Assembly (NCBI RefSeq): GCF_039536245.1
Contig: NZ_BAAAYN010000056.1
Span: 26,394-75,071 of the forward strand
Source: Cryptosporangium minutisporangium
Lineage (GTDB): Bacteria; Actinomycetota; Actinomycetes; Mycobacteriales; Cryptosporangiaceae
Direction: 5' to 3'
DNA: 48,678 nt
Part shown: in pieces, positions 1 through 48,678 of the stretch
How positions within the stretch are numbered: the stretch's first letter is position 1
How the letters are laid out: each line of letters starts with the position of its first letter
Program-made: the position numbers and the translations under genes
The notes under the pieces: model-generated
Databases searched by the model: none
The model's input: the letters and a program-made list of their open reading frames with translations, nothing else
Told to the model about the DNA's origin: nothing

Positions 1-66
1 CCCCCCGAGATGGTTGTCGACCATTCCGTGCCATGGCACGGAATGGTCGACAACCATCTCGGGGGG
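1..66. repeat. Perfect 66-bp palindrome at the window edge
   Basis: Bases 1-33 are the exact reverse complement of 34-66, with no unpaired loop; the centre is CCATGG and the outer arms are C6/G6. It lies about 160 bp beyond the mshC stop, so it could be a terminator or cruciform. A perfect palindrome exactly at a sequence edge can also be a fold-back assembly artefact. The core GTTGTCGACC resembles GTTATCGACC in the terminator at 10119-10169, a weak hint that this is a genomic palindrome family. Confidence 0.85.
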
Positions 67-198
67 ACCCGGAAACGGCGACAACCACCCCCTCGACAGC
101 GTGTGTCACCACTTCGCGTCGATCCGTGCAGGACACCTGCGCCGCACCGCGCGGGGGGCCGGCGCACAGCACGGCCAGCGCGAAGAGCCAACGACGCG

Positions 199-229
199 CG
201 ACGCCCGTCAGAACACGACGCCCGTCAGA
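199..229. repeat. 14-bp direct repeat over the mshC stop
   Basis: The 14-mer CGACGCCCGTCAGA occurs at 199-212 and again at 216-229; the second copy contains the mshC stop codon (TCA on the plus strand, 225-227). It looks like a small local duplication of the gene's 3' end. The rest of 67-224 shows no gene. Confidence 0.7.
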
Positions 230-1463
230 GCGCGATACCGAGCAGGGCGTCGACGGTGCTGCGCACCAGGGCCGGGGCGGACGGGTCGGACTGCGCGCCG
301 CCGGACAGCGCCTCGTCCGCCCAGCGGTCGACGGCCTGCACCGCGGCCGGGCTGTCCAGGTCGTCCGCGAGTCGTTCCCGGACCCGCGCCAGCAGCTCCA
401 CGGCGGACGGACCGGCGGCGAGCGCGGTCGCGTCCCGCCAGCGAGCGAGGCGCGCTTGCGCCTCCTCCAGCACCGCGGGCGTCCACGATCGATCGGTGCG
501 GTAGTGACCGGAGAGCAGCGCCAGCCGGATCGCCATCGGATCCACGCGGTCACCGCGCAGCCGGGAGACGAACACCAGGTTGCCGCGCGACTTCGACATC
601 TTCTCGCCGTCCAGCCCGATCATCCCCGCGTGGACGTAGTGCCGCGCGAACGGCCACTGGTCGGCGGCGGCCTCGGCGTGCAGGGCGGACATCTCGTGGT
701 GCGGGAAGATCAGGTCCGAGCCGCCGCCCTGGACGTCGATGCCCATGCCGAGGCGGTTGACGGCGATCGCCGCGCACTCCACGTGCCAGCCCGGGCGTCC
801 GGGCCCGACCGGCGACGGCCAGCTCGGCTCGCCCTCCCGGGCGCCGCGCCAGAGCAGCGGGTCGAGTGGGTCGCGCTTGCCCGGCCGGTCGGGGTCTCCC
901 CCGCGCTCGGCGAAGAAGCGCGCCATCGTCTCCGCGTCGTAGCCGGACTCGTACCCGAACCGGCCGGCGCCGTGGATGTCCTGGTAGACGTCGCCCGATC
1001 CGTCTTCGATCCGGTAGGCGACGCCGATCGAGACGAGCTTCTCGACCAGCTCGGCGATCTCCTCGACGGCTTCGACGACGCCGACGTAGTGCGCCGGCGG
1101 GAGCACCCGCAGCGCGGTCATGTCCTCGCGGAACAGCGCGGTCTCCCGCATGCCGAGGACGATCCAGTCCTCGCCGTCCCGGTTGGCGCGCTCGAACAGC
1201 GGGTCGTCGACGTCGGTCACGTTCTGGACGTAGTCCACGTCGTGCCCGCCGTCCCGCCAGACCCGGTTCACCAGGTCGAACGTGAGATACGTGGCGGCGT
1301 GGCCGAGGTGGGTGGCGTCGTACGGGGTGATGCCGCAGACGTACATCCGGGCGGTCGGCCCCGGTGCGGTCGGCCGGACCTCACGGGTGGCCGAGTCGTA
1401 CAGCCGCAGCGGGATGCCGGTTCCGGGGAGAAGGGGCACATCGGGGCGCGGCCAGCTCTGCAT
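225..1463 (-). CDS. mshC: Mycothiol ligase MshC (cysteine:GlcN-Ins ligase)
   Basis: MshC joins L-cysteine to glucosaminyl-inositol using ATP, the third step of mycothiol synthesis, in the cytosol. The 412-residue product has the usual family length and is a cysteinyl-tRNA-synthetase paralogue. Visible motifs are the first zinc cysteine in [13 protein letters not shown] (Cys43), the class-I HLGH signature at about 52-55, the HVECAA zinc segment, and the KMSKS loop ([10 protein letters not shown]). The start MQSWPRPDV matches the family's typical N-terminus; a longer upstream reading frame exists but has no homologous content. In many actinobacteria mshC sits directly beside the SCO1664-family/DUF3090/phosphatase trio; here an opposite-strand amidohydrolase separates them. 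The identification is firm. Confidence 0.97.
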
Positions 1464-1564
1464 ATCCCGAGCGTATCCGCCCTCCTGTCGGTTTCGAACG
1501 AGTGTCCTGCCCGGCGGGCGGCGTCCCGTGCCCGCTGCGTGCCACACACTCGCCGTCCGCTTTA

Positions 1565-1696
1565 CGGACATCCGTCCGCTCAAGCCGTCCACCCGGCTAC
1601 GAGCTGCCGCAGCACCGCCCCGGGGGTTGACAGCACACGCCGGTCGCACGATCGTTGCCCCAGCGTAGGCGCGATCGCTGTACGGACAGACGTCCG
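1565..1696. promoter_or_regulatory. Paired CGGAC-N4-GTCCG dyads between mshC and amidohydrolase
   Basis: The divergent intergenic region 1464-1739 contains two copies of the same 14-bp dyad CGGAC-N4-GTCCG, at 1565-1578 and 1683-1696. Both are preceded by TA and share the core ACGGACA-N2-CGTCCG. Their start-to-start distance is 118 bp. A TTGACA-like -35 box lies between them (1627-1632), but I see no convincing -10 at 17-18 bp. The arrangement suggests an operator pair, perhaps for the amidohydrolase. The regulator is unknown. Confidence 0.5.
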
Positions 1697-1739
1697 GCAT
1701 TTCCGCGCAGTCGGGACACGACGAAGGAGTCGAGTACTC

Positions 1740-3209
1740 ATGAGCGATCAGATCTCCGACCAGCTCCGGTCCGGCCGCCCGATCGTGCTGCGCGGCGGCA
1801 CCGTCCTGCCGATGACCGACGCACCGAACAGCGGCCCCCGATCGGTCCTCCGCGACACCGACGTCCTGATCGTCGGCGAGCGGATCGAAGCGATCGGGCC
1901 GGAGCTCGCCGTCCCGGACGGCACCGTGGAGATCGACGCGATCGGCGGCATCGTGCTGCCCGGCATGGTCGACACGCACCGGCACATGTGGCAGACCGCG
2001 ATGCGCGGCTACGGCGCCGACTGGACGCTCACCCAGTACTTCGTCTTCTACTACCTGCAGCACGGCAAGACGTTCCGGCCGCAGGACATCTACGCGGGCA
2101 ACCTGCTCTCGGCGATCGAGGCGATCGACGCCGGCGTCACCACGACCGTGGACTGGTCGCACAACAACCACACCACGCAGCACGCCGACGCCGCGGTCGA
2201 CGCTCTGGAGGCGGTCCCCGGCCGGTTCGTTTTCGCCTACGGCAACATCCAGGCCGGCGCGTGGGAGTGGACCGCGACGCCCGAGTTCCGGGACTTCGTC
2301 GAGCGCCGGATGCACCGCGGCGACATGCTCGGCTTCCAGCTGGCGTTCGACGTGACCGGCGACCCGGCGTTCCCGGAGAAGGCGGCGTTCGAGGTCGCCC
2401 GCGAGCTCGGCGCGAACGTCACCACGCACGCCGGGGTCTGGGGCGCGACCAACGACGACGGCATCCGCCTGATGTACGAAAACGGCTTCATGACGCCCGG
2501 CACCGTCTACGTGCACGCCGCGACGCTGAACGACGACTCGTACCAGCGGATCGCGGCCACCGGCGGCTCGGTGTCGGTCTCCACCGAGAGCGAGCAGAGC
2601 TGCGGTCAGGGCTACCCGCCCACCTGGGCGCTGCGCAAGCACGGTATTCCGGTCTCGCTGTCGATGGACACCAGCGTGTGGTGGAGCGGCGACCTGTTCT
2701 CAGCCATGCGGGCGACGCTCGGCGCCGACCGGTCGCGCGAGCACCTGGAGGCGCACCGGGCCGGCGAGACCGTGACGCACTCGCACCTGCGCGCCGACCA
2801 GGTCGTCGAGTGGGCGACGCGGGGCGGCGCGGCCGCGCTGGGGATCGACCACCTGGTCGGTCGCCTGGCGCCGGGCCTCAAGGCCGACGTCGTGCTGATC
2901 AAGAACGACGCGTCACCGGTGATGTTCCCGGTGCTCAACCCCTACGGGCACGTCGCCTTCCAGGCGCAGCGCGCCGACGTGCACACGGTGCTGGTGGACG
3001 GCCGGGCCGTGAAGCACGACGGCAAGCTGCTCGGGATCGACCTGGAGACGGCACGCCGGGCGATCACCGAGACCGTCGAGTACCTACAGGGTCAGCTCGG
3101 CGAGGAGGCCTGGGCGGCGGGAATGAACCCCGACGTCCCGGAGACCAAGATCCTCGACAACCCGTACACCTACACCCAATACCGCAGCGCCTCGACCCAC
3201 GAAGCCTGA
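1740..3209 (+). CDS. Amidohydrolase, TRZ/ATZ-type deaminase family
   Basis: This 489-residue metal-dependent hydrolase belongs to the amidohydrolase superfamily, TRZ/ATZ or guanine-deaminase-like branch. It shows an N-terminal beta-sandwich segment ([21 protein letters not shown]), the metal-binding loop DTHRHMWQT after IVLPGMVD, a TTHAGVWG segment, a later HAATLND histidine, the SMDTS aspartate region and a C-terminal [12 protein letters not shown] strand. These enzymes usually deaminate or dechlorinate nitrogen heterocycles; the substrate here cannot be told. The ATG at 1740 has GAAGGAG ten bases upstream. It is alone on the plus strand inside a conserved minus-strand cluster and is followed by a hairpin repeat, so it was probably inserted. 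Confidence 0.85.
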
Positions 3210-3227
3210 GCACCCGCATGCTTTGAC

Positions 3228-3430
3228 CTGGAGCCCGCCCAGGACGAGCGCCGCAGGTGCAAGGTTCGAACCTGGAGCCCGTCCAGGACGGCGCTGACTG
3301 TCGAGCGCGAGACCGCAGTGAACCACTGATCCGCCGTTGTCAGGCGCCGCGCGAGGCAGCTTCCGCTGGGCTCGACCTTGCGGCGGTCTCAAGGCCTCGC
3401 GCTCGCCTGTCAGCGTCGTTCTGGGCGGCC
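3228..3430. repeat. Long imperfect hairpin repeat (copy 1)
   Basis: The convergent gap 3210-3438 is filled by a long imperfect hairpin. The 10-mer CTGGAGCCCG occurs at 3228 and 3272. The arm 3277-3298 pairs with 3409-3430, and several mismatches in DNA become G-U pairs in plus-strand RNA (gacgg against ucguu). An inner pairing brings 3304-3319 (gcgcgagaccgc) near 3381-3403. A related element sits at 35249-35352 in another convergent gap, so this is a dispersed repeat, possibly a terminator or REP/MITE-like element. Confidence 0.6.
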
Positions 3431-3438
3431 GCCCACAC

Positions 3439-4257
3439 CTAAAAGGGGGGCCAGGGGACTGTGTGGCGAGATCCGGCGGGGCGGGGAAAGCGGCCGGTAC
3501 GCAGCATGCGGTCGACGCGCGCGACCGTCGCCCGCACCTCGGCGTCGGTCAGGTGGTCCTCCAGCGCCTCGCGGAGCGGTCCGCTCTCGAGCTCGGCGCG
3601 GAGCCGGGTCAGCGCTTCGATCTCCTCGGCTTCGAGCGGCTCCCCGCCCCAGCCCCAGAGCAGCGTCCGGAGCTTCGGCTCCTCGTGGAAGCAGAGCCCG
3701 TGGTCGACGCCGTACAGGTGACCCTTCGCGGTCAGCAGCAAGTGGCCACCCTTGCGGTCGGCGTTGTTCGCCACCGAGTCGAGCACGGCCAGCCGCCGCA
3801 GCCGCGTGTCGTCGGCGTGCGCGACGACGACGTCCCGCCCGCCTCCGTCGACTCCGCCGAACACCGGGAACCAGCCCTTCGGCACCCGCTCGCGCGGCAT
3901 CAGGTCGACCAGCTCGTCCACCGACTCGGACTCGATCCACAGCTGGCACATCCCGGGCCCGAACGGTCCGTCCCGGAGCAGTGTGGGCGGCACCAGGTCC
4001 CAGCCGAGCGTCTGGTCGAGCAGGTACGTCGACACCTCGCGGCCGGCGAGCGTCCCGTCCGGGAAGTCCCAGAGCGGACGTTCGCCGCGGACCGGCTTGT
4101 ACACGCAGGCGGCGGTGATGCCGTTCGCGCTGACCGCCGCGAGCAGCGTCGCGTTGCTGGCGTCGACCAGCCGCCCTTCGATCTGGAGCTCACCCGTCGC
4201 CAGCAGGGTGAGCGCGTCGGCCGGGTCGAGTTCCGGTGGCTGCTCCGCTGCGCTCAG
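3439..4257 (-). CDS. SCO1664-family protein (PI3/4-kinase-like fold)
   Basis: This is a member of the actinobacterial SCO1664 family, distantly related to phosphatidylinositol 3/4-kinase catalytic domains; no reaction is established as far as I know. Kinase-like features include the ACVYKPVRGERPLWDFP segment (nucleotide-binding Lys), the loop DSVANNADRKGGHLL (catalytic D/N) and YGVDHGLCFH (metal Asp). It ends just before a poly-G run. The start is uncertain. A CTG at 4257-4255 overlaps the DUF3090 stop as CTGA and precedes the conserved SAAEQPPELDP. The in-frame GTGs at 4326 and 4317 would force a long overlap with the DUF3090 zinc segment. I chose CTG because of translational coupling; PGAP-like tools would choose GTG. 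Confidence 0.85.
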   Translation of the reverse strand: MSAAEQPPELDPADALTLLATGELQIEGRLVDASNATLLAAVSANGITAACVYKPVRGERPLWDFPDGTLAGREVSTYLLDQTLGWDLVPPTLLRDGPFGPGMCQLWIESESVDELVDLMPRERVPKGWFPVFGGVDGGGRDVVVAHADDTRLRRLAVLDSVANNADRKGGHLLLTAKGHLYGVDHGLCFHEEPKLRTLLWGWGGEPLEAEEIEALTRLRAELESGPLREALEDHLTDAEVRATVARVDRMLRTGRFPRPAGSRHTVPWPPF

Positions 4258-4781
4258 CGCCGGTATCCGTTCTGACGGGGGCAGACGTGCCCGCCGGACT
4301 CCAGCGGCAGCCCGCACAGCGGGCACGGCGGACGTCCGGCCGCGACTACCCGCACGGCGCGGGCCACGAAGGCCCGGGTTTCGGTGGCGGTGAGCCGCAC
4401 GCGGAGGCTGTCGAGCTCCTCCTCCGGCGCCTCTTCGTCCTCCGACTGGGCGGTCGCCTCGACGATGACCGTGGACGACTCGGCGTCCCAGGCGAGCGAG
4501 AGCGTGCCGACCCGGAACTCCTCTTCGACCGGCGCGGTGAGCGGCGCGGTGTCGACGTCGTCGGGATCGTTCCCGGTGTCGGCACCGAGCCGACGCTGGG
4601 CCTCGTCGAGGAGCTCGACGAGCCGCTCTGCCAGCAGCGCCACCTGAGTCTTCTCGAGCACGACGCTGACGGTGCGGCTCTCATCGGTGGCCTGCAGGTA
4701 GAACGTACGGTCGCCGGGTTCCCCGACCGTTCCGGCGACGAACCTCTCTGGGCGTTCGAACGCGTAGACCTGACCTGCCAT
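4254..4781 (-). CDS. DUF3090 family protein with C-terminal CxxC
   Basis: This 175-residue protein belongs to DUF3090, one member of a trio (with the SCO1664-family and MSMEG_4193-family proteins) that travels together in actinobacteria; the biochemical role is unknown. It begins QVYAFERPERFVAGTVGEPGDRTF, the typical family opening. It has an acidic middle (SEDEEAPEEEL) and ends with a zinc-ribbon-like CPLCGLPL followed by GGHVCPRQNG. A -10-like TAGGGT lies six bases before the ATG, so the transcript may be leaderless. It overlaps the next gene by four bases. Confidence 0.92.
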   Translation of the reverse strand: MAGQVYAFERPERFVAGTVGEPGDRTFYLQATDESRTVSVVLEKTQVALLAERLVELLDEAQRRLGADTGNDPDDVDTAPLTAPVEEEFRVGTLSLAWDAESSTVIVEATAQSEDEEAPEEELDSLRVRLTATETRAFVARAVRVVAAGRPPCPLCGLPLESGGHVCPRQNGYRR

Positions 4782-4787
4782 GCCTCG

Positions 4788-4793
4788 ACCCTA
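4788..4793 (-). promoter_or_regulatory. Candidate leaderless -10 box for DUF3090 gene
   Basis: On the minus strand TAGGGT is followed by six bases and then the DUF3090 ATG, the spacing expected if transcription begins at or next to the start codon. No good -35 is visible. Confidence 0.4.
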
Positions 4794-4832
4794 CGCGGTC
4801 CGGGCTCGGGTCGCCTCTACGAGGTCCCCCGG

Positions 4833-5555
4833 TCAGACCGCCCCTGCACCGCCGCCGACGACGGCGTCCGAATCGCTCGTCCGGTCTTCGTCACCGGTCG
4901 ATTTCGGGGGCGGCAGAAGGCCGGTCAGTTCGCCGCCGATGTCGTTCACCCGCACCACGAACGGCCGGGTCTCGGCGTACCGGATGACGCTCACCGAGCA
5001 CGGGTCGACGACGATCCGCTGGAACAGGTCGAGGTGCATGCCGTAGGCGTCGGCGAGGATGGCCTTGATCACGTCACCGTGGCTGCAGGCCAGCCAGACC
5101 GCGTCCGGACCGTGCGACGCCTCGACCCGCGCGTTCCACTCGCGGACGGCGGCGACGGCCCGGGACTGGGTGGCCGCCAGGCCTTCGCCCTCCGGTCCGG
5201 GGAACACCGCGGCCGACGGGTGCTGCTGGACGACCTTCCAGAGCGGCTCCTTGACCAGCTCGGTCAGCTTGCGGCCGGTCCAGTCGCCGTACTTGCACTC
5301 GCCGAGCCGCTCGTCGATCACCGGGGCGTCGGGGCCGCTCTCGCGATCGACCAGCAACGGCTTGACCGTCTGCTGGCAGCGGTCGAGGGGGCTGGACACG
5401 ATGGCCGCGAGCGGCACCGGCCGAAGCCGCTCCGCGACCGCGTCGGCCTGCTTCCGGCCGTGGTCGTCCAGGTTGACGCCCGGCGTCCACCCGGCGAGCA
5501 CCCCGCTGGTGTTCGCGGTACTCCGGCCGTGCCGCAGCAGCACCAGCGTCGGCAT
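4833..5555 (-). CDS. Histidine phosphatase, MSMEG_4193 family
   Basis: This 240-residue protein of the phosphoglycerate-mutase-like histidine phosphatase superfamily is the third member of the actinobacterial trio. The phosphorylated histidine lies in LLRHGRSTAN (residue about 9). The second arginine is in VSSPLDRC, a catalytic acid in the DERLGECKYGDW region, and the second histidine in WLACSHGDVIKAIL. The substrate is unknown. The ATG is preceded by GAAGGAA at good spacing. The last 25 residues, rich in Gly, Ala and Asp, are not part of the fold. It lies 51 bp upstream of DUF3090. Confidence 0.93.
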   Translation of the reverse strand: MPTLVLLRHGRSTANTSGVLAGWTPGVNLDDHGRKQADAVAERLRPVPLAAIVSSPLDRCQQTVKPLLVDRESGPDAPVIDERLGECKYGDWTGRKLTELVKEPLWKVVQQHPSAAVFPGPEGEGLAATQSRAVAAVREWNARVEASHGPDAVWLACSHGDVIKAILADAYGMHLDLFQRIVVDPCSVSVIRYAETRPFVVRVNDIGGELTGLLPPPKSTGDEDRTSDSDAVVGGGAGAV

Positions 5556-5655
5556 GCGTTGTTCCTTCGATCGAGGGTCAGTGCCGCCAACGGTACGTCG
5601 GGCCGTTAGGTCGTGTGTCGAAGGTTCAGGCCGCCGTGGGCGTGATCCAGGCGGC

Positions 5656-5692
5656 GGTCCGTCCGGATACCGCTGTTGTATCCGGACGGACC
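5656..5692 (-). terminator. Hairpin terminator after uppP
   Basis: A perfect 15-bp stem (5656-5670 with 5678-5692) with a 7-base loop lies 65 bp beyond the uppP stop and before the phosphatase gene. There is no T-run, as is common for actinobacterial terminators. Confidence 0.75.
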
Positions 5693-5756
5693 GACAACGC
5701 AGCCGGTCGTCGTCTGGGCCTCGGCCACGGCGGGCTGCTGGCCTTCGATACCCGAC

Positions 5757-6593
5757 CTAAGTCGCGGAGATGGCTCCGGTGCTCACCAGCAGCAGGACGA
5801 TCGTGCCGAGCACGACGCGGTAGACGATGAAGACCGTGTAGCTGTGCTTGGCGATGAACTTCAGCAGCCAGGACACCGAGAGGTAGCCGACGATGAAGCT
5901 GACCACACCGGCCGTGATCGTGGCCGGCCAGCCGACGCCGCTGGAGATCCGGTCGTACTCGGTGACGCCCTGCAGGATGCTGGCGCCGGTCAGGGCGGGG
6001 ATCGAGAGCAGGAACGACAGCTTGGTGATCGTCACCCGGTCGAAGTCGCGCAGCAGACCCGCCGACATCGTCGCGCCGGACCGGGAGATACCCGGGATCA
6101 GTGCCATGCACTGGACCAGGCCGATGATCAGCGTGTCTTTCCAGGTGATGTCCTCTTCGTGCCGCCGCTGGGTGGCCGCGCGGTCGGCGAACCACATCAC
6201 CCCGCTCCACAGGATCAGCGCGCTGCCGACGAACCAGAGGCTGCGCAGAGTCGTCTCGATCGCATCTTGGAACAGCAGCCCGACGATGATGATCGGGATC
6301 GACCCGACGATCACCGCGACGCCGAACCGGAAGTCGGGGTCGGACTTCGGTCGCTTGCCGAACAGGCCGGCGAAGAACCCGACGATGATCCGGTAGATCG
6401 TGTCGCGCAGGAAGATGATCGTCGCCAGCACCGCGCCAAACTGGATGATCACCGTGAACGCGGTGATGTCCGGGTCGTCGATCGAGTAGCCGAGCAGCTT
6501 CTCGATGATCGTCAGGTGGCCGGTGCTGGAGATGGGCAGGAACTCGGTGAACCCCTCGACCGCGCCGAGGAGGATCGCTTCGAAGATGTTCAC
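5757..6593 (-). CDS. uppP: Undecaprenyl-diphosphatase UppP (BacA)
   Basis: UppP removes a phosphate from undecaprenyl pyrophosphate so the lipid carrier for peptidoglycan can be reused; overexpression of the family gives bacitracin resistance. It is a 278-residue polytopic membrane protein of the usual length. The signature EGFTEFLPISSTGHL sits near residues 13-27, and the second conserved motif ALIPGISRSGATMSAGLL near 170. At least seven hydrophobic segments are visible. The start is a GTG that overlaps the upstream LLM stop as GTGA, so the two are translationally coupled. Confidence 0.97.
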   Translation of the reverse strand: MNIFEAILLGAVEGFTEFLPISSTGHLTIIEKLLGYSIDDPDITAFTVIIQFGAVLATIIFLRDTIYRIIVGFFAGLFGKRPKSDPDFRFGVAVIVGSIPIIIVGLLFQDAIETTLRSLWFVGSALILWSGVMWFADRAATQRRHEEDITWKDTLIIGLVQCMALIPGISRSGATMSAGLLRDFDRVTITKLSFLLSIPALTGASILQGVTEYDRISSGVGWPATITAGVVSFIVGYLSVSWLLKFIAKHSYTVFIVYRVVLGTIVLLLVSTGAISAT

Positions 6594-7654
6594 CGGCTCG
6601 GAACGTCTCCCAATCCGGCGAGGCGGTGCGCCTCGTCCACGGCTCGTAGCGTGTCGATCGGGCCGACCTCCTGGCCGGGGAACGCCGCGACCGCGGCGGT
6701 CGTGACGCCGGCGTCGGCCAGCGCGCGGAGCCCGGAGGCGATCCGGTCGACCGGGCCGAGCAGCGCGGTGCGGTCGAGGAACTCGAACGGCAGCGCGGCC
6801 ATCGCGCCCTCGTAGTCCCGGCGCAGGTATTTCTCCTGCACCTCGGCCGCCGCGTCGGCGTAGCCCATCCGGACGGCGAGCTGGTTGTAGAAGTTCTTGT
6901 CCCGGCTGCCCATGCCGCCGACGTACAGCGCCGTGTAGGCCCGGACCGCGTGGGCGCACTGCTCCGGGTCGTCCCCCACGACGACCGGCACGGTGGCGAC
7001 GACGTCGAAGTCCTCCATCGTCTTCCCGGCCTTCTCCCGGCCCTTGCGCACCAGCTCCAGCTGCTCCGGGCCGAAGTCGGTGGAGAAGAAGATCGCCAGC
7101 AGGCCGTCGGCGATCTCGCCGGTCAGCTCCAGGTTCTTCGGGCCGACTGCGGCCAGGTAGGTGGGGATGTAGTCCCGTACCGGGTGGACCGTGAGCATCA
7201 GCGCCTTGCCGGGTCCGTCGGGCAGCGGCAGCTGGTAGTGCTCGCCGTCGTACTTCACCCGGCGTTGGCGCGCCAGCGCCAACCGGACGATGTCGACGTA
7301 CTCCCGCGTCCGCGCCAGCGGCTTGTCGAATCGGACCCCGTGCCAGCCCTCGGAGACCTGCGGGCCCGAGACGCCGAGCCCGAGCCGGAAGCGGCCGCCG
7401 GACAGCGTGTCGAGCGTGGCCGCGGTCATCGCGGTCATCGCGGGCGTCCGCCCGGGAATCTGGAAGATCGCCGAGCCGACGTCGATCTGCTCCGTCTGGG
7501 CGGCGACCCAGGCCAGCACGGTGGCGGCATCCGAGCCGTAAGCTTCGGCCACCCACACCGACGACCAACCGAGACGATCCGCTTCCCGGGCCAGCTCCAG
7601 GTTCGCGGCATCGTTGCCCGCGCCCCAGTACCCGAGGTTCACCCCCAGCTTCAC
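6590..7654 (-). CDS. LLM class F420-dependent oxidoreductase
   Basis: This is a 354-residue luciferase-like TIM barrel protein, of the subgroup that typically uses coenzyme F420 in actinobacteria (Rv3520c-like); the substrate is unknown. It opens with VKLGVNLGYWGAG and has the barrel motifs SVWVAEAYGSDA, TLDTLSGGRFRLGLGVSGPQ and PTYLAAVGPKNLEL typical of the family. The start is GTG at 7654 with GGGAG upstream. It forms a coupled pair with uppP and is divergent from the aldo/keto reductase. F420 dependence is inferred from family, not shown by the sequence. Confidence 0.9.
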   Translation of the reverse strand: MKLGVNLGYWGAGNDAANLELAREADRLGWSSVWVAEAYGSDAATVLAWVAAQTEQIDVGSAIFQIPGRTPAMTAMTAATLDTLSGGRFRLGLGVSGPQVSEGWHGVRFDKPLARTREYVDIVRLALARQRRVKYDGEHYQLPLPDGPGKALMLTVHPVRDYIPTYLAAVGPKNLELTGEIADGLLAIFFSTDFGPEQLELVRKGREKAGKTMEDFDVVATVPVVVGDDPEQCAHAVRAYTALYVGGMGSRDKNFYNQLAVRMGYADAAAEVQEKYLRRDYEGAMAALPFEFLDRTALLGPVDRIASGLRALADAGVTTAAVAAFPGQEVGPIDTLRAVDEAHRLAGLGDVPSR

Positions 7655-7777
7655 CCTGCTGCTCCCGTCTGACTCGAGCGTTCCGCCACCCCGCCCGGCG
7701 GCCGGTGAGGTCACGGCGCAGCGTAACGGCGGGTCGGTGCTCCGGTGTGGGGCGGGGCGACGGTAGCGTCCGCTGCC

Positions 7778-8746
7778 ATGGAACTGCGTGCCCTCGGCCA
7801 CAGCGGGCTGATGGTGTCCCGGCTCGCGTTGGGAACGATGTCCTGGGGGCGGGACACCGAAGCGGACGACGCCGCCGAGCAGCTCAAGGCATTCACCGAC
7901 GTCGGCGGCTCGCTCGTCGACACCGCCGACGTCTACGCGGACGGCCGGGCTGAGGAGATCCTCGGCGAGCTGATCGGTTCGGTCGTGCCGCGGTCGGCGG
8001 TGCAGATCGCCACCAAGGCGGTCGCGGTGCCTGCCCTCCGGCGGCGGGACGCCTCCCGCGGTCATCTGCTCTCCGCGCTGGACGCCTCGCTCGCGCGGCT
8101 GCGCACCGACCACGTCGACCTCTGGCAGCTGCACGCCTGGGATCCGCACACGCCGCTGGAGGAGACGCTCTCCGCCGTCGACATCGCGGTCAGCACCGGA
8201 CGGGCCCGCTACGTCGGGATGTCGAACTACACCGGCTGGCAGACCGCGAAGGCGGCCACCTGGCAGCTCGCCCACGGCCGGCCGCGGCTCATCTCCACCC
8301 AGGTGGAGTACTCGCTGCTCGAACGTGGCGTGGAGCGCGAGGTGGTACCCGCCGCGCTGGATCTGGGCATTGGACTGCTGCCCTGGTCACCGCTGGGCCG
8401 CGGAGTGCTCACCGGTAAGTACCGGCACGGGACGCCTGCCGACTCCCGCGGGGCGTCACCGCACTTCGAACGGTTCGTGGGGCGGTTCCTCGACCATCGG
8501 TCGGCCCGGGTCGTCGAGGCCGTCGCGACCGCCGCGGACGGCCTGGGTGTCTCACCGCTCACGGTCTCGCTGGCCTGGATCCGCGACCGGCCGGGCGTCA
8601 CCGCGCCGGTGGTCGGCGCACGGACGGTCGGCCAGCTGATGCAGTCACTGCAGACCGAAGCCCTGACGCTGCCGGCCGAGATCCGCCGCGCGCTCGACGA
8701 CGTCTCCGCGCCGGAGTTCGGGTACCCGGAGCGGGATGGCGGGTGA
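7778..8746 (+). CDS. Aldo/keto reductase
   Basis: This is a 322-residue NADPH-dependent aldo/keto reductase with a TIM barrel. The catalytic tetrad is visible: Asp and Tyr in LVDTADVYADG, Lys in IATKAV and His in DLWQLHAWD. The NADPH-binding part is in PWSPLGRGVLTGKY and APVVGARTVGQL. The ATG at 7778 has no strong ribosome site, but TAGCGT lies eight bases upstream, so the message may be leaderless. It is divergent from the LLM oxidoreductase; the same pair is seen near uppP in other actinobacteria as I recall. Confidence 0.93.
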   Translation: MELRALGHSGLMVSRLALGTMSWGRDTEADDAAEQLKAFTDVGGSLVDTADVYADGRAEEILGELIGSVVPRSAVQIATKAVAVPALRRRDASRGHLLSALDASLARLRTDHVDLWQLHAWDPHTPLEETLSAVDIAVSTGRARYVGMSNYTGWQTAKAATWQLAHGRPRLISTQVEYSLLERGVEREVVPAALDLGIGLLPWSPLGRGVLTGKYRHGTPADSRGASPHFERFVGRFLDHRSARVVEAVATAADGLGVSPLTVSLAWIRDRPGVTAPVVGARTVGQLMQSLQTEALTLPAEIRRALDDVSAPEFGYPERDGG

Positions 8747-8849
8747 TTTTGTACCGATATAGTCACGCACCCTGCGCACAACGCGGGTCTTCGCTCGAAC
8801 TCGGGCCACTTGGCGGGCCTCCGGCCCTAAAAAGAGGCACTATGACGAG

Positions 8850-9050
8850 GTGCCCCCAGACTACGAGTACGCCCCGCTGAGGTTGCCGCCCGGCACCGAT
8901 CGGATGAGCGCACAGGTGGAGCTGACGATCCGCGCCGAGTACGGCGGCTGGGAGCTGGCACGGGTCCGGCTCTACGCCGACGGCACTCGCAAGGTCGTGC
9001 TCCGCCGCCGCCGGTCCGCCGGGTCGACGTCTTCCGTCCTCGCTACCTGA
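8850..9050 (+). CDS. DUF5703 family small protein
   Basis: This 66-residue protein reads PDYEYAPLRLPPGTDR, then WELARVRLYADGTRKVVLRRR, the recognisable pattern of actinobacterial DUF5703, function unknown. The last dozen residues are Ser/Ala-rich and not conserved. The start is GTG at 8850. An ATG at 8842, closer to the AAGAGG ribosome site, opens a different frame of 12 codons (MTRCPQTTSTPR) ending over this gene, and may be a translational coupler. A TATAGT -10-like box at 8758-8763 lies upstream. Confidence 0.8.
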   Translation: MPPDYEYAPLRLPPGTDRMSAQVELTIRAEYGGWELARVRLYADGTRKVVLRRRRSAGSTSSVLAT

Positions 9051-9101
9051 GAGTTTGCCGTCCGCGCCTAGGGTGGTCCCGACGACCGAGGGAGACCACC
9101 G

Positions 9102-10097
9102 ATGACCGTTGAGACCTCCACCGAACGTCGGCGATTCCCCGGAATCAGCCCACGCGCGTACGAACACCCGGCCGACCGCGGTGCGCTGGTCGCGCTGCGC
9201 GCGGTACCCGGCCTACCGGCAGTGCTCCGGACGATGTCCGGCGCGCTCGGTGAGCGCCGTGAGCGGCTGTTGCTGCTCGCGTCGGCGGTGCGGGTCGGCC
9301 CGCGCCAGTTCGCCGCGCTCGACGACCTACGCCTGGAGTGCGCCGCGACGCTCGACGTCGGCCCGGTGCCCGAGGTGTTCGTGCTGCGCAACCCGGACCC
9401 GATCGCGATGACGATCGGCATGGACACGCCGTTCATCGTGCTCAGCACCGGCCTGGTCGACCTGCTCGACACCGACGAGCTCCGGTTCACGATCGGGCAC
9501 GAGATGGGCCACGTCCTCTCCGGGCACGCGGTCTACCGGACGCTCCTGCTGTACCTGACCAACGCCTCGGTGAACCTGGCCTGGTTCCCGATCGGCTACT
9601 GGGGCCTGCGCGCGATCCAGCTCGCACTCGAGGAGTGGTACCGCAAGTCCGAGCTCTCCTGCGACCGGGCCGGTCTGCTCTGCGGACAGGACCCGGCGGC
9701 GGCCCTGCGCACCCACGCGCTGCTGGCCGGAGCCACCGGCACCGACCCGGAGGAGCTGGCCGACTTCCTCGCGCAGTCGGAGGAGTACGACGCCGCCGGC
9801 GACATCCGGGACAGCATCCTGAAGCTCGGGCACCTGGTCGGGCGGGCACATCCCCTGCCCGCCCTGCGCGCAGCCGAGTTGCAGCGCTGGGCGACCAGCG
9901 ACGAGTACGCCGCCCGGCTCGCCGGGGAGTACCCGCGCCGGGCGTACGACCCCGAGGCCTCGTTCACCGAGGAGTTCAAGGCGGCAGCCGGCGCCTACCG
10001 GGACGCGGTGGCGTCCTCGAACGATCCGCTGGCGAAGCTCGTCACGGCGGCCGGCGGGCGCGTGGCCGAGGGCCTCAGTCGCCTACGCCGCCCCTGA
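9102..10097 (+). CDS. M48 family zinc metalloprotease
   Basis: This 331-residue M48 (Ste24/HtpX-type) peptidase has the zinc motif HEMGH at residues 133-137 and a third ligand in RKSELSCDRAG (Glu about 184). A hydrophobic stretch (TLLLYLTNASVNLAWFPI) separates them and may be membrane-associated. It otherwise lacks the four clear membrane helices of HtpX. The ATG at 9102 follows GAGGGAGA. The C-terminal third is a helical region rich in Ala and Glu. It is convergent with the following hypothetical gene. Confidence 0.92.
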   Translation: MTVETSTERRRFPGISPRAYEHPADRGALVALRAVPGLPAVLRTMSGALGERRERLLLLASAVRVGPRQFAALDDLRLECAATLDVGPVPEVFVLRNPDPIAMTIGMDTPFIVLSTGLVDLLDTDELRFTIGHEMGHVLSGHAVYRTLLLYLTNASVNLAWFPIGYWGLRAIQLALEEWYRKSELSCDRAGLLCGQDPAAALRTHALLAGATGTDPEELADFLAQSEEYDAAGDIRDSILKLGHLVGRAHPLPALRAAELQRWATSDEYAARLAGEYPRRAYDPEASFTEEFKAAAGAYRDAVASSNDPLAKLVTAAGGRVAEGLSRLRRP

Positions 10098-10118
10098 CCC
10101 GACCGCGCCCGGCGGTTT

Positions 10119-10169
10119 TCTGGCCAGTTATCGACCTATCGGCGGCTGATGGGTCGATAACTGGCCAGA
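10119..10169. terminator. Bidirectional hairpin terminator
   Basis: A perfect 18-bp stem (10119-10136 with 10152-10169) with a 15-base loop fills the gap between two convergent genes, 22 bp past one stop and 4 bp before the other. It is followed by TTTGTC on the plus strand. Confidence 0.85.
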
Positions 10170-10173
10170 TTTG

Positions 10174-10869
10174 TCACCAGAGGCTGGCGGCGGGCACGAC
10201 CGGCTCATCGAGCGTGTCCTCGTCGACGATCTCCTCGTCCATCCGGTAGAGCTGTGCCTCGTCCGGGCCGAGCAGCAGCGGGTCCGGTCCCCCGTTCGCC
10301 GGCGCGTCGGCGAACGTGAGCGGCCGGCGCACCGCGTTCACCACGAGGACGCCGTTCCCGGGCACCAGGTCCTCCGGGTAGGCGTCGAGGGCCGCGACCG
10401 TGCCGTCACCGGCCTGGACCAGCTCGTTCACCGCCTCGCCGATGTCGGTCACCGGCCGGGCGGCGTGCGTGGCGTCCACCCCGGCCCACGACGTCCGACG
10501 CGCCTCGGTGGCCAGCGTGAGCAACCGGGTCGGCTGCGGGATCACGTAGTCACGCCGGTGCCGGACCGAGACCATCAGCGCACCACCGTCCGTGGCGGGG
10601 ACCTCCGGCAGCGGCGGGAGCAACGGCGGCTCGTCGGGCCCGGGCTCCGGTGCGTCGCTCTCCGCCTCCAGGTACTCGCAGTCCCACGGCGTGACCTCGT
10701 CGTACACCTCGCTGATCAGGTCGTCGTACCGCACGGTCGCGTTGTTCAGTGCGACGTACGCACGCCAGATCTGCTCTTCCGGCGCACCGGCCCGCAGCGC
10801 CGCACGATGGTGCCGGGCGGCACTGACGACCGCCTCCAGCGCCGCGTCGATCTGAGCTTCCGTAGACAT
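10174..10869 (-). CDS. Conserved hypothetical protein downstream of M20 peptidase
   Basis: I do not recognise a family for this 231-residue, acidic, soluble protein. It has no signal peptide or membrane segment. The N-terminal 70 residues look helical (QIDAALEAVVSAARHHRAAL, EEQIWRAYVALNNA). A Pro/Glu-rich linker (about 74-92) precedes an alpha/beta part with VRHRRDYVIPQPTRL and LVPGNGVLVVNAVRRPLTF. It lies 38 bp downstream of the M20 peptidase on the same strand, so they are probably co-transcribed. Confidence 0.75.
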   Translation of the reverse strand: MSTEAQIDAALEAVVSAARHHRAALRAGAPEEQIWRAYVALNNATVRYDDLISEVYDEVTPWDCEYLEAESDAPEPGPDEPPLLPPLPEVPATDGGALMVSVRHRRDYVIPQPTRLLTLATEARRTSWAGVDATHAARPVTDIGEAVNELVQAGDGTVAALDAYPEDLVPGNGVLVVNAVRRPLTFADAPANGGPDPLLLGPDEAQLYRMDEEIVDEDTLDEPVVPAASLW

Positions 10870-10907
10870 TGCCTGGGCTCCCCGACGGTGGAGGGTGAAC
10901 GGATGGA

Positions 10908-12242
10908 TCAGCTGCGAGAAAGGAATCGGTCGAGCACACGCACCCCGAAGCGTAGGCCGTCGACGGGGACCCGCTCGTCGACACCGTGGAACAGCGAGGC
11001 GAAATCGAGATCAGCGGGCAGGCGGAGCGGTGCGAAGCCGAAGCATCGAATGCCCAGACGCGACAACGCCTTGCCATCGGTACCGCCGGAGAGCATGTAC
11101 GGGACCGGGCGCGCACCCGGATCCTCGTGGCGCAGAGCGTCGGCCATCGCGTCGACGAGCTCACCGTCGAACGTGGTCTCCAGCGGGACCTGCTCCATCA
11201 TCGCCTCGACCTCGACGTCGGGCCCGGCGAGCTCACGGATCGTGGCGAGGAACTCCTTCTCCTGCCCAGGGAGCACCCGGCCGTCGATCGCCGCGGTGGC
11301 CGACCCCGGGATGACGTTCACCTTGTAGCCGGCGTCGAGCATCGTCGGGTTGGCGGTGTTGCGCAGAGTCGCGCCGATGATCCGGGAGATCGGCCCGAGC
11401 TTGGCGATCACCTGCTCCGGCTGGTCCGGGTCGAGCTCGATGCCGAGCGCGTCGCTCGCCTCGTCGAGGAAGCGCCGGACGGTGTCGGTCAGCGTGATCG
11501 GGAACCGGTGCCGTCCGATCCGGGCGACCGCCTCGGAGAGCGCGGTGATCGCGTTGTCCTCGTGCGTGAACGAGCCGTGGCCGGCCTTACCGCGGGCCGT
11601 CAGCCGCAGCCACTCGATGCCCTTCTCGGCGGTCTCGATCAGGTACAGCCGGAGGTCGTCGGTGACGCTGAGGGAGAAGCCGCCCACCTCGCTGACCGCC
11701 TCGGTGGCGCCCTCGAACCACTCGGGGTGGTGGTCGACGAGCCAGTGCGCACCGTGGACGCTGCCGGCCTCCTCGTCGGCGAAGAACGCGAGCGTCATGT
11801 CGCGCGGTGGCCGGCGGCCCTCCCGCGCCCACTGGCGGACGACCGCCAGGATCATCGCGTCCATGTCCTTCATGTCGATCGCGCCGCGACCCCAGAGGTA
11901 GCCGTCCCGGATCTCGCCGGAGAACGGGTCGACCGTCCAGTCGGCGGCGTTCGCCGGCACCACGTCCAGGTGGCCGTGCAGCACCAGACCGCCGCGGGTG
12001 GAGTCGGTGCCCTCCAGCCGGGCGAGCACGCTGGCCCGGCCGCGCTCGCTCTCGTAGATCGTCGCCTCGATGCCGACCTCGTCGAGCTTGGCGGCGACGT
12101 ACTCGGCCGCGGCCCGCTCCCCCGCGCTGGTCGCGGTCTCCCCGGTGTTCGTGGTGTCGATCCGGATCAGGTCCCGCGCGAGGTCGACGACCTCGTCCTC
12201 GGCGGCGGGTCCGGACGGGATCGGGGCGACGGTCGGGCTCAT
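10908..12242 (-). CDS. M20/M25/M40 family metallopeptidase
   Basis: This 444-residue dinuclear zinc hydrolase (ArgE/DapE/carboxypeptidase G2 clan) probably cleaves a dipeptide or N-acyl amino acid; the substrate is not evident. Zinc ligands appear in VLHGHLDVVP (His91) and the bridging GRGAIDMKDMD (Asp123). The catalytic glutamates are in FFADEEAGS, and the dimerisation domain follows GKAGHGSFTHEDNA. The last ligand is in SLFHGVDERV. The C-terminal SGGTDGK motif is typical. The ATG at 12242 is used. The upstream gap to 12514 holds only a tandem repeat. Confidence 0.93.
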   Translation of the reverse strand: MSPTVAPIPSGPAAEDEVVDLARDLIRIDTTNTGETATSAGERAAAEYVAAKLDEVGIEATIYESERGRASVLARLEGTDSTRGGLVLHGHLDVVPANAADWTVDPFSGEIRDGYLWGRGAIDMKDMDAMILAVVRQWAREGRRPPRDMTLAFFADEEAGSVHGAHWLVDHHPEWFEGATEAVSEVGGFSLSVTDDLRLYLIETAEKGIEWLRLTARGKAGHGSFTHEDNAITALSEAVARIGRHRFPITLTDTVRRFLDEASDALGIELDPDQPEQVIAKLGPISRIIGATLRNTANPTMLDAGYKVNVIPGSATAAIDGRVLPGQEKEFLATIRELAGPDVEVEAMMEQVPLETTFDGELVDAMADALRHEDPGARPVPYMLSGGTDGKALSRLGIRCFGFAPLRLPADLDFASLFHGVDERVPVDGLRFGVRVLDRFLSRS

Positions 12243-12434
12243 GCGCCCTTGATACCAGCCCGGTCGACCCGACGGTCAGCTCAGGCGGCGGTGACGCGGC
12301 GCAACGGCGGGCAGGCCCGACCAGGCGCCTCGGTTGCCGCGATGTCTGAATGCGGATAAGTCTCTATGAATCGCAATTCGCTCGGGATAGACCTCTCGCT
12401 GGATCTCCTGCGCCGCGCTCGTCGGGCCCCGCGC

Positions 12435-12498
12435 TCTGCGACACCGCGCTTCTGCGACACCGCGTTCCTGCGAAACCGTGTCCCTGCGACATCGCTCC
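12435..12498 (+). repeat. Four 16-bp tandem repeats in a 5' leader
   Basis: Four tandem 16-mers of the form TCTGCGACACCGCGCT lie at 12435, 12451, 12467 and 12483; the third and fourth have point changes. They sit just upstream of the ribosome site of the secreted FG-GAP-like gene. They may bind a regulator or simply be an unstable minisatellite. Confidence 0.85.
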
Positions 12499-12513
12499 CG
12501 AGGAGAAGAAGAC

Positions 12514-13437
12514 ATGCGCCGAATCCCGCGCCGGTTGGTCGCCGCCGCACTCTGCACGCTCGGACTGGCGACGGCAGTGGCGGCCGCGCCGCCCGCCGCC
12601 GTCCCCGCGACCCCGGACGGCCCCAGCGGTCCGGTCATCTACGACCAGGGCCTCTGGTACCTGCGGAACACGCCGACTACCGGCTCCGCGGACACTTCCT
12701 TCAGCTTCGGCCGCCGGGGCAGCGCGCTCGACCTGCCGATCGTCGGTGACTGGAACGGGGACGGGTCGGAGACCGTCGGCATCGCCCGGGTCGACCAGTC
12801 GGTCCCGTTCCCCTTCCGGTTCCAGTGGTTCCTGCGCAACGCCAACGCCGCCGGCGCGGCCGATGTGTCGTTCACCTTCGGCGTACCCGCGCTCACCGAC
12901 ACGCTGCGCGGCCGCCCGATCGCCGGCAACTTCGACCCGGCCGACGACGCCTACGAGGTCGGTTACGTCTTCCCCACCGACGACGGCGGTCTGAATTGGA
13001 TCATCCGGCGGGACCTGACCCCCTCCTCGGTGACCGTCACGTTCCGGTACGGCCGCAGCGCCACCGACACCCCGATCGTCGGTGACTGGGACGGCGACGG
13101 CATCGACACCGCGGGCATCGTCCGGGGCAAGCAGTGGATGCTCAACAACGACGCGCTGCAGGGCGGTCAGCCGGAGACGAACTTCCCGTTCGGGGCGACC
13201 GCGTCACCGATCCGTGAGCTGCCGGTCGTCGGCGACTGGGACGGCGACGGCACCGACACCCCAGGGCTGCTGCGCAACAATCCGGCGACCCAGGTCACCG
13301 GCGGTTTCGAGGTGTGGCTCTACCGGAACGAGAACACCACCGGAACCGCGGACGGCAGCTTCGTCTTCGGCAGCGACCAGTTCGCGATCCCGCGCGGCGT
13401 GCTGTTCCTCCCGCGGCTGGCGATCGAGGTCAGCTGA
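12514..13437 (+). CDS. Secreted FG-GAP/VCBS-like repeat protein
   Basis: This 307-residue protein has an N-terminal signal peptide (RRIPRRLVAAALCTLGLATA, then Ala-rich with likely cleavage after about residue 25). It carries four blades of an FG-GAP/integrin-type propeller repeat: PIVGDWNGDGSETVG, PIAGNFDPADD, PIVGDWDGDGIDTAG and PVVGDWDGDGTDTPG. The DxDxDG loops would bind calcium. Between them are repeated W-L-R-N and F-x-FG strands. Such proteins are extracellular and often bind ligands or surfaces; a specific role is unknown. AGGAG lies upstream of the ATG. The 3' end overlaps the convergent monooxygenase by 8 bp. Confidence 0.85.
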   Translation: MRRIPRRLVAAALCTLGLATAVAAAPPAAVPATPDGPSGPVIYDQGLWYLRNTPTTGSADTSFSFGRRGSALDLPIVGDWNGDGSETVGIARVDQSVPFPFRFQWFLRNANAAGAADVSFTFGVPALTDTLRGRPIAGNFDPADDAYEVGYVFPTDDGGLNWIIRRDLTPSSVTVTFRYGRSATDTPIVGDWDGDGIDTAGIVRGKQWMLNNDALQGGQPETNFPFGATASPIRELPVVGDWDGDGTDTPGLLRNNPATQVTGGFEVWLYRNENTTGTADGSFVFGSDQFAIPRGVLFLPRLAIEVS

Positions 13438-15058
13438 CCTGCTTCTCCGGAGCACCGGCGGTCGGTGCGTCCGCCGCCGGTGCGTCCGCCGCCGGTGCGT
13501 CCGCCGCCGGTCCTTCGGCCGCCGGTTTCCGCGCGGCCGGCGCCCGGTGGAACCGCATCGCCCCGTCGTCGACCCGCCCACGCTTGAGCAGCAACACGTC
13601 GCGCGGGTAGTTCTGGTAGAGCCGCCACGGCGCGGCCGGTCCTTGGCGCGGCATGTCCTCGGCGTTGCGCAGCACGTAGCCGGACTTCAGGTCGATCAGC
13701 GGCGCGGCGCCCTCGGGAACCTCGGGCCCCTCCGGGACGCAGTACGCGTACCCGTGCTCGTCCAGATACCGCAGCAGCCGGGTGACGTACCGGGCGACCA
13801 GGTCGGCCTTGAGCGTCCAGGACGCGTTCGTGTACCCGACGGCCAGCGCGAAGTTCGGTACGCCGGAGAGCATCATGCCCTTGTACGCGAGCGTCTCCGC
13901 CGGCACCAGCTCGCGGCCGTCGACGGTGATCGTCGCGCCGCCGAGGAACAGCAGGTTCAGCCCGGTCGCGGTGACGACCACGTCGGCAGGCAGTTCCTGT
14001 CCGGACGCCAGCCGGACGCCGTCGGCGGTGAACGTCTCGATCTCCCCGGTCACGATCGACGCCGTGCCGGCGCTCAACGCGGCGAACAGGTCGCCGTCCG
14101 GGGAGATGCACAGCCGCTGGTCCCACGGGTCGTAGCGGGGGGCGAAGTGGGTGTCGACGTCGAACCCGGGCGGGAGCTGCCGGATCACGCCCGCACGGAA
14201 CACCTTCTTCATCAGCTCGGGGCGTCGGCGACAGAGCTGGTACGACAGCTGCTGCAGCAGCACGTTCTTCCACCGCACCACCGACGAGGCCCGCGCCGGC
14301 GAGAGCCGCTCGCGCAGCCGGGACGCGATCGGATCGACCGTCGGCAAGGTCGCGACGTACGTCGGTGACCGCTGGAGCATCGTCACGTGCGCGGCGTTCT
14401 CGGCGAGCGCGGGGACCAGCGTCACGGCCGTGGCGCCGCTGCCGATCACCACGATGCGCTTGCCGTCGTGGTCGAGGTCCTCCGGCCACTTCTGCGGATG
14501 GACGATCCGGCCGGCGAACCGATCGAGGCCGGGGAAGTCCGGGGTGTAACCCTCGTCGTAGGAGTAGTAGCCAGCGCAGAAGTACAGGAACGAGCAGCTG
14601 AGCTGCGTCGCCCCGGCGTCCGGGCTCTCCACGGTCACCGTCCACCGCGCGGTCTCCGACGACCACTCGGCCGCCTGGACTCGGTGTCGGAACCGGATCA
14701 GCCGATCGACGCCGAACTTCCGGGCCGTCGACCGGATGTAGTCCCGGATCAGGCCGCCCTCGGCGATGCCCTTGTCGCCGGTCCAGGGCCGGAACGAGTA
14801 CCCGAGCGTGAACATGTCCGAGTCCGAGCGGACACCCGGGTAGCGGAACAGGTCCCAGGTACCGCCGATCGCCTCCCGCGCTTCGAGGATCGCCACGCTC
14901 TTGCCGGGGGTGAACGCCTTCAGGTGACAGGCGGCCCCGATCCCGGACAGGCCGGCCCCGACGATGAGAACGTCGACGTGCTCCGATGAACCCTTTTCAA
15001 CCTCGCGTATCCCCGCAGACTGAACGCCGCTCGCAGGGGTCGGTCGAAAAGAATTCAT
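13430..15058 (-). CDS. Flavin-containing (Baeyer-Villiger-type) monooxygenase
   Basis: This 542-residue FAD/NADPH monooxygenase has the first Rossmann motif VLIVGAGLSGIGAACHL at about 34-50, the GGTWDLFRYPGVRSDSDM region typical of BVMO-like and EthA-like enzymes, and the second NADPH motif IVVIGSGATAVTLVP. It probably oxygenates ketones or other organic substrates; the substrate is unknown. The C-terminus ends in an Ala/Pro tail of repeated ADAPA encoded by 15-bp tandem repeats. ATG at 15058 is chosen; TTG at 15073 is the alternative. No clear ribosome site is seen. Confidence 0.92.
   Translation of the reverse strand: MNSFRPTPASGVQSAGIREVEKGSSEHVDVLIVGAGLSGIGAACHLKAFTPGKSVAILEAREAIGGTWDLFRYPGVRSDSDMFTLGYSFRPWTGDKGIAEGGLIRDYIRSTARKFGVDRLIRFRHRVQAAEWSSETARWTVTVESPDAGATQLSCSFLYFCAGYYSYDEGYTPDFPGLDRFAGRIVHPQKWPEDLDHDGKRIVVIGSGATAVTLVPALAENAAHVTMLQRSPTYVATLPTVDPIASRLRERLSPARASSVVRWKNVLLQQLSYQLCRRRPELMKKVFRAGVIRQLPPGFDVDTHFAPRYDPWDQRLCISPDGDLFAALSAGTASIVTGEIETFTADGVRLASGQELPADVVVTATGLNLLFLGGATITVDGRELVPAETLAYKGMMLSGVPNFALAVGYTNASWTLKADLVARYVTRLLRYLDEHGYAYCVPEGPEVPEGAAPLIDLKSGYVLRNAEDMPRQGPAAPWRLYQNYPRDVLLLKRGRVDDGAMRFHRAPAARKPAAEGPAADAPAADAPAADAPTAGAPEKQVS
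13465..13524 (-). repeat. 15-bp tandem repeat coding an ADAPA tail
   Basis: Three exact units of GTGCGTCCGCCGCCG (13465-13509) and a diverged fourth lie in the 3' end of the monooxygenase gene. They keep frame, so copy number can vary without breaking the protein. Confidence 0.9.
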
Positions 15059-15175
15059 GCCCGACGGTAGCAACGACCGGTGGCGCGGTGGGCCTGAAAA
15101 CAGTCAGCGGGCCGTCGTCTGGAAGACTGGGCATTCGAGTTTGAACCATCGCACGAGGGGTCATCGCCACCGCTG

Positions 15176-17218
15176 ATGGACTTCTACAGCGCATACGACC
15201 ACGGCTTCTTCCGGATCGCCTCGTGCGCCACGCACACCGCGATCGCGGACCCCGCCACGAACGCCGAGACCGTGCTGACCGCCGCCCGCGCGTGCCATGA
15301 CGACGGCGCGGGGCTCGCGGTCTTCCCGGAACTCACGCTCTCCGGCTACTCGATCGAGGACCTGCTCCTCCAGGACACGCTGCTGGACGCCGTGGAGACC
15401 GCGATCGGCACGATCGCGGCCGCCTCCGCCGAGCTGCGTCCGGTCCTGGTGGTCGGCGCCCCGCTGCGGTACCGGAACCGGCTCTACAACACCGCGGTCG
15501 TGATCCACCGCGGCCGCGTGCTCGGGGTGGCGCCGAAGTCGTACCTCCCCACCTACCGCGAGTTCTACGAGCGACGGCACTTCGCACCGGGCGACGACGT
15601 GCGCGGCGTGATCCGGCTGGGCGGCGTCGACGTTCCGTTCGGCCCCGATCTGCTGTTCACCGCCGTCGACGTGCCGACCTTCGTGCTCCACGTCGAGGTC
15701 TGCGAGGACATGTGGGTCCCGATCCCGCCCAGTGCCGAGGCGGCGCTGGCCGGGGCCACCGTGCTGGCCAACCTCTCCGGCAGCCCGATCACGATCGGCC
15801 GCGCCGAGGACCGCAAGCTCTACTCGCGCTCGGCGTCGTCCCGCTGTCTCGCCGCGTACGTCTACGCGGCGGCCGGCGAGGGTGAGTCCAGCACCGACCT
15901 GTCCTGGGACGGGCAGACGCTGATCTACGAGAACGGTGTGCTGCTCGCGGAGACCGAGCGGTTCCCGCGCGGCGAGCGCCGCGCGGTGGCCGACGTCGAC
16001 CTCGACCTGATCCGCGCCGAACGCCTGCGAATGGGGACGTTCGACGACAACCGCCGCCACCACGCCGGCCGTCTCGACGCCTACCGCCGGGTCGAGTTCG
16101 CGGTCGAGCCCCCGGAGGGCGACATCGGGCTACGGCGGACCCTCGCCCGCTACCCGTTCGTACCGGCGGACGCGTCGCGCCTGGAGCAGGACTGCTACGA
16201 GGCCTACAACATCCAGGTGTCCGGACTGGAGCAGCGCCTCCGCGCCATCGGCCAGCCGAAGGTGGTGATCGGCGTGTCCGGCGGCCTGGACTCGACCCAC
16301 GCGCTGATCGTCGCGGCGAAGGCGATGGACCGGCAGGACCGTCCGCGCAGCGACATCCTGGCGTTCACGATGCCGGGGTTCGCGACCAGCGACCACACCC
16401 GGAACAACGCGGTGCGGCTGGCCGAGGCGCTGGGGGTGACCTTCGAGACGCTCGACATCCGGCCGACCGCCAAGCAGATGCTCACCGACCTCGGGCACCC
16501 GTTCGGCCGCGGCGAGGAGGTCTACGACGTCACGTTCGAGAACGTCCAGGCCGGGCTGCGCACCGACTACCTGTTCCGGGCCGCCAACCAGCGCAACGGG
16601 ATCGTGCTCGGCACCGGCGACCTCTCCGAGCTCGCGCTGGGCTGGTCGACGTACGGCGTGGGCGACCAGATGTCGCACTACAACGTCAACGCCGGGGTGC
16701 CGAAGACGCTGATGCAGCACCTGATCCGCTGGGTCATCGCGTCCGACCAGTTCGACGACGAGGTCGGCAAGGTCCTGCAGGCCGTCCTGGACACCGAGAT
16801 CACCCCGGAGCTGGTGCCGACCCGCGAGGGCGAGACGCCGCAGAGCACCGAGGCCAAGATCGGACCGTACGCGCTCCAGGACTTCTCGCTGTTCCACGTC
16901 CTGCGCTACGGCTTCGGCCCGGCGAAGATCGCGTTCCTCGCCCTGCACGCCTGGCGGGACGCCGAGGCCGGCGAGTGGCCGCCGAACTACCCGCAGGAGC
17001 ACCGCAACGCGTACGACCTCGCGCAGATCCGGCACTGGCTCGAGGTGTTCCTCACCCGTTTCTACGCGTTCAGCCAGTTCAAGCGCTCCGCGCTGCCGAA
17101 CGGGCCGAAGGTGTCCGCGGGCGGATCGCTCTCGCCGCGCGGTGACTGGCGGGCACCGTCGGACGCGTCGGCGCGGACCTGGTTGGACGAGCTGCATCGG
17201 GACGTGCCGGAGTCCTGA
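15176..17218 (+). CDS. nadE: Glutamine-dependent NAD+ synthetase
   Basis: NadE amidates nicotinic-acid adenine dinucleotide to NAD+ with ATP, taking ammonia from glutamine. The 680-residue protein has both domains of the mycobacterial type. The N-terminal nitrilase-like glutaminase has the triad Glu52 (FPELTLSGYS), Lys121 (APKSYLPTY) and Cys176 (VEVCEDMW), the same numbering as I recall for the M. tuberculosis enzyme. The C-terminal synthetase has the P-loop VIGVSGGLDSTHALIV and the GTGDLSELALGWSTYGVGD segment. The ATG at 15176 is chosen by this match. The gene stands alone between a divergent monooxygenase and a long non-coding stretch. Confidence 0.97.
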   Translation: MDFYSAYDHGFFRIASCATHTAIADPATNAETVLTAARACHDDGAGLAVFPELTLSGYSIEDLLLQDTLLDAVETAIGTIAAASAELRPVLVVGAPLRYRNRLYNTAVVIHRGRVLGVAPKSYLPTYREFYERRHFAPGDDVRGVIRLGGVDVPFGPDLLFTAVDVPTFVLHVEVCEDMWVPIPPSAEAALAGATVLANLSGSPITIGRAEDRKLYSRSASSRCLAAYVYAAAGEGESSTDLSWDGQTLIYENGVLLAETERFPRGERRAVADVDLDLIRAERLRMGTFDDNRRHHAGRLDAYRRVEFAVEPPEGDIGLRRTLARYPFVPADASRLEQDCYEAYNIQVSGLEQRLRAIGQPKVVIGVSGGLDSTHALIVAAKAMDRQDRPRSDILAFTMPGFATSDHTRNNAVRLAEALGVTFETLDIRPTAKQMLTDLGHPFGRGEEVYDVTFENVQAGLRTDYLFRAANQRNGIVLGTGDLSELALGWSTYGVGDQMSHYNVNAGVPKTLMQHLIRWVIASDQFDDEVGKVLQAVLDTEITPELVPTREGETPQSTEAKIGPYALQDFSLFHVLRYGFGPAKIAFLALHAWRDAEAGEWPPNYPQEHRNAYDLAQIRHWLEVFLTRFYAFSQFKRSALPNGPKVSAGGSLSPRGDWRAPSDASARTWLDELHRDVPES

Positions 17219-17235
17219 TCGGAGGCCGCCTCCGA
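17219..17235 (+). terminator. Short hairpin directly after nadE
   Basis: A perfect 7-bp stem TCGGAGG/CCTCCGA with a three-base loop begins at the base after the nadE stop. There is no T-run. Confidence 0.6.
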
Positions 17236-17983
17236 GGGCTCAGGCCCTTGATATCGTCACGCTCCGTATCGGCTAGCCTCACGATGAGGCGGAAATGGAT
17301 CATTCATCGCCTATCATGCTGCCCCGTCCGCTATGTGCTGCGCCACGGTTCACACAGCCGAGCAGCGTTCCCTCACTTGCTGCGCCAAAGTCCAGGCGAT
17401 TCGATGACGTGAATGCCGTGAACAGGCAATCTGCTGCATATATCGGACTCGGGTCGCGACCTCGGCCGATCCACAAGAGGTGCGCCAATCGTTGAACCGA
17501 ACCCGCCTTCGATACGTCTTCTACGACCCCCCACAAGATGCCATGGCGCCTGTTTTTTCGAACTCTTTTTTGAATCCTATTTAAAACGAACTGCATTTTG
17601 AATTGAATTCAATAATTGCGAGCGAGCCGTGCGCATTAGACTCTCTTAATACGGACGGGATTTGTTTCGCAAACCTTCCCTCAGAAGTCCAGGGCGACTC
17701 CGTCCGCACGTACTACCCGGACCTAGCCGAACGGTGGATCAGTTTCGCCAGTCGATCACTGCGAAACCACGTATAGCCGCTCAACGAAAACGCAGTCTCT
17801 GCCCGACAGGAACGCCAGCAGGACCATCCAGCTGCGCCGGCAAGAAGCCCTCTCACAGGAGATCGGCGGCACTGGAGAAAAGGCACTGCAACGGCCAGCT
17901 TCCCGCTGGGCCAACTCGGGGCGGAAAGGGAGACGCGCGAAAGGAGCTATCGCCGCCGACTGCCGATACCCGCATCCGGCCAC

Positions 17984-18047
17984 GGACCTGCAGAACGGGC
18001 AACGGACTTCGATCGCGATTCGAAATCCGTGTTCGCTGCAGGTCCGG
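17984..18047. repeat. Large nested inverted repeat
   Basis: An 11-bp outer stem (17984-17994 with 18037-18047, CGGACCTGCAG) encloses an inner stem ACGGACTTCGA/TCGAAATCCGT with one mismatch. It looks like a cruciform or structured RNA and is not part of a recognised gene. Confidence 0.7.
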
Positions 18048-18067
18048 AAGCTCACGAGCAGACCAAA

Positions 18068-18121
18068 GCCCCGGTCGACGACCATACGTCCTGCGGGGAG
18101 GACGGGGTCGTCGACCGGGGC
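18068..18121. repeat. 16-bp perfect inverted repeat with inner hairpin
   Basis: 16 bases at 18068-18083 pair perfectly with 18106-18121. The 22-base loop contains its own six-base stem CGTCCT/AGGACG. It lies 20 bp after the preceding inverted repeat. Confidence 0.75.
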
Positions 18122-18515
18122 CTGGGCCGCGCGCCGAAGCGAGGCGACGAAGGGGTGACCATCGGTGCGCGGTGAGCTGAGGCTTGTGGTGCGATCTGCG
18201 CGTTGCCCCTGCCCTCGCCGGGCCGGCCGCCGAACCCGCTGATCAGCAGGCTTGGGGCCGTAGCCCGGCGAGAAGGGACGTCTGCGAACGGCATCGCGGC
18301 CGCTCGGACCCGATCCCGCTGGTCTGCGGCGGGCGGGAGCCAACTGTCCTGGCGCACCTAGGCCGCGAGGGGCCGGTCCGGCGCGAACGGGAGGTCAGCG
18401 GAATGCCGTCATAGTAGGGATGACTGTCGTCAATTGGACCAGGAATGGTCAGCCGTGCTGCATGGCGCACTCCTCGAAGACGCAGGAATCGTGGACAAAG
18501 ACAAGGCAAAAGGCC

Positions 18516-18626
18516 TCAGTACTTCATGAGCGCAGAGGCGAAAGATGCGCCGCCACCAGCAACAAAAGCGACCGCGGCAAGGGTGATCGCAGTGGCTGCC
18601 GTGGCGATTAGACGTCCGATCCGCAT
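18516..18626 (-). CDS. 36-residue secreted-peptide precursor (predicted)
   Basis: This small gene starts at ATG 18626 behind a perfect AAGGAG (7-base spacing: AGATC and flanks) and encodes 36 residues. It has a charged n-region MRIGRLIA, a hydrophobic core TAITLAAVAFVAGGG and ASFASALMKY at the end. That is a complete type-I signal peptide with AxA-like cleavage sites (after SFA or ASA), leaving only SALMKY or LMKY. An uncleaved membrane micropeptide is the alternative. The frame can be extended upstream to 18743, but that stretch lacks a ribosome site. It is divergent from the LuxR-type ATPase at 18986 and is a candidate signalling peptide for it. Function is inference. Confidence 0.6.
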   Translation of the reverse strand: MRIGRLIATAATAITLAAVAFVAGGGASFASALMKY

Positions 18627-18905
18627 GATCTCTCCTTGATGGGGAACCGAAATGAATTCGGGTGCCCTAGGGGTTTCGCAAGACTTCGACGCGTCGGGTT
18701 CTCGAGCAATTCCGAGGACGGGAGTAACCATTCCACGACTCATCGCAATGGCAACCCTCTTAAGGTAAAAGAAAGGTTGCGCTTAAGGCGGTTCCGGGGC
18801 GCACCGCGTCTCGCAGCGGCGCCCGTCGAGCCGTAGTGAGCCAATTAAGCAATGCATTTCCGACAGGCCCGTTCCGCGAGCTCCGTACGGAATGAGGTGA
18901 AGTTG

Positions 18906-18985
18906 AACCGAACGACATCGGTTGTTCACGCACTACGGCGCGTGAGTCACTTGTTCACTCTCCGTCCAACTTGTATCCTGACTTC
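18906..18985 (+). promoter_or_regulatory. Leaderless promoter and operator of the LuxR ATPase gene
   Basis: TTGTTC (18951-18956) and TATCCT (18974-18979) are 17 bp apart, and the GTG start codon at 18986 lies six bases after the -10, the geometry of a leaderless transcript. Just upstream are a perfect dyad AACCGA-N6-TCGGTT (18906-18923), a dyad TCACGC/GCGTGA, and a direct repeat TTGTTCAC at 18922 and 18951, the second overlapping the -35. Two CTTAAG sites (18759, 18782) lie nearer the peptide gene. Confidence 0.6.
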
Positions 18986-21835
18986 GTGACGATTTCTCCG
19001 GTTCCCGGCTCGCTGATCGGGCGTGACCTGGAGATCGCGAAGTTCGACCGATGGATCACCGGCTGCCTTCGAGGCGACGGCCGGGCGGTTCTCATCGACG
19101 GCGAAGCCGGTATCGGCAAATCCACCCTGATGCGAACGGTCTGCCTTCAAGCCGCCGAGGCCGGGTTCACCATCTACCGTGGTGCCGGCGACGAACTGGG
19201 GCAGGCACTGCCCCTGCTGCCATTCCTCGACGCGCTCGAGGTCCGCGAGTCCACAGCCGACCCACGTCGGCGCGCGGTGCTCCAGCTGTTGCGCGGCGAA
19301 TTCTCCGCCGGCGCCGCGGTCGATGCGGCCACCGCTGCCTCCGAGCACCTGTTCGCGTTGATCGAGCAGCTATGCGAGCAGTCACCGACGATGGTCGTGA
19401 TCGACGATCTGCAGTGGTCCGATCCGACCACTGTCGCGCTCTGGGGTCGGCTCGCCCGGGCGGCCCGGCAGCTGCCCCTCCCGCTGCCACTGTTCCTGCT
19501 CGGCCTCGCCCGGCCGACTCCGCAGGGCGACAGCCTGCGAGCGCTGCGGCGAGCGATCGACCCCGGGGAGCTTGTCCGACTCGGACCATTGGACGCACCC
19601 GACGTCGCCACGCTGCTCACGAGCCTGACCGGGGCTCGGCCGGGTACAGGGCTTACCCGGCTGGCAAGCGGGGCGGCCGGCAATCCGCTTTACCTGACCG
19701 AGCTCGTCGGCGCGCTGAGCCGCGGTTCGTTCCTCGCCGAAACAGAGCCCGGCACCGTCGACGTCGTATCTGGTGCGCCGCCGCGGACACTGTCGGCCGC
19801 GATCGCCGACCGTCTCGGCTTCCTGCCGGAGCAGGCGCGCGGCATCCTGCGTACTGCAGCGCTACTCGGGGTTCGATTCGCCGTCGACGACCTCGCGCTG
19901 GTCCTCAAGCAGAGCGTCACCGACCTGCTGCCCTCGCTGCAGGAGGCCATCGCCGCCGGCGTCCTCGCCGATACGCCGGAAGGCCTGGGCTTCCGGCATC
20001 CGCTGATCCGGACGGCCCTCTACGAGGAGCTCCCCGCGTCGGTCCGCTCCGCGTTGCACCGGGACGCCGGCCGCGCGCTCGCCGCGGCACACGCGCCCGT
20101 CGAACGCGTCGCACGGCAGCTTCTCTCGGCCGACGATCCGTCGGGACTGCGCCTCGGCCCCCTTGAGCCCTGGGTGGAGGACTGGTTGGCGGAAGCCGGA
20201 CCAGCGCTGGTAGCGCAGGCGCCGCAGGCGGCGGTCGACCTGCTCCGCCGCGCCACCACCGGTTGGTCGGTGCGGCCTGCCAGCGAGGTGCTCTCGACGA
20301 TGCTGGCCGACGCACTCTTCCGCGTCGGCAACATTCCCGATGCGATCGAGGTGGCCACAGCCGCGCTCGACCGGGTCACCGACCCGGACCTACTCGTCGA
20401 GCTGAACTGGATCCACAGCCAGGCACAGACGCAGGTCGGTGAGAGCTCGGTCGCCCTGGAAGCCCTGCACAAGGCGCTGGCCAACCCAACGCTCAGTGCG
20501 CGTCACCGGGCGCGACTGCTGATTTCGGTCGGACGCGCGCACCGAATGGTCGGCCAGGTCGAGTTGGCGGAGAAGGCTGGTGAGGAAGCCCGGGCGTTCG
20601 CCCTCGAGTCCAACGATCGGTGGGCGCTGGCGTGGGCGCTGCACATCCTCTGCATCGCGACCGTGACCCGAGGCGCCGGTGCGGAAAGTATTCCGCTGTT
20701 CGACCAAGCCGTCGCGGCTACCGCCGACGAGCTCTCACTAACCGATCTCCGCCTCCTGGTCCAGCTCAACCGCGCGGTCGCGCTCGGCGACTTGGACCGC
20801 TATCCGGAAGCACTGGAGGCTGCCCGGGACGTCCGCGACGCGGCGGCCCGCGCTGGCAGTGCGATCCGGCTAGCCCAGGCTTACACGTCGCTCTGCGAGC
20901 TGTATTTCGAGAACGGTCAATGGGATGACCTGCTTGCCGACCTTGATGCAGTACCGGACGACGCGCGGGACCAAGCCTCCGCCTGCCAGCACCGGGGCAT
21001 CGCGGCAACCGTCCTCCTGCACCGGGGCGAGACCGAAGCCGGCCTCCGCAACCTTGAGTTGTCCGAGGCGCACGCGGTGCGAGTCGGGCTGCGGGTCATT
21101 GCGGCGCTCGCGCTCGCACGTGCGCTCCGATTCGAGCAGGAGGGCCGGCCGGAGGAAGCGCTCGCCAGTCTGCTCGCCTACCTGACCGGCGACGTCGAGG
21201 AACTCGATGAGATGGAAGAGCTCCTTCCGGACGCCATGCGGCTCGCGCTGGAGTGCAACGATCTGAACGGCGCGGCGCACGTGCTCCGGTTGGCGGACGA
21301 AGCCGCCGCCCGCGCCGAGATCCCGCACCGGGTAGGCACTGCTGCGTATTGCCGGGGACTGCGAGACGGGAGCCCCCAGTTGCTGCTCCAAGCGGCCGAG
21401 CACTATCTAGTCGCCGGTCGTCCGCTCCGCCGGGCCGCCGCGCTAGAAGCCGCCGCTGCCCGATTCGCCGAGGCCGGCGAGCGCACCGAAGCGCGGTCCG
21501 CGTTCAGTCGCGCGTTGGATGGCTATCACGCGCTCGAGGCCAGCTGGGACGCCGCCCGGCTGCAGAACCGGTTCCGGGAGTACGGCATCCGGCGGGCTCC
21601 GCGAGTCAAGCACCGGCAAGCCCGGTCCGGCTGGGACAGCCTTACCCCGACCGAATCGAAGGTCGCCGAGTTGGTCACGCAAGGGATGTCGAACCCGCAG
21701 ATCGCTGCCCAGCTGTTCTTGTCGCCGCGGACCGTCAGCACGCACGTCTCGCACATCCTCAGCAAGCTCGACCTGCGCTCCCGGATCGACCTGGCCCGCG
21801 AGGCCGCGCGCCGGGCGGAACCTCCCGGCGCCTGA
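18986..21835 (+). CDS. Large ATP-binding LuxR-family (LAL) regulator
   Basis: This 949-residue transcriptional regulator of the LAL/MalT-like type has an N-terminal AAA/STAND ATPase with Walker A GEAGIGKST (residues 39-47) and Walker B TMVVIDDLQWSD. A long helical repeat region in the middle resembles TPRs and is the usual inducer-binding part. The C-terminal LuxR helix-turn-helix is LTPTESKVAELVTQGMSNPQ then FLSPRTVSTHVSHILSKL. The start is GTG 18986, fitting the leaderless promoter; an upstream in-frame TTG (18971) overlaps the -10 and is unlikely. It is divergent from a 36-residue secreted-peptide gene. Such proteins activate genes on binding a small ligand; the ligand is unknown. Confidence 0.93.
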   Translation: MTISPVPGSLIGRDLEIAKFDRWITGCLRGDGRAVLIDGEAGIGKSTLMRTVCLQAAEAGFTIYRGAGDELGQALPLLPFLDALEVRESTADPRRRAVLQLLRGEFSAGAAVDAATAASEHLFALIEQLCEQSPTMVVIDDLQWSDPTTVALWGRLARAARQLPLPLPLFLLGLARPTPQGDSLRALRRAIDPGELVRLGPLDAPDVATLLTSLTGARPGTGLTRLASGAAGNPLYLTELVGALSRGSFLAETEPGTVDVVSGAPPRTLSAAIADRLGFLPEQARGILRTAALLGVRFAVDDLALVLKQSVTDLLPSLQEAIAAGVLADTPEGLGFRHPLIRTALYEELPASVRSALHRDAGRALAAAHAPVERVARQLLSADDPSGLRLGPLEPWVEDWLAEAGPALVAQAPQAAVDLLRRATTGWSVRPASEVLSTMLADALFRVGNIPDAIEVATAALDRVTDPDLLVELNWIHSQAQTQVGESSVALEALHKALANPTLSARHRARLLISVGRAHRMVGQVELAEKAGEEARAFALESNDRWALAWALHILCIATVTRGAGAESIPLFDQAVAATADELSLTDLRLLVQLNRAVALGDLDRYPEALEAARDVRDAAARAGSAIRLAQAYTSLCELYFENGQWDDLLADLDAVPDDARDQASACQHRGIAATVLLHRGETEAGLRNLELSEAHAVRVGLRVIAALALARALRFEQEGRPEEALASLLAYLTGDVEELDEMEELLPDAMRLALECNDLNGAAHVLRLADEAAARAEIPHRVGTAAYCRGLRDGSPQLLLQAAEHYLVAGRPLRRAAALEAAAARFAEAGERTEARSAFSRALDGYHALEASWDAARLQNRFREYGIRRAPRVKHRQARSGWDSLTPTESKVAELVTQGMSNPQIAAQLFLSPRTVSTHVSHILSKLDLRSRIDLAREAARRAEPPGA

Positions 21836-21913
21836 CCGGGAGTGTGTGCGATTCGGCAGGTCATCGGCGGCCCGAGTGCACGCGGTTCCGCCGAAGGCAT
21901 GCCCCAGCAGAGT

Positions 21914-21949
21914 GACGCGCCGCCGGAGCTGGAGCTCGGGCGGCGCGTC
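21914..21949. terminator. Bidirectional hairpin terminator
   Basis: An 11-bp perfect stem GACGCGCCGCC/GGCGGCGCGTC with an inner GAGCT/AGCTC stem lies between two convergent genes. Confidence 0.75.
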
Positions 21950-22020
21950 GCGTTGTCCCGGGTAGGACCCGGTCCAGCCGGGGGGCCGCCTCCTCGGCGG
22001 GCGCCCAGCTGAACCGCCCC

Positions 22021-23940
22021 CTACGTCCCCTCGGGTGTCGGGTATCCGTGCCGCGGTGTGAACGTGCTCGGCGGCGTGACCCGCGCACGTCCGATCACCC
22101 CTTCCCGGCTGGCGGACTCGCCCCTCGGTCCGGCAGCGGCGTCCGAACCGGACGGCCCCCCGGGAATGACCGGGAGGGAGCCGGTGTCGGTCGGACCGAT
22201 CGGCCCGTCCGGGTACACGAGGCCGCCCGGATACGGAGGCCCGGCCGGCGCGGGGTCTGCCAGGGCGGGGCCGGCACTGGCAGGACCGGCCGCGCCGGCC
22301 GGAGTGGGAGCGGGCTCCCCGCCGGTGGCGGGGAGCCCGGTGGGGGCGGGACCGAGTGGTAATGCGACGCCGAACTGCGTGACGCCGTGCTCCGCGGAGC
22401 CGTGTTGCATGCCGTCGCCCGCCTGGCCGCTCTGCATCCCGTCGCCGACCGCACCGCTCGGCGTCCCGTCGTCCGCGTGGAGACGGGGCACTTCGCCGGT
22501 AGAGAAGCGGGGCAGGTCTCCGGTCGAGAACCGAGGGATGTCTCCCGTCGAGTACGGAGTCGGCAGGTCCGTGCGGGAGATCCCGTGATGCCGTCCCCGC
22601 GGGCCGCGGGCGGCAGCACCGTCGAACGGCGTGGTGTACGAACCGGGCCCGCCGAACGGCGAGGAATCCCCGAGCGGCACCGGACCACCGAGCGGACCCG
22701 GACCCGACACCGGGCCCACGGCTCCGAGGGCCAGGGGACCCAGCGGATCCACCGCGGCGTACCGGCCGTTCGGCAGCTCGCTGCCCGTGAGGCCGTCCGC
22801 GCCGGTGGGGGCGCCGGTGCCGGAGCGGACGTCGCCGATAGCGCCGACGGGGCCGCTGACAGGGGCGGGGCCGGCGACCGGGACCGGGCCGTTGCGGCCG
22901 TTCCGGCCGAAAGCCCCTGCCGGATCCCGGGGCGTCGAGTCCAGGCCGTTCCGGCCGAAAACCCCTGCCGGATCCCGGGGCGTCGAGTCCAGGCCGTTCC
23001 GGCCGGGCGCCCAGGAGGGATCGCCGGGTGCACCGGACGGGTCGTGGGGCGGGTACGGGCTGTTCGGGCCCGTCGCCGCACCGGGCTGCGGCGACGGGCG
23101 GTCGTAGCCGACGGCCGGCAGCTGGCCACCGGGGTAACCCAGCTGGTCGGAGCCGGCCAGCGACGGGTGCGGCGCGGGCATCATCGGCAGCCGGGGTGCG
23201 GGCCACGTCGGACCGGGACGCAGCTGCGGCGGGTGCGGGCCGGGCAGGCCCCGATCGGCACCGGCCACCGGCCGCGTCCCCAACGCGGGGTGGGAGCCCG
23301 CCGGCGCCGAGCCGCCGAGCGCGCGCGACGCGTCGCCTCCGTCCGCCTGGTCGTCGCGGAGCCGATCGCTACGCAACTTCTGGCTCGCGACCTCCAGCGC
23401 GGCGATCGTGGCCTCTTTCCGCCGTCGTCGTTGCCCGATCCGTGCCCATCCCGGCGCGAGGTACCACCAGGTGAGGAACCAGAGCAGCGATCCGGCGGTG
23501 ATCCAGAGCGCGTACGTGGTGCCCATCACGACGTCGAGAATCAGCAGCAGCGAGCCGTTGAAGGCGAGCATCAGCAGCGTGACGCCCCAGAGCGCGAACT
23601 TGCTGGAGGCCCGGACCAGCTGGGCTTCGAGCCGGCGACGGAACACCAGCCGGTGGAACGGTGCAGGGGCGATCAGCAGGCAGGTGGCGCCGGCGACCAG
23701 CACCAGGCTCACCACGTACACGCTGCGCTGGAAGCGCGTCGTGTCCGCGAAGCGACTGGTGAACGCGAGCGTGAGCAGGAACACGAGGAGTAGCTGCGTA
23801 CCGATCTGCGCCGCCCGGACCTCGTGGAGGATCTCCAGGTAGTTCCGGTTCCAGCGTTGCGTCGGCGTCTCCCGCGTCCGCGGGTCACGCGGCTCCGACC
23901 GGCCGGAGACCGCACTCGCTGCGGTCAATTCCCTTGCCAT
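22021..23940 (-). CDS. DUF6328 membrane protein with long low-complexity tail
   Basis: The first 165 or so residues form a DUF6328 domain: ETPTQRWNRNYLEILHEVRA, then four hydrophobic segments (TQLLLVFLLTLAFT, VYVVSLVLVAGATCLL, FALWGVTLLMLAFNGSLLLI, LWITAGSLLWFLTWWYLA). The family is normally only about that long and its role is unknown. Here it is followed by some 450 residues rich in Pro, Gly, Ser and Asp with several internal repeats (RNGLDSTPRDPAGVFG twice; STGDIPRF-type heptads; GAVGDGMQSGQAGDG). The tail would lie in the cytosol if the helix number is four. ATG 23940 has GGAAGG upstream and shares its leader with the gene at 26866. It is the last gene of a minus-strand cluster. Confidence 0.8.
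   Translation of the reverse strand: MARELTAASAVSGRSEPRDPRTRETPTQRWNRNYLEILHEVRAAQIGTQLLLVFLLTLAFTSRFADTTRFQRSVYVVSLVLVAGATCLLIAPAPFHRLVFRRRLEAQLVRASSKFALWGVTLLMLAFNGSLLLILDVVMGTTYALWITAGSLLWFLTWWYLAPGWARIGQRRRRKEATIAALEVASQKLRSDRLRDDQADGGDASRALGGSAPAGSHPALGTRPVAGADRGLPGPHPPQLRPGPTWPAPRLPMMPAPHPSLAGSDQLGYPGGQLPAVGYDRPSPQPGAATGPNSPYPPHDPSGAPGDPSWAPGRNGLDSTPRDPAGVFGRNGLDSTPRDPAGAFGRNGRNGPVPVAGPAPVSGPVGAIGDVRSGTGAPTGADGLTGSELPNGRYAAVDPLGPLALGAVGPVSGPGPLGGPVPLGDSSPFGGPGSYTTPFDGAAARGPRGRHHGISRTDLPTPYSTGDIPRFSTGDLPRFSTGEVPRLHADDGTPSGAVGDGMQSGQAGDGMQHGSAEHGVTQFGVALPLGPAPTGLPATGGEPAPTPAGAAGPASAGPALADPAPAGPPYPGGLVYPDGPIGPTDTGSLPVIPGGPSGSDAAAGPRGESASREGVIGRARVTPPSTFTPRHGYPTPEGT
22897..23004 (-). repeat. 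48-bp tandem repeat in the DUF6328 tail
   Basis: Two units of 48 bp (22897-22944, 22945-22992) differing at one base, and 12 bases of a third, code for a 16-residue repeat starting RNGLDSTPRDPAG. The frame is kept. Confidence 0.9.
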
Positions 23941-24045
23941 CAGAACACCCACCTTCCGGCGTGGACGGTGCCCGAAGGCGGGTTCCGTCGCTGGTTAAAG
24001 ACTTGTCCACGTGGCGTCAGAAGACATCGGTCGACTGACGTAGAC
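23941..24045 (-). promoter_or_regulatory. Conserved structured 5' leader (copy A) of DUF6328 gene
   Basis: The leader shares three blocks, in order and nearly equal spacing, with the leader of the gene at 26866-27426: an identical 24-base block at 24022-24045 (reads GTCTACGTC..GATGTCT on the minus strand), CAGCGACGGAACC (23981-23993) and the ribosome site GGAAGGTG (23950-23957). Between the first two blocks, GAC/GTC can pair here and TACGC/GCGTA in the other copy. GACGG/CCGTC pairs in both. This fits a cis-regulatory RNA or a shared promoter plus leader; I cannot match it to a known riboswitch. Confidence 0.6.
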
Positions 24046-24220
24046 CGGAAGACCGGTACGGCGGGGACACGACGTACGCGACCGGCTGCTGCGCGAGCCG
24101 ACCGTCCGCAGAGGACCGTGGCGTACCGCAGACCGGACAGAGCGGCTCCGTCCACGTCGATCCCCAGGACTCCGCGGTCGACGGCGGGCAGCTCGGCAGA
24201 TGTGACATCCAGTGACGCAT
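24017..24220 (-). CDS. Possible 67-residue small protein ending in the leader block
   Basis: ATG 24220 has GGAAGG nine bases upstream. The product has Cys in LPSCPPST and a CxxC in EPLCPVCGTP, and ends in GLRQSTDVF, encoded by the conserved 24-base block of the leader. The same block in the other leader also reads RLRQSTDV in an open frame. It might be a regulatory upstream ORF or a small zinc protein, or chance. The cross-copy identity is at DNA level and includes silent positions, so RNA or DNA function is more likely to explain the block. Confidence 0.35.
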   Translation of the reverse strand: MRHWMSHLPSCPPSTAESWGSTWTEPLCPVCGTPRSSADGRLAQQPVAYVVSPPYRSSGLRQSTDVF

Positions 24221-24278
24221 GGCGATGCGCCTTCCCGGTAGAGAGGTGGGCGTGGTGACGGGGAGCTCGGGCCGGAGC

Positions 24279-25253
24279 TCACACCGCTGCTTCGAGCCGA
24301 TGACGGGCGAACCGTGGATCGGCGGTGATCGGGGTCGCGCCGGACGGCACCGGCGCGTCGATCGGGCGGTACACCGGCCGCGGACCGGCTTTCCGACGCG
24401 GCAGGTAACGGTGGTAGATCTCCAGCCGGGCGGAGGCGGTCGGCGGAACCATGCCCGCGCGGCCGAACGAGTGCAGGATCGCCTGGTGCAGGACGCGGGC
24501 GGCGTCCTGCCTCGAGACCCCACCCTCGGGCCCCAGGCAGCGCGCGATCATCGGCAGGGCGTTGTACCGGTTCTGATCGGCGAGTTCCCGGCACGCCATC
24601 TCGAACGCGACGTAGAAGCCGGAGAACGCCACCGGGTACGCGAGCGTCTCGGTGAAGTGCAGTCGGTGCCGCGACAGCGCGGGCACCGCGTACCAGCGCA
24701 GGCCCAGCTCGGCGAACCAGGCGTACCCCGGATGCTCGAGGTTCACCTCCAGCACTCGCTCCGGCGAGAGCTCGTAGGCGATCACCGGCCCGTCGTGCAC
24801 GCGCAACAGCAGCGGTAGGACGTCGAACGGGCCCGGCAGCAGTCGGCCACCGTCGACCGGCCGCCCGCCCGGCCACCCGGCCCGCAAGGCCAGCGTGGTG
24901 AGCTCCAGGTGGCGTGGATCGCCGAGGATCGTGCCGTCGGCCTGCCGGTAGCCGGCGTAGCCGACCAGCTGGTCGTTGAGGATCTCGACGCCCGGATCCA
25001 GCACGGTGGCGACCGACCGGATCCGTCCGTCCCGGGTGGCGACCCGGAGGTGCTCGGCCAGCCCGGAGGCCACCGCGTCCGGATCGGTCACCCCCCGCAG
25101 GTCCCGCACTTGCAGGCCACGCCAGCGCAGGCGTCCGATGCCTCGGTCGGCGTTCGCCCAGGCGACCCGCGCCGCCCAAGCCAGTTGCTCGGTGGTGGGA
25201 ATGGTCGGGCCGGCCGGGTTTCTCCGGTCCGCCGCGACGACCTCGATCCTCAC
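24279..25253 (-). CDS. NOS oxygenase-like protein lacking the heme cysteine
   Basis: This 324-residue protein is clearly homologous to bacterial nitric oxide synthase oxygenase: TTEQLAWAARVAWANADRG.., HLRVATRDGRIR, LVGYAGYR, GDPRHLELT, FDVLPLLL, FAELGLRWYAVPALS, NRYNALPMIA and LHSFGRAG all align with the family. In real NOS the proximal heme ligand is Cys in W-R-N-x-x-R-C-I-G-R; here this is W-A-N-A-D-R-G-I-G-R, Gly38 (GGC at 25140-25142). The substrate glutamate seems kept (GFYVAFEM, Glu218), but the GG-L-T-Y-x-A-A-P-F-N-G-W segment is changed and the C-terminal pterin/heme part is much shortened. It cannot be a normal heme-thiolate NOS. GTG start with GGAGG seven bases upstream. It lies between the decarboxylase and DUF6328 genes. 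Confidence 0.85.
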   Translation of the reverse strand: MRIEVVAADRRNPAGPTIPTTEQLAWAARVAWANADRGIGRLRWRGLQVRDLRGVTDPDAVASGLAEHLRVATRDGRIRSVATVLDPGVEILNDQLVGYAGYRQADGTILGDPRHLELTTLALRAGWPGGRPVDGGRLLPGPFDVLPLLLRVHDGPVIAYELSPERVLEVNLEHPGYAWFAELGLRWYAVPALSRHRLHFTETLAYPVAFSGFYVAFEMACRELADQNRYNALPMIARCLGPEGGVSRQDAARVLHQAILHSFGRAGMVPPTASARLEIYHRYLPRRKAGPRPVYRPIDAPVPSGATPITADPRFARHRLEAAV

Positions 25254-25315
25254 TTCGGCACCTCCGTTAGGGGACCTTCCGGCAGGGCTCGTGCACTAGA
25301 GGGGTGGGTGGGGTG

Positions 25316-26869
25316 TCAGTCGCGCAGCACGCAGACCGTGGCGAGCGTCGGGTCGGCGGCACCGTGGATGTGCATGCCGGTGTCGACCGCGCGGGTCAGT
25401 GCGGCGACCGTGTCGCGGTCGAGGTACTCACCGGGCATCACGGCCGGGACTCCCGGCGGGTACGGCGTGATCGGCTCCGCGCTCGTTCGTCCGACGGCCC
25501 GCGCGAGCGGGACGGCCTCGGTCGCGGCGAAGTGCGCCTCGCGCGGGGTGCAGATCTGCTTGCGAGGGGCGAGCAGCGCGGCGACCAGCTGACCGTCCCA
25601 GGCCGGACGCAACCGTCGGCGAGGGCTGCAGGACAGCGTGCGCAGCGCCGTGACGAGGGCGTCCACCACGTCCGGGGAGGTACAGGTGGTGATCGCCACG
25701 AACAGGTTGCTCTCGTCGGCGCCCTCGACGGCTACCGCCGGGTGGAGCAGCCCGCTGGTACCGCGGCCGGGGCCGGGCGACCGCAGCAGCCTCTCCAGTT
25801 CGAGGCCGGTGACGCCGAGCCCGCGGACGCTGATGACCAGCCGCAGCGGGTCGAAGCGCTCCTGGGGAACGCCGAGGTCCTCGGCCTCGGCGACCCGTAC
25901 GCCGGGGATCGCGGCGAGCCGCCGCCGCGCGTCGGCGACCAGCTCCAGCGTCCGGTCGAGCAGGACGCGGCCGCGGCTGACCATCGTGCGGCGCGCCTCG
26001 TCGATGCTCGCGAGCACCGGTAGCAGCGGGCTGGTCGTCTGGGTCATCTGGACGGTACGGCCGATCCGGCCGGCGTCGACCCGGTCGCCCCGGATCAGGA
26101 TGATCGCCGCGCCGGACGGCGCCGCCAGCATCTTGTGCGCGGAGGTCACCGCCACGTCGGCGCCGGCCGTGATCGCGTTCTCCGGCAGGTCGGGGTGGAA
26201 CGGGAGGTGCGCGCCCCAGGCCTCGTCGACGAAGAGCGGCGCGTCGTGCCGGTGTGCGACCGCGGCGAGCGCCCGGACGTCCGAGCAGGCGCCGGCGTAT
26301 CCGGGGCTGACCATGCTCACCAGGCCCGCGCGGTGTCCCCCGGCGGCCAGGTCGCTGAGGGTGCGGTCCAGGGAGACCGGGTCGATGCCGAGGCTGATCC
26401 CGAAGCCGCCCTGGTCGAGCCGGGGCGTGACCCAGTGCGGCGTCGCGCCGGAGAGCACCAGGCCGGCGAGCGTCGACGTGTGGCTGTCCCGTGCGACGAC
26501 GACGTGGTCGGTGCCCGGCCCGGCGGCTTGCTGGTGCGCCAGGTGGACGGCGCGGTTGCCGCCGGACGAACCGTCGAGCAGGAACAGGGCCTCGTCCGAG
26601 CCCCACGCCTTGGCGGCGAGCGCCTCGGCACCGCGGCGGGCGGCGGTCGCGTCCGCGGGCGTCAGCCACACGTCGGACGCGAGGAAGGTGCCGCCGAGCA
26701 GCTTGCGGAGGCCCGAGCCGACCGTGCGGCCACCGGCGTGGCCGGGGACGTGCAGGGCGCCGGTGTCGCAGCCGCGGTAGCGGATGATCGCGTCGACCAG
26801 CGGTGCCGAGCCGTGCGCGGCGTCGTAGAGAACCGGCCGGTCGCCGGAGGAGAGGGCAACGGCGGTCAT
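25316..26869 (-). CDS. Orn/Lys/Arg-type PLP decarboxylase
   Basis: This is a 517-residue fold-type I PLP enzyme of the compact Orn/Lys/Arg decarboxylase group (aromatic/basic amino-acid decarboxylase III). Visible are the N-terminal LHVPGHAGG, the phosphate loop LLDGSSGGN, the cofactor Asp in PLFVDEAWGAHLPFH (Asp215) and the Schiff-base lysine in VTSAHKMLAAPSG (Lys246). The C-terminal ITPYPPGVPAVMPGE is typical. Substrate (arginine, lysine or ornithine) cannot be told from the sequence. It overlaps the upstream SMR-like gene as ATGA and precedes the NOS-like gene by 62 bp, so it is the second gene of a likely operon. Confidence 0.92.
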   Translation of the reverse strand: MTAVALSSGDRPVLYDAAHGSAPLVDAIIRYRGCDTGALHVPGHAGGRTVGSGLRKLLGGTFLASDVWLTPADATAARRGAEALAAKAWGSDEALFLLDGSSGGNRAVHLAHQQAAGPGTDHVVVARDSHTSTLAGLVLSGATPHWVTPRLDQGGFGISLGIDPVSLDRTLSDLAAGGHRAGLVSMVSPGYAGACSDVRALAAVAHRHDAPLFVDEAWGAHLPFHPDLPENAITAGADVAVTSAHKMLAAPSGAAIILIRGDRVDAGRIGRTVQMTQTTSPLLPVLASIDEARRTMVSRGRVLLDRTLELVADARRRLAAIPGVRVAEAEDLGVPQERFDPLRLVISVRGLGVTGLELERLLRSPGPGRGTSGLLHPAVAVEGADESNLFVAITTCTSPDVVDALVTALRTLSCSPRRRLRPAWDGQLVAALLAPRKQICTPREAHFAATEAVPLARAVGRTSAEPITPYPPGVPAVMPGEYLDRDTVAALTRAVDTGMHIHGAADPTLATVCVLRD

Positions 26870-27426
26870 CGGTTCGCCGTCCTTTCACCGATGACCGCCG
26901 TGCCGCCTACCGCGCCGGACGGACCGGCGGTCGGGGAGGGTGCGATCGAGGCGGATTTGGCGGACTTTCCGTTCGGGGCGAGGATCATGTAGGTCATCAG
27001 CGCGAAGATCACGGCCATCGCGGCCCACTTGCCTGCCGGCACCACGACGCCGTTCTCGACCCGGTCCATCACCAGGACGCCTACCTGCAGCAGGACGATC
27101 CAGCCGAGGGTCACGGTGCCGAGCTCCGCCCACTGCAGGCTCGCCGCGTACACCCCGAACAGGCCCAGGAACGCGATCGCTCCGGCCGACCACCAGAGCT
27201 GGTGACCGTTGTCCATGTAGCGCATCGCGCAGTAGCTGCCGATCAGGTCCAGGCCGGCGAGCGCGACCATGGCGGCGATCCCCATCGGGGAGAACTCGAG
27301 ACTCTTGCTGGCGACGATCGGTTCGGCCAGCGCCGACGCGACGGTTGGTTCGTGCAGGGACGCGGGGAGACGGAAGACGTCGGCAACAGGTGCCGACGTA
27401 GCGTCCACGGTCGTGTAAATGGCCAT
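26866..27426 (-). CDS. SMR-like four-helix membrane protein
   Basis: A 186-residue protein with four hydrophobic helices at about 48-69, 78-98, 102-121 and 131-150, the layout of small multidrug resistance exporters. Helix 1 reads ALAGLDLIGSYCAM, placing Asp60 where EmrE has its essential Glu14 (LAEVIG); helix 3 has Trp109 in LGWIVLLQVG, like EmrE Trp63. Unlike SMR proteins it has a 45-residue N-terminal extension and a 35-residue polar tail. SMR relatives export organic cations, including guanidinium, so a link with the decarboxylase product is possible but unproven. ATG 27426 has GGAAGGTG upstream and the conserved leader (copy B). First gene of the cluster. Confidence 0.65.
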   Translation of the reverse strand: MAIYTTVDATSAPVADVFRLPASLHEPTVASALAEPIVASKSLEFSPMGIAAMVALAGLDLIGSYCAMRYMDNGHQLWWSAGAIAFLGLFGVYAASLQWAELGTVTLGWIVLLQVGVLVMDRVENGVVVPAGKWAAMAVIFALMTYMILAPNGKSAKSASIAPSPTAGPSGAVGGTAVIGERTANR

Positions 27427-27528
27427 CAGCGCTCCACCTTCCTCACGGACGGCGCCCCGAGAGGTTCCGTCGCTGAGGGATACGCTCGCCTACGGTGCGT
27501 AAGGAGACATCGGTCGACTGACGTAGAC
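27427..27528 (-). promoter_or_regulatory. Conserved structured 5' leader (copy B) of SMR-like gene
   Basis: Partner of the leader at 23941-24045. The identical 24-base block is at 27505-27528, CAGCGACGGAACC at 27463-27475 and GGAAGGTG at 27435-27442. The spacers are 29 here against 28 bases there, and their sequences differ while keeping potential stems. Upstream, GTGTCCCG and CGTACG are also shared. The rest of 27529-27732 shows nothing else except the -10 of the next plus-strand gene. Confidence 0.6.
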
Positions 27529-27720
27529 GCGAAGCACGCAGCGGGACACCGCCGTACGTCTGCGGGAATTGCATTGCAGGTACGGCGGGTTGGGCGGGTG
27601 GTCTTCCGTCGAACGGCTGAGTGGACGGTGGACGCACGGATCGCGGGCCCGAAGAGTTCACGGCTTCGCCCGCGACGAAGTTCACGGGTTCCCGGGGCGG
27701 GCGACGCGGCGCCGACCCGA

Positions 27721-27726
27721 TAAGGT
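27721..27726 (+). promoter_or_regulatory. Candidate leaderless -10 box (TAAGGT)
   Basis: CCCGATAAGGT is followed by six bases and the GTG start at 27733. The same CCCGATAAGGT string precedes the Hsp70-like gene (39661-39669). No good -35 is visible. Confidence 0.45.
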
Positions 27727-27732
27727 CGCCGC

Positions 27733-28281
27733 GTGTCGGACATCTCCCCCTCGCCCGCGCGGACCACGGTTCGCCAGGTCGCGATCGGGCTCGTCGTCGT
27801 CGGCGCGCTCAACCTGGTCCTCGGCCTGCTCGCCTGCTGCGGCCGGGTCGCCCGCCTCGGGCAGAACGACACGTCGACGCTCTCCTCCGACGCGGAGACC
27901 GCCGGCTACCTGACCTACGTCGTCCTCGCCCTGCTCTCGTTCCCCCTCGGCGCCGTGACCCTGGCCGCCGGAATCGCCCTGCTGCAGGGAAAGTCCCGGA
28001 CGTTCGGTGTGGTCGGGGCCGTGGCGGCGGTGATCCCGCTCTCCTGCTGTTTCCTGGTCGGCATCCCGGTCGGGGTGTGGGCGCTGATCGTGCTCAACCG
28101 AGAGGACGTCAAGGCCCTGTTCGCCGGGAGTCCGCCGCCCAACGGCTACCCGCCCGGTGGCTTCCCGCCCGCATACCCGCCCCCGCCGCCCGGCCCGACG
28201 CAACCCGGCCCGACACCGCCCGGACCGACACCGCCCGGACCGACTCCGCCCGGACCGCCTCCGCCGCCGCCCGGCTGGTGA
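27733..28281 (+). CDS. Small membrane protein with proline-rich tail
   Basis: A 182-residue protein with three or four hydrophobic segments (VAIGLVVVGALNLVLGLLAC, LTYVVLALLSFPLGAVTLAAG, FGVVGAVAAVIPLSCCFLVG, GVWALIVL) resembling DUF4190-type or CD20-like small membrane proteins. It has a Pro/Gly-rich tail of repeated PGPTP units that would lie in the cytosol or periplasm. Function is unknown. The GTG at 27733 is likely leaderless. Confidence 0.75.
   Translation: MSDISPSPARTTVRQVAIGLVVVGALNLVLGLLACCGRVARLGQNDTSTLSSDAETAGYLTYVVLALLSFPLGAVTLAAGIALLQGKSRTFGVVGAVAAVIPLSCCFLVGIPVGVWALIVLNREDVKALFAGSPPPNGYPPGGFPPAYPPPPPGPTQPGPTPPGPTPPGPTPPGPPPPPPGW
28204..28263 (+). repeat. 15-bp tandem repeat coding PGPTP
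   Basis: Four units of the type CCCGGACCGACACCG (28204, 28219, 28234, 28249) with small changes encode the proline-rich tail. Confidence 0.9.
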
Positions 28282-28366
28282 CGCGCACCCCCGCGGGTCG
28301 GCACCGGCCCTGAGCCGGTGTGCTGCTGCTCGGTACGGTCGAGCGGAGCGACAGCGAGGGGTGGTC

Positions 28367-29122
28367 ATGGCGAGTGGTCCGCCGTCCGGAGGCGGGTTCC
28401 TCCGATGGGTCGAGCTCACCGGGGCGCCGGACGGGCCGCCGCGCTATCCGTTCACGCTGCCGGTCGTCGCCGCGCTGCGGGACGCCGGACGGCTGGAGCT
28501 GGACCCGGCGGTGACGTTCCTGATCGGGGACAACGGCACCGGCAAGTCGACGCTGATCGAGGCGATCGCGGTCGCAGCCGGCTTCAACCCCGAGGGCGGT
28601 TCACGGAACTTCCGGTTCGCGACCCGGTCCACCGAGTCGCCGCTGGGTGAGCACCTCACGCTGGTCCGTGGGGTGGCCAAGCCGCGCACCGGGTTCTTCC
28701 TGCGCGCCGAGTCGTTCTACAACGTCGCCACCGAGATCGAACGGCTCGGTGTCTTCGATGGCTACGGCGGCCAGAGCCTGCACGAGCGCTCGCACGGCGA
28801 GTCGTTCCTCGACCTGGCGGCGCACCGGTTCGGGCCGCGGGGCCTGTACCTGCTGGACGAACCGGAGGCCGCGCTCTCGGTGCAGGGCTGCCTCGCGCTG
28901 CTCACCCGGATCCGTGACCTGGTGGACGCCGGGTCGCAGTTCGTCATCGCCACCCACTCGCCGATCCTGCTGGCGTCGCCGGACGCCCGGATCCTGCAGA
29001 TCGAGGACGGTGGCACGATCCGCTCGGTCGGGTACGACGAGGCGCAGCCCGTCGAGTGGACCCGGGAGTTCCTCGCCGACCCGCAGCGCTACCTGCACTA
29101 CCTGTTCGCCGACCCGGCCTGA
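28367..29122 (+). CDS. AAA/ABC-type ATPase (predicted)
   Basis: This 251-residue ATPase has the Walker A FLIGDNGTGKSTLIEAIAVA at about residue 46-65, a linker with SHGESFLDL in the signature position, Walker B GLYLLDEPEAALS and the switch histidine in FVIATHSPILLAS. It belongs to the soluble AAA_21-like ATPases related to ABC and Rad50 domains. No membrane partner is next to it, so transport is doubtful. ATG 28367 follows GCGAGGGG; its 3' end overlaps the convergent membrane-protein gene by 25 bp. Confidence 0.85.
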   Translation: MASGPPSGGGFLRWVELTGAPDGPPRYPFTLPVVAALRDAGRLELDPAVTFLIGDNGTGKSTLIEAIAVAAGFNPEGGSRNFRFATRSTESPLGEHLTLVRGVAKPRTGFFLRAESFYNVATEIERLGVFDGYGGQSLHERSHGESFLDLAAHRFGPRGLYLLDEPEAALSVQGCLALLTRIRDLVDAGSQFVIATHSPILLASPDARILQIEDGGTIRSVGYDEAQPVEWTREFLADPQRYLHYLFADPA

Positions 29123-30138
29123 TCCGGGCGGCCGCGCAGCGCGCGCACAGCGGTGGCGGCAGGCGCGGTGCCCACCAGCACGACGGCGACGACGAGCAGG
29201 ACGATCGCCGCCGGCAGGCCCGGTCCGGCGGAGTCCGTGCCGCGCGCTCCGGCGAACGCGGCGCCCAGCGCGGCCCCCAGCAGGCCCAGCGTCGTCCCGG
29301 CCAGCCACCGCGGCCGGACGCCCGACGGGCCGGCGCACGCGAGCCAGAGACCGATCGCGCCCACCGCGAGCACGACCGTCCCGGCCCACCACGGCGATGC
29401 GCTCCACCCCCACACCACCGCCACCTCGATGTCCGCGACGCTGCTCCAGGCCGCCGAGTCGTCGTCGCGGACGACGGTCTCCGTCCGGTCGGTGGTCGTC
29501 CGTACCGCCCAGGTCCACGTGCTCACCCAGGCCAGCGCGGCGGCCACCGCGAGCAGCAGAACCTCCCGCACGTCCCAGGTCGGTGACCGGAATCGCGGCG
29601 GGAGCCGACCCGCCGCGGCTTCCCGCCCCACCACGCGGAGGCCGATCCCGGCCAGCGCCAGCAGCGCGGCGCCCGCACCGACGACGTCCGGACCGCGGCC
29701 GCCGAGCGGCGCGGCGACCGATACCGCCTCGGCCTCGGCCGGTCTATCCAGCTCCGCCTCGCCCGCCCGGTACAGCTCCGCGTCGTAGAACGAATCCGAG
29801 TAGGTCGCCCCCGGCAGCGGGATCTCCACGGCCAGCCGCGGCGCGGCGTCGGCGGACGACAGTTCGACTACCGGGGTCAGGTACCAGGAGACACCGCACC
29901 AGAGCACCGCCCCGACGAGCACCGGCACCGCGAGCAGCCCGGCCCGGCCCGGCCGGCCGGCCCGCCCCGCCGGGCCCCAGCGGAGCCACATCGCGCAGCC
30001 GAGGAGCCCGAGCAGCGCCGGCGACAGCCACCGGTAGGCCACCAGGTCCAGCAGCAGTCCGACGCCGAAAACGAACGCGGCGACCAGGACGATGCGGCGC
30101 GACCAGACGGTGCGGCGGTCGGAGGACGGTGCGGTCAC
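29098..30138 (-). CDS. Polytopic membrane protein, function unknown
   Basis: I do not recognise this 346-residue protein. Hydrophobic segments are IVLVAAFVFGVGLLLDLVAY, ALLGLLGCAMWL, GLLAVPVLVGAVLWCGVSWY, VVGAGAALLALAGIGL, VLLLAVAAALAWVSTWTWAV, WWAGTVVLAVGAIGLWLACA, TTLGLLGAALGAAFAG and AAIVLLVVAVVLVGTAPA. A polar loop with two acidic stretches (about 95-150) lies outside or inside between them. GTG 30138 (VTAPSSDRR) is the best start; the frame runs further upstream without homologous content. Confidence 0.7.
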   Translation of the reverse strand: MTAPSSDRRTVWSRRIVLVAAFVFGVGLLLDLVAYRWLSPALLGLLGCAMWLRWGPAGRAGRPGRAGLLAVPVLVGAVLWCGVSWYLTPVVELSSADAAPRLAVEIPLPGATYSDSFYDAELYRAGEAELDRPAEAEAVSVAAPLGGRGPDVVGAGAALLALAGIGLRVVGREAAAGRLPPRFRSPTWDVREVLLLAVAAALAWVSTWTWAVRTTTDRTETVVRDDDSAAWSSVADIEVAVVWGWSASPWWAGTVVLAVGAIGLWLACAGPSGVRPRWLAGTTLGLLGAALGAAFAGARGTDSAGPGLPAAIVLLVVAVVLVGTAPAATAVRALRGRPDQAGSANR

Positions 30139-30343
30139 GGCAGCGGACTGTAGCGGCCACCGCGGCGCGCGCGCCGTCAGTCGGCCAGACCCGGCCACCC
30201 GGCCGCAGAGACCCGGAGGTAGCCCGCGATGTGACCTGGGCCACGCCGTGTATCTCCGGCCCGGTTCGCGGGTCTGTGCCTGTGACAGCGCGCCACGAAC
30301 CGCAACAACGGAGCGGGCGCACCGCGAAGGAGAGGGGAACTCC

Positions 30344-31801
30344 GTGCCGACCAAGGAAATCGTCGTCGCACCGAGGCCGGTGCCGTACGGATCCGCGAGC
30401 AACGACTTGAACGACGAGTCGGCCGCGATCCGCTGGGCCACCCGCCTCGGCGAGGCCAAGCGCTCGGTCGACCGGTTCGTCCACGAGGTGCGCTACCGTC
30501 CGCCGCGCAGCCGCACCGCCCGCATGCTGGTGCTGATCCCGGCGCACAACGAGGAAGCGGTGATCGCGAAGACACTCGACGCGCTGCTCACCCAGTCCCG
30601 CGTCCCGGACCGGATCGTCGTCATCGCCGACAACTGCACCGACGACACCGAGAAGATCGCCCGCCGCTACCGCGGGGTCACGGTCATGCGGACGGTCGAC
30701 AACCACGACCGCAAGGTCGGCGCCCTGAACCAGGCGTGGCGCCGCTGGCAGGCCGGCTACGACTTCATCGCCGGCATCGACGCGGACACCCAGCTCGCCC
30801 CCGACTGCCTCCAGCAGCTCGAGGAGGAGCTCGCCAACACCCCGAAGGCGGGCGGCGTGATGGCCCGCTACACGTTCGACCAGCGTCTGGGCGCCACCCC
30901 GATGGCCCGCCTGCTGATCCGCCTGCAGCGGCTCGAGTTCGCCAGCTGGACGATGGACGCACTGCAGAAGAACCGGACCACCTACGTCCTCGGCGGCCAG
31001 GCGTCGCTTTTCAACGCCGACGCGTTACGGCGGGTCACCGAGCACAACAACACCCCCGGCCCGTGGGACGCCTCGGCGCAGGTCGAGGACATGCAGCTCA
31101 CCGGTGACCTGCGGGCCATGCGGTACGAGACGCTGGTCTCCCCCTCCGCCCGTGCCCACGCCGGCGCGATGCTCACGGTCCGCTCGCTCTGGGCGCAGCG
31201 CCGGAAGTGGGACGAGGGCATGGCTCGCCTGCTCGCGAAGCCGCAGCTGTCCAAGTGGACCGCGACGCTCTGGCGTCAGCAGCTCTCGCTGCTCTCCAAC
31301 GGCGTCACCCGGGTGCTCTTCCTCTTCCTGCTCACGTTCTCGCTGATGGTGAACCAGTTCGTCTGGTCCTGGTGGTGGCTCACCCCGACGGTGGTCGCGT
31401 CGCTGCTCAACGCCCGGGTGGCGTGGCAGGTGCCGAACCGCACGATGGGTGACGTGGTGACCGCGGCGCTGCTCTTCCCGGTCGAGTTCTACCTCTGGTT
31501 CCGGCTGGCCTGCACCACCGCGTCCTGGTCGAACGTCCTGGCCGGCATCAAGCGGGACGGCTGGGAAGACCAGGCCCGGGCCGAGCGCGGCGCCTCCAAC
31601 GGCCCCGGCCGGGTGATCACCGCCGTCGCGATCATCGCGGTGCTCGCCGGTCTCACCGTGTTCGGCTGGCTGAACTCGCCGCTGTGGCTGCAGGAGCGGG
31701 TGCTGACCGTCGGCTGGTCGCTGCTCGCGGTGGTCACCGTCCTGCAGACCCTGATGATGCTGATCCGGGTGGTCCGCCCCAGCCGCGGCTACCGTCCGTG
31801 A
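30344..31801 (+). CDS. Family 2 glycosyltransferase, membrane-bound
   Basis: A 485-residue processive-type GT2 enzyme: ARMLVLIPAHNEEAVIAKTL starts the GT-A fold at about residue 60, DNCTDDT follows, IDADTQLAPD supplies the metal DxD, QVEDMQLTGD the acceptor-side acid and QRRKWDEG the Q-x-x-R/K-W-like motif. The C-terminus has four or more membrane segments (VLFLFLLTFSLMVNQFVWSW, VVTAALLFPVEFYLWF, VITAVAIIAVLAGLTVF, LLAVVTVLQTLMMLI). It probably makes an extracellular polysaccharide or adds sugars to a lipid; the product is unknown. GTG start with AAGGAGAGGGG upstream. Confidence 0.9.
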   Translation: MPTKEIVVAPRPVPYGSASNDLNDESAAIRWATRLGEAKRSVDRFVHEVRYRPPRSRTARMLVLIPAHNEEAVIAKTLDALLTQSRVPDRIVVIADNCTDDTEKIARRYRGVTVMRTVDNHDRKVGALNQAWRRWQAGYDFIAGIDADTQLAPDCLQQLEEELANTPKAGGVMARYTFDQRLGATPMARLLIRLQRLEFASWTMDALQKNRTTYVLGGQASLFNADALRRVTEHNNTPGPWDASAQVEDMQLTGDLRAMRYETLVSPSARAHAGAMLTVRSLWAQRRKWDEGMARLLAKPQLSKWTATLWRQQLSLLSNGVTRVLFLFLLTFSLMVNQFVWSWWWLTPTVVASLLNARVAWQVPNRTMGDVVTAALLFPVEFYLWFRLACTTASWSNVLAGIKRDGWEDQARAERGASNGPGRVITAVAIIAVLAGLTVFGWLNSPLWLQERVLTVGWSLLAVVTVLQTLMMLIRVVRPSRGYRP

Positions 31802-31869
31802 CGATCAGCGTCCTCTAGACCACCTCGGCCGGGTCGTCCCCTCCGCGCGGCCGGGGTCGGAAACAGATA

Positions 31870-31899
31870 GCCCCTGCATCGGCTCCCCGATGCAGGGGC
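31870..31899. terminator. Rho-independent-type terminator
   Basis: A perfect 13-bp stem GCCCCTGCATCGG/CCGATGCAGGGGC with a CTCC loop is followed by CTTCTG. It serves the glycosyltransferase and the convergent secreted-protein gene. Confidence 0.9.
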
Positions 31900-31945
31900 C
31901 TTCTGCTGTGCGGATCCGGACGCTGGCCGGCGAACCGCGCGCTGG

Positions 31946-32452
31946 TCAGATCGCGTCGTGGGGTAGCAGGTGCCACAGCTGGCTCGGGTCGCCGTCGGAC
32001 GCCGCGGCCACCCGGACCTGCGACGGATGGGTCGGATCGGCGGCCAGCACCGTGCCCGAGCGCCGGTTCAGCAGCCGGTAGACGCCCGGCGAGACCGGCA
32101 CCCGAATCCAGTCGTTCTCCGGTTCCCGGACGGGATTCGCGGGGTCCTCGCACCGCCGAGCGGTTACCCGGCCGGAGCCGTTGGCGGTGAGGCACGTGCC
32201 GAGGTAGTCGGTGAGGCGGAAGTACGGCTCGCCACCGCCCTTGGGAGTCGCGACGGTCGCCGACTCGCTCCAGACCTGGGTTCGGTCGTAGAGGCAGGGT
32301 GCGAGCTGAGCCTTGGTCGCGTGCGGGCTGGTGGGGACGGTCCGCGTGAGGCAGCGGCTGTCGGCCTGGTTGACGAGGTAGCCGGCGAACGTCGGTTCCG
32401 GGACGGCCTCCGCCGTCGCCGCCGAGCCGGAGACCGCGACGCCGAGGATCAC
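31946..32452 (-). CDS. Secreted ricin-B-like (beta-trefoil) protein
   Basis: A small exported protein with ricin-B-lectin-like repeats: YLVNQADSRCLTRT, YLGTCLTANGSG, YRLLNRRSGTVLAAD, then QLWHLL; paired cysteines (RCLTRT/APCLYD, TCLTAN/RRCEDP) would be oxidised outside the cell. It may bind carbohydrate; no catalytic domain is present. The best standard start, GTG 32452, leaves a signal peptide without its charged n-region. In frame upstream, SIRQAFFATFCTLGVILGVA completes it, starting at an ATC codon (32497-32495) five bases after a perfect AAGGAG (32508-32503). So the real start may be a rare ATC codon. Confidence 0.7.
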   Translation of the reverse strand: MILGVAVSGSAATAEAVPEPTFAGYLVNQADSRCLTRTVPTSPHATKAQLAPCLYDRTQVWSESATVATPKGGGEPYFRLTDYLGTCLTANGSGRVTARRCEDPANPVREPENDWIRVPVSPGVYRLLNRRSGTVLAADPTHPSQVRVAAASDGDPSQLWHLLPHDAI

Positions 32453-32546
32453 GCCGAGGGTGCAGAAGGTCGCGAAGAATGCTTGTCGGATCGAGATAAG
32501 GGCTCCTTCGACGGCTCGCCGGGGAGCGAGAACGTGGGATCGGATG

Positions 32547-32565
32547 GCCGGTGTGTCACACCGGC
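32547..32565. terminator. Inverted repeat after NAD kinase gene
   Basis: GCCGGTGTG and CACACCGGC flank a single base. It lies between the nadK stop and the secreted-protein gene, and could be a terminator or an operator. Confidence 0.5.
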
Positions 32566-32635
32566 ACCGAGCCCAGAATCGAAGGAGTTCTGCACGGGGA
32601 CCGTCCGCGCGCGAACGGCCCGGACGTTCGGTTGC

Positions 32636-33511
32636 TCATTGATACGACGCGCCGTCGACCAGACCGAGCTTGCGCCGGACACGCTGGTAGAACGTCGCCT
32701 CGCCGAGCCGGACGACCCGGGCCGCGTCCGGATCGGTCCGCAGGTCGAGCCTGGTGCCGGGCTCGGCGGTGCCGGCGACCACCCCGTCGACCTCGACGGC
32801 GAGCGCTCCGCTGCCCGGCTCGACGGTCAGCGCGAGGCTCTCCGCGCAGTCCAGGACGACCGACCGGTTGAACGCCGAGTGCGGGGCCGCCGGGGTGACG
32901 ACCAGCCCTTTGACGGTCGGCGAGATGATCGGACCGCCGGCCGAGAAGCTGTACGCGGTCGAGCCGGTGGCGGTGGCCACCACGACGGCGTCCGCGGCGT
33001 AGCGCAGGAACGGCTGGCCGCCGACGCTCAGCTCGACCGAGGCCAGCCCGTGGCCCGGCGTCCGGACCAGCGCGACGTCGTTGAACGCGAGCAGCTGCGA
33101 GGGGCCGTTCTCCCACGCCGGCACTGATCCGGCCACCGCGGACCGCGGCTCGACCCGGTACTCCCCCGCGTCGATCTGGCCGAGCGCGGCCGCGAGGTCG
33201 GGGACGTCGACCTCGGCGAGGAAGCCCAGGCGACCGAGGTTGACCGGCAGGATCGCACCGTGGCGCCGGTGCATCATTCGCATCGCGCGCAGCATCGTGC
33301 CGTCGCCACCGAGGCTGATCACCAGTTCGCAGGAGGCCGCCAGCTCCTCCGCGTCGACCGGCACGGCCTCGCAGTTGATCCGCCGGACCTCCTCCTTGAG
33401 CCCGAGCACCTCGACACCCTTGCCCCGGGCCCACTCGAGGATGGTGTCGATCGCCTGCTGGGAGTCGCGCGCCGGATGCAGGACCAGGCCGACCTTACGG
33501 AGAACGCCCAC
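32636..33511 (-). CDS. nadK: NAD kinase-like protein
   Basis: NAD kinase phosphorylates NAD+ to NADP+ with ATP or polyphosphate. The 291-residue protein shows the family's LVISLGGDGTMLRA (about 65-78), NLGRLGFLAEVD, the NAD-binding FNDVALVR and TATGSTAYSFSAGGP, all in order. GTG start. It is four bases behind the methyltransferase stop, so the two form an operon. The identification is firm for the family; co-substrate choice is not visible. Confidence 0.95.
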   Translation of the reverse strand: MGVLRKVGLVLHPARDSQQAIDTILEWARGKGVEVLGLKEEVRRINCEAVPVDAEELAASCELVISLGGDGTMLRAMRMMHRRHGAILPVNLGRLGFLAEVDVPDLAAALGQIDAGEYRVEPRSAVAGSVPAWENGPSQLLAFNDVALVRTPGHGLASVELSVGGQPFLRYAADAVVVATATGSTAYSFSAGGPIISPTVKGLVVTPAAPHSAFNRSVVLDCAESLALTVEPGSGALAVEVDGVVAGTAEPGTRLDLRTDPDAARVVRLGEATFYQRVRRKLGLVDGASYQ

Positions 33512-33515
33512 CCGG

Positions 33516-34316
33516 TCAGCGTACGGGTGCCTTCTGGGCCACCACGAAGATCCGGCGGAACGGGTACCAGACCCGGCCGTCGGCGACCGGGTACGCGGCG
33601 GCGAGCCGGTCCGTCAGCGCCGCGGCGAACCGTCCGTACTCCTCCCGGCCGAGCGCGGCGATGACCGGCCGCAGCGTGGTGCCTTCCAACCAGCCGAGCA
33701 CGGGATGTCCCCCGGTCTCCTCCCGCAGGTCGTGCAGGTAGGTCGTCTCCCAGACGTCCACCCGGCAGCCGGCCTCGGTCAGCTGGGTGGCGTACCCGAC
33801 GGGCTCGAGCACCGGCCCGGATTCGCTGGTACCGGCCAGCCGCTCGCTCCACTCCGGGCTCTCGATCAGGTCCCGGACGGCGACGTGCGACGGTGCCTGC
33901 TGGTTGCCGGGCACCTGGACGGCGAGCCACGCACCGGGCCGGAGGGCGCCGGCCCAGCGCCGGAGCAGCTCGGGATGACCGTCGATCCAGTGCAGCACCG
34001 CGTTGCTGACCAGGACGTCCACGTCCGGCGGCGGGGTCCACTCGCGGACGTCGGCGACGGCGAACCGTAACCCGGCCCTGGCCAGCGGCTGGGCCTCGGT
34101 GATCATCGCGGCGGACGAGTCGAGCCCGGTGACGTGTGCCCGCGGGTACCGCTCGGCGAGCGTCGCGGTCAGGTAGCCGGGGCCGCAGCCCGCGTCGACG
34201 ACGCTCCGCACCTCGTCGGGCACCGCGCCGATCCGGGCGACCAGCTCGGCGAACGGACGGGCACGTTCTGGCCGACGACGGATGTACACCGCCGGATCCC
34301 ACTGCTCGAATGGCAC
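33516..34316 (-). CDS. tam: Trans-aconitate 2-methyltransferase-like
   Basis: A 266-residue class-I SAM methyltransferase. WDPAVYIRRRPERARPFAEL is the typical N-terminus of trans-aconitate methyltransferase. The SAM motif is SVVDAGCGPGYLTATLAERY, then GLDSSAAMI and the post-motif VSNAVLHWIDGHPELL; QVPGNQQAPSHVA and RIFVVAQK also match. It would methylate trans-aconitate, an aconitase inhibitor, in the cytosol. GTG start. Four bases before nadK. Confidence 0.9.
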   Translation of the reverse strand: MPFEQWDPAVYIRRRPERARPFAELVARIGAVPDEVRSVVDAGCGPGYLTATLAERYPRAHVTGLDSSAAMITEAQPLARAGLRFAVADVREWTPPPDVDVLVSNAVLHWIDGHPELLRRWAGALRPGAWLAVQVPGNQQAPSHVAVRDLIESPEWSERLAGTSESGPVLEPVGYATQLTEAGCRVDVWETTYLHDLREETGGHPVLGWLEGTTLRPVIAALGREEYGRFAAALTDRLAAAYPVADGRVWYPFRRIFVVAQKAPVR

Positions 34317-34350
34317 CGCCGCTCCCCTTTCCCGGTTCTACTCTCGGTAC

Positions 34351-35235
34351 ATGGTGCGGGACGATCGATCCCGTTCGCGCCTCCGATGGGGACGGATCCC
34401 GCGGGGGCAGGTGGTCGCGCTGGCGATCGGGGTGCTCCTGGGTGCGGTGTTCACGCACGGGTACGAGGCCCGGCTGGACGAACTGGAGCGGCGGGACGCG
34501 CTGGCACTCGTCGCGCGGGTGGCCGAGGCGACACCCGGGGGCGGCCGGGTGACGTGGGCCGCGACCGTCGTCGTCGCCAATCCCGGTCCGAGTGACGTAC
34601 GCGTCCGGGCGGCGCGGCTCGGCGGCGATCGCTTCCGGTCCCGCCTGCGCGGCTCCCGCGGGGTCGTGGTCCCGGCCGGTGCCGAGGTGCGGGTCGTGCT
34701 GGAGGTCTCCGGCGGCTGCGCCGCCGGCGGGCCGCGGACGGTGCCGGGCACGCTGGTGGCGACCGTGACGACCGCGCGCCGCGGCGTCCGTCGGTACTCG
34801 GCCCCGCTCGCCGACGACGCCGGCCAGCTGCTCGCCGCCGCCCGGCGGACGTGCGCCGACACCGACTTCGACCGCTGGGTCAGCACGGTGGCGGCGGGGG
34901 CTCCGTCGGTGACCCGCCGTGGGCTGGTGCAGCCCGTGCGGTTCCTGCTGCACGGCTCCAGCCCCCAGGAGATCGGCGCGGTCCGCAGCGAGACACCCGG
35001 CCTCGTCGTGGTCGCGGCGCCCTTACCGGTGCGCTTCACCGACGGATTGACCCCGGTGACGACGCTGCGCTGGGCGCCGTCGGACTGCCTGGAGGCTCGG
35101 CGCGCCCCGGACGACGAGGTGCGCCTGCGGGCGACGGTGACGCTCGCGTCCGGCCCGCCCGCCGAAGTCACGACGCTCCTCGACGCCGAATCCCTCCGCG
35201 CCGTCAGCACCTTCCGCGCTCAAGCCTGCGCCTAG
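34351..35235 (+). CDS. Membrane-anchored hypothetical protein
   Basis: A 294-residue protein with an Arg-rich start (RDDRSRSRLRWGRIPRGQ) and one transmembrane helix (VVALAIGVLLGAVFTHGY, about residues 22-39); the rest is predicted to be outside the cell. The exported part looks like beta-strand domains (WAATVVVANPGPSDVRVRA; VVVPAGAEVRVVLEVSGGC) with spaced cysteines. No family is recognised. ATG 34351 is chosen because it begins the charged n-region. Confidence 0.7.
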   Translation: MVRDDRSRSRLRWGRIPRGQVVALAIGVLLGAVFTHGYEARLDELERRDALALVARVAEATPGGGRVTWAATVVVANPGPSDVRVRAARLGGDRFRSRLRGSRGVVVPAGAEVRVVLEVSGGCAAGGPRTVPGTLVATVTTARRGVRRYSAPLADDAGQLLAAARRTCADTDFDRWVSTVAAGAPSVTRRGLVQPVRFLLHGSSPQEIGAVRSETPGLVVVAAPLPVRFTDGLTPVTTLRWAPSDCLEARRAPDDEVRLRATVTLASGPPAEVTTLLDAESLRAVSTFRAQACA

Positions 35236-35248
35236 GTATTCGTTCTGA

Positions 35249-35352
35249 CTGGAGCCCGGTGAGGGCAGCGCTGCCGTCCGTCGCAGAGAGGGCCGTGACC
35301 GTTCTGTGGTCACAACCGACCGAGACGGCCGGCAGCGTCGTTCTCACCGGGC
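35249..35352. repeat. Long hairpin repeat (copy 2)
   Basis: Related to 3228-3430: it begins with the same CTGGAGCCCG (35249-35258). The arm 35254-35275 pairs with 35331-35352: ten outer and seven inner Watson-Crick pairs with a G-U-rich middle (ggcag against ucguu). The loop carries its own GTGACC/GGTCAC hairpin. Again it fills a gap between convergent genes. Confidence 0.65.
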
Positions 35353-35357
35353 CGCGC

Positions 35358-36017
35358 TCAGCGGGCCGCGCTGAGGAGGCGGGTTGCCAGGGTGCGGCCG
35401 GTTTGTTCGGCGCTGGTGTGTGCGGCCTTCAGCGACTCCGCCGCGAGCGGACGCAGCTCCGCCATCGCCGGGTTGACCTCGGCGAGCGTCAGCTCGGCCT
35501 CCACCACCTCGAGGTCGAGGCCCCACATGTCGGCGAAAACCCGCCGCAGGTACGGCGTGTTGTGGTCCCAGCCCTCGCGGGGCGTGCCCGGCCCGTACCC
35601 GCCGCCGCGGACGCTCACCAGCACGGCCGGTCGGCCGGCGATCGCCGGGGTCGAGCCGGGCGCGAACGCGGACGTCGTGAACAGCGTGTCGATCCAGGAC
35701 TTCACGTAGTGCGGGATCGCGTAGTTGTAGAGCGGAATCGCGAACAGGAACGCGTCCGCGGCGAGCAGCTCGTCGGCGAGCGACGACGCCATCGCGACCG
35801 CCCCGTGCTGGGCCGGCGTCCGGTCCTCGACCGGCGTCGCCTTGGCGCTGACGGCGGTCGTCCAGGTGCTGGCGGGAAGCGGGTCGAACGCGAGGTCGCG
35901 GCGGATGACGCGGGCGTCCGGGTGCTCGGCTCGCCAGGTGGCTTGCACGGTGTCGGCCACCGCCCGGCTCACCGAGCCCTCGGTGCGGATGCTGGCGTCA
36001 AGGCGGAACAGGGTCAC
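35358..36017 (-). CDS. FMN-dependent NADH-azoreductase-like flavoprotein
   Basis: A 219-residue flavodoxin-fold NAD(P)H oxidoreductase (AzoR/ACP-phosphodiesterase group): LFRLDASIRTEGSVSR binds the FMN phosphate, FAIPLYNYAIPHYVKSWIDT is the signature, and SVRGGGYGPGTPREGWDH follows. These enzymes reduce quinones, azo and nitro compounds. GTG 36017 has GAGGGAG six bases upstream and removes a long unrelated upstream reading frame. It is divergent from a MarR regulator, the usual pairing for inducible reductases. Confidence 0.9.
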   Translation of the reverse strand: MTLFRLDASIRTEGSVSRAVADTVQATWRAEHPDARVIRRDLAFDPLPASTWTTAVSAKATPVEDRTPAQHGAVAMASSLADELLAADAFLFAIPLYNYAIPHYVKSWIDTLFTTSAFAPGSTPAIAGRPAVLVSVRGGGYGPGTPREGWDHNTPYLRRVFADMWGLDLEVVEAELTLAEVNPAMAELRPLAAESLKAAHTSAEQTGRTLATRLLSAAR

Positions 36018-36135
36018 GAGAACTCCCTCGAAACGGCACAGAAGGTTCGCAGGTCGATGTGCTGCGACGGAGATAGTATGTACAGCAGACGATCTGAACG
36101 ACAACCCTTCTGTGATCTGGTCGAGAGCGCCTACG

Positions 36136-36651
36136 ATGAACGCCATGGCTGCGGTCCCCACCTCCGAGCCCCCCACCATTCCGCTCGGCGACGACCTCGG
36201 ATGGGCCCTGGGCGTACTGTTCCGCGCCTACGCGAAGGCGGCGAGGGCGGCGATGTCCGACGTTCCCGGCGGGCCGCGCGGCTATCAGGTGCTCGCCACC
36301 TCGGTCCGGAACACCCCGGGCACGCAGCTGGCGCTCGCGCACCAGCTCGGCGTCGACCGCACGGTGATGACGTACCTGCTCGACGACATGGAGAAAGCCG
36401 GGCTGGTGACCCGGCAGCCCGATCCGGCCGACCGTCGCGCGCGCCGGATCGTCGCCACCGATCAGGGGCGGGCGCTGCTCCACGACCTCGACGCCCGCCT
36501 CGTCGAGGCGGAGGACCGCCTGCTCTCCGGTCTCCCGGACGACGACCGGGCGCTGTTCCGCGACTTGCTGCAGCGGCTGGCGGCGAACGTCAACACGTTC
36601 GAGCCGATGCACACGTCCTGCCAGGCCGCCGAGGAGATCGACGCCTGCTGA
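36136..36651 (+). CDS. MarR family transcriptional regulator
   Basis: A 171-residue winged-helix regulator. The DNA-binding part is QLALAHQLGVDRTVMTYLLD with the wing GLVTRQPDPADRRARRIVAT, typical of MarR. ATG 36136 or the in-frame ATG 36145 is the start. The 118-bp gap to the divergent azoreductase contains ATAGTATGTACAGCAGAC, a TGTACA palindrome that overlaps a TACTAT -10-like box on the minus strand and is a candidate operator. It likely represses the azoreductase gene. Confidence 0.9.
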   Translation: MNAMAAVPTSEPPTIPLGDDLGWALGVLFRAYAKAARAAMSDVPGGPRGYQVLATSVRNTPGTQLALAHQLGVDRTVMTYLLDDMEKAGLVTRQPDPADRRARRIVATDQGRALLHDLDARLVEAEDRLLSGLPDDDRALFRDLLQRLAANVNTFEPMHTSCQAAEEIDAC

Positions 36652-36672
36652 CGACGCCCCGCGGGCCGGCGT

Positions 36673-37389
36673 CTACCAGGCGGAGCCGTTGCGAGCGCTC
36701 GGCGTACCGAGCGCGAGCTGTCCCGCGGACGGAACCGCCGGACCGAGATCACCGTCCCGGTAGTGCCGACGGCAGAGCACCTGGTAGCGCACGTCCACCC
36801 GCGCGGCGGTGTCCTCCGCCGACGCGGTGTCGGCCACCAGGATCTGGTCCCCGGTGCGGATCACTTCACCGTCGACCACCCGTGCGTTCTGCTGCCCCGG
36901 CCGGCCGCACCAGCACAGCACCTCGACCTGCAGCCGAATCAGCTCGTCGGCCAGCTCGAACAGCCGCCGGCTGCCCGGGAACAGCTCGCTGCGGAAGTCG
37001 GTGGCCAGCCCGAACGCGTAGACGTCGATCCCGGCCCGGTCGGCGAGGTCGGCGGCCTGCTCGATCTGCGGCGGTGCGTAGAACTGAGCCTCGTCACAGA
37101 TCAGGTAGTCCACCCGTCGCCCGGCGCGCCACTCGGCCTGTACGACGTCGTGCAGGTCGGTGTCGGCACCCACCTCGGTCGCGTTCGCGGTCAGCCCGAC
37201 GCGGCTGGAGATCCGGGCGGTGCCGGCCCGGTCGAGCTTGGTGAGCAGCAGCCCGTGCCGCCCCTGGCGCGCGTGGTTGTGGTTGATCTGTAACGCGAGC
37301 GTGCTCTTCCCGCAGTCCATCGGTCCGTAGAAGAACCGGAGCATCCCTGGCGTACTGGTCGGGATCCGAACGGATCGTGCAGCTGCCAT
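36673..37389 (-). CDS. tdk: Thymidine kinase (type II)
   Basis: A thymidine kinase phosphorylating thymidine to dTMP. Walker A FYGPMDCGKSTLALQ, the VDYLICDEAQF Walker B and the lasso-domain zinc cysteines (LCWCGRPGQQNAR and LCRRHYRDG) are present. The 238-residue form starts at ATG 37389; the core begins at the later MLRFFYGPMD, so the true start may be internal. It lies 22 bp after the MFS gene, same strand. Confidence 0.93.
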   Translation of the reverse strand: MAAARSVRIPTSTPGMLRFFYGPMDCGKSTLALQINHNHARQGRHGLLLTKLDRAGTARISSRVGLTANATEVGADTDLHDVVQAEWRAGRRVDYLICDEAQFYAPPQIEQAADLADRAGIDVYAFGLATDFRSELFPGSRRLFELADELIRLQVEVLCWCGRPGQQNARVVDGEVIRTGDQILVADTASAEDTAARVDVRYQVLCRRHYRDGDLGPAVPSAGQLALGTPSARNGSAW

Positions 37390-37411
37390 CAGGTGAGTGT
37401 CGTCCGGAGCA

Positions 37412-38764
37412 TCAGAGCAGCTTAGGCGGGGTGTTGCCGGCCGCGACAATCGCCTGGCGGATCGGGACGGCGAGCAGCAGCAGGAACCCGATGACGAAGA
37501 ACACGACCAGTGACAGGATCGACACCCGATAGGAGTCGGTCAGCTGGTACGCCAGGCCGAACAGCAGCGGTCCCAGCCAGCTCGTGCCCTTGTCGCTGAT
37601 CTCGTAGAGCCCGTAGTACTCCGCCTCCTTACCGGCCGGGATCAGCTGGCTGAACAGCGACCGGGACAGCGCCTGGCTCCCGCCGAGCACCAGGCCGATG
37701 GCCGCGCCCAGCGCGACGAACGGCAGCGGCTCGCGGGCCGGCACGAAGTACGCCGCGGCGAGGACGACGGTCCAAAGCGCGAGGCTGAGCAGGATGGATT
37801 TCCAGGCCCCGATCCGGCGGGCGAGCCCTCCGAGCAGCAGCGCGCCGCCGAAGGCCAGGAACTGGATCATCAGGATCGTCGGGACCAGCGCGGTCTGTTC
37901 GAGCTCCAGCTCCTCGGTCGCGTACGTGGCCGAGAGCGTGATCACGGTCTGGATGCCGTCGTTGTAGATGAGGTAGGCGGCGAGGAAGAGCAGCGTCAGC
38001 GGCAACCGTCCGAGCTCCTGCAGCGTCCGCTTCAGCTGGGCGAAGCCCGCGAACACCGAGCGGCTCCGGTCGGTCTCGACCGGCGGGCGATCCCGCAGCG
38101 GCCGGATCGCGAACACCGCGAACACCGCCCACCACAGCCCGGCCGAGACGATGCTCCAGCGGGCGATGTCGCCGGTCGACCAGCCCAGGCCGTCCCCGGC
38201 CAGCACGGCGATCACGTTGAAGAGCAGCAGGAGCCCGCCACCGAGGTAGCCGATCGCCCATCCGCGGCTGCTCACCGCGTCCCGTTCGTCCGGATCGGCG
38301 AGCTGCGGCAGGTACGAGTAGTAGACGACCTGCGCCGCGCCGAACAGCACGTTCGAGACGACCAGCAGGGCGCCGCCGAGCAGGTAACGCTCGCCGGTGA
38401 CGAACAGCATCGCGAACGTGGCGAGCGCACCGAACGCCGCGAGCCAGGCCAGCAGCCGCTTCTTGTGCCAGGACCGGTCGGCGTAGGCCCCCACGATCGG
38501 GAAGAAGAGCACCTGGGCGACGACCGACACCGAGAGCGCGTAGGCGAAGAACGAGCCGGGCGCGACCGGGATGCCTAGCGGCGTCAGGTCCGCACACGTC
38601 TGACCTTCCTCGGCGCAGCCGGCCGCCCGCTCGGCGACCGACGTCAGGTACGGCCCGAGGAAGACCGTGATGACCGTGGTGTTGTAGGCCGAGGCCGCCC
38701 AGTCGTAGAAGTACCAGCCGCGGCGTTCCTGCAGGGTGGATCTTCCGACCGTCTCGGTGGTCAC
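37412..38764 (-). CDS. MFS transporter, UMF1 (Atg22-like) family
   Basis: A 450-residue transporter with 12 predicted helices. The start RRGWYFYDWAASAYNTTVIT is the family hallmark (YDWANSA). PIVGAYADRSWHKKRLL is the cytosolic loop 2-3, and QALSRSLFSQLIPAGKEAEYYGLYEIS the conserved second-half motif. The cargo is unknown; yeast Atg22 exports amino acids from vacuoles. Confidence 0.92.
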   Translation of the reverse strand: MTTETVGRSTLQERRGWYFYDWAASAYNTTVITVFLGPYLTSVAERAAGCAEEGQTCADLTPLGIPVAPGSFFAYALSVSVVAQVLFFPIVGAYADRSWHKKRLLAWLAAFGALATFAMLFVTGERYLLGGALLVVSNVLFGAAQVVYYSYLPQLADPDERDAVSSRGWAIGYLGGGLLLLFNVIAVLAGDGLGWSTGDIARWSIVSAGLWWAVFAVFAIRPLRDRPPVETDRSRSVFAGFAQLKRTLQELGRLPLTLLFLAAYLIYNDGIQTVITLSATYATEELELEQTALVPTILMIQFLAFGGALLLGGLARRIGAWKSILLSLALWTVVLAAAYFVPAREPLPFVALGAAIGLVLGGSQALSRSLFSQLIPAGKEAEYYGLYEISDKGTSWLGPLLFGLAYQLTDSYRVSILSLVVFFVIGFLLLLAVPIRQAIVAAGNTPPKLL

Positions 38765-38782
38765 GATGCGCGTCCTGATCGG

Positions 38783-39559
38783 TCAGGCGGCCCAGCGGCC
38801 GCGGTCGGTGAGGACGCCGCGGAGTACGTCGATCCGGTCGGTCATGATGCCATCCACGTCGAGATCGAGCAGCCGGTGCATGGTGGCCGGGTCGTCGATC
38901 GTCCAGACGTGGACCTGCAGGCCGAGGCGGTGTGCGGTGGCGACGAAACGGGCGTCCGTGACCCGGACCCCCCGGAACCGGATCGGCACCTGCGCCGCGC
39001 ACACGCCGGGCGCGAACCGCGGCCGCGCGCCGGTCAGCGACGCGACCCGCAGCCGGGCGACGTCCCGGGGGCCGAGGCTGGTCGCCACCGCGGGGCCGAA
39101 CGCGGCGCGGATCCGGGCGAGCCGGGCGTCGGAGAACGACCCGATGCACACGCGGTCGAGCGCGTCGTGCTTCCGGAGTGCGGTGATCAGCGGCTCGACG
39201 GTGTCATCCGCCTTCACGTCGATGTTGATCCGCAGCTCCGGCCAGGTGTCGAGCAGCTCGTCGAAGAGCGGGACCCGCTCGCTGTCGCCGATCCGGGCGG
39301 CCCGGACCTCGCGCAGCGGAAGGGCGGAGATCCGGCCGGTGCGGTCGGTCACCCGATCGAGCGTCCGGTCGTGGAACGCGACCAGCACACCGTCGGAAGT
39401 GGCGTGGACGTCGGTCTCCACGTACCGGTAGCCGGCGTCCACGGCGCGGGCGAACGCGGTCATCGTGTTCTCGTAGCCGTTCGCGGCGCCGCCGCGGTGG
39501 GCGAAAGCGAGCGGGCGTGGAGCGTCCAGGAACGGGGGTCGCACGCGGTCCAGTATCAC
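38783..39559 (-). CDS. Glycerophosphodiester phosphodiesterase
   Basis: A 258-residue GDPD hydrolysing glycerophosphodiesters to glycerol-3-phosphate and alcohol. The catalytic FAHRGGAANGYENT, the metal residues of VETDVHATSDGVLVAFHD, KADDTVEP and the later QVHVWTIDDPATMHRLLDLDVDGIMTD are all in place. There is no signal peptide, so it acts in the cytosol. It lies 18 bp upstream of the MFS gene. Confidence 0.95.
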   Translation of the reverse strand: MILDRVRPPFLDAPRPLAFAHRGGAANGYENTMTAFARAVDAGYRYVETDVHATSDGVLVAFHDRTLDRVTDRTGRISALPLREVRAARIGDSERVPLFDELLDTWPELRINIDVKADDTVEPLITALRKHDALDRVCIGSFSDARLARIRAAFGPAVATSLGPRDVARLRVASLTGARPRFAPGVCAAQVPIRFRGVRVTDARFVATAHRLGLQVHVWTIDDPATMHRLLDLDVDGIMTDRIDVLRGVLTDRGRWAA

Positions 39560-39641
39560 CGTCGGTGCTGCACCGGTACCACGGGTGGTACCCAGCCACC
39601 CAGCTCACCCTGCGTCGCGTCGGGGAACCGACGATGCGGAT

Positions 39642-39669
39642 CCGTCCTGTCGGACGGCCCCGATAAGGT
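39642..39669 (+). promoter_or_regulatory. Promoter -10 and dyad before the Hsp70-like gene
   Basis: TAAGGT (39664-39669) is a -10 box about 22 bp before the ATG. A perfect dyad CCGTCC-TGTC-GGACGG at 39642-39657 lies over the -35 position and could be an operator. The string CCCGATAAGGT is shared with the promoter at 27721. Confidence 0.45.
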
Positions 39670-39691
39670 GACCGGCGAAAGGGGGAGCCTC

Positions 39692-41227
39692 ATGCGCGTG
39701 CTGGGTATCGACTTCGGCACGTCGAACACGGTGGCGATGCTCCGCACACCCGACGGTCGGGTTCGGCCACTGTTGTTCGACGGTTCACCGTTGCTGCCGT
39801 CTGCGGTATATCTCGGGACGGACGGCCGAATGGTGGTGGGCCGAGACGCCGAGCGAAACGCGCGGGTCGACCCCTCGCGGTTCGAACCGAACCCGAAACG
39901 ACGAGTCGACGACGGGACGATCTTCCTCGGCGACCGCGAGCTACCGGTGCCGGAGGTGTTCGCGACCGTGCTCGGCACCGTCGCCACCGAGGCCCGCCGG
40001 CAGATGGGCTCCCTGCCCGACGAGGTGCGGATGACGCACCCGGCGCGCTGGGCCGAGCGGCGCCGCAACGCGCTGATCGAGGGTGCGGTGCGGGCCGGTT
40101 TACCCCGCCCCAAGCTGATCGCCGAGCCGGTCGCCGCCGCGTCGTACTTCACCGCCGAGCTGCAGACCGCGGTGCCGGTCGGACGCTCGCTGGCGATCTA
40201 CGACCTCGGCGGCGGAACGTTCGACGCGACCGTCGTGCGGCGTACCGCGGCCGGCTTCGAGGTCCTGGCCGAGGGCGGCCTGCCCGACGTCGGCGGCGTC
40301 GACTTCGACCACGCGGTGATCGAGCACCTCGGGCAGGTCTACTCGCGTACCAACGGCGACTTCTGGCAGCGTCTGCAGAACCCCCTCGACGCCACCGACC
40401 GGCGGAACCGGCGGATGCTCTGGGAGGACGTCCGCGGCGCCAAGGAGATGCTCTCGCGGACGACCAGCGCCGACATCCATCTGCCGGCGATGGAGATCGA
40501 CGCGCACCTCACGCGCGACGAGCTCGAGCACCTGATCCGCCCGTACCTGGAGCGGACCGTCAACTGCCTGACCTCGACGATCACCGAGGCCCACCTGGCG
40601 CCGCGCGACCTGGTCGGCATCTTCCTGGTCGGCGGATCGAGCCGGATCCCGCTGGCCGCGCACCTGATCCACAGCCAGCTGCAGGTCGCCCCGACCGCGC
40701 TGGAGCAGCCGGAGACCGTGGTGGCCGAGGGCAGCCTGCGGGTCGGGACGCTGCCCGGCGAGGACGCCGGTCGCGGCGGTGCCCGTCCGGTGTCGGCTCC
40801 GGTGCACCCGCGCTCCGGTCCCCCGATGCGTACCACCGGTCCGCAGGTCTCCGGCGCCGGTGCCGGTCGTCCGGTCTCCGCGCCGACCCGCCCGGTGAGC
40901 GGCCCGCCGCCGCACGCGCAGTCCCGGCCGCTGTCCGGTCCGCCGGCCAGCCCGGCCGGTCCGATGCGGACGCCGATGCCGCCGCGGGTGGCCAACCCGA
41001 TGCCGGCGCGCCCGGCGACGTCGGTGCCGCCGAAGCCCGCTCCGGCACGGAAGAAGAGCTGGTACCAGGAGCCCGCGGTCGTGGTGACGCTGATCGTGGC
41101 GCTGGTGCTGCTGCTCGGGTTCTTCATCGTCCTGTGCCTGGCGATCGGCAGCTCCGCCGACGAGCCGGGCACCGACAGCACGTACTCCGGCCTCGGCTCA
41201 CCGCCGGTGACCGGAACGCTCGACTGA
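39692..41227 (+). CDS. Hsp70-family ATPase with C-terminal membrane anchor
   Basis: 511 residues. The first 370 or so form a Hsp70/DnaK nucleotide-binding domain: phosphate-1 GIDFGTSNTVAML, LIAEPVAAASYF, phosphate-2 AIYDLGGGTFDATVVR and adenosine motif GIFLVGGSSRIPLAAHL. The beta-sandwich peptide-binding domain is missing. Instead a Pro/Ser/Arg-rich linker of about 90 residues leads to one transmembrane helix (VVTLIVALVLLLGFFIVLCL) near the C-terminus with a short external end. ATG 39692 follows GAAAGGGGGA. In the same neighbourhood a membrane protein ends in a GrpE-like wing. Probably a membrane-tethered Hsp70-like switch rather than a folding chaperone. Confidence 0.9.
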   Translation: MRVLGIDFGTSNTVAMLRTPDGRVRPLLFDGSPLLPSAVYLGTDGRMVVGRDAERNARVDPSRFEPNPKRRVDDGTIFLGDRELPVPEVFATVLGTVATEARRQMGSLPDEVRMTHPARWAERRRNALIEGAVRAGLPRPKLIAEPVAAASYFTAELQTAVPVGRSLAIYDLGGGTFDATVVRRTAAGFEVLAEGGLPDVGGVDFDHAVIEHLGQVYSRTNGDFWQRLQNPLDATDRRNRRMLWEDVRGAKEMLSRTTSADIHLPAMEIDAHLTRDELEHLIRPYLERTVNCLTSTITEAHLAPRDLVGIFLVGGSSRIPLAAHLIHSQLQVAPTALEQPETVVAEGSLRVGTLPGEDAGRGGARPVSAPVHPRSGPPMRTTGPQVSGAGAGRPVSAPTRPVSGPPPHAQSRPLSGPPASPAGPMRTPMPPRVANPMPARPATSVPPKPAPARKKSWYQEPAVVVTLIVALVLLLGFFIVLCLAIGSSADEPGTDSTYSGLGSPPVTGTLD

Positions 41228-41264
41228 CCCTCGGGCGAGACACCAGGCCCTCGGCGAGACACCA

Positions 41265-41300
41265 CGAGGCCCCACCCGCAAGCTTCCGGGTGGGGCCTCG
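41265..41300. terminator. Bidirectional terminator
   Basis: A 14-bp perfect stem CGAGGCCCCACCCG/CGGGTGGGGCCTCG with an 8-base loop lies between convergent genes. Confidence 0.85.
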
Positions 41301-41311
41301 TCGTGGTGGAC

Positions 41312-41710
41312 TCAGGAGCGCCGGCAGAGGCAGAACGGGTGACCCGCCGGGTCGAGCACGACCGTCCACCGCTCGCCGCCGGGCTGGAACTCCGGGCGGG
41401 TGGCGCCGAGCGCGACGCAGCGCGCGGCCGCCTCGTCCGGGTCGTCGACGTAGAAGTCGAGGTGGAACCGCTTCGGGGCGCCGCTGTCCGGCCACTGCGG
41501 GGCGCGGTAGGTATCGATCCGCCCGAAGCCGATCGGTGCGACGCCGTCCACGCCGGAGTTGATCATCGCGTACTCGTCCTCCCGGTGGACGACCGGCCAG
41601 CCGAGGACGGCGCTGTAGAAGTCGGCGAGCGCACCGGGGTCGGGAGAGTCCAGGTTCATCATCGCCAGCGTGGCGATCCCGGTCGGTGCGGTCGTGGTGG
41701 CATCGGACAT
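41312..41710 (-). CDS. VOC (glyoxalase/dioxygenase-like) protein
   Basis: A 132-residue vicinal-oxygen-chelate fold protein with two beta-alpha-beta-beta-beta modules: MNLDSPDPGALADFYSAVLG, RFHLDFYVDDPDEAAARCVA and TVVLDPAGHPFCLCR. Many actinobacterial paralogues exist and the substrate is unknown. ATG 41710 is chosen because GGAAGG lies nine bases upstream. Confidence 0.88.
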   Translation of the reverse strand: MSDATTTAPTGIATLAMMNLDSPDPGALADFYSAVLGWPVVHREDEYAMINSGVDGVAPIGFGRIDTYRAPQWPDSGAPKRFHLDFYVDDPDEAAARCVALGATRPEFQPGGERWTVVLDPAGHPFCLCRRS

Positions 41711-41811
41711 CGGAACAGGCCTTCCGTCGTCGTGAGGTGGGTACGACGTCAGCCTGCCGCCAGTACCTGCCATCTGCTGTCAGGTACCGGCGGGGGATCG
41801 GAACGACGGGC

Positions 41812-42552
41812 TCAGGCCGGCGGGCCCCACAGGCGCGCGAGGTTGCGCACCGCCGGGTCTTCGCTGGTGACCAGGTCCTGGTAGGCGCTGTCGGTCGGGT
41901 CGCCGACCACCGGCGGTTCGCCGAGGGCCGCGCGGAGGTCGGCCGCACCGTCCTCCGGTGTCGCCGGGACGCTGTCCCCGGTCACCGGCACCTCCGCCGG
42001 CATCCCGTCGTCGCCCAGCAGACCGACGTCGACCCACGGCGGGCCGCCGGCCGGCTCCGGAACCTCGACGTTCGCCAGGTCGGGCAGGTCGAGCCAGCCC
42101 TCGTCGCCGCCGTCGCCGGACGGCAGGTCCGGGTCGGCACCCAGACCGACCGGCGCGTCGTCCCCGACCGTCGGGATCGCCTCCGGGTCGGCGTCGGACC
42201 CGTCGGCGCTGTCGGCACTGTCGGCACTGTCGGCACTGTCGGCACTGTCGGCACTGTCGGCGGGCAGGTCGTCGCCGTCCGCGCTACCGATCGGCGGCAC
42301 GTCGTCGCCGCCGTACTCGGTGTCCTCCGCGTCGAAGTCGACCGCGTCCGACCCGACCGGGTGCTCCTCGTCGACGAGCCAGCCGGTGTCGTCCCCCTCG
42401 GAGCCGTCCAGGTCCACGGTGTCGTCCCACGCGTCCCCGACGCCGGGCACACCCCCGGGAAGCGCCTCCGCGTCGTCGGAGTAGCTCTCTTCGGGCTCCG
42501 GGACGTCGTCCGGGAGGTCACCGGGGAAGTCGTCGCCCACGTGGCCGTCCAT
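41812..42552 (-). CDS. Highly acidic repeat protein in the dynamin cluster
   Basis: A 246-residue, extremely acidic (Asp/Glu/Gly/Pro) protein with no signal peptide or membrane helix. It contains a tract of SAD repeats. The only ordered-looking part is the C-terminus (DSAYQDLVTSEDPAVRNLAR). It lies seven bases after the IniA-like GTPase gene, so it is the last gene of that operon. Disordered acidic proteins often act as spacers or calcium binders; the role here is unknown. Confidence 0.75.
   Translation of the reverse strand: MDGHVGDDFPGDLPDDVPEPEESYSDDAEALPGGVPGVGDAWDDTVDLDGSEGDDTGWLVDEEHPVGSDAVDFDAEDTEYGGDDVPPIGSADGDDLPADSADSADSADSADSADSADGSDADPEAIPTVGDDAPVGLGADPDLPSGDGGDEGWLDLPDLANVEVPEPAGGPPWVDVGLLGDDGMPAEVPVTGDSVPATPEDGAADLRAALGEPPVVGDPTDSAYQDLVTSEDPAVRNLARLWGPPA
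42202..42264 (-). repeat. 9-bp tandem repeat (SAD tract)
   Basis: Seven units of GTCGGCACT type, five of them identical, encode the SAD repeats of the acidic protein. Copy number is likely variable. Confidence 0.92.
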
Positions 42553-42559
42553 CGCGGCC

Positions 42560-44500
42560 TCAGGCCTTTCCGGCAGCAGGCTGCGCCTTGGCGGCGGTGG
42601 CCGGCACGGTGATCTTCGTCGCGGCCTTCGCCTTGCCCAGCACCTCGTCGAGCGCCTTGATCCGGGCCCGGATGCCGTCCCGGTCGGACTGCAGCGCGGT
42701 CCGCTTCTTGGCCCGGTTGGCCTTGTCGTCCGCGAGCGCCTTGTCGATCTCGGCGATCTGCGTGTCGAGCTGCTCGACCCGGCGCTCCACCGCCTCGTCC
42801 AGCGCCACGGTCAGCGCGAACTGGAGGTCGGTGAACCGGTGCGAGATCTCCTCGGCGATCGACGCCCTGGCCTCGTTGAGCACCTCGCGCAGCCAGACCT
42901 TCGCCTGCTGCCGGTCGTTGCCGACCCGGCGGCGGTAGAGCATGAACGCACCGGCCGCCAGACCGACGCCGAGCCCGATCACCGGCACCGCGAAGCCGGC
43001 CGCGGTTCCGGCGAGCAGCGCTCCGGCGCCGGTGGCGCTCAGGTTGCCCAGCAGCGACGCGGTACCGACCGCACCGGTGATGACGAGTGCGTTGTCGCCG
43101 CCCGCGCCTTCCCGCTGCGGCCGGGCCGAGGCGACGGCACGCAGGCGGGCGTTGAGCCGGGCCAGGATCTGGGAGAGCTCGGCGTCCGAGAAGACCTCCC
43201 GCAGGATCTGCGCGCCGATCACCCGGAACCGGCGCTCCATCTCGGCCGACAGCCGCAGCGCGATCGCCTGCAGGGCCTGGTCGATGTCGGTCGGCAGGCG
43301 TTTGATCCGCTCGCCGTTGGCCTTCTCGACGATCGTCAGGTAGTGGTCCTGCGCCTTGCTGATCTCGCTGCGCAGCAGGGCCGTCGCGTCGGTGCGGGCG
43401 CGCTGCACCTCGGTGTTGAGGGTCAGCGTCCAGGTGCGGGCGTCCTTGCGTTTGCGCTGGACGAACTCCGCCCGCTCGGCCTTCAGCCTCTCCGCCGTGC
43501 CCGGGTCCGGGTCGACCGCCCGCATCCTCTCGCCGATCTGGGTGTCCAGGCCGACGAGCTCCGAACGCACCGTGCGCAGCATGTTGGCCTGCACGAGCAC
43601 GCCGTTGCGGACCGCGACCTGCCGCTGCAGGGCGGTGCGCAGCTCGGCGATCCGCGACTCCTTGCGGACCTCGTCGGCCGCCTCCGGCACCGGCATCTGG
43701 TCGGCCAGTTCGGCCAGCCGGGCCGAGACCGGGAAGAACGCGGCCTGGGCGAAGCGCGGCGCGTGCGTGTGCAGCAGCGCCTTGTCGTCGTCCAGGACCG
43801 TCCGCCAGCCGGGGAACGCATCGGTCTTGGTCAGCGCGAACATCACCAGGTTGACCCGCTTGCTGGCCTCCAGCAGGAAGTCCAGCTCCGGCTTCGAGAA
43901 CGGCGAGGACGCGTCGACGACGAACAGCAGCGCGGTGGCCTTGGACACCGCGTCCAGGGCGATCTCGGCGTGGGTGGAGTCCAGACCACCGACGCCGGGC
44001 GTGTCGATCAGCGTGACGTGCCCGAGCAGCGGCGCGGTGTGGAACACCTGGATCCGACGCGGCGGCCGCTGCCCGTCGGGCATCGAGCCGAGCACGGTTC
44101 CCCAGTCCCGCAGCGCGTCGAGGGCGAGCGGGTGCGGCCCGGGGTCACCCGGTACGTGCGCGACGGCCCGCGGCGGGTCGCCCGCGGAGAACTCCAGGTA
44201 GGCGCTGGTCGCGACCGCGGCGTCCACCGGCGACAGGTTCGGGGCGGTCAGCAGCGCGTTGATCAGCGAGCTCTTGCCGCGCTTGGTCTCGCCGACGACG
44301 ACCACCGTGGGGTGCCCGACGTCCGAGCGGCGGATCTGGTCGATGTCGGCGGCGAGGTCGGGATCGAGCCGCCGCAGGTGACCGAGTCCGGTGTCGACCG
44401 CGCCGCGGATCTGCTCCTCGACCGCGCGCAACGCGGCGGCCTGGTCGGGCTTCGCGGCGGCTGCCGGCGCCCCGGCCGGTGCGCCGTTCGGCGCGGTCAT
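42560..44500 (-). CDS. Dynamin-type GTPase, IniA-like
   Basis: A 646-residue bacterial dynamin-like protein. G1 is VVVVGETKRGKSSLINALL, G3 LIDTPGVGGLDSTH and G4 MFALTKTDAF. A helical stalk follows, then a hydrophobic hairpin (ALVITGAVGTASLLGNLSA; LLAGTAAGFAVPVIGLGVGL) that would insert in the membrane, and a C-terminal coiled coil (EQLDTQIAEIDKALADDKAN). Mycobacterial IniA is a related membrane-remodelling GTPase induced by cell-wall drugs. ATG 44500 overlaps the upstream GrpE-like gene as ATGA. Confidence 0.9.
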   Translation of the reverse strand: MTAPNGAPAGAPAAAAKPDQAAALRAVEEQIRGAVDTGLGHLRRLDPDLAADIDQIRRSDVGHPTVVVVGETKRGKSSLINALLTAPNLSPVDAAVATSAYLEFSAGDPPRAVAHVPGDPGPHPLALDALRDWGTVLGSMPDGQRPPRRIQVFHTAPLLGHVTLIDTPGVGGLDSTHAEIALDAVSKATALLFVVDASSPFSKPELDFLLEASKRVNLVMFALTKTDAFPGWRTVLDDDKALLHTHAPRFAQAAFFPVSARLAELADQMPVPEAADEVRKESRIAELRTALQRQVAVRNGVLVQANMLRTVRSELVGLDTQIGERMRAVDPDPGTAERLKAERAEFVQRKRKDARTWTLTLNTEVQRARTDATALLRSEISKAQDHYLTIVEKANGERIKRLPTDIDQALQAIALRLSAEMERRFRVIGAQILREVFSDAELSQILARLNARLRAVASARPQREGAGGDNALVITGAVGTASLLGNLSATGAGALLAGTAAGFAVPVIGLGVGLAAGAFMLYRRRVGNDRQQAKVWLREVLNEARASIAEEISHRFTDLQFALTVALDEAVERRVEQLDTQIAEIDKALADDKANRAKKRTALQSDRDGIRARIKALDEVLGKAKAATKITVPATAAKAQPAAGKA

Positions 44501-45375
44501 CGGGCGTCCGCCTGGTAGACGGTGACGACCGGCGCGCGGACCACTTGGCCACGGTCGGTGTAGCCGGAGATCTCCACCGCGGCGATCGTTCCGGAGAGCG
44601 CCCGGTCGGGGGCCGGGGTGGTACCGCCCGCCTCGTGCCGCGCGGTGTCGAACGCCTCGCCGGTCGGACGGTCCTCGACCACGCCGACCTCGTTGAGTGC
44701 CCAGGCCAGCCGGTCGGCGATCGCCTTGCTGGTGGCCCGGTCGCGGACGTAGATGCACGTCTCGACGAGCGTCTTGCGCTCCCGGGTCAGGCGGCCGGTC
44801 TCCGGGGCCTGGACGTCGGTGAGCACGGCGTGGGAGCCGGTCGCGGAGCTCGACGCGCGGCCGGACGAGAGCGGCTGACCGATCCCGACCCCGGCGCCGC
44901 TGCCCGGCGCACCCGGAACGTCCGCCGACCGGATGGTCCCGGCCCCGCTGGACGGGCTCGCGTCGGTCCGGGGCACGAAAAGCGCGACGCCGCCGACGAT
45001 CGCCCCGGTGAACAGCGCGCCGAGGAAGCCGAACACCGCGGTCAGCGGGGAGAAATCGCCGCAGTTCTCCGCGCTGGTGAGCGTGAACGCCTCGTTGATG
45101 CCGGGCAGGTTGCCCTCGGGGGTGCCCTCGGCGTCCGGCGAGATGTTCGGGCCGGCCGGATCGCTGGCCGTCGGCTCGTTGGTGGCGGGGCCCTCGACCG
45201 GCCCGGCCGGGCCCTTGACCGGGTTCGACGGTGCGGTCGACACCTTGGACGCCGGGGTGGGCGTGGCCTCTTCACACCCCGGTCCGCCAGCGACGAAACC
45301 GGTGACCAGGCCGGTGAGCACGGCCAGGACAAGGGTCAGCCCGGCCACGATGAGCCGGACGAAGCTGGTCGGCAT
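44497..45375 (-). CDS. Membrane protein with GrpE-like C-terminal wing
   Basis: A 292-residue protein. Helix 1 (FVRLIVAGLTLVLAVLTGLV) and helix 2 (LTAVFGFLGALFTGAIVGGV) enclose a Pro/Thr-rich external loop of about 75 residues with two cysteines (GPGCEE, AENCGD). The cytosolic part ends in GEAFDTARHEAGG..GTIAAVEISGYTDRGQ.. VVRAPVVTVYQ, matching the beta-wing of GrpE (GxxFDPxxHEAV..GTV..V..GY..RVLRPAxVxV). GrpE exchanges ADP from Hsp70; here it could serve the membrane Hsp70-like protein at 39692. The long GrpE dimer helix is missing or replaced by about 60 residues of RKTLVETCIYVRDRATS type. It overlaps the downstream IniA-like gene. Confidence 0.75.
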   Translation of the reverse strand: MPTSFVRLIVAGLTLVLAVLTGLVTGFVAGGPGCEEATPTPASKVSTAPSNPVKGPAGPVEGPATNEPTASDPAGPNISPDAEGTPEGNLPGINEAFTLTSAENCGDFSPLTAVFGFLGALFTGAIVGGVALFVPRTDASPSSGAGTIRSADVPGAPGSGAGVGIGQPLSSGRASSSATGSHAVLTDVQAPETGRLTRERKTLVETCIYVRDRATSKAIADRLAWALNEVGVVEDRPTGEAFDTARHEAGGTTPAPDRALSGTIAAVEISGYTDRGQVVRAPVVTVYQADAR

Positions 45376-45426
45376 GGTGGGGGTACTCCGATCGACGTGC
45401 GCGGGGGTAGGAATAGGGGGCGGGGG

Positions 45427-46929
45427 TCAGGAGACGCCGGCGCGCACACGCTGCGAGAGCAGATAGAACCCACGGTGCGCGACGTGGGCGATCCGGGCCT
45501 GGGCGGGGCTGGCGCTGGCCACCGCGAACGTCCGCCACCGGGTGGCCGCCTCCAGCGCGGCCTGGGCGAGCTGCGGGGTCGGTGCGCCGGCCAGCTGCAG
45601 GATCCAGCCGGGGTCGTCGGAGAGCGCGAGCCGGGTGAGCTCGGACTCCATGCCTGCGGGCAGCTCGACTGCGCCGGTGGTGACCTGCTGGGCCACCTCC
45701 AGCAGGCGCAGCTGGTGGTACTCGGGTTGCTGGAGGAGCCGCTCGACGGCGTCCCGGAGCAGCTCGCGGTCGGCCGGACGCTCGGCACGCGCGGCGACCT
45801 GCTCCAGCGTCGTCAGCGCCCAGCCGGCCTTGATCGCGTCGGTGCGCCAGCGGAACGCCTGGTCCAGCGTCTGGCGGACGCGCGGGAAGCCGGACGCGCG
45901 GTAGAGCCGGCGGATCAGCTCACCGGTCGCGAGCGTCGAGTCGGCGGCCAGCGAGGCGACCGCGAACTGGATGCCGTACAGGTCGAGCAGGCGGAGGAGG
46001 CGCTCGCGCTGCTCAGCCGGGATCTCGCACTCGCGGGTCGTGAACAGGTCGACCGACGCCATCAGCACCGCGCGGTCGACGGCCGGGAGCGCGGCGAGCG
46101 CGCGCAGGCTCTCGCAGTCCGCCGCGGTGAGCCGACCGGCCTCGGTGGTCTCGGCGAGCAGGCCGACCACCGGGACGACGTCGGCGACCTGACGGCGGAG
46201 CGCCTGCGCCTGGGTCTCGGCGAGCGGCCCGGCGACCGGCCACGGGTCGCCACCGCCGCCGAGCTTGTCGACCTTGTTGAACAGGCCGAGCGAGTTGATG
46301 GGGTTGCTGGACAGCCGGGCGGAGATCGAGCGGAAGGCTTCCAGCGCCTCCAGGTCGTCCTCGCGGACCGACTGCGTGAAGACGTAGATGATCGCCTCGG
46401 CGCCGGACAGCGCGCTCTGGGAGTCCTGGTCGAGGTCGTCGTCGACCGGGTTGTCGTTGAACAGGAACCGCCGGGTTCCCGCACTGACCTGCGAGTTGGT
46501 CGAGCTCAGGCCCGGGGTGTCGACGACCGTGAGGTCCCGCAGCCGATCGCTGGCGAGGGTGACGTCCACGTAGGACACCTCTTGCCGCGGAATGCCGAGG
46601 CGCTGCGGGATCATGCCCGACTCGTCCAGCGGCAGGCTGACCCGCAGCCCGTCCCGGCGGACGACGTCGACCCGATCGGCCGGCCCGTACCGGAACTGGG
46701 TGACCAGCCGGGTGCACTCCCCCACCTCGGTCGGAGCGACCCGGCGCCCGATGAGCGCGTTGACCAGCGTCGACTTACCGGCCTTGAGCCGTCCGGCGAT
46801 CGCCACCCGCAGCGGCTCACCGAGCCGCCGGGACAGATCGGCGACCGCTACCCCGGTGCCGCCACCCAGCCGGGGACCAACCTCCCGGCAGAGCCCGGCG
46901 ACGCGCTGGCTCAGCGGACCTGGCGCCAC
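45427..46929 (-). CDS. Dynamin-type GTPase, IniC-like
   Basis: A 500-residue GTPase with G1 VAIAGRLKAGKSTLVNALIG, G2 region VGECTRLVTQFRYG, G3 VVDTPGLSSTN and G4 GLFNKVDKLG. The C-terminal helical half has no clear membrane segment, as in IniC. It is paired with the IniA-like gene, separated by the GrpE-like gene. Dynamin pairs of this kind are thought to act together on membranes. The gene follows a palindromic terminator. Confidence 0.9.
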   Translation of the reverse strand: MAPGPLSQRVAGLCREVGPRLGGGTGVAVADLSRRLGEPLRVAIAGRLKAGKSTLVNALIGRRVAPTEVGECTRLVTQFRYGPADRVDVVRRDGLRVSLPLDESGMIPQRLGIPRQEVSYVDVTLASDRLRDLTVVDTPGLSSTNSQVSAGTRRFLFNDNPVDDDLDQDSQSALSGAEAIIYVFTQSVREDDLEALEAFRSISARLSSNPINSLGLFNKVDKLGGGGDPWPVAGPLAETQAQALRRQVADVVPVVGLLAETTEAGRLTAADCESLRALAALPAVDRAVLMASVDLFTTRECEIPAEQRERLLRLLDLYGIQFAVASLAADSTLATGELIRRLYRASGFPRVRQTLDQAFRWRTDAIKAGWALTTLEQVAARAERPADRELLRDAVERLLQQPEYHQLRLLEVAQQVTTGAVELPAGMESELTRLALSDDPGWILQLAGAPTPQLAQAALEAATRWRTFAVASASPAQARIAHVAHRGFYLLSQRVRAGVS

Positions 46930-46979
46930 TGTGTTCTCCCTGTCGTGCTCTTCGTGTGCTGCTACCGCTCCCGATCATG

Positions 46980-47021
46980 CCGTTGCCGGGCCCGCAGTGA
47001 TCACTGCGGGCCCGGCAACGG
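46980..47021. terminator. 42-bp perfect palindrome terminator
   Basis: CCGTTGCCGGGCCCGCAGTGA and its reverse complement are joined without a loop between the DxDGDG-repeat gene and the IniC-like gene. It probably attenuates read-through in the operon. Confidence 0.85.
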
Positions 47022-47027
47022 GGTAGA

Positions 47028-47528
47028 TCAGGCGCTCGCCAGGTCCGGCGTCTCGGTGCCGGACGTGCTGGTGCCGGCCGGAGCCGTGGTCTCCGTGTCG
47101 AGCTGACCGTCACCGTCGGAGTCGGTGTAGGCCACGTCCGCGGTGCCGTCGCCGGTGGTGTCGACGTAGGCCGCGTCGACGTAACCGTCGCCGTCGCTGT
47201 CGACCACCGCGGTGTCGATGCTGCCGTCACCGTCGGTGTCGGCCGCGGCGTAGTCCGCCACCCCATCGCCGTCGGTGTCGGCCGCCACCGCGTCGATGAC
47301 ACCGTCACCAGTGCTGTCGACGCCGACCACATCGGCGGCACCGTCACCGTCGGAGTCGACCAGGACGGTGTCGTACTGACCGTCACCGGTCGTGTCGACG
47401 ACCTCGTACGCGGTGCCGTCACTGTTGGTCACCAGGTAACCGTCCTGCGTGCCGTCACCGTCGTAGTCGACTGCCTCCGCGCCGTCCGGGGTGCCGCTGT
47501 CGTAGCTGGCGTCGTCGACGTCGCTCAT
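47028..47528 (-). CDS. Acidic DxDGDG-repeat (thrombospondin-3-like) protein
   Basis: A 166-residue protein made almost entirely of calcium-binding-type repeats: DYDGDGTQDGYLV, DSDGDGAADVVGV, DTDGDGVADYAAA, DTDGDGSIDTAVV, DSDGDGYVDAAYV, TGDGTADVAYT and DSDGDGQLD, about 18 residues each alternating with DTTGDG. There is no signal peptide, so it may be cytosolic or exported by another route. AGGAGG lies eight bases before the ATG. It is in the position of iniB, divergent from the iniR-like regulator. Confidence 0.85.
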   Translation of the reverse strand: MSDVDDASYDSGTPDGAEAVDYDGDGTQDGYLVTNSDGTAYEVVDTTGDGQYDTVLVDSDGDGAADVVGVDSTGDGVIDAVAADTDGDGVADYAAADTDGDGSIDTAVVDSDGDGYVDAAYVDTTGDGTADVAYTDSDGDGQLDTETTAPAGTSTSGTETPDLASA

Positions 47529-47739
47529 CGAGAAATCCTCCTGTTGAAGTTACCGTTCAGGGTGCCCGCCGCACGACGTGCGCCGGGGGCTCTGTCGGGG
47601 GTTTGACTGTGCAGGATTCGCAGCACTGACCCTAGGCATATCCTGCCGCCGCACCATCCCTACTTCGTGCCAGTCCAACAGGGTTCGCAGGACGGGACGG
47701 ACAGGTAGAAAACGACGCGGTAGTGCGGGAGGAAACGCA

Positions 47740-48678
47740 GTGGTCGACGCCGACGGGGGTACGCCGGCGGGCCGGGACGGGCTTGGTGTCCTGCTGAGGA
47801 GCCCGGGACTGGTGGTGATCGCGGGTGGGCCCGGCGCGGGGCGCACCACTACCCTCCGTGCACTGGCGGATGAGTTCCGTGGTCCGGTGTTCATCGGCGG
47901 TGGGCTCGCCACGCTGCGTCACCTTCCGGGGATGGCGCTGGCGCGCGCGGTGCGCGCGCGACTGCCCGATCGGGACGCTCCGCTAGCCGCGGAGGCGGTC
48001 CGCGCCCGCGTCGGTGAGGGCCTGCTGGTCGTCGACGACGTGCACCACGCCGACCCGCTGTCACTGGCCGTGCTCCCCCTGCTGGCGGACGTGTGCCGAG
48101 TGCTGGTCGCGATCCGGACGCCGGGCGGGCTGCCGGCCGCTACCGAGCGCGCACTTCGGGACGCGGCCACGACCTGGACCGTGCTGCGGGGTCTCGCCGC
48201 CGATCAGGCACGCACGCTGGCCCGGCAGGTAGCCCCCACACTGGACGACCGAGCGCTGGAAGCCGTGCTCGCCAGGGCCGGCGGGAACCCGCTCGCGGTA
48301 CGGGTGCTGGCCGGACGCGCGGCCGCCCACGGCGGTGTCCCGGCCGTCGAGCCGGGTGCCGACGAGCCGGACACCCCCACCGGCGCACTCGACCGGGCGG
48401 TGGCCGCCGCGATCGCCGATCTCCCCCGCCCGGCCCGAACCGCGCTGGCCGCGCTGGGTCTGCTCGGCCGGCCGGCGTCGCCCGCACTGCTCGGGCCGGG
48501 CGTCGAGGAGCTGGCCGAGGCCGGCTGGGTCACAGTGGACGCCGACGTCGTCACGCCGAGCCCGCGCTACCTGGCCGAGGTAGCCGCCGCGGTGATCCCG
48601 GACACCGAACGGACCGGCCTGCACCGGCGGCTGGCGGACCTGCTCGGCGGCTTGGAGTCGGCCCGGCACAGCGCGGCC
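47740..48678 (+). CDS. AAA ATPase regulator, IniR-like (partial)
   Basis: The reading frame opens at GTG 47740 and runs off the window without a stop (313 codons visible). It has AGGPGAGRTTTLRALADEF in the Walker A place, with Arg35 where the catalytic Lys is normal, and LLVVDDVHHADPLSLAV as Walker B. GNPLAVRVLAGRAA is the AAA sensor-like motif of LuxR-associated STAND ATPases. A C-terminal DNA-binding domain would be outside the window. GGGAGG lies nine bases upstream of the GTG. The gene is divergent from the DxDGDG gene, the relation iniR has to iniBAC in mycobacteria, so it likely regulates the locus. Confidence 0.8.
   Translation, partial: MVDADGGTPAGRDGLGVLLRSPGLVVIAGGPGAGRTTTLRALADEFRGPVFIGGGLATLRHLPGMALARAVRARLPDRDAPLAAEAVRARVGEGLLVVDDVHHADPLSLAVLPLLADVCRVLVAIRTPGGLPAATERALRDAATTWTVLRGLAADQARTLARQVAPTLDDRALEAVLARAGGNPLAVRVLAGRAAAHGGVPAVEPGADEPDTPTGALDRAVAAAIADLPRPARTALAALGLLGRPASPALLGPGVEELAEAGWVTVDADVVTPSPRYLAEVAAAVIPDTERTGLHRRLADLLGGLESARHSAA

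Follow-up and report, generated by a model that had tools for sequence, protein, structure and literature searches.

A nitric oxide synthase-like protein lacking the heme-ligand cysteine is encoded in an operon with a decarboxylase homologue in Cryptosporangium

Introduction

The reaction centre of nitric oxide synthase (NOS) consists of heme, pterin and Arg, and the heme iron is bound by a proximal Cys, whose role together with its Trp is described in passages of PMC9500659. Dimerization is stated there to be required for NOS activity in vitro. The guanidine group of arginine is bound by a conserved Glu, as set out in part of PMC6120233. A paper on NOS-guided genome mining, in the excerpts considered here, places NOS in known biosynthetic clusters (PMC10831120).

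NOS is defined by the link between Cys and heme. If conserved and under selection, a branch without this Cys would demonstrate that the NOS fold can survive the loss of its chemistry, and would represent a natural test of the arginine pocket without heme and pterin. Such a Cys-less branch is undescribed in the titles and abstract openings of the papers listed by searches of the open-access literature. Here, we describe a candidate for such a branch in the genus Cryptosporangium and compare it with known NOS.

Results and Discussion

A NOS oxygenase-like protein and its fold

The window, i.e. the whole stretch of 48,678 nucleotides of Cryptosporangium minutisporangium DNA that was analysed, encodes a NOS oxygenase-like protein of 324 aa on the minus strand (24279..25253). 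The frame starts with a GTG at 25253, with GGAGG just 5' of it, is open throughout and ends with a TGA at 24279. The original prediction of a bacterial NOS homologue was borne out, and its coordinates, strand and frame were right. A family-model search with Pfam NO_synthase (PF02898) gave 227.2 bits at a cut-off of 22.7. NOS heme domains of the PDB matched the protein by sequence with E-values down to 5e-51 (phmmer), and the query segment w-a-n-a-d-r-g-i-g-r was paired with W-R-N-A-P-R-C-V-G-R of PDB NOS. Identity to actinobacterial NOS members is 41-50% over the matched stretch.

An AlphaFold2 model of the protein (mean pLDDT 83) resembles NOS heme domains. Comparison with NOS by Foldseek gave a probability of 1.00 and TM-scores of 0.70-0.76 by query among the 50 matches listed. 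Since the model was built from an alignment of 49 NOS rows, the fold match stands for compatibility with the NOS fold, not for function. Confidence in the ligand loop was about equal in this model and in a model of ordinary NOS (block means of 76 and 75, respectively). Unlike bacterial NOS, the protein is devoid of the ligand Cys, carries W-A-N instead of W-R-N, has neither DHH nor WSW, and is shorter at both ends; its gene shares an operon with that of a PLP decarboxylase homologue. Judged from its sequence, the protein is homologous to NOS in fold but has no thiolate ligand.

The heme-ligand position

The ligand Cys had been proposed to be replaced by Gly38. Direct reading of the codon confirmed this: GGC, and not TGC, is found on the minus strand at 25140..25142, the position of the heme-ligand Cys in the alignment. 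Gly is encoded in the three sister genomes as well, in one of them by the synonymous codon GGG (GGC, GGC, GGG and GGC in the four genus genomes). In an alignment of 119 rows, the ligand column contains Gly in all four rows of the genus and Cys in all other NOS rows (115/115). L001 (a copy of L002) as well as L012 and L013 (which match weakly within another protein) were left out of these counts, and identical rows among the 115 were not collapsed. Eighty of the 115 rows represent the best 80 of 577 loci; this share is biased towards Cys, because one of the two patterns used for its retrieval contains Cys. The remaining 35 rows were obtained by whole-genome protein searches and are free of this bias. 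In a 166-row alignment, in which some loci are repeated, the sole other row without Cys at the ligand column is L179, which has Ala.

No other residue of the clade appears clearly to act as heme ligand, His196 staying a candidate. Since the thiolate ligand is absent, the NOS-like protein cannot be a NOS as known. The earlier statement that it would not make NO like known NOS is supported by the same loss. The protein is related to NOS by descent. It should not be called NOS, because the defining feature, the Cys thiolate, was looked for and is missing. The Pfam model annotates the gene as nitric oxide synthase, and NO production would therefore be wrongly predicted for the genus.

Integrity, selection and distribution of the gene

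Shortened ends and lost catalytic residues could be the signs of a decaying gene or of a sequencing error. However, this explanation is hardly credible. The gene is intact in four of four species, its pairwise dN/dS values (0.12-0.22) are like those of its neighbours (0.08-0.41 for five other genes at the locus), and Gly is kept through a synonymous codon change. The start site and the ribosome-binding site are common to the genus copies. Neither a broken frame nor relaxed selection, the marks of a pseudogene, was found. The gene is under purifying selection, which argues against decay. A pseudogene or read error was rejected on the intact frames, the dN/dS values and the Gly encoded by GGG.

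A search with P0001 gave one match in each of the four genus genomes, 87-100% identical and without inner stops. A single NOS-type match per genome was obtained with the Pfam model (own genome) and with P0001 and the clade profile (all four genomes), and the same searches found no ordinary NOS elsewhere in these genomes. Gly-type relatives outside the genus were not apparent in overlapping samples of relatives, class, order and phylum (61, 394, 397 and 396 genomes, respectively); for rows with unread loci this is judged by score alone, the best match outside the genus reaching 227 bits versus 708-729 bits inside. A first scan of genome contigs with P0001 found no relative, and two peptide patterns detected no Gly-type relatives in viral contigs. 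Fourteen plasmid records matched, all with less than 60% identity (residues unread).

In a tree inferred quickly from 118 rows (L010, a cut frame, was left out), the stem of the clade measures 2.85 changes per column and its tips 0-0.13. This corresponds to a burst of change followed by stasis. The position of the clade in the NOS tree is unsure because of the long branch and a program warning of long branches meeting.

The pterin side

Ahead of T-x-E-L the N-terminus is shortened; the ordinary NOS model used for comparison has two helices in this region. The C-terminus is shorter than in NOS, as had been predicted. Alignment of the last ~56 residues is ambiguous and allows two placements. In the first, an internal deletion of 33 residues leaves VPP...HRY in place. 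In the second, given by the tool alignments A2-A4 and by phmmer, the tail is diverged without deletion and has Ala-Ser at the position of His-His. A profile search favours the form with the 33-residue deletion, in which, however, the second stretch is worth only 2-4 bits. DHH and WSW are missing under either placement, and neither pterin-side motif was present in the clade in any alignment tried. In NOS, the pterin-side Trp and the DHH segment lie near the dimer interface.

Changed and retained residues around the active site

The Arg of W-R-N, found in all 115 other rows, is replaced by Ala33 (GCG; 25155..25157, minus strand), and W-A-N is read as originally claimed. Other sites that are nearly invariant elsewhere have also changed (G201T, M196H, W213F, Y43R, N211S and R98G/S). 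At position 201 the clade has Thr and the other rows have Gly (115/115). His196 (24666..24668, minus strand) corresponds to Met in 111/115 other rows and is a candidate alternative ligand, and Phe213 corresponds to Trp in 112/115. On the substrate side, Gly or Ser is found at position 98 (Arg in 111/115 others) and Glu at position 223 (Asn in 102/115 others). His199 is likewise new to the clade.

The likeness to bacterial NOS oxygenases (PF02898; e.g. Bacillus subtilis NOS) comprises the family model, the fold and residues Trp32, Gln95, Tyr214, Glu218, Arg222 and Arg229; Arg41 and Phe210 are retained NOS-type residues as well. Glu218, the Glu for the substrate guanidine (GAG; 24600..24602, minus strand), is kept in 4/4 of the clade, in agreement with the original prediction, and so is Trp32, the proximal Trp beside the heme ligand (4/4). 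Depending on the alignment used, the clade retains 60-63 of the 100-104 columns that show the highest conservation in ordinary NOS (identical ordinary rows collapsed, 132 left; L010 omitted). Most of the substrate-side residues examined are retained. The four genus species are close, and conservation of single residues is therefore weak evidence.

The positions of Trp32, Arg41 and Phe210 lie, as we assume from known NOS, around the heme. Without heme these residues would be needless, and their retention points against a heme-free protein. It would suit a protein in which heme is held by a new axial ligand, either His196 or an outside ligand that occupies the cavity opposite Gly38, and which acts as a new oxygenase, a peroxidase-like enzyme or a gas sensor. 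The invariance of His196 in the clade, at a site that is Met in nearly all other rows, and the new His199 would also suit such a protein. We nevertheless regard it as unlikely. The heme of NOS is held by Cys, the pterin-side motifs are lost in addition, and mammalian NOS enzymes with a mutated Cys ligand are poor heme binders. No structure puts His196 within reach of the iron, and heme is absent from the model.

The operon with a decarboxylase homologue

The NOS-like gene is the last gene of a three-gene operon, the order of which is the same in 4/4 genus genomes. The first gene encodes a membrane protein of 186 aa (26866..27426, minus strand), recognized by hydropathy and present in 4/4. Its end overlaps the start of the second gene (ATGA). 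This second gene, located 62 bp 5' of the NOS-like gene, encodes a PLP Orn/Lys/Arg decarboxylase homologue of 517 aa (25316..26869, minus strand; PF01276, 145 bits; PF03711, 39 bits). Like short-form Orn/Lys/Arg decarboxylases (PF01276/PF03711), it keeps 65 of the 75 columns conserved across 27 homologues (L165 left out), including Lys246, which we take to be the PLP/catalytic lysine. His245 and Asp215, presumably active-site residues, are retained as well. It differs from its homologues outside the genus, which share 35-45% identity over long stretches among the matches listed. None of the best 80 of 577 NOS loci has this decarboxylase homologue in flanks of up to 6 kb (0/80), nor do 7 further NOS loci with wider flanks. 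The operon was seen in one genus only.

The 186-aa membrane protein gave no significant Pfam match and no match to PDB sequences. A guanidinium-type exporter was considered for it as an idea only, as no family matched. Elsewhere in the own genome (G000, contig 18, 183211-183571), a further decarboxylase-like stretch is split into two adjacent pieces that lie in different frames (L166 and L167), perhaps a broken gene.

The operon with the Orn/Lys/Arg decarboxylase homologue fits a putative arginine or guanidino chemistry, and the surroundings of the locus point to amino-acid metabolism. We infer a physical or metabolic link between the NOS-like protein and the decarboxylase. Our favoured reading, to which we give somewhat less than an even chance, is that the NOS-like protein may be heme-free and bind arginine or a guanidino/amine compound in step with the decarboxylase. 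It would represent a repurposed NOS oxygenase domain. Loss of the thiolate ligand and of the pterin-side motifs would have ended heme-thiolate NO chemistry, as expected from the residues lost and the mechanism of NOS. The sequences themselves show that the fold and, for the most part, the arginine pocket were retained under selection. The heme-free protein would bind L-arginine or a guanidino/amine compound made or used by the decarboxylase homologue, and could serve as ligand-sensing or substrate-handling subunit of a small decarboxylase pathway. The ligand may be something other than free arginine, because Arg98 is changed to Gly/Ser and position 223 is Glu for Asn. The lost Cys, the largely kept arginine pocket and the operon with the decarboxylase homologue together suggest an old enzyme fold in new use. 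The original prediction had proposed binding of arginine or a guanidino compound, or a new reaction. Its structural part, a NOS fold without thiolate and with most substrate-side residues kept, held; the ligand that it proposed would fit the operon context.

The retained substrate-side Glu, Gln and Tyr would also suit an enzyme without heme in which the NOS pocket supports a new reaction, with arginine or an amine as substrate, at a step before or after that of the decarboxylase. The operon partner retains its catalytic Lys, and new polar residues (His196, His199, Thr201 and Arg43) are present in the clade. However, a new catalytic set or cofactor site is not recognisable among them and the support is at the level of the fold, so that we consider such an enzyme improbable. 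A structural or regulatory partner that acts without a small ligand, e.g. by scaffolding the decarboxylase or the membrane protein, would account for the loss of both heme ligand and pterin-side motifs in a fixed operon. It is distinctly unlikely, since Glu218 and other substrate-side residues were kept while other conserved sites changed.

A shared 21-bp element and neighbouring genes

A 21-bp element, CTACGTCAGTCGACCGATGTC, precedes the operon (27506..27526, minus strand), and a second copy precedes the adjacent gene, which encodes a DUF6328 protein (24023..24043, minus strand). Allowing up to 3 mismatches, the element occurs exactly twice per genome in 4/4 whole genomes, at these two places. 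The reversed pattern served as a control and had 0 occurrences in the four genomes. When aligned, the eight leaders have further common bases 3' of the element. Since the element is common to exactly these two sites, the operon and the DUF6328 gene look co-regulated. No match to a known RNA was obtained with Rfam in the window at gathering scores.

The start of the DUF6328 gene (22021..23940, minus strand) was set at the ATG after the 21-bp element; the longer frame (22021-23952) gave 152 bits with PF19853. The protein has a long Pro/Gly-rich tail and is present in 4/4. Between species it is 53-69% identical, and the 21-bp element upstream of it is nearly unchanged. Convergent with this gene lies a gene for a regulator with AAA_16 and LuxR-type (GerE) domains (18971..21835, plus strand). 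This adjacent regulator is a candidate for acting at the locus; synteny within one genus is weak proof.

We put forward a wider proposal tentatively. The clade may be a branch of the NOS fold, specific to this genus, that abandoned heme-thiolate chemistry. It may serve as an enzyme acting on guanidino or amine metabolites, or as a sensor for them, either without heme or with a new ligand (e.g. His196). The setting would be a dedicated arginine-type decarboxylase pathway that has a two-promoter element of its own.

Other divergent NOS paralogues

NOS paralogues from one family of the same order (f14; L011, L168-L178 and L180-L186) are also divergent from ordinary NOS. Like the clade described here, all of them have lost WSW (19/19, with L179 set aside). 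Unlike the clade, they keep the Cys after S-G-W (A-[LV]-R-x-S-G-W-C). Trp32 and I-G-R are lost, as is Glu218 in 13/19, which is nearly the opposite pattern. Several of the genomes with an f14 paralogue hold a second, better NOS match. L179 (1-3801) is a NOS-like frame in far-advanced decay; it has Ala at the Cys column, has lost W-R-N and keeps the substrate Glu.
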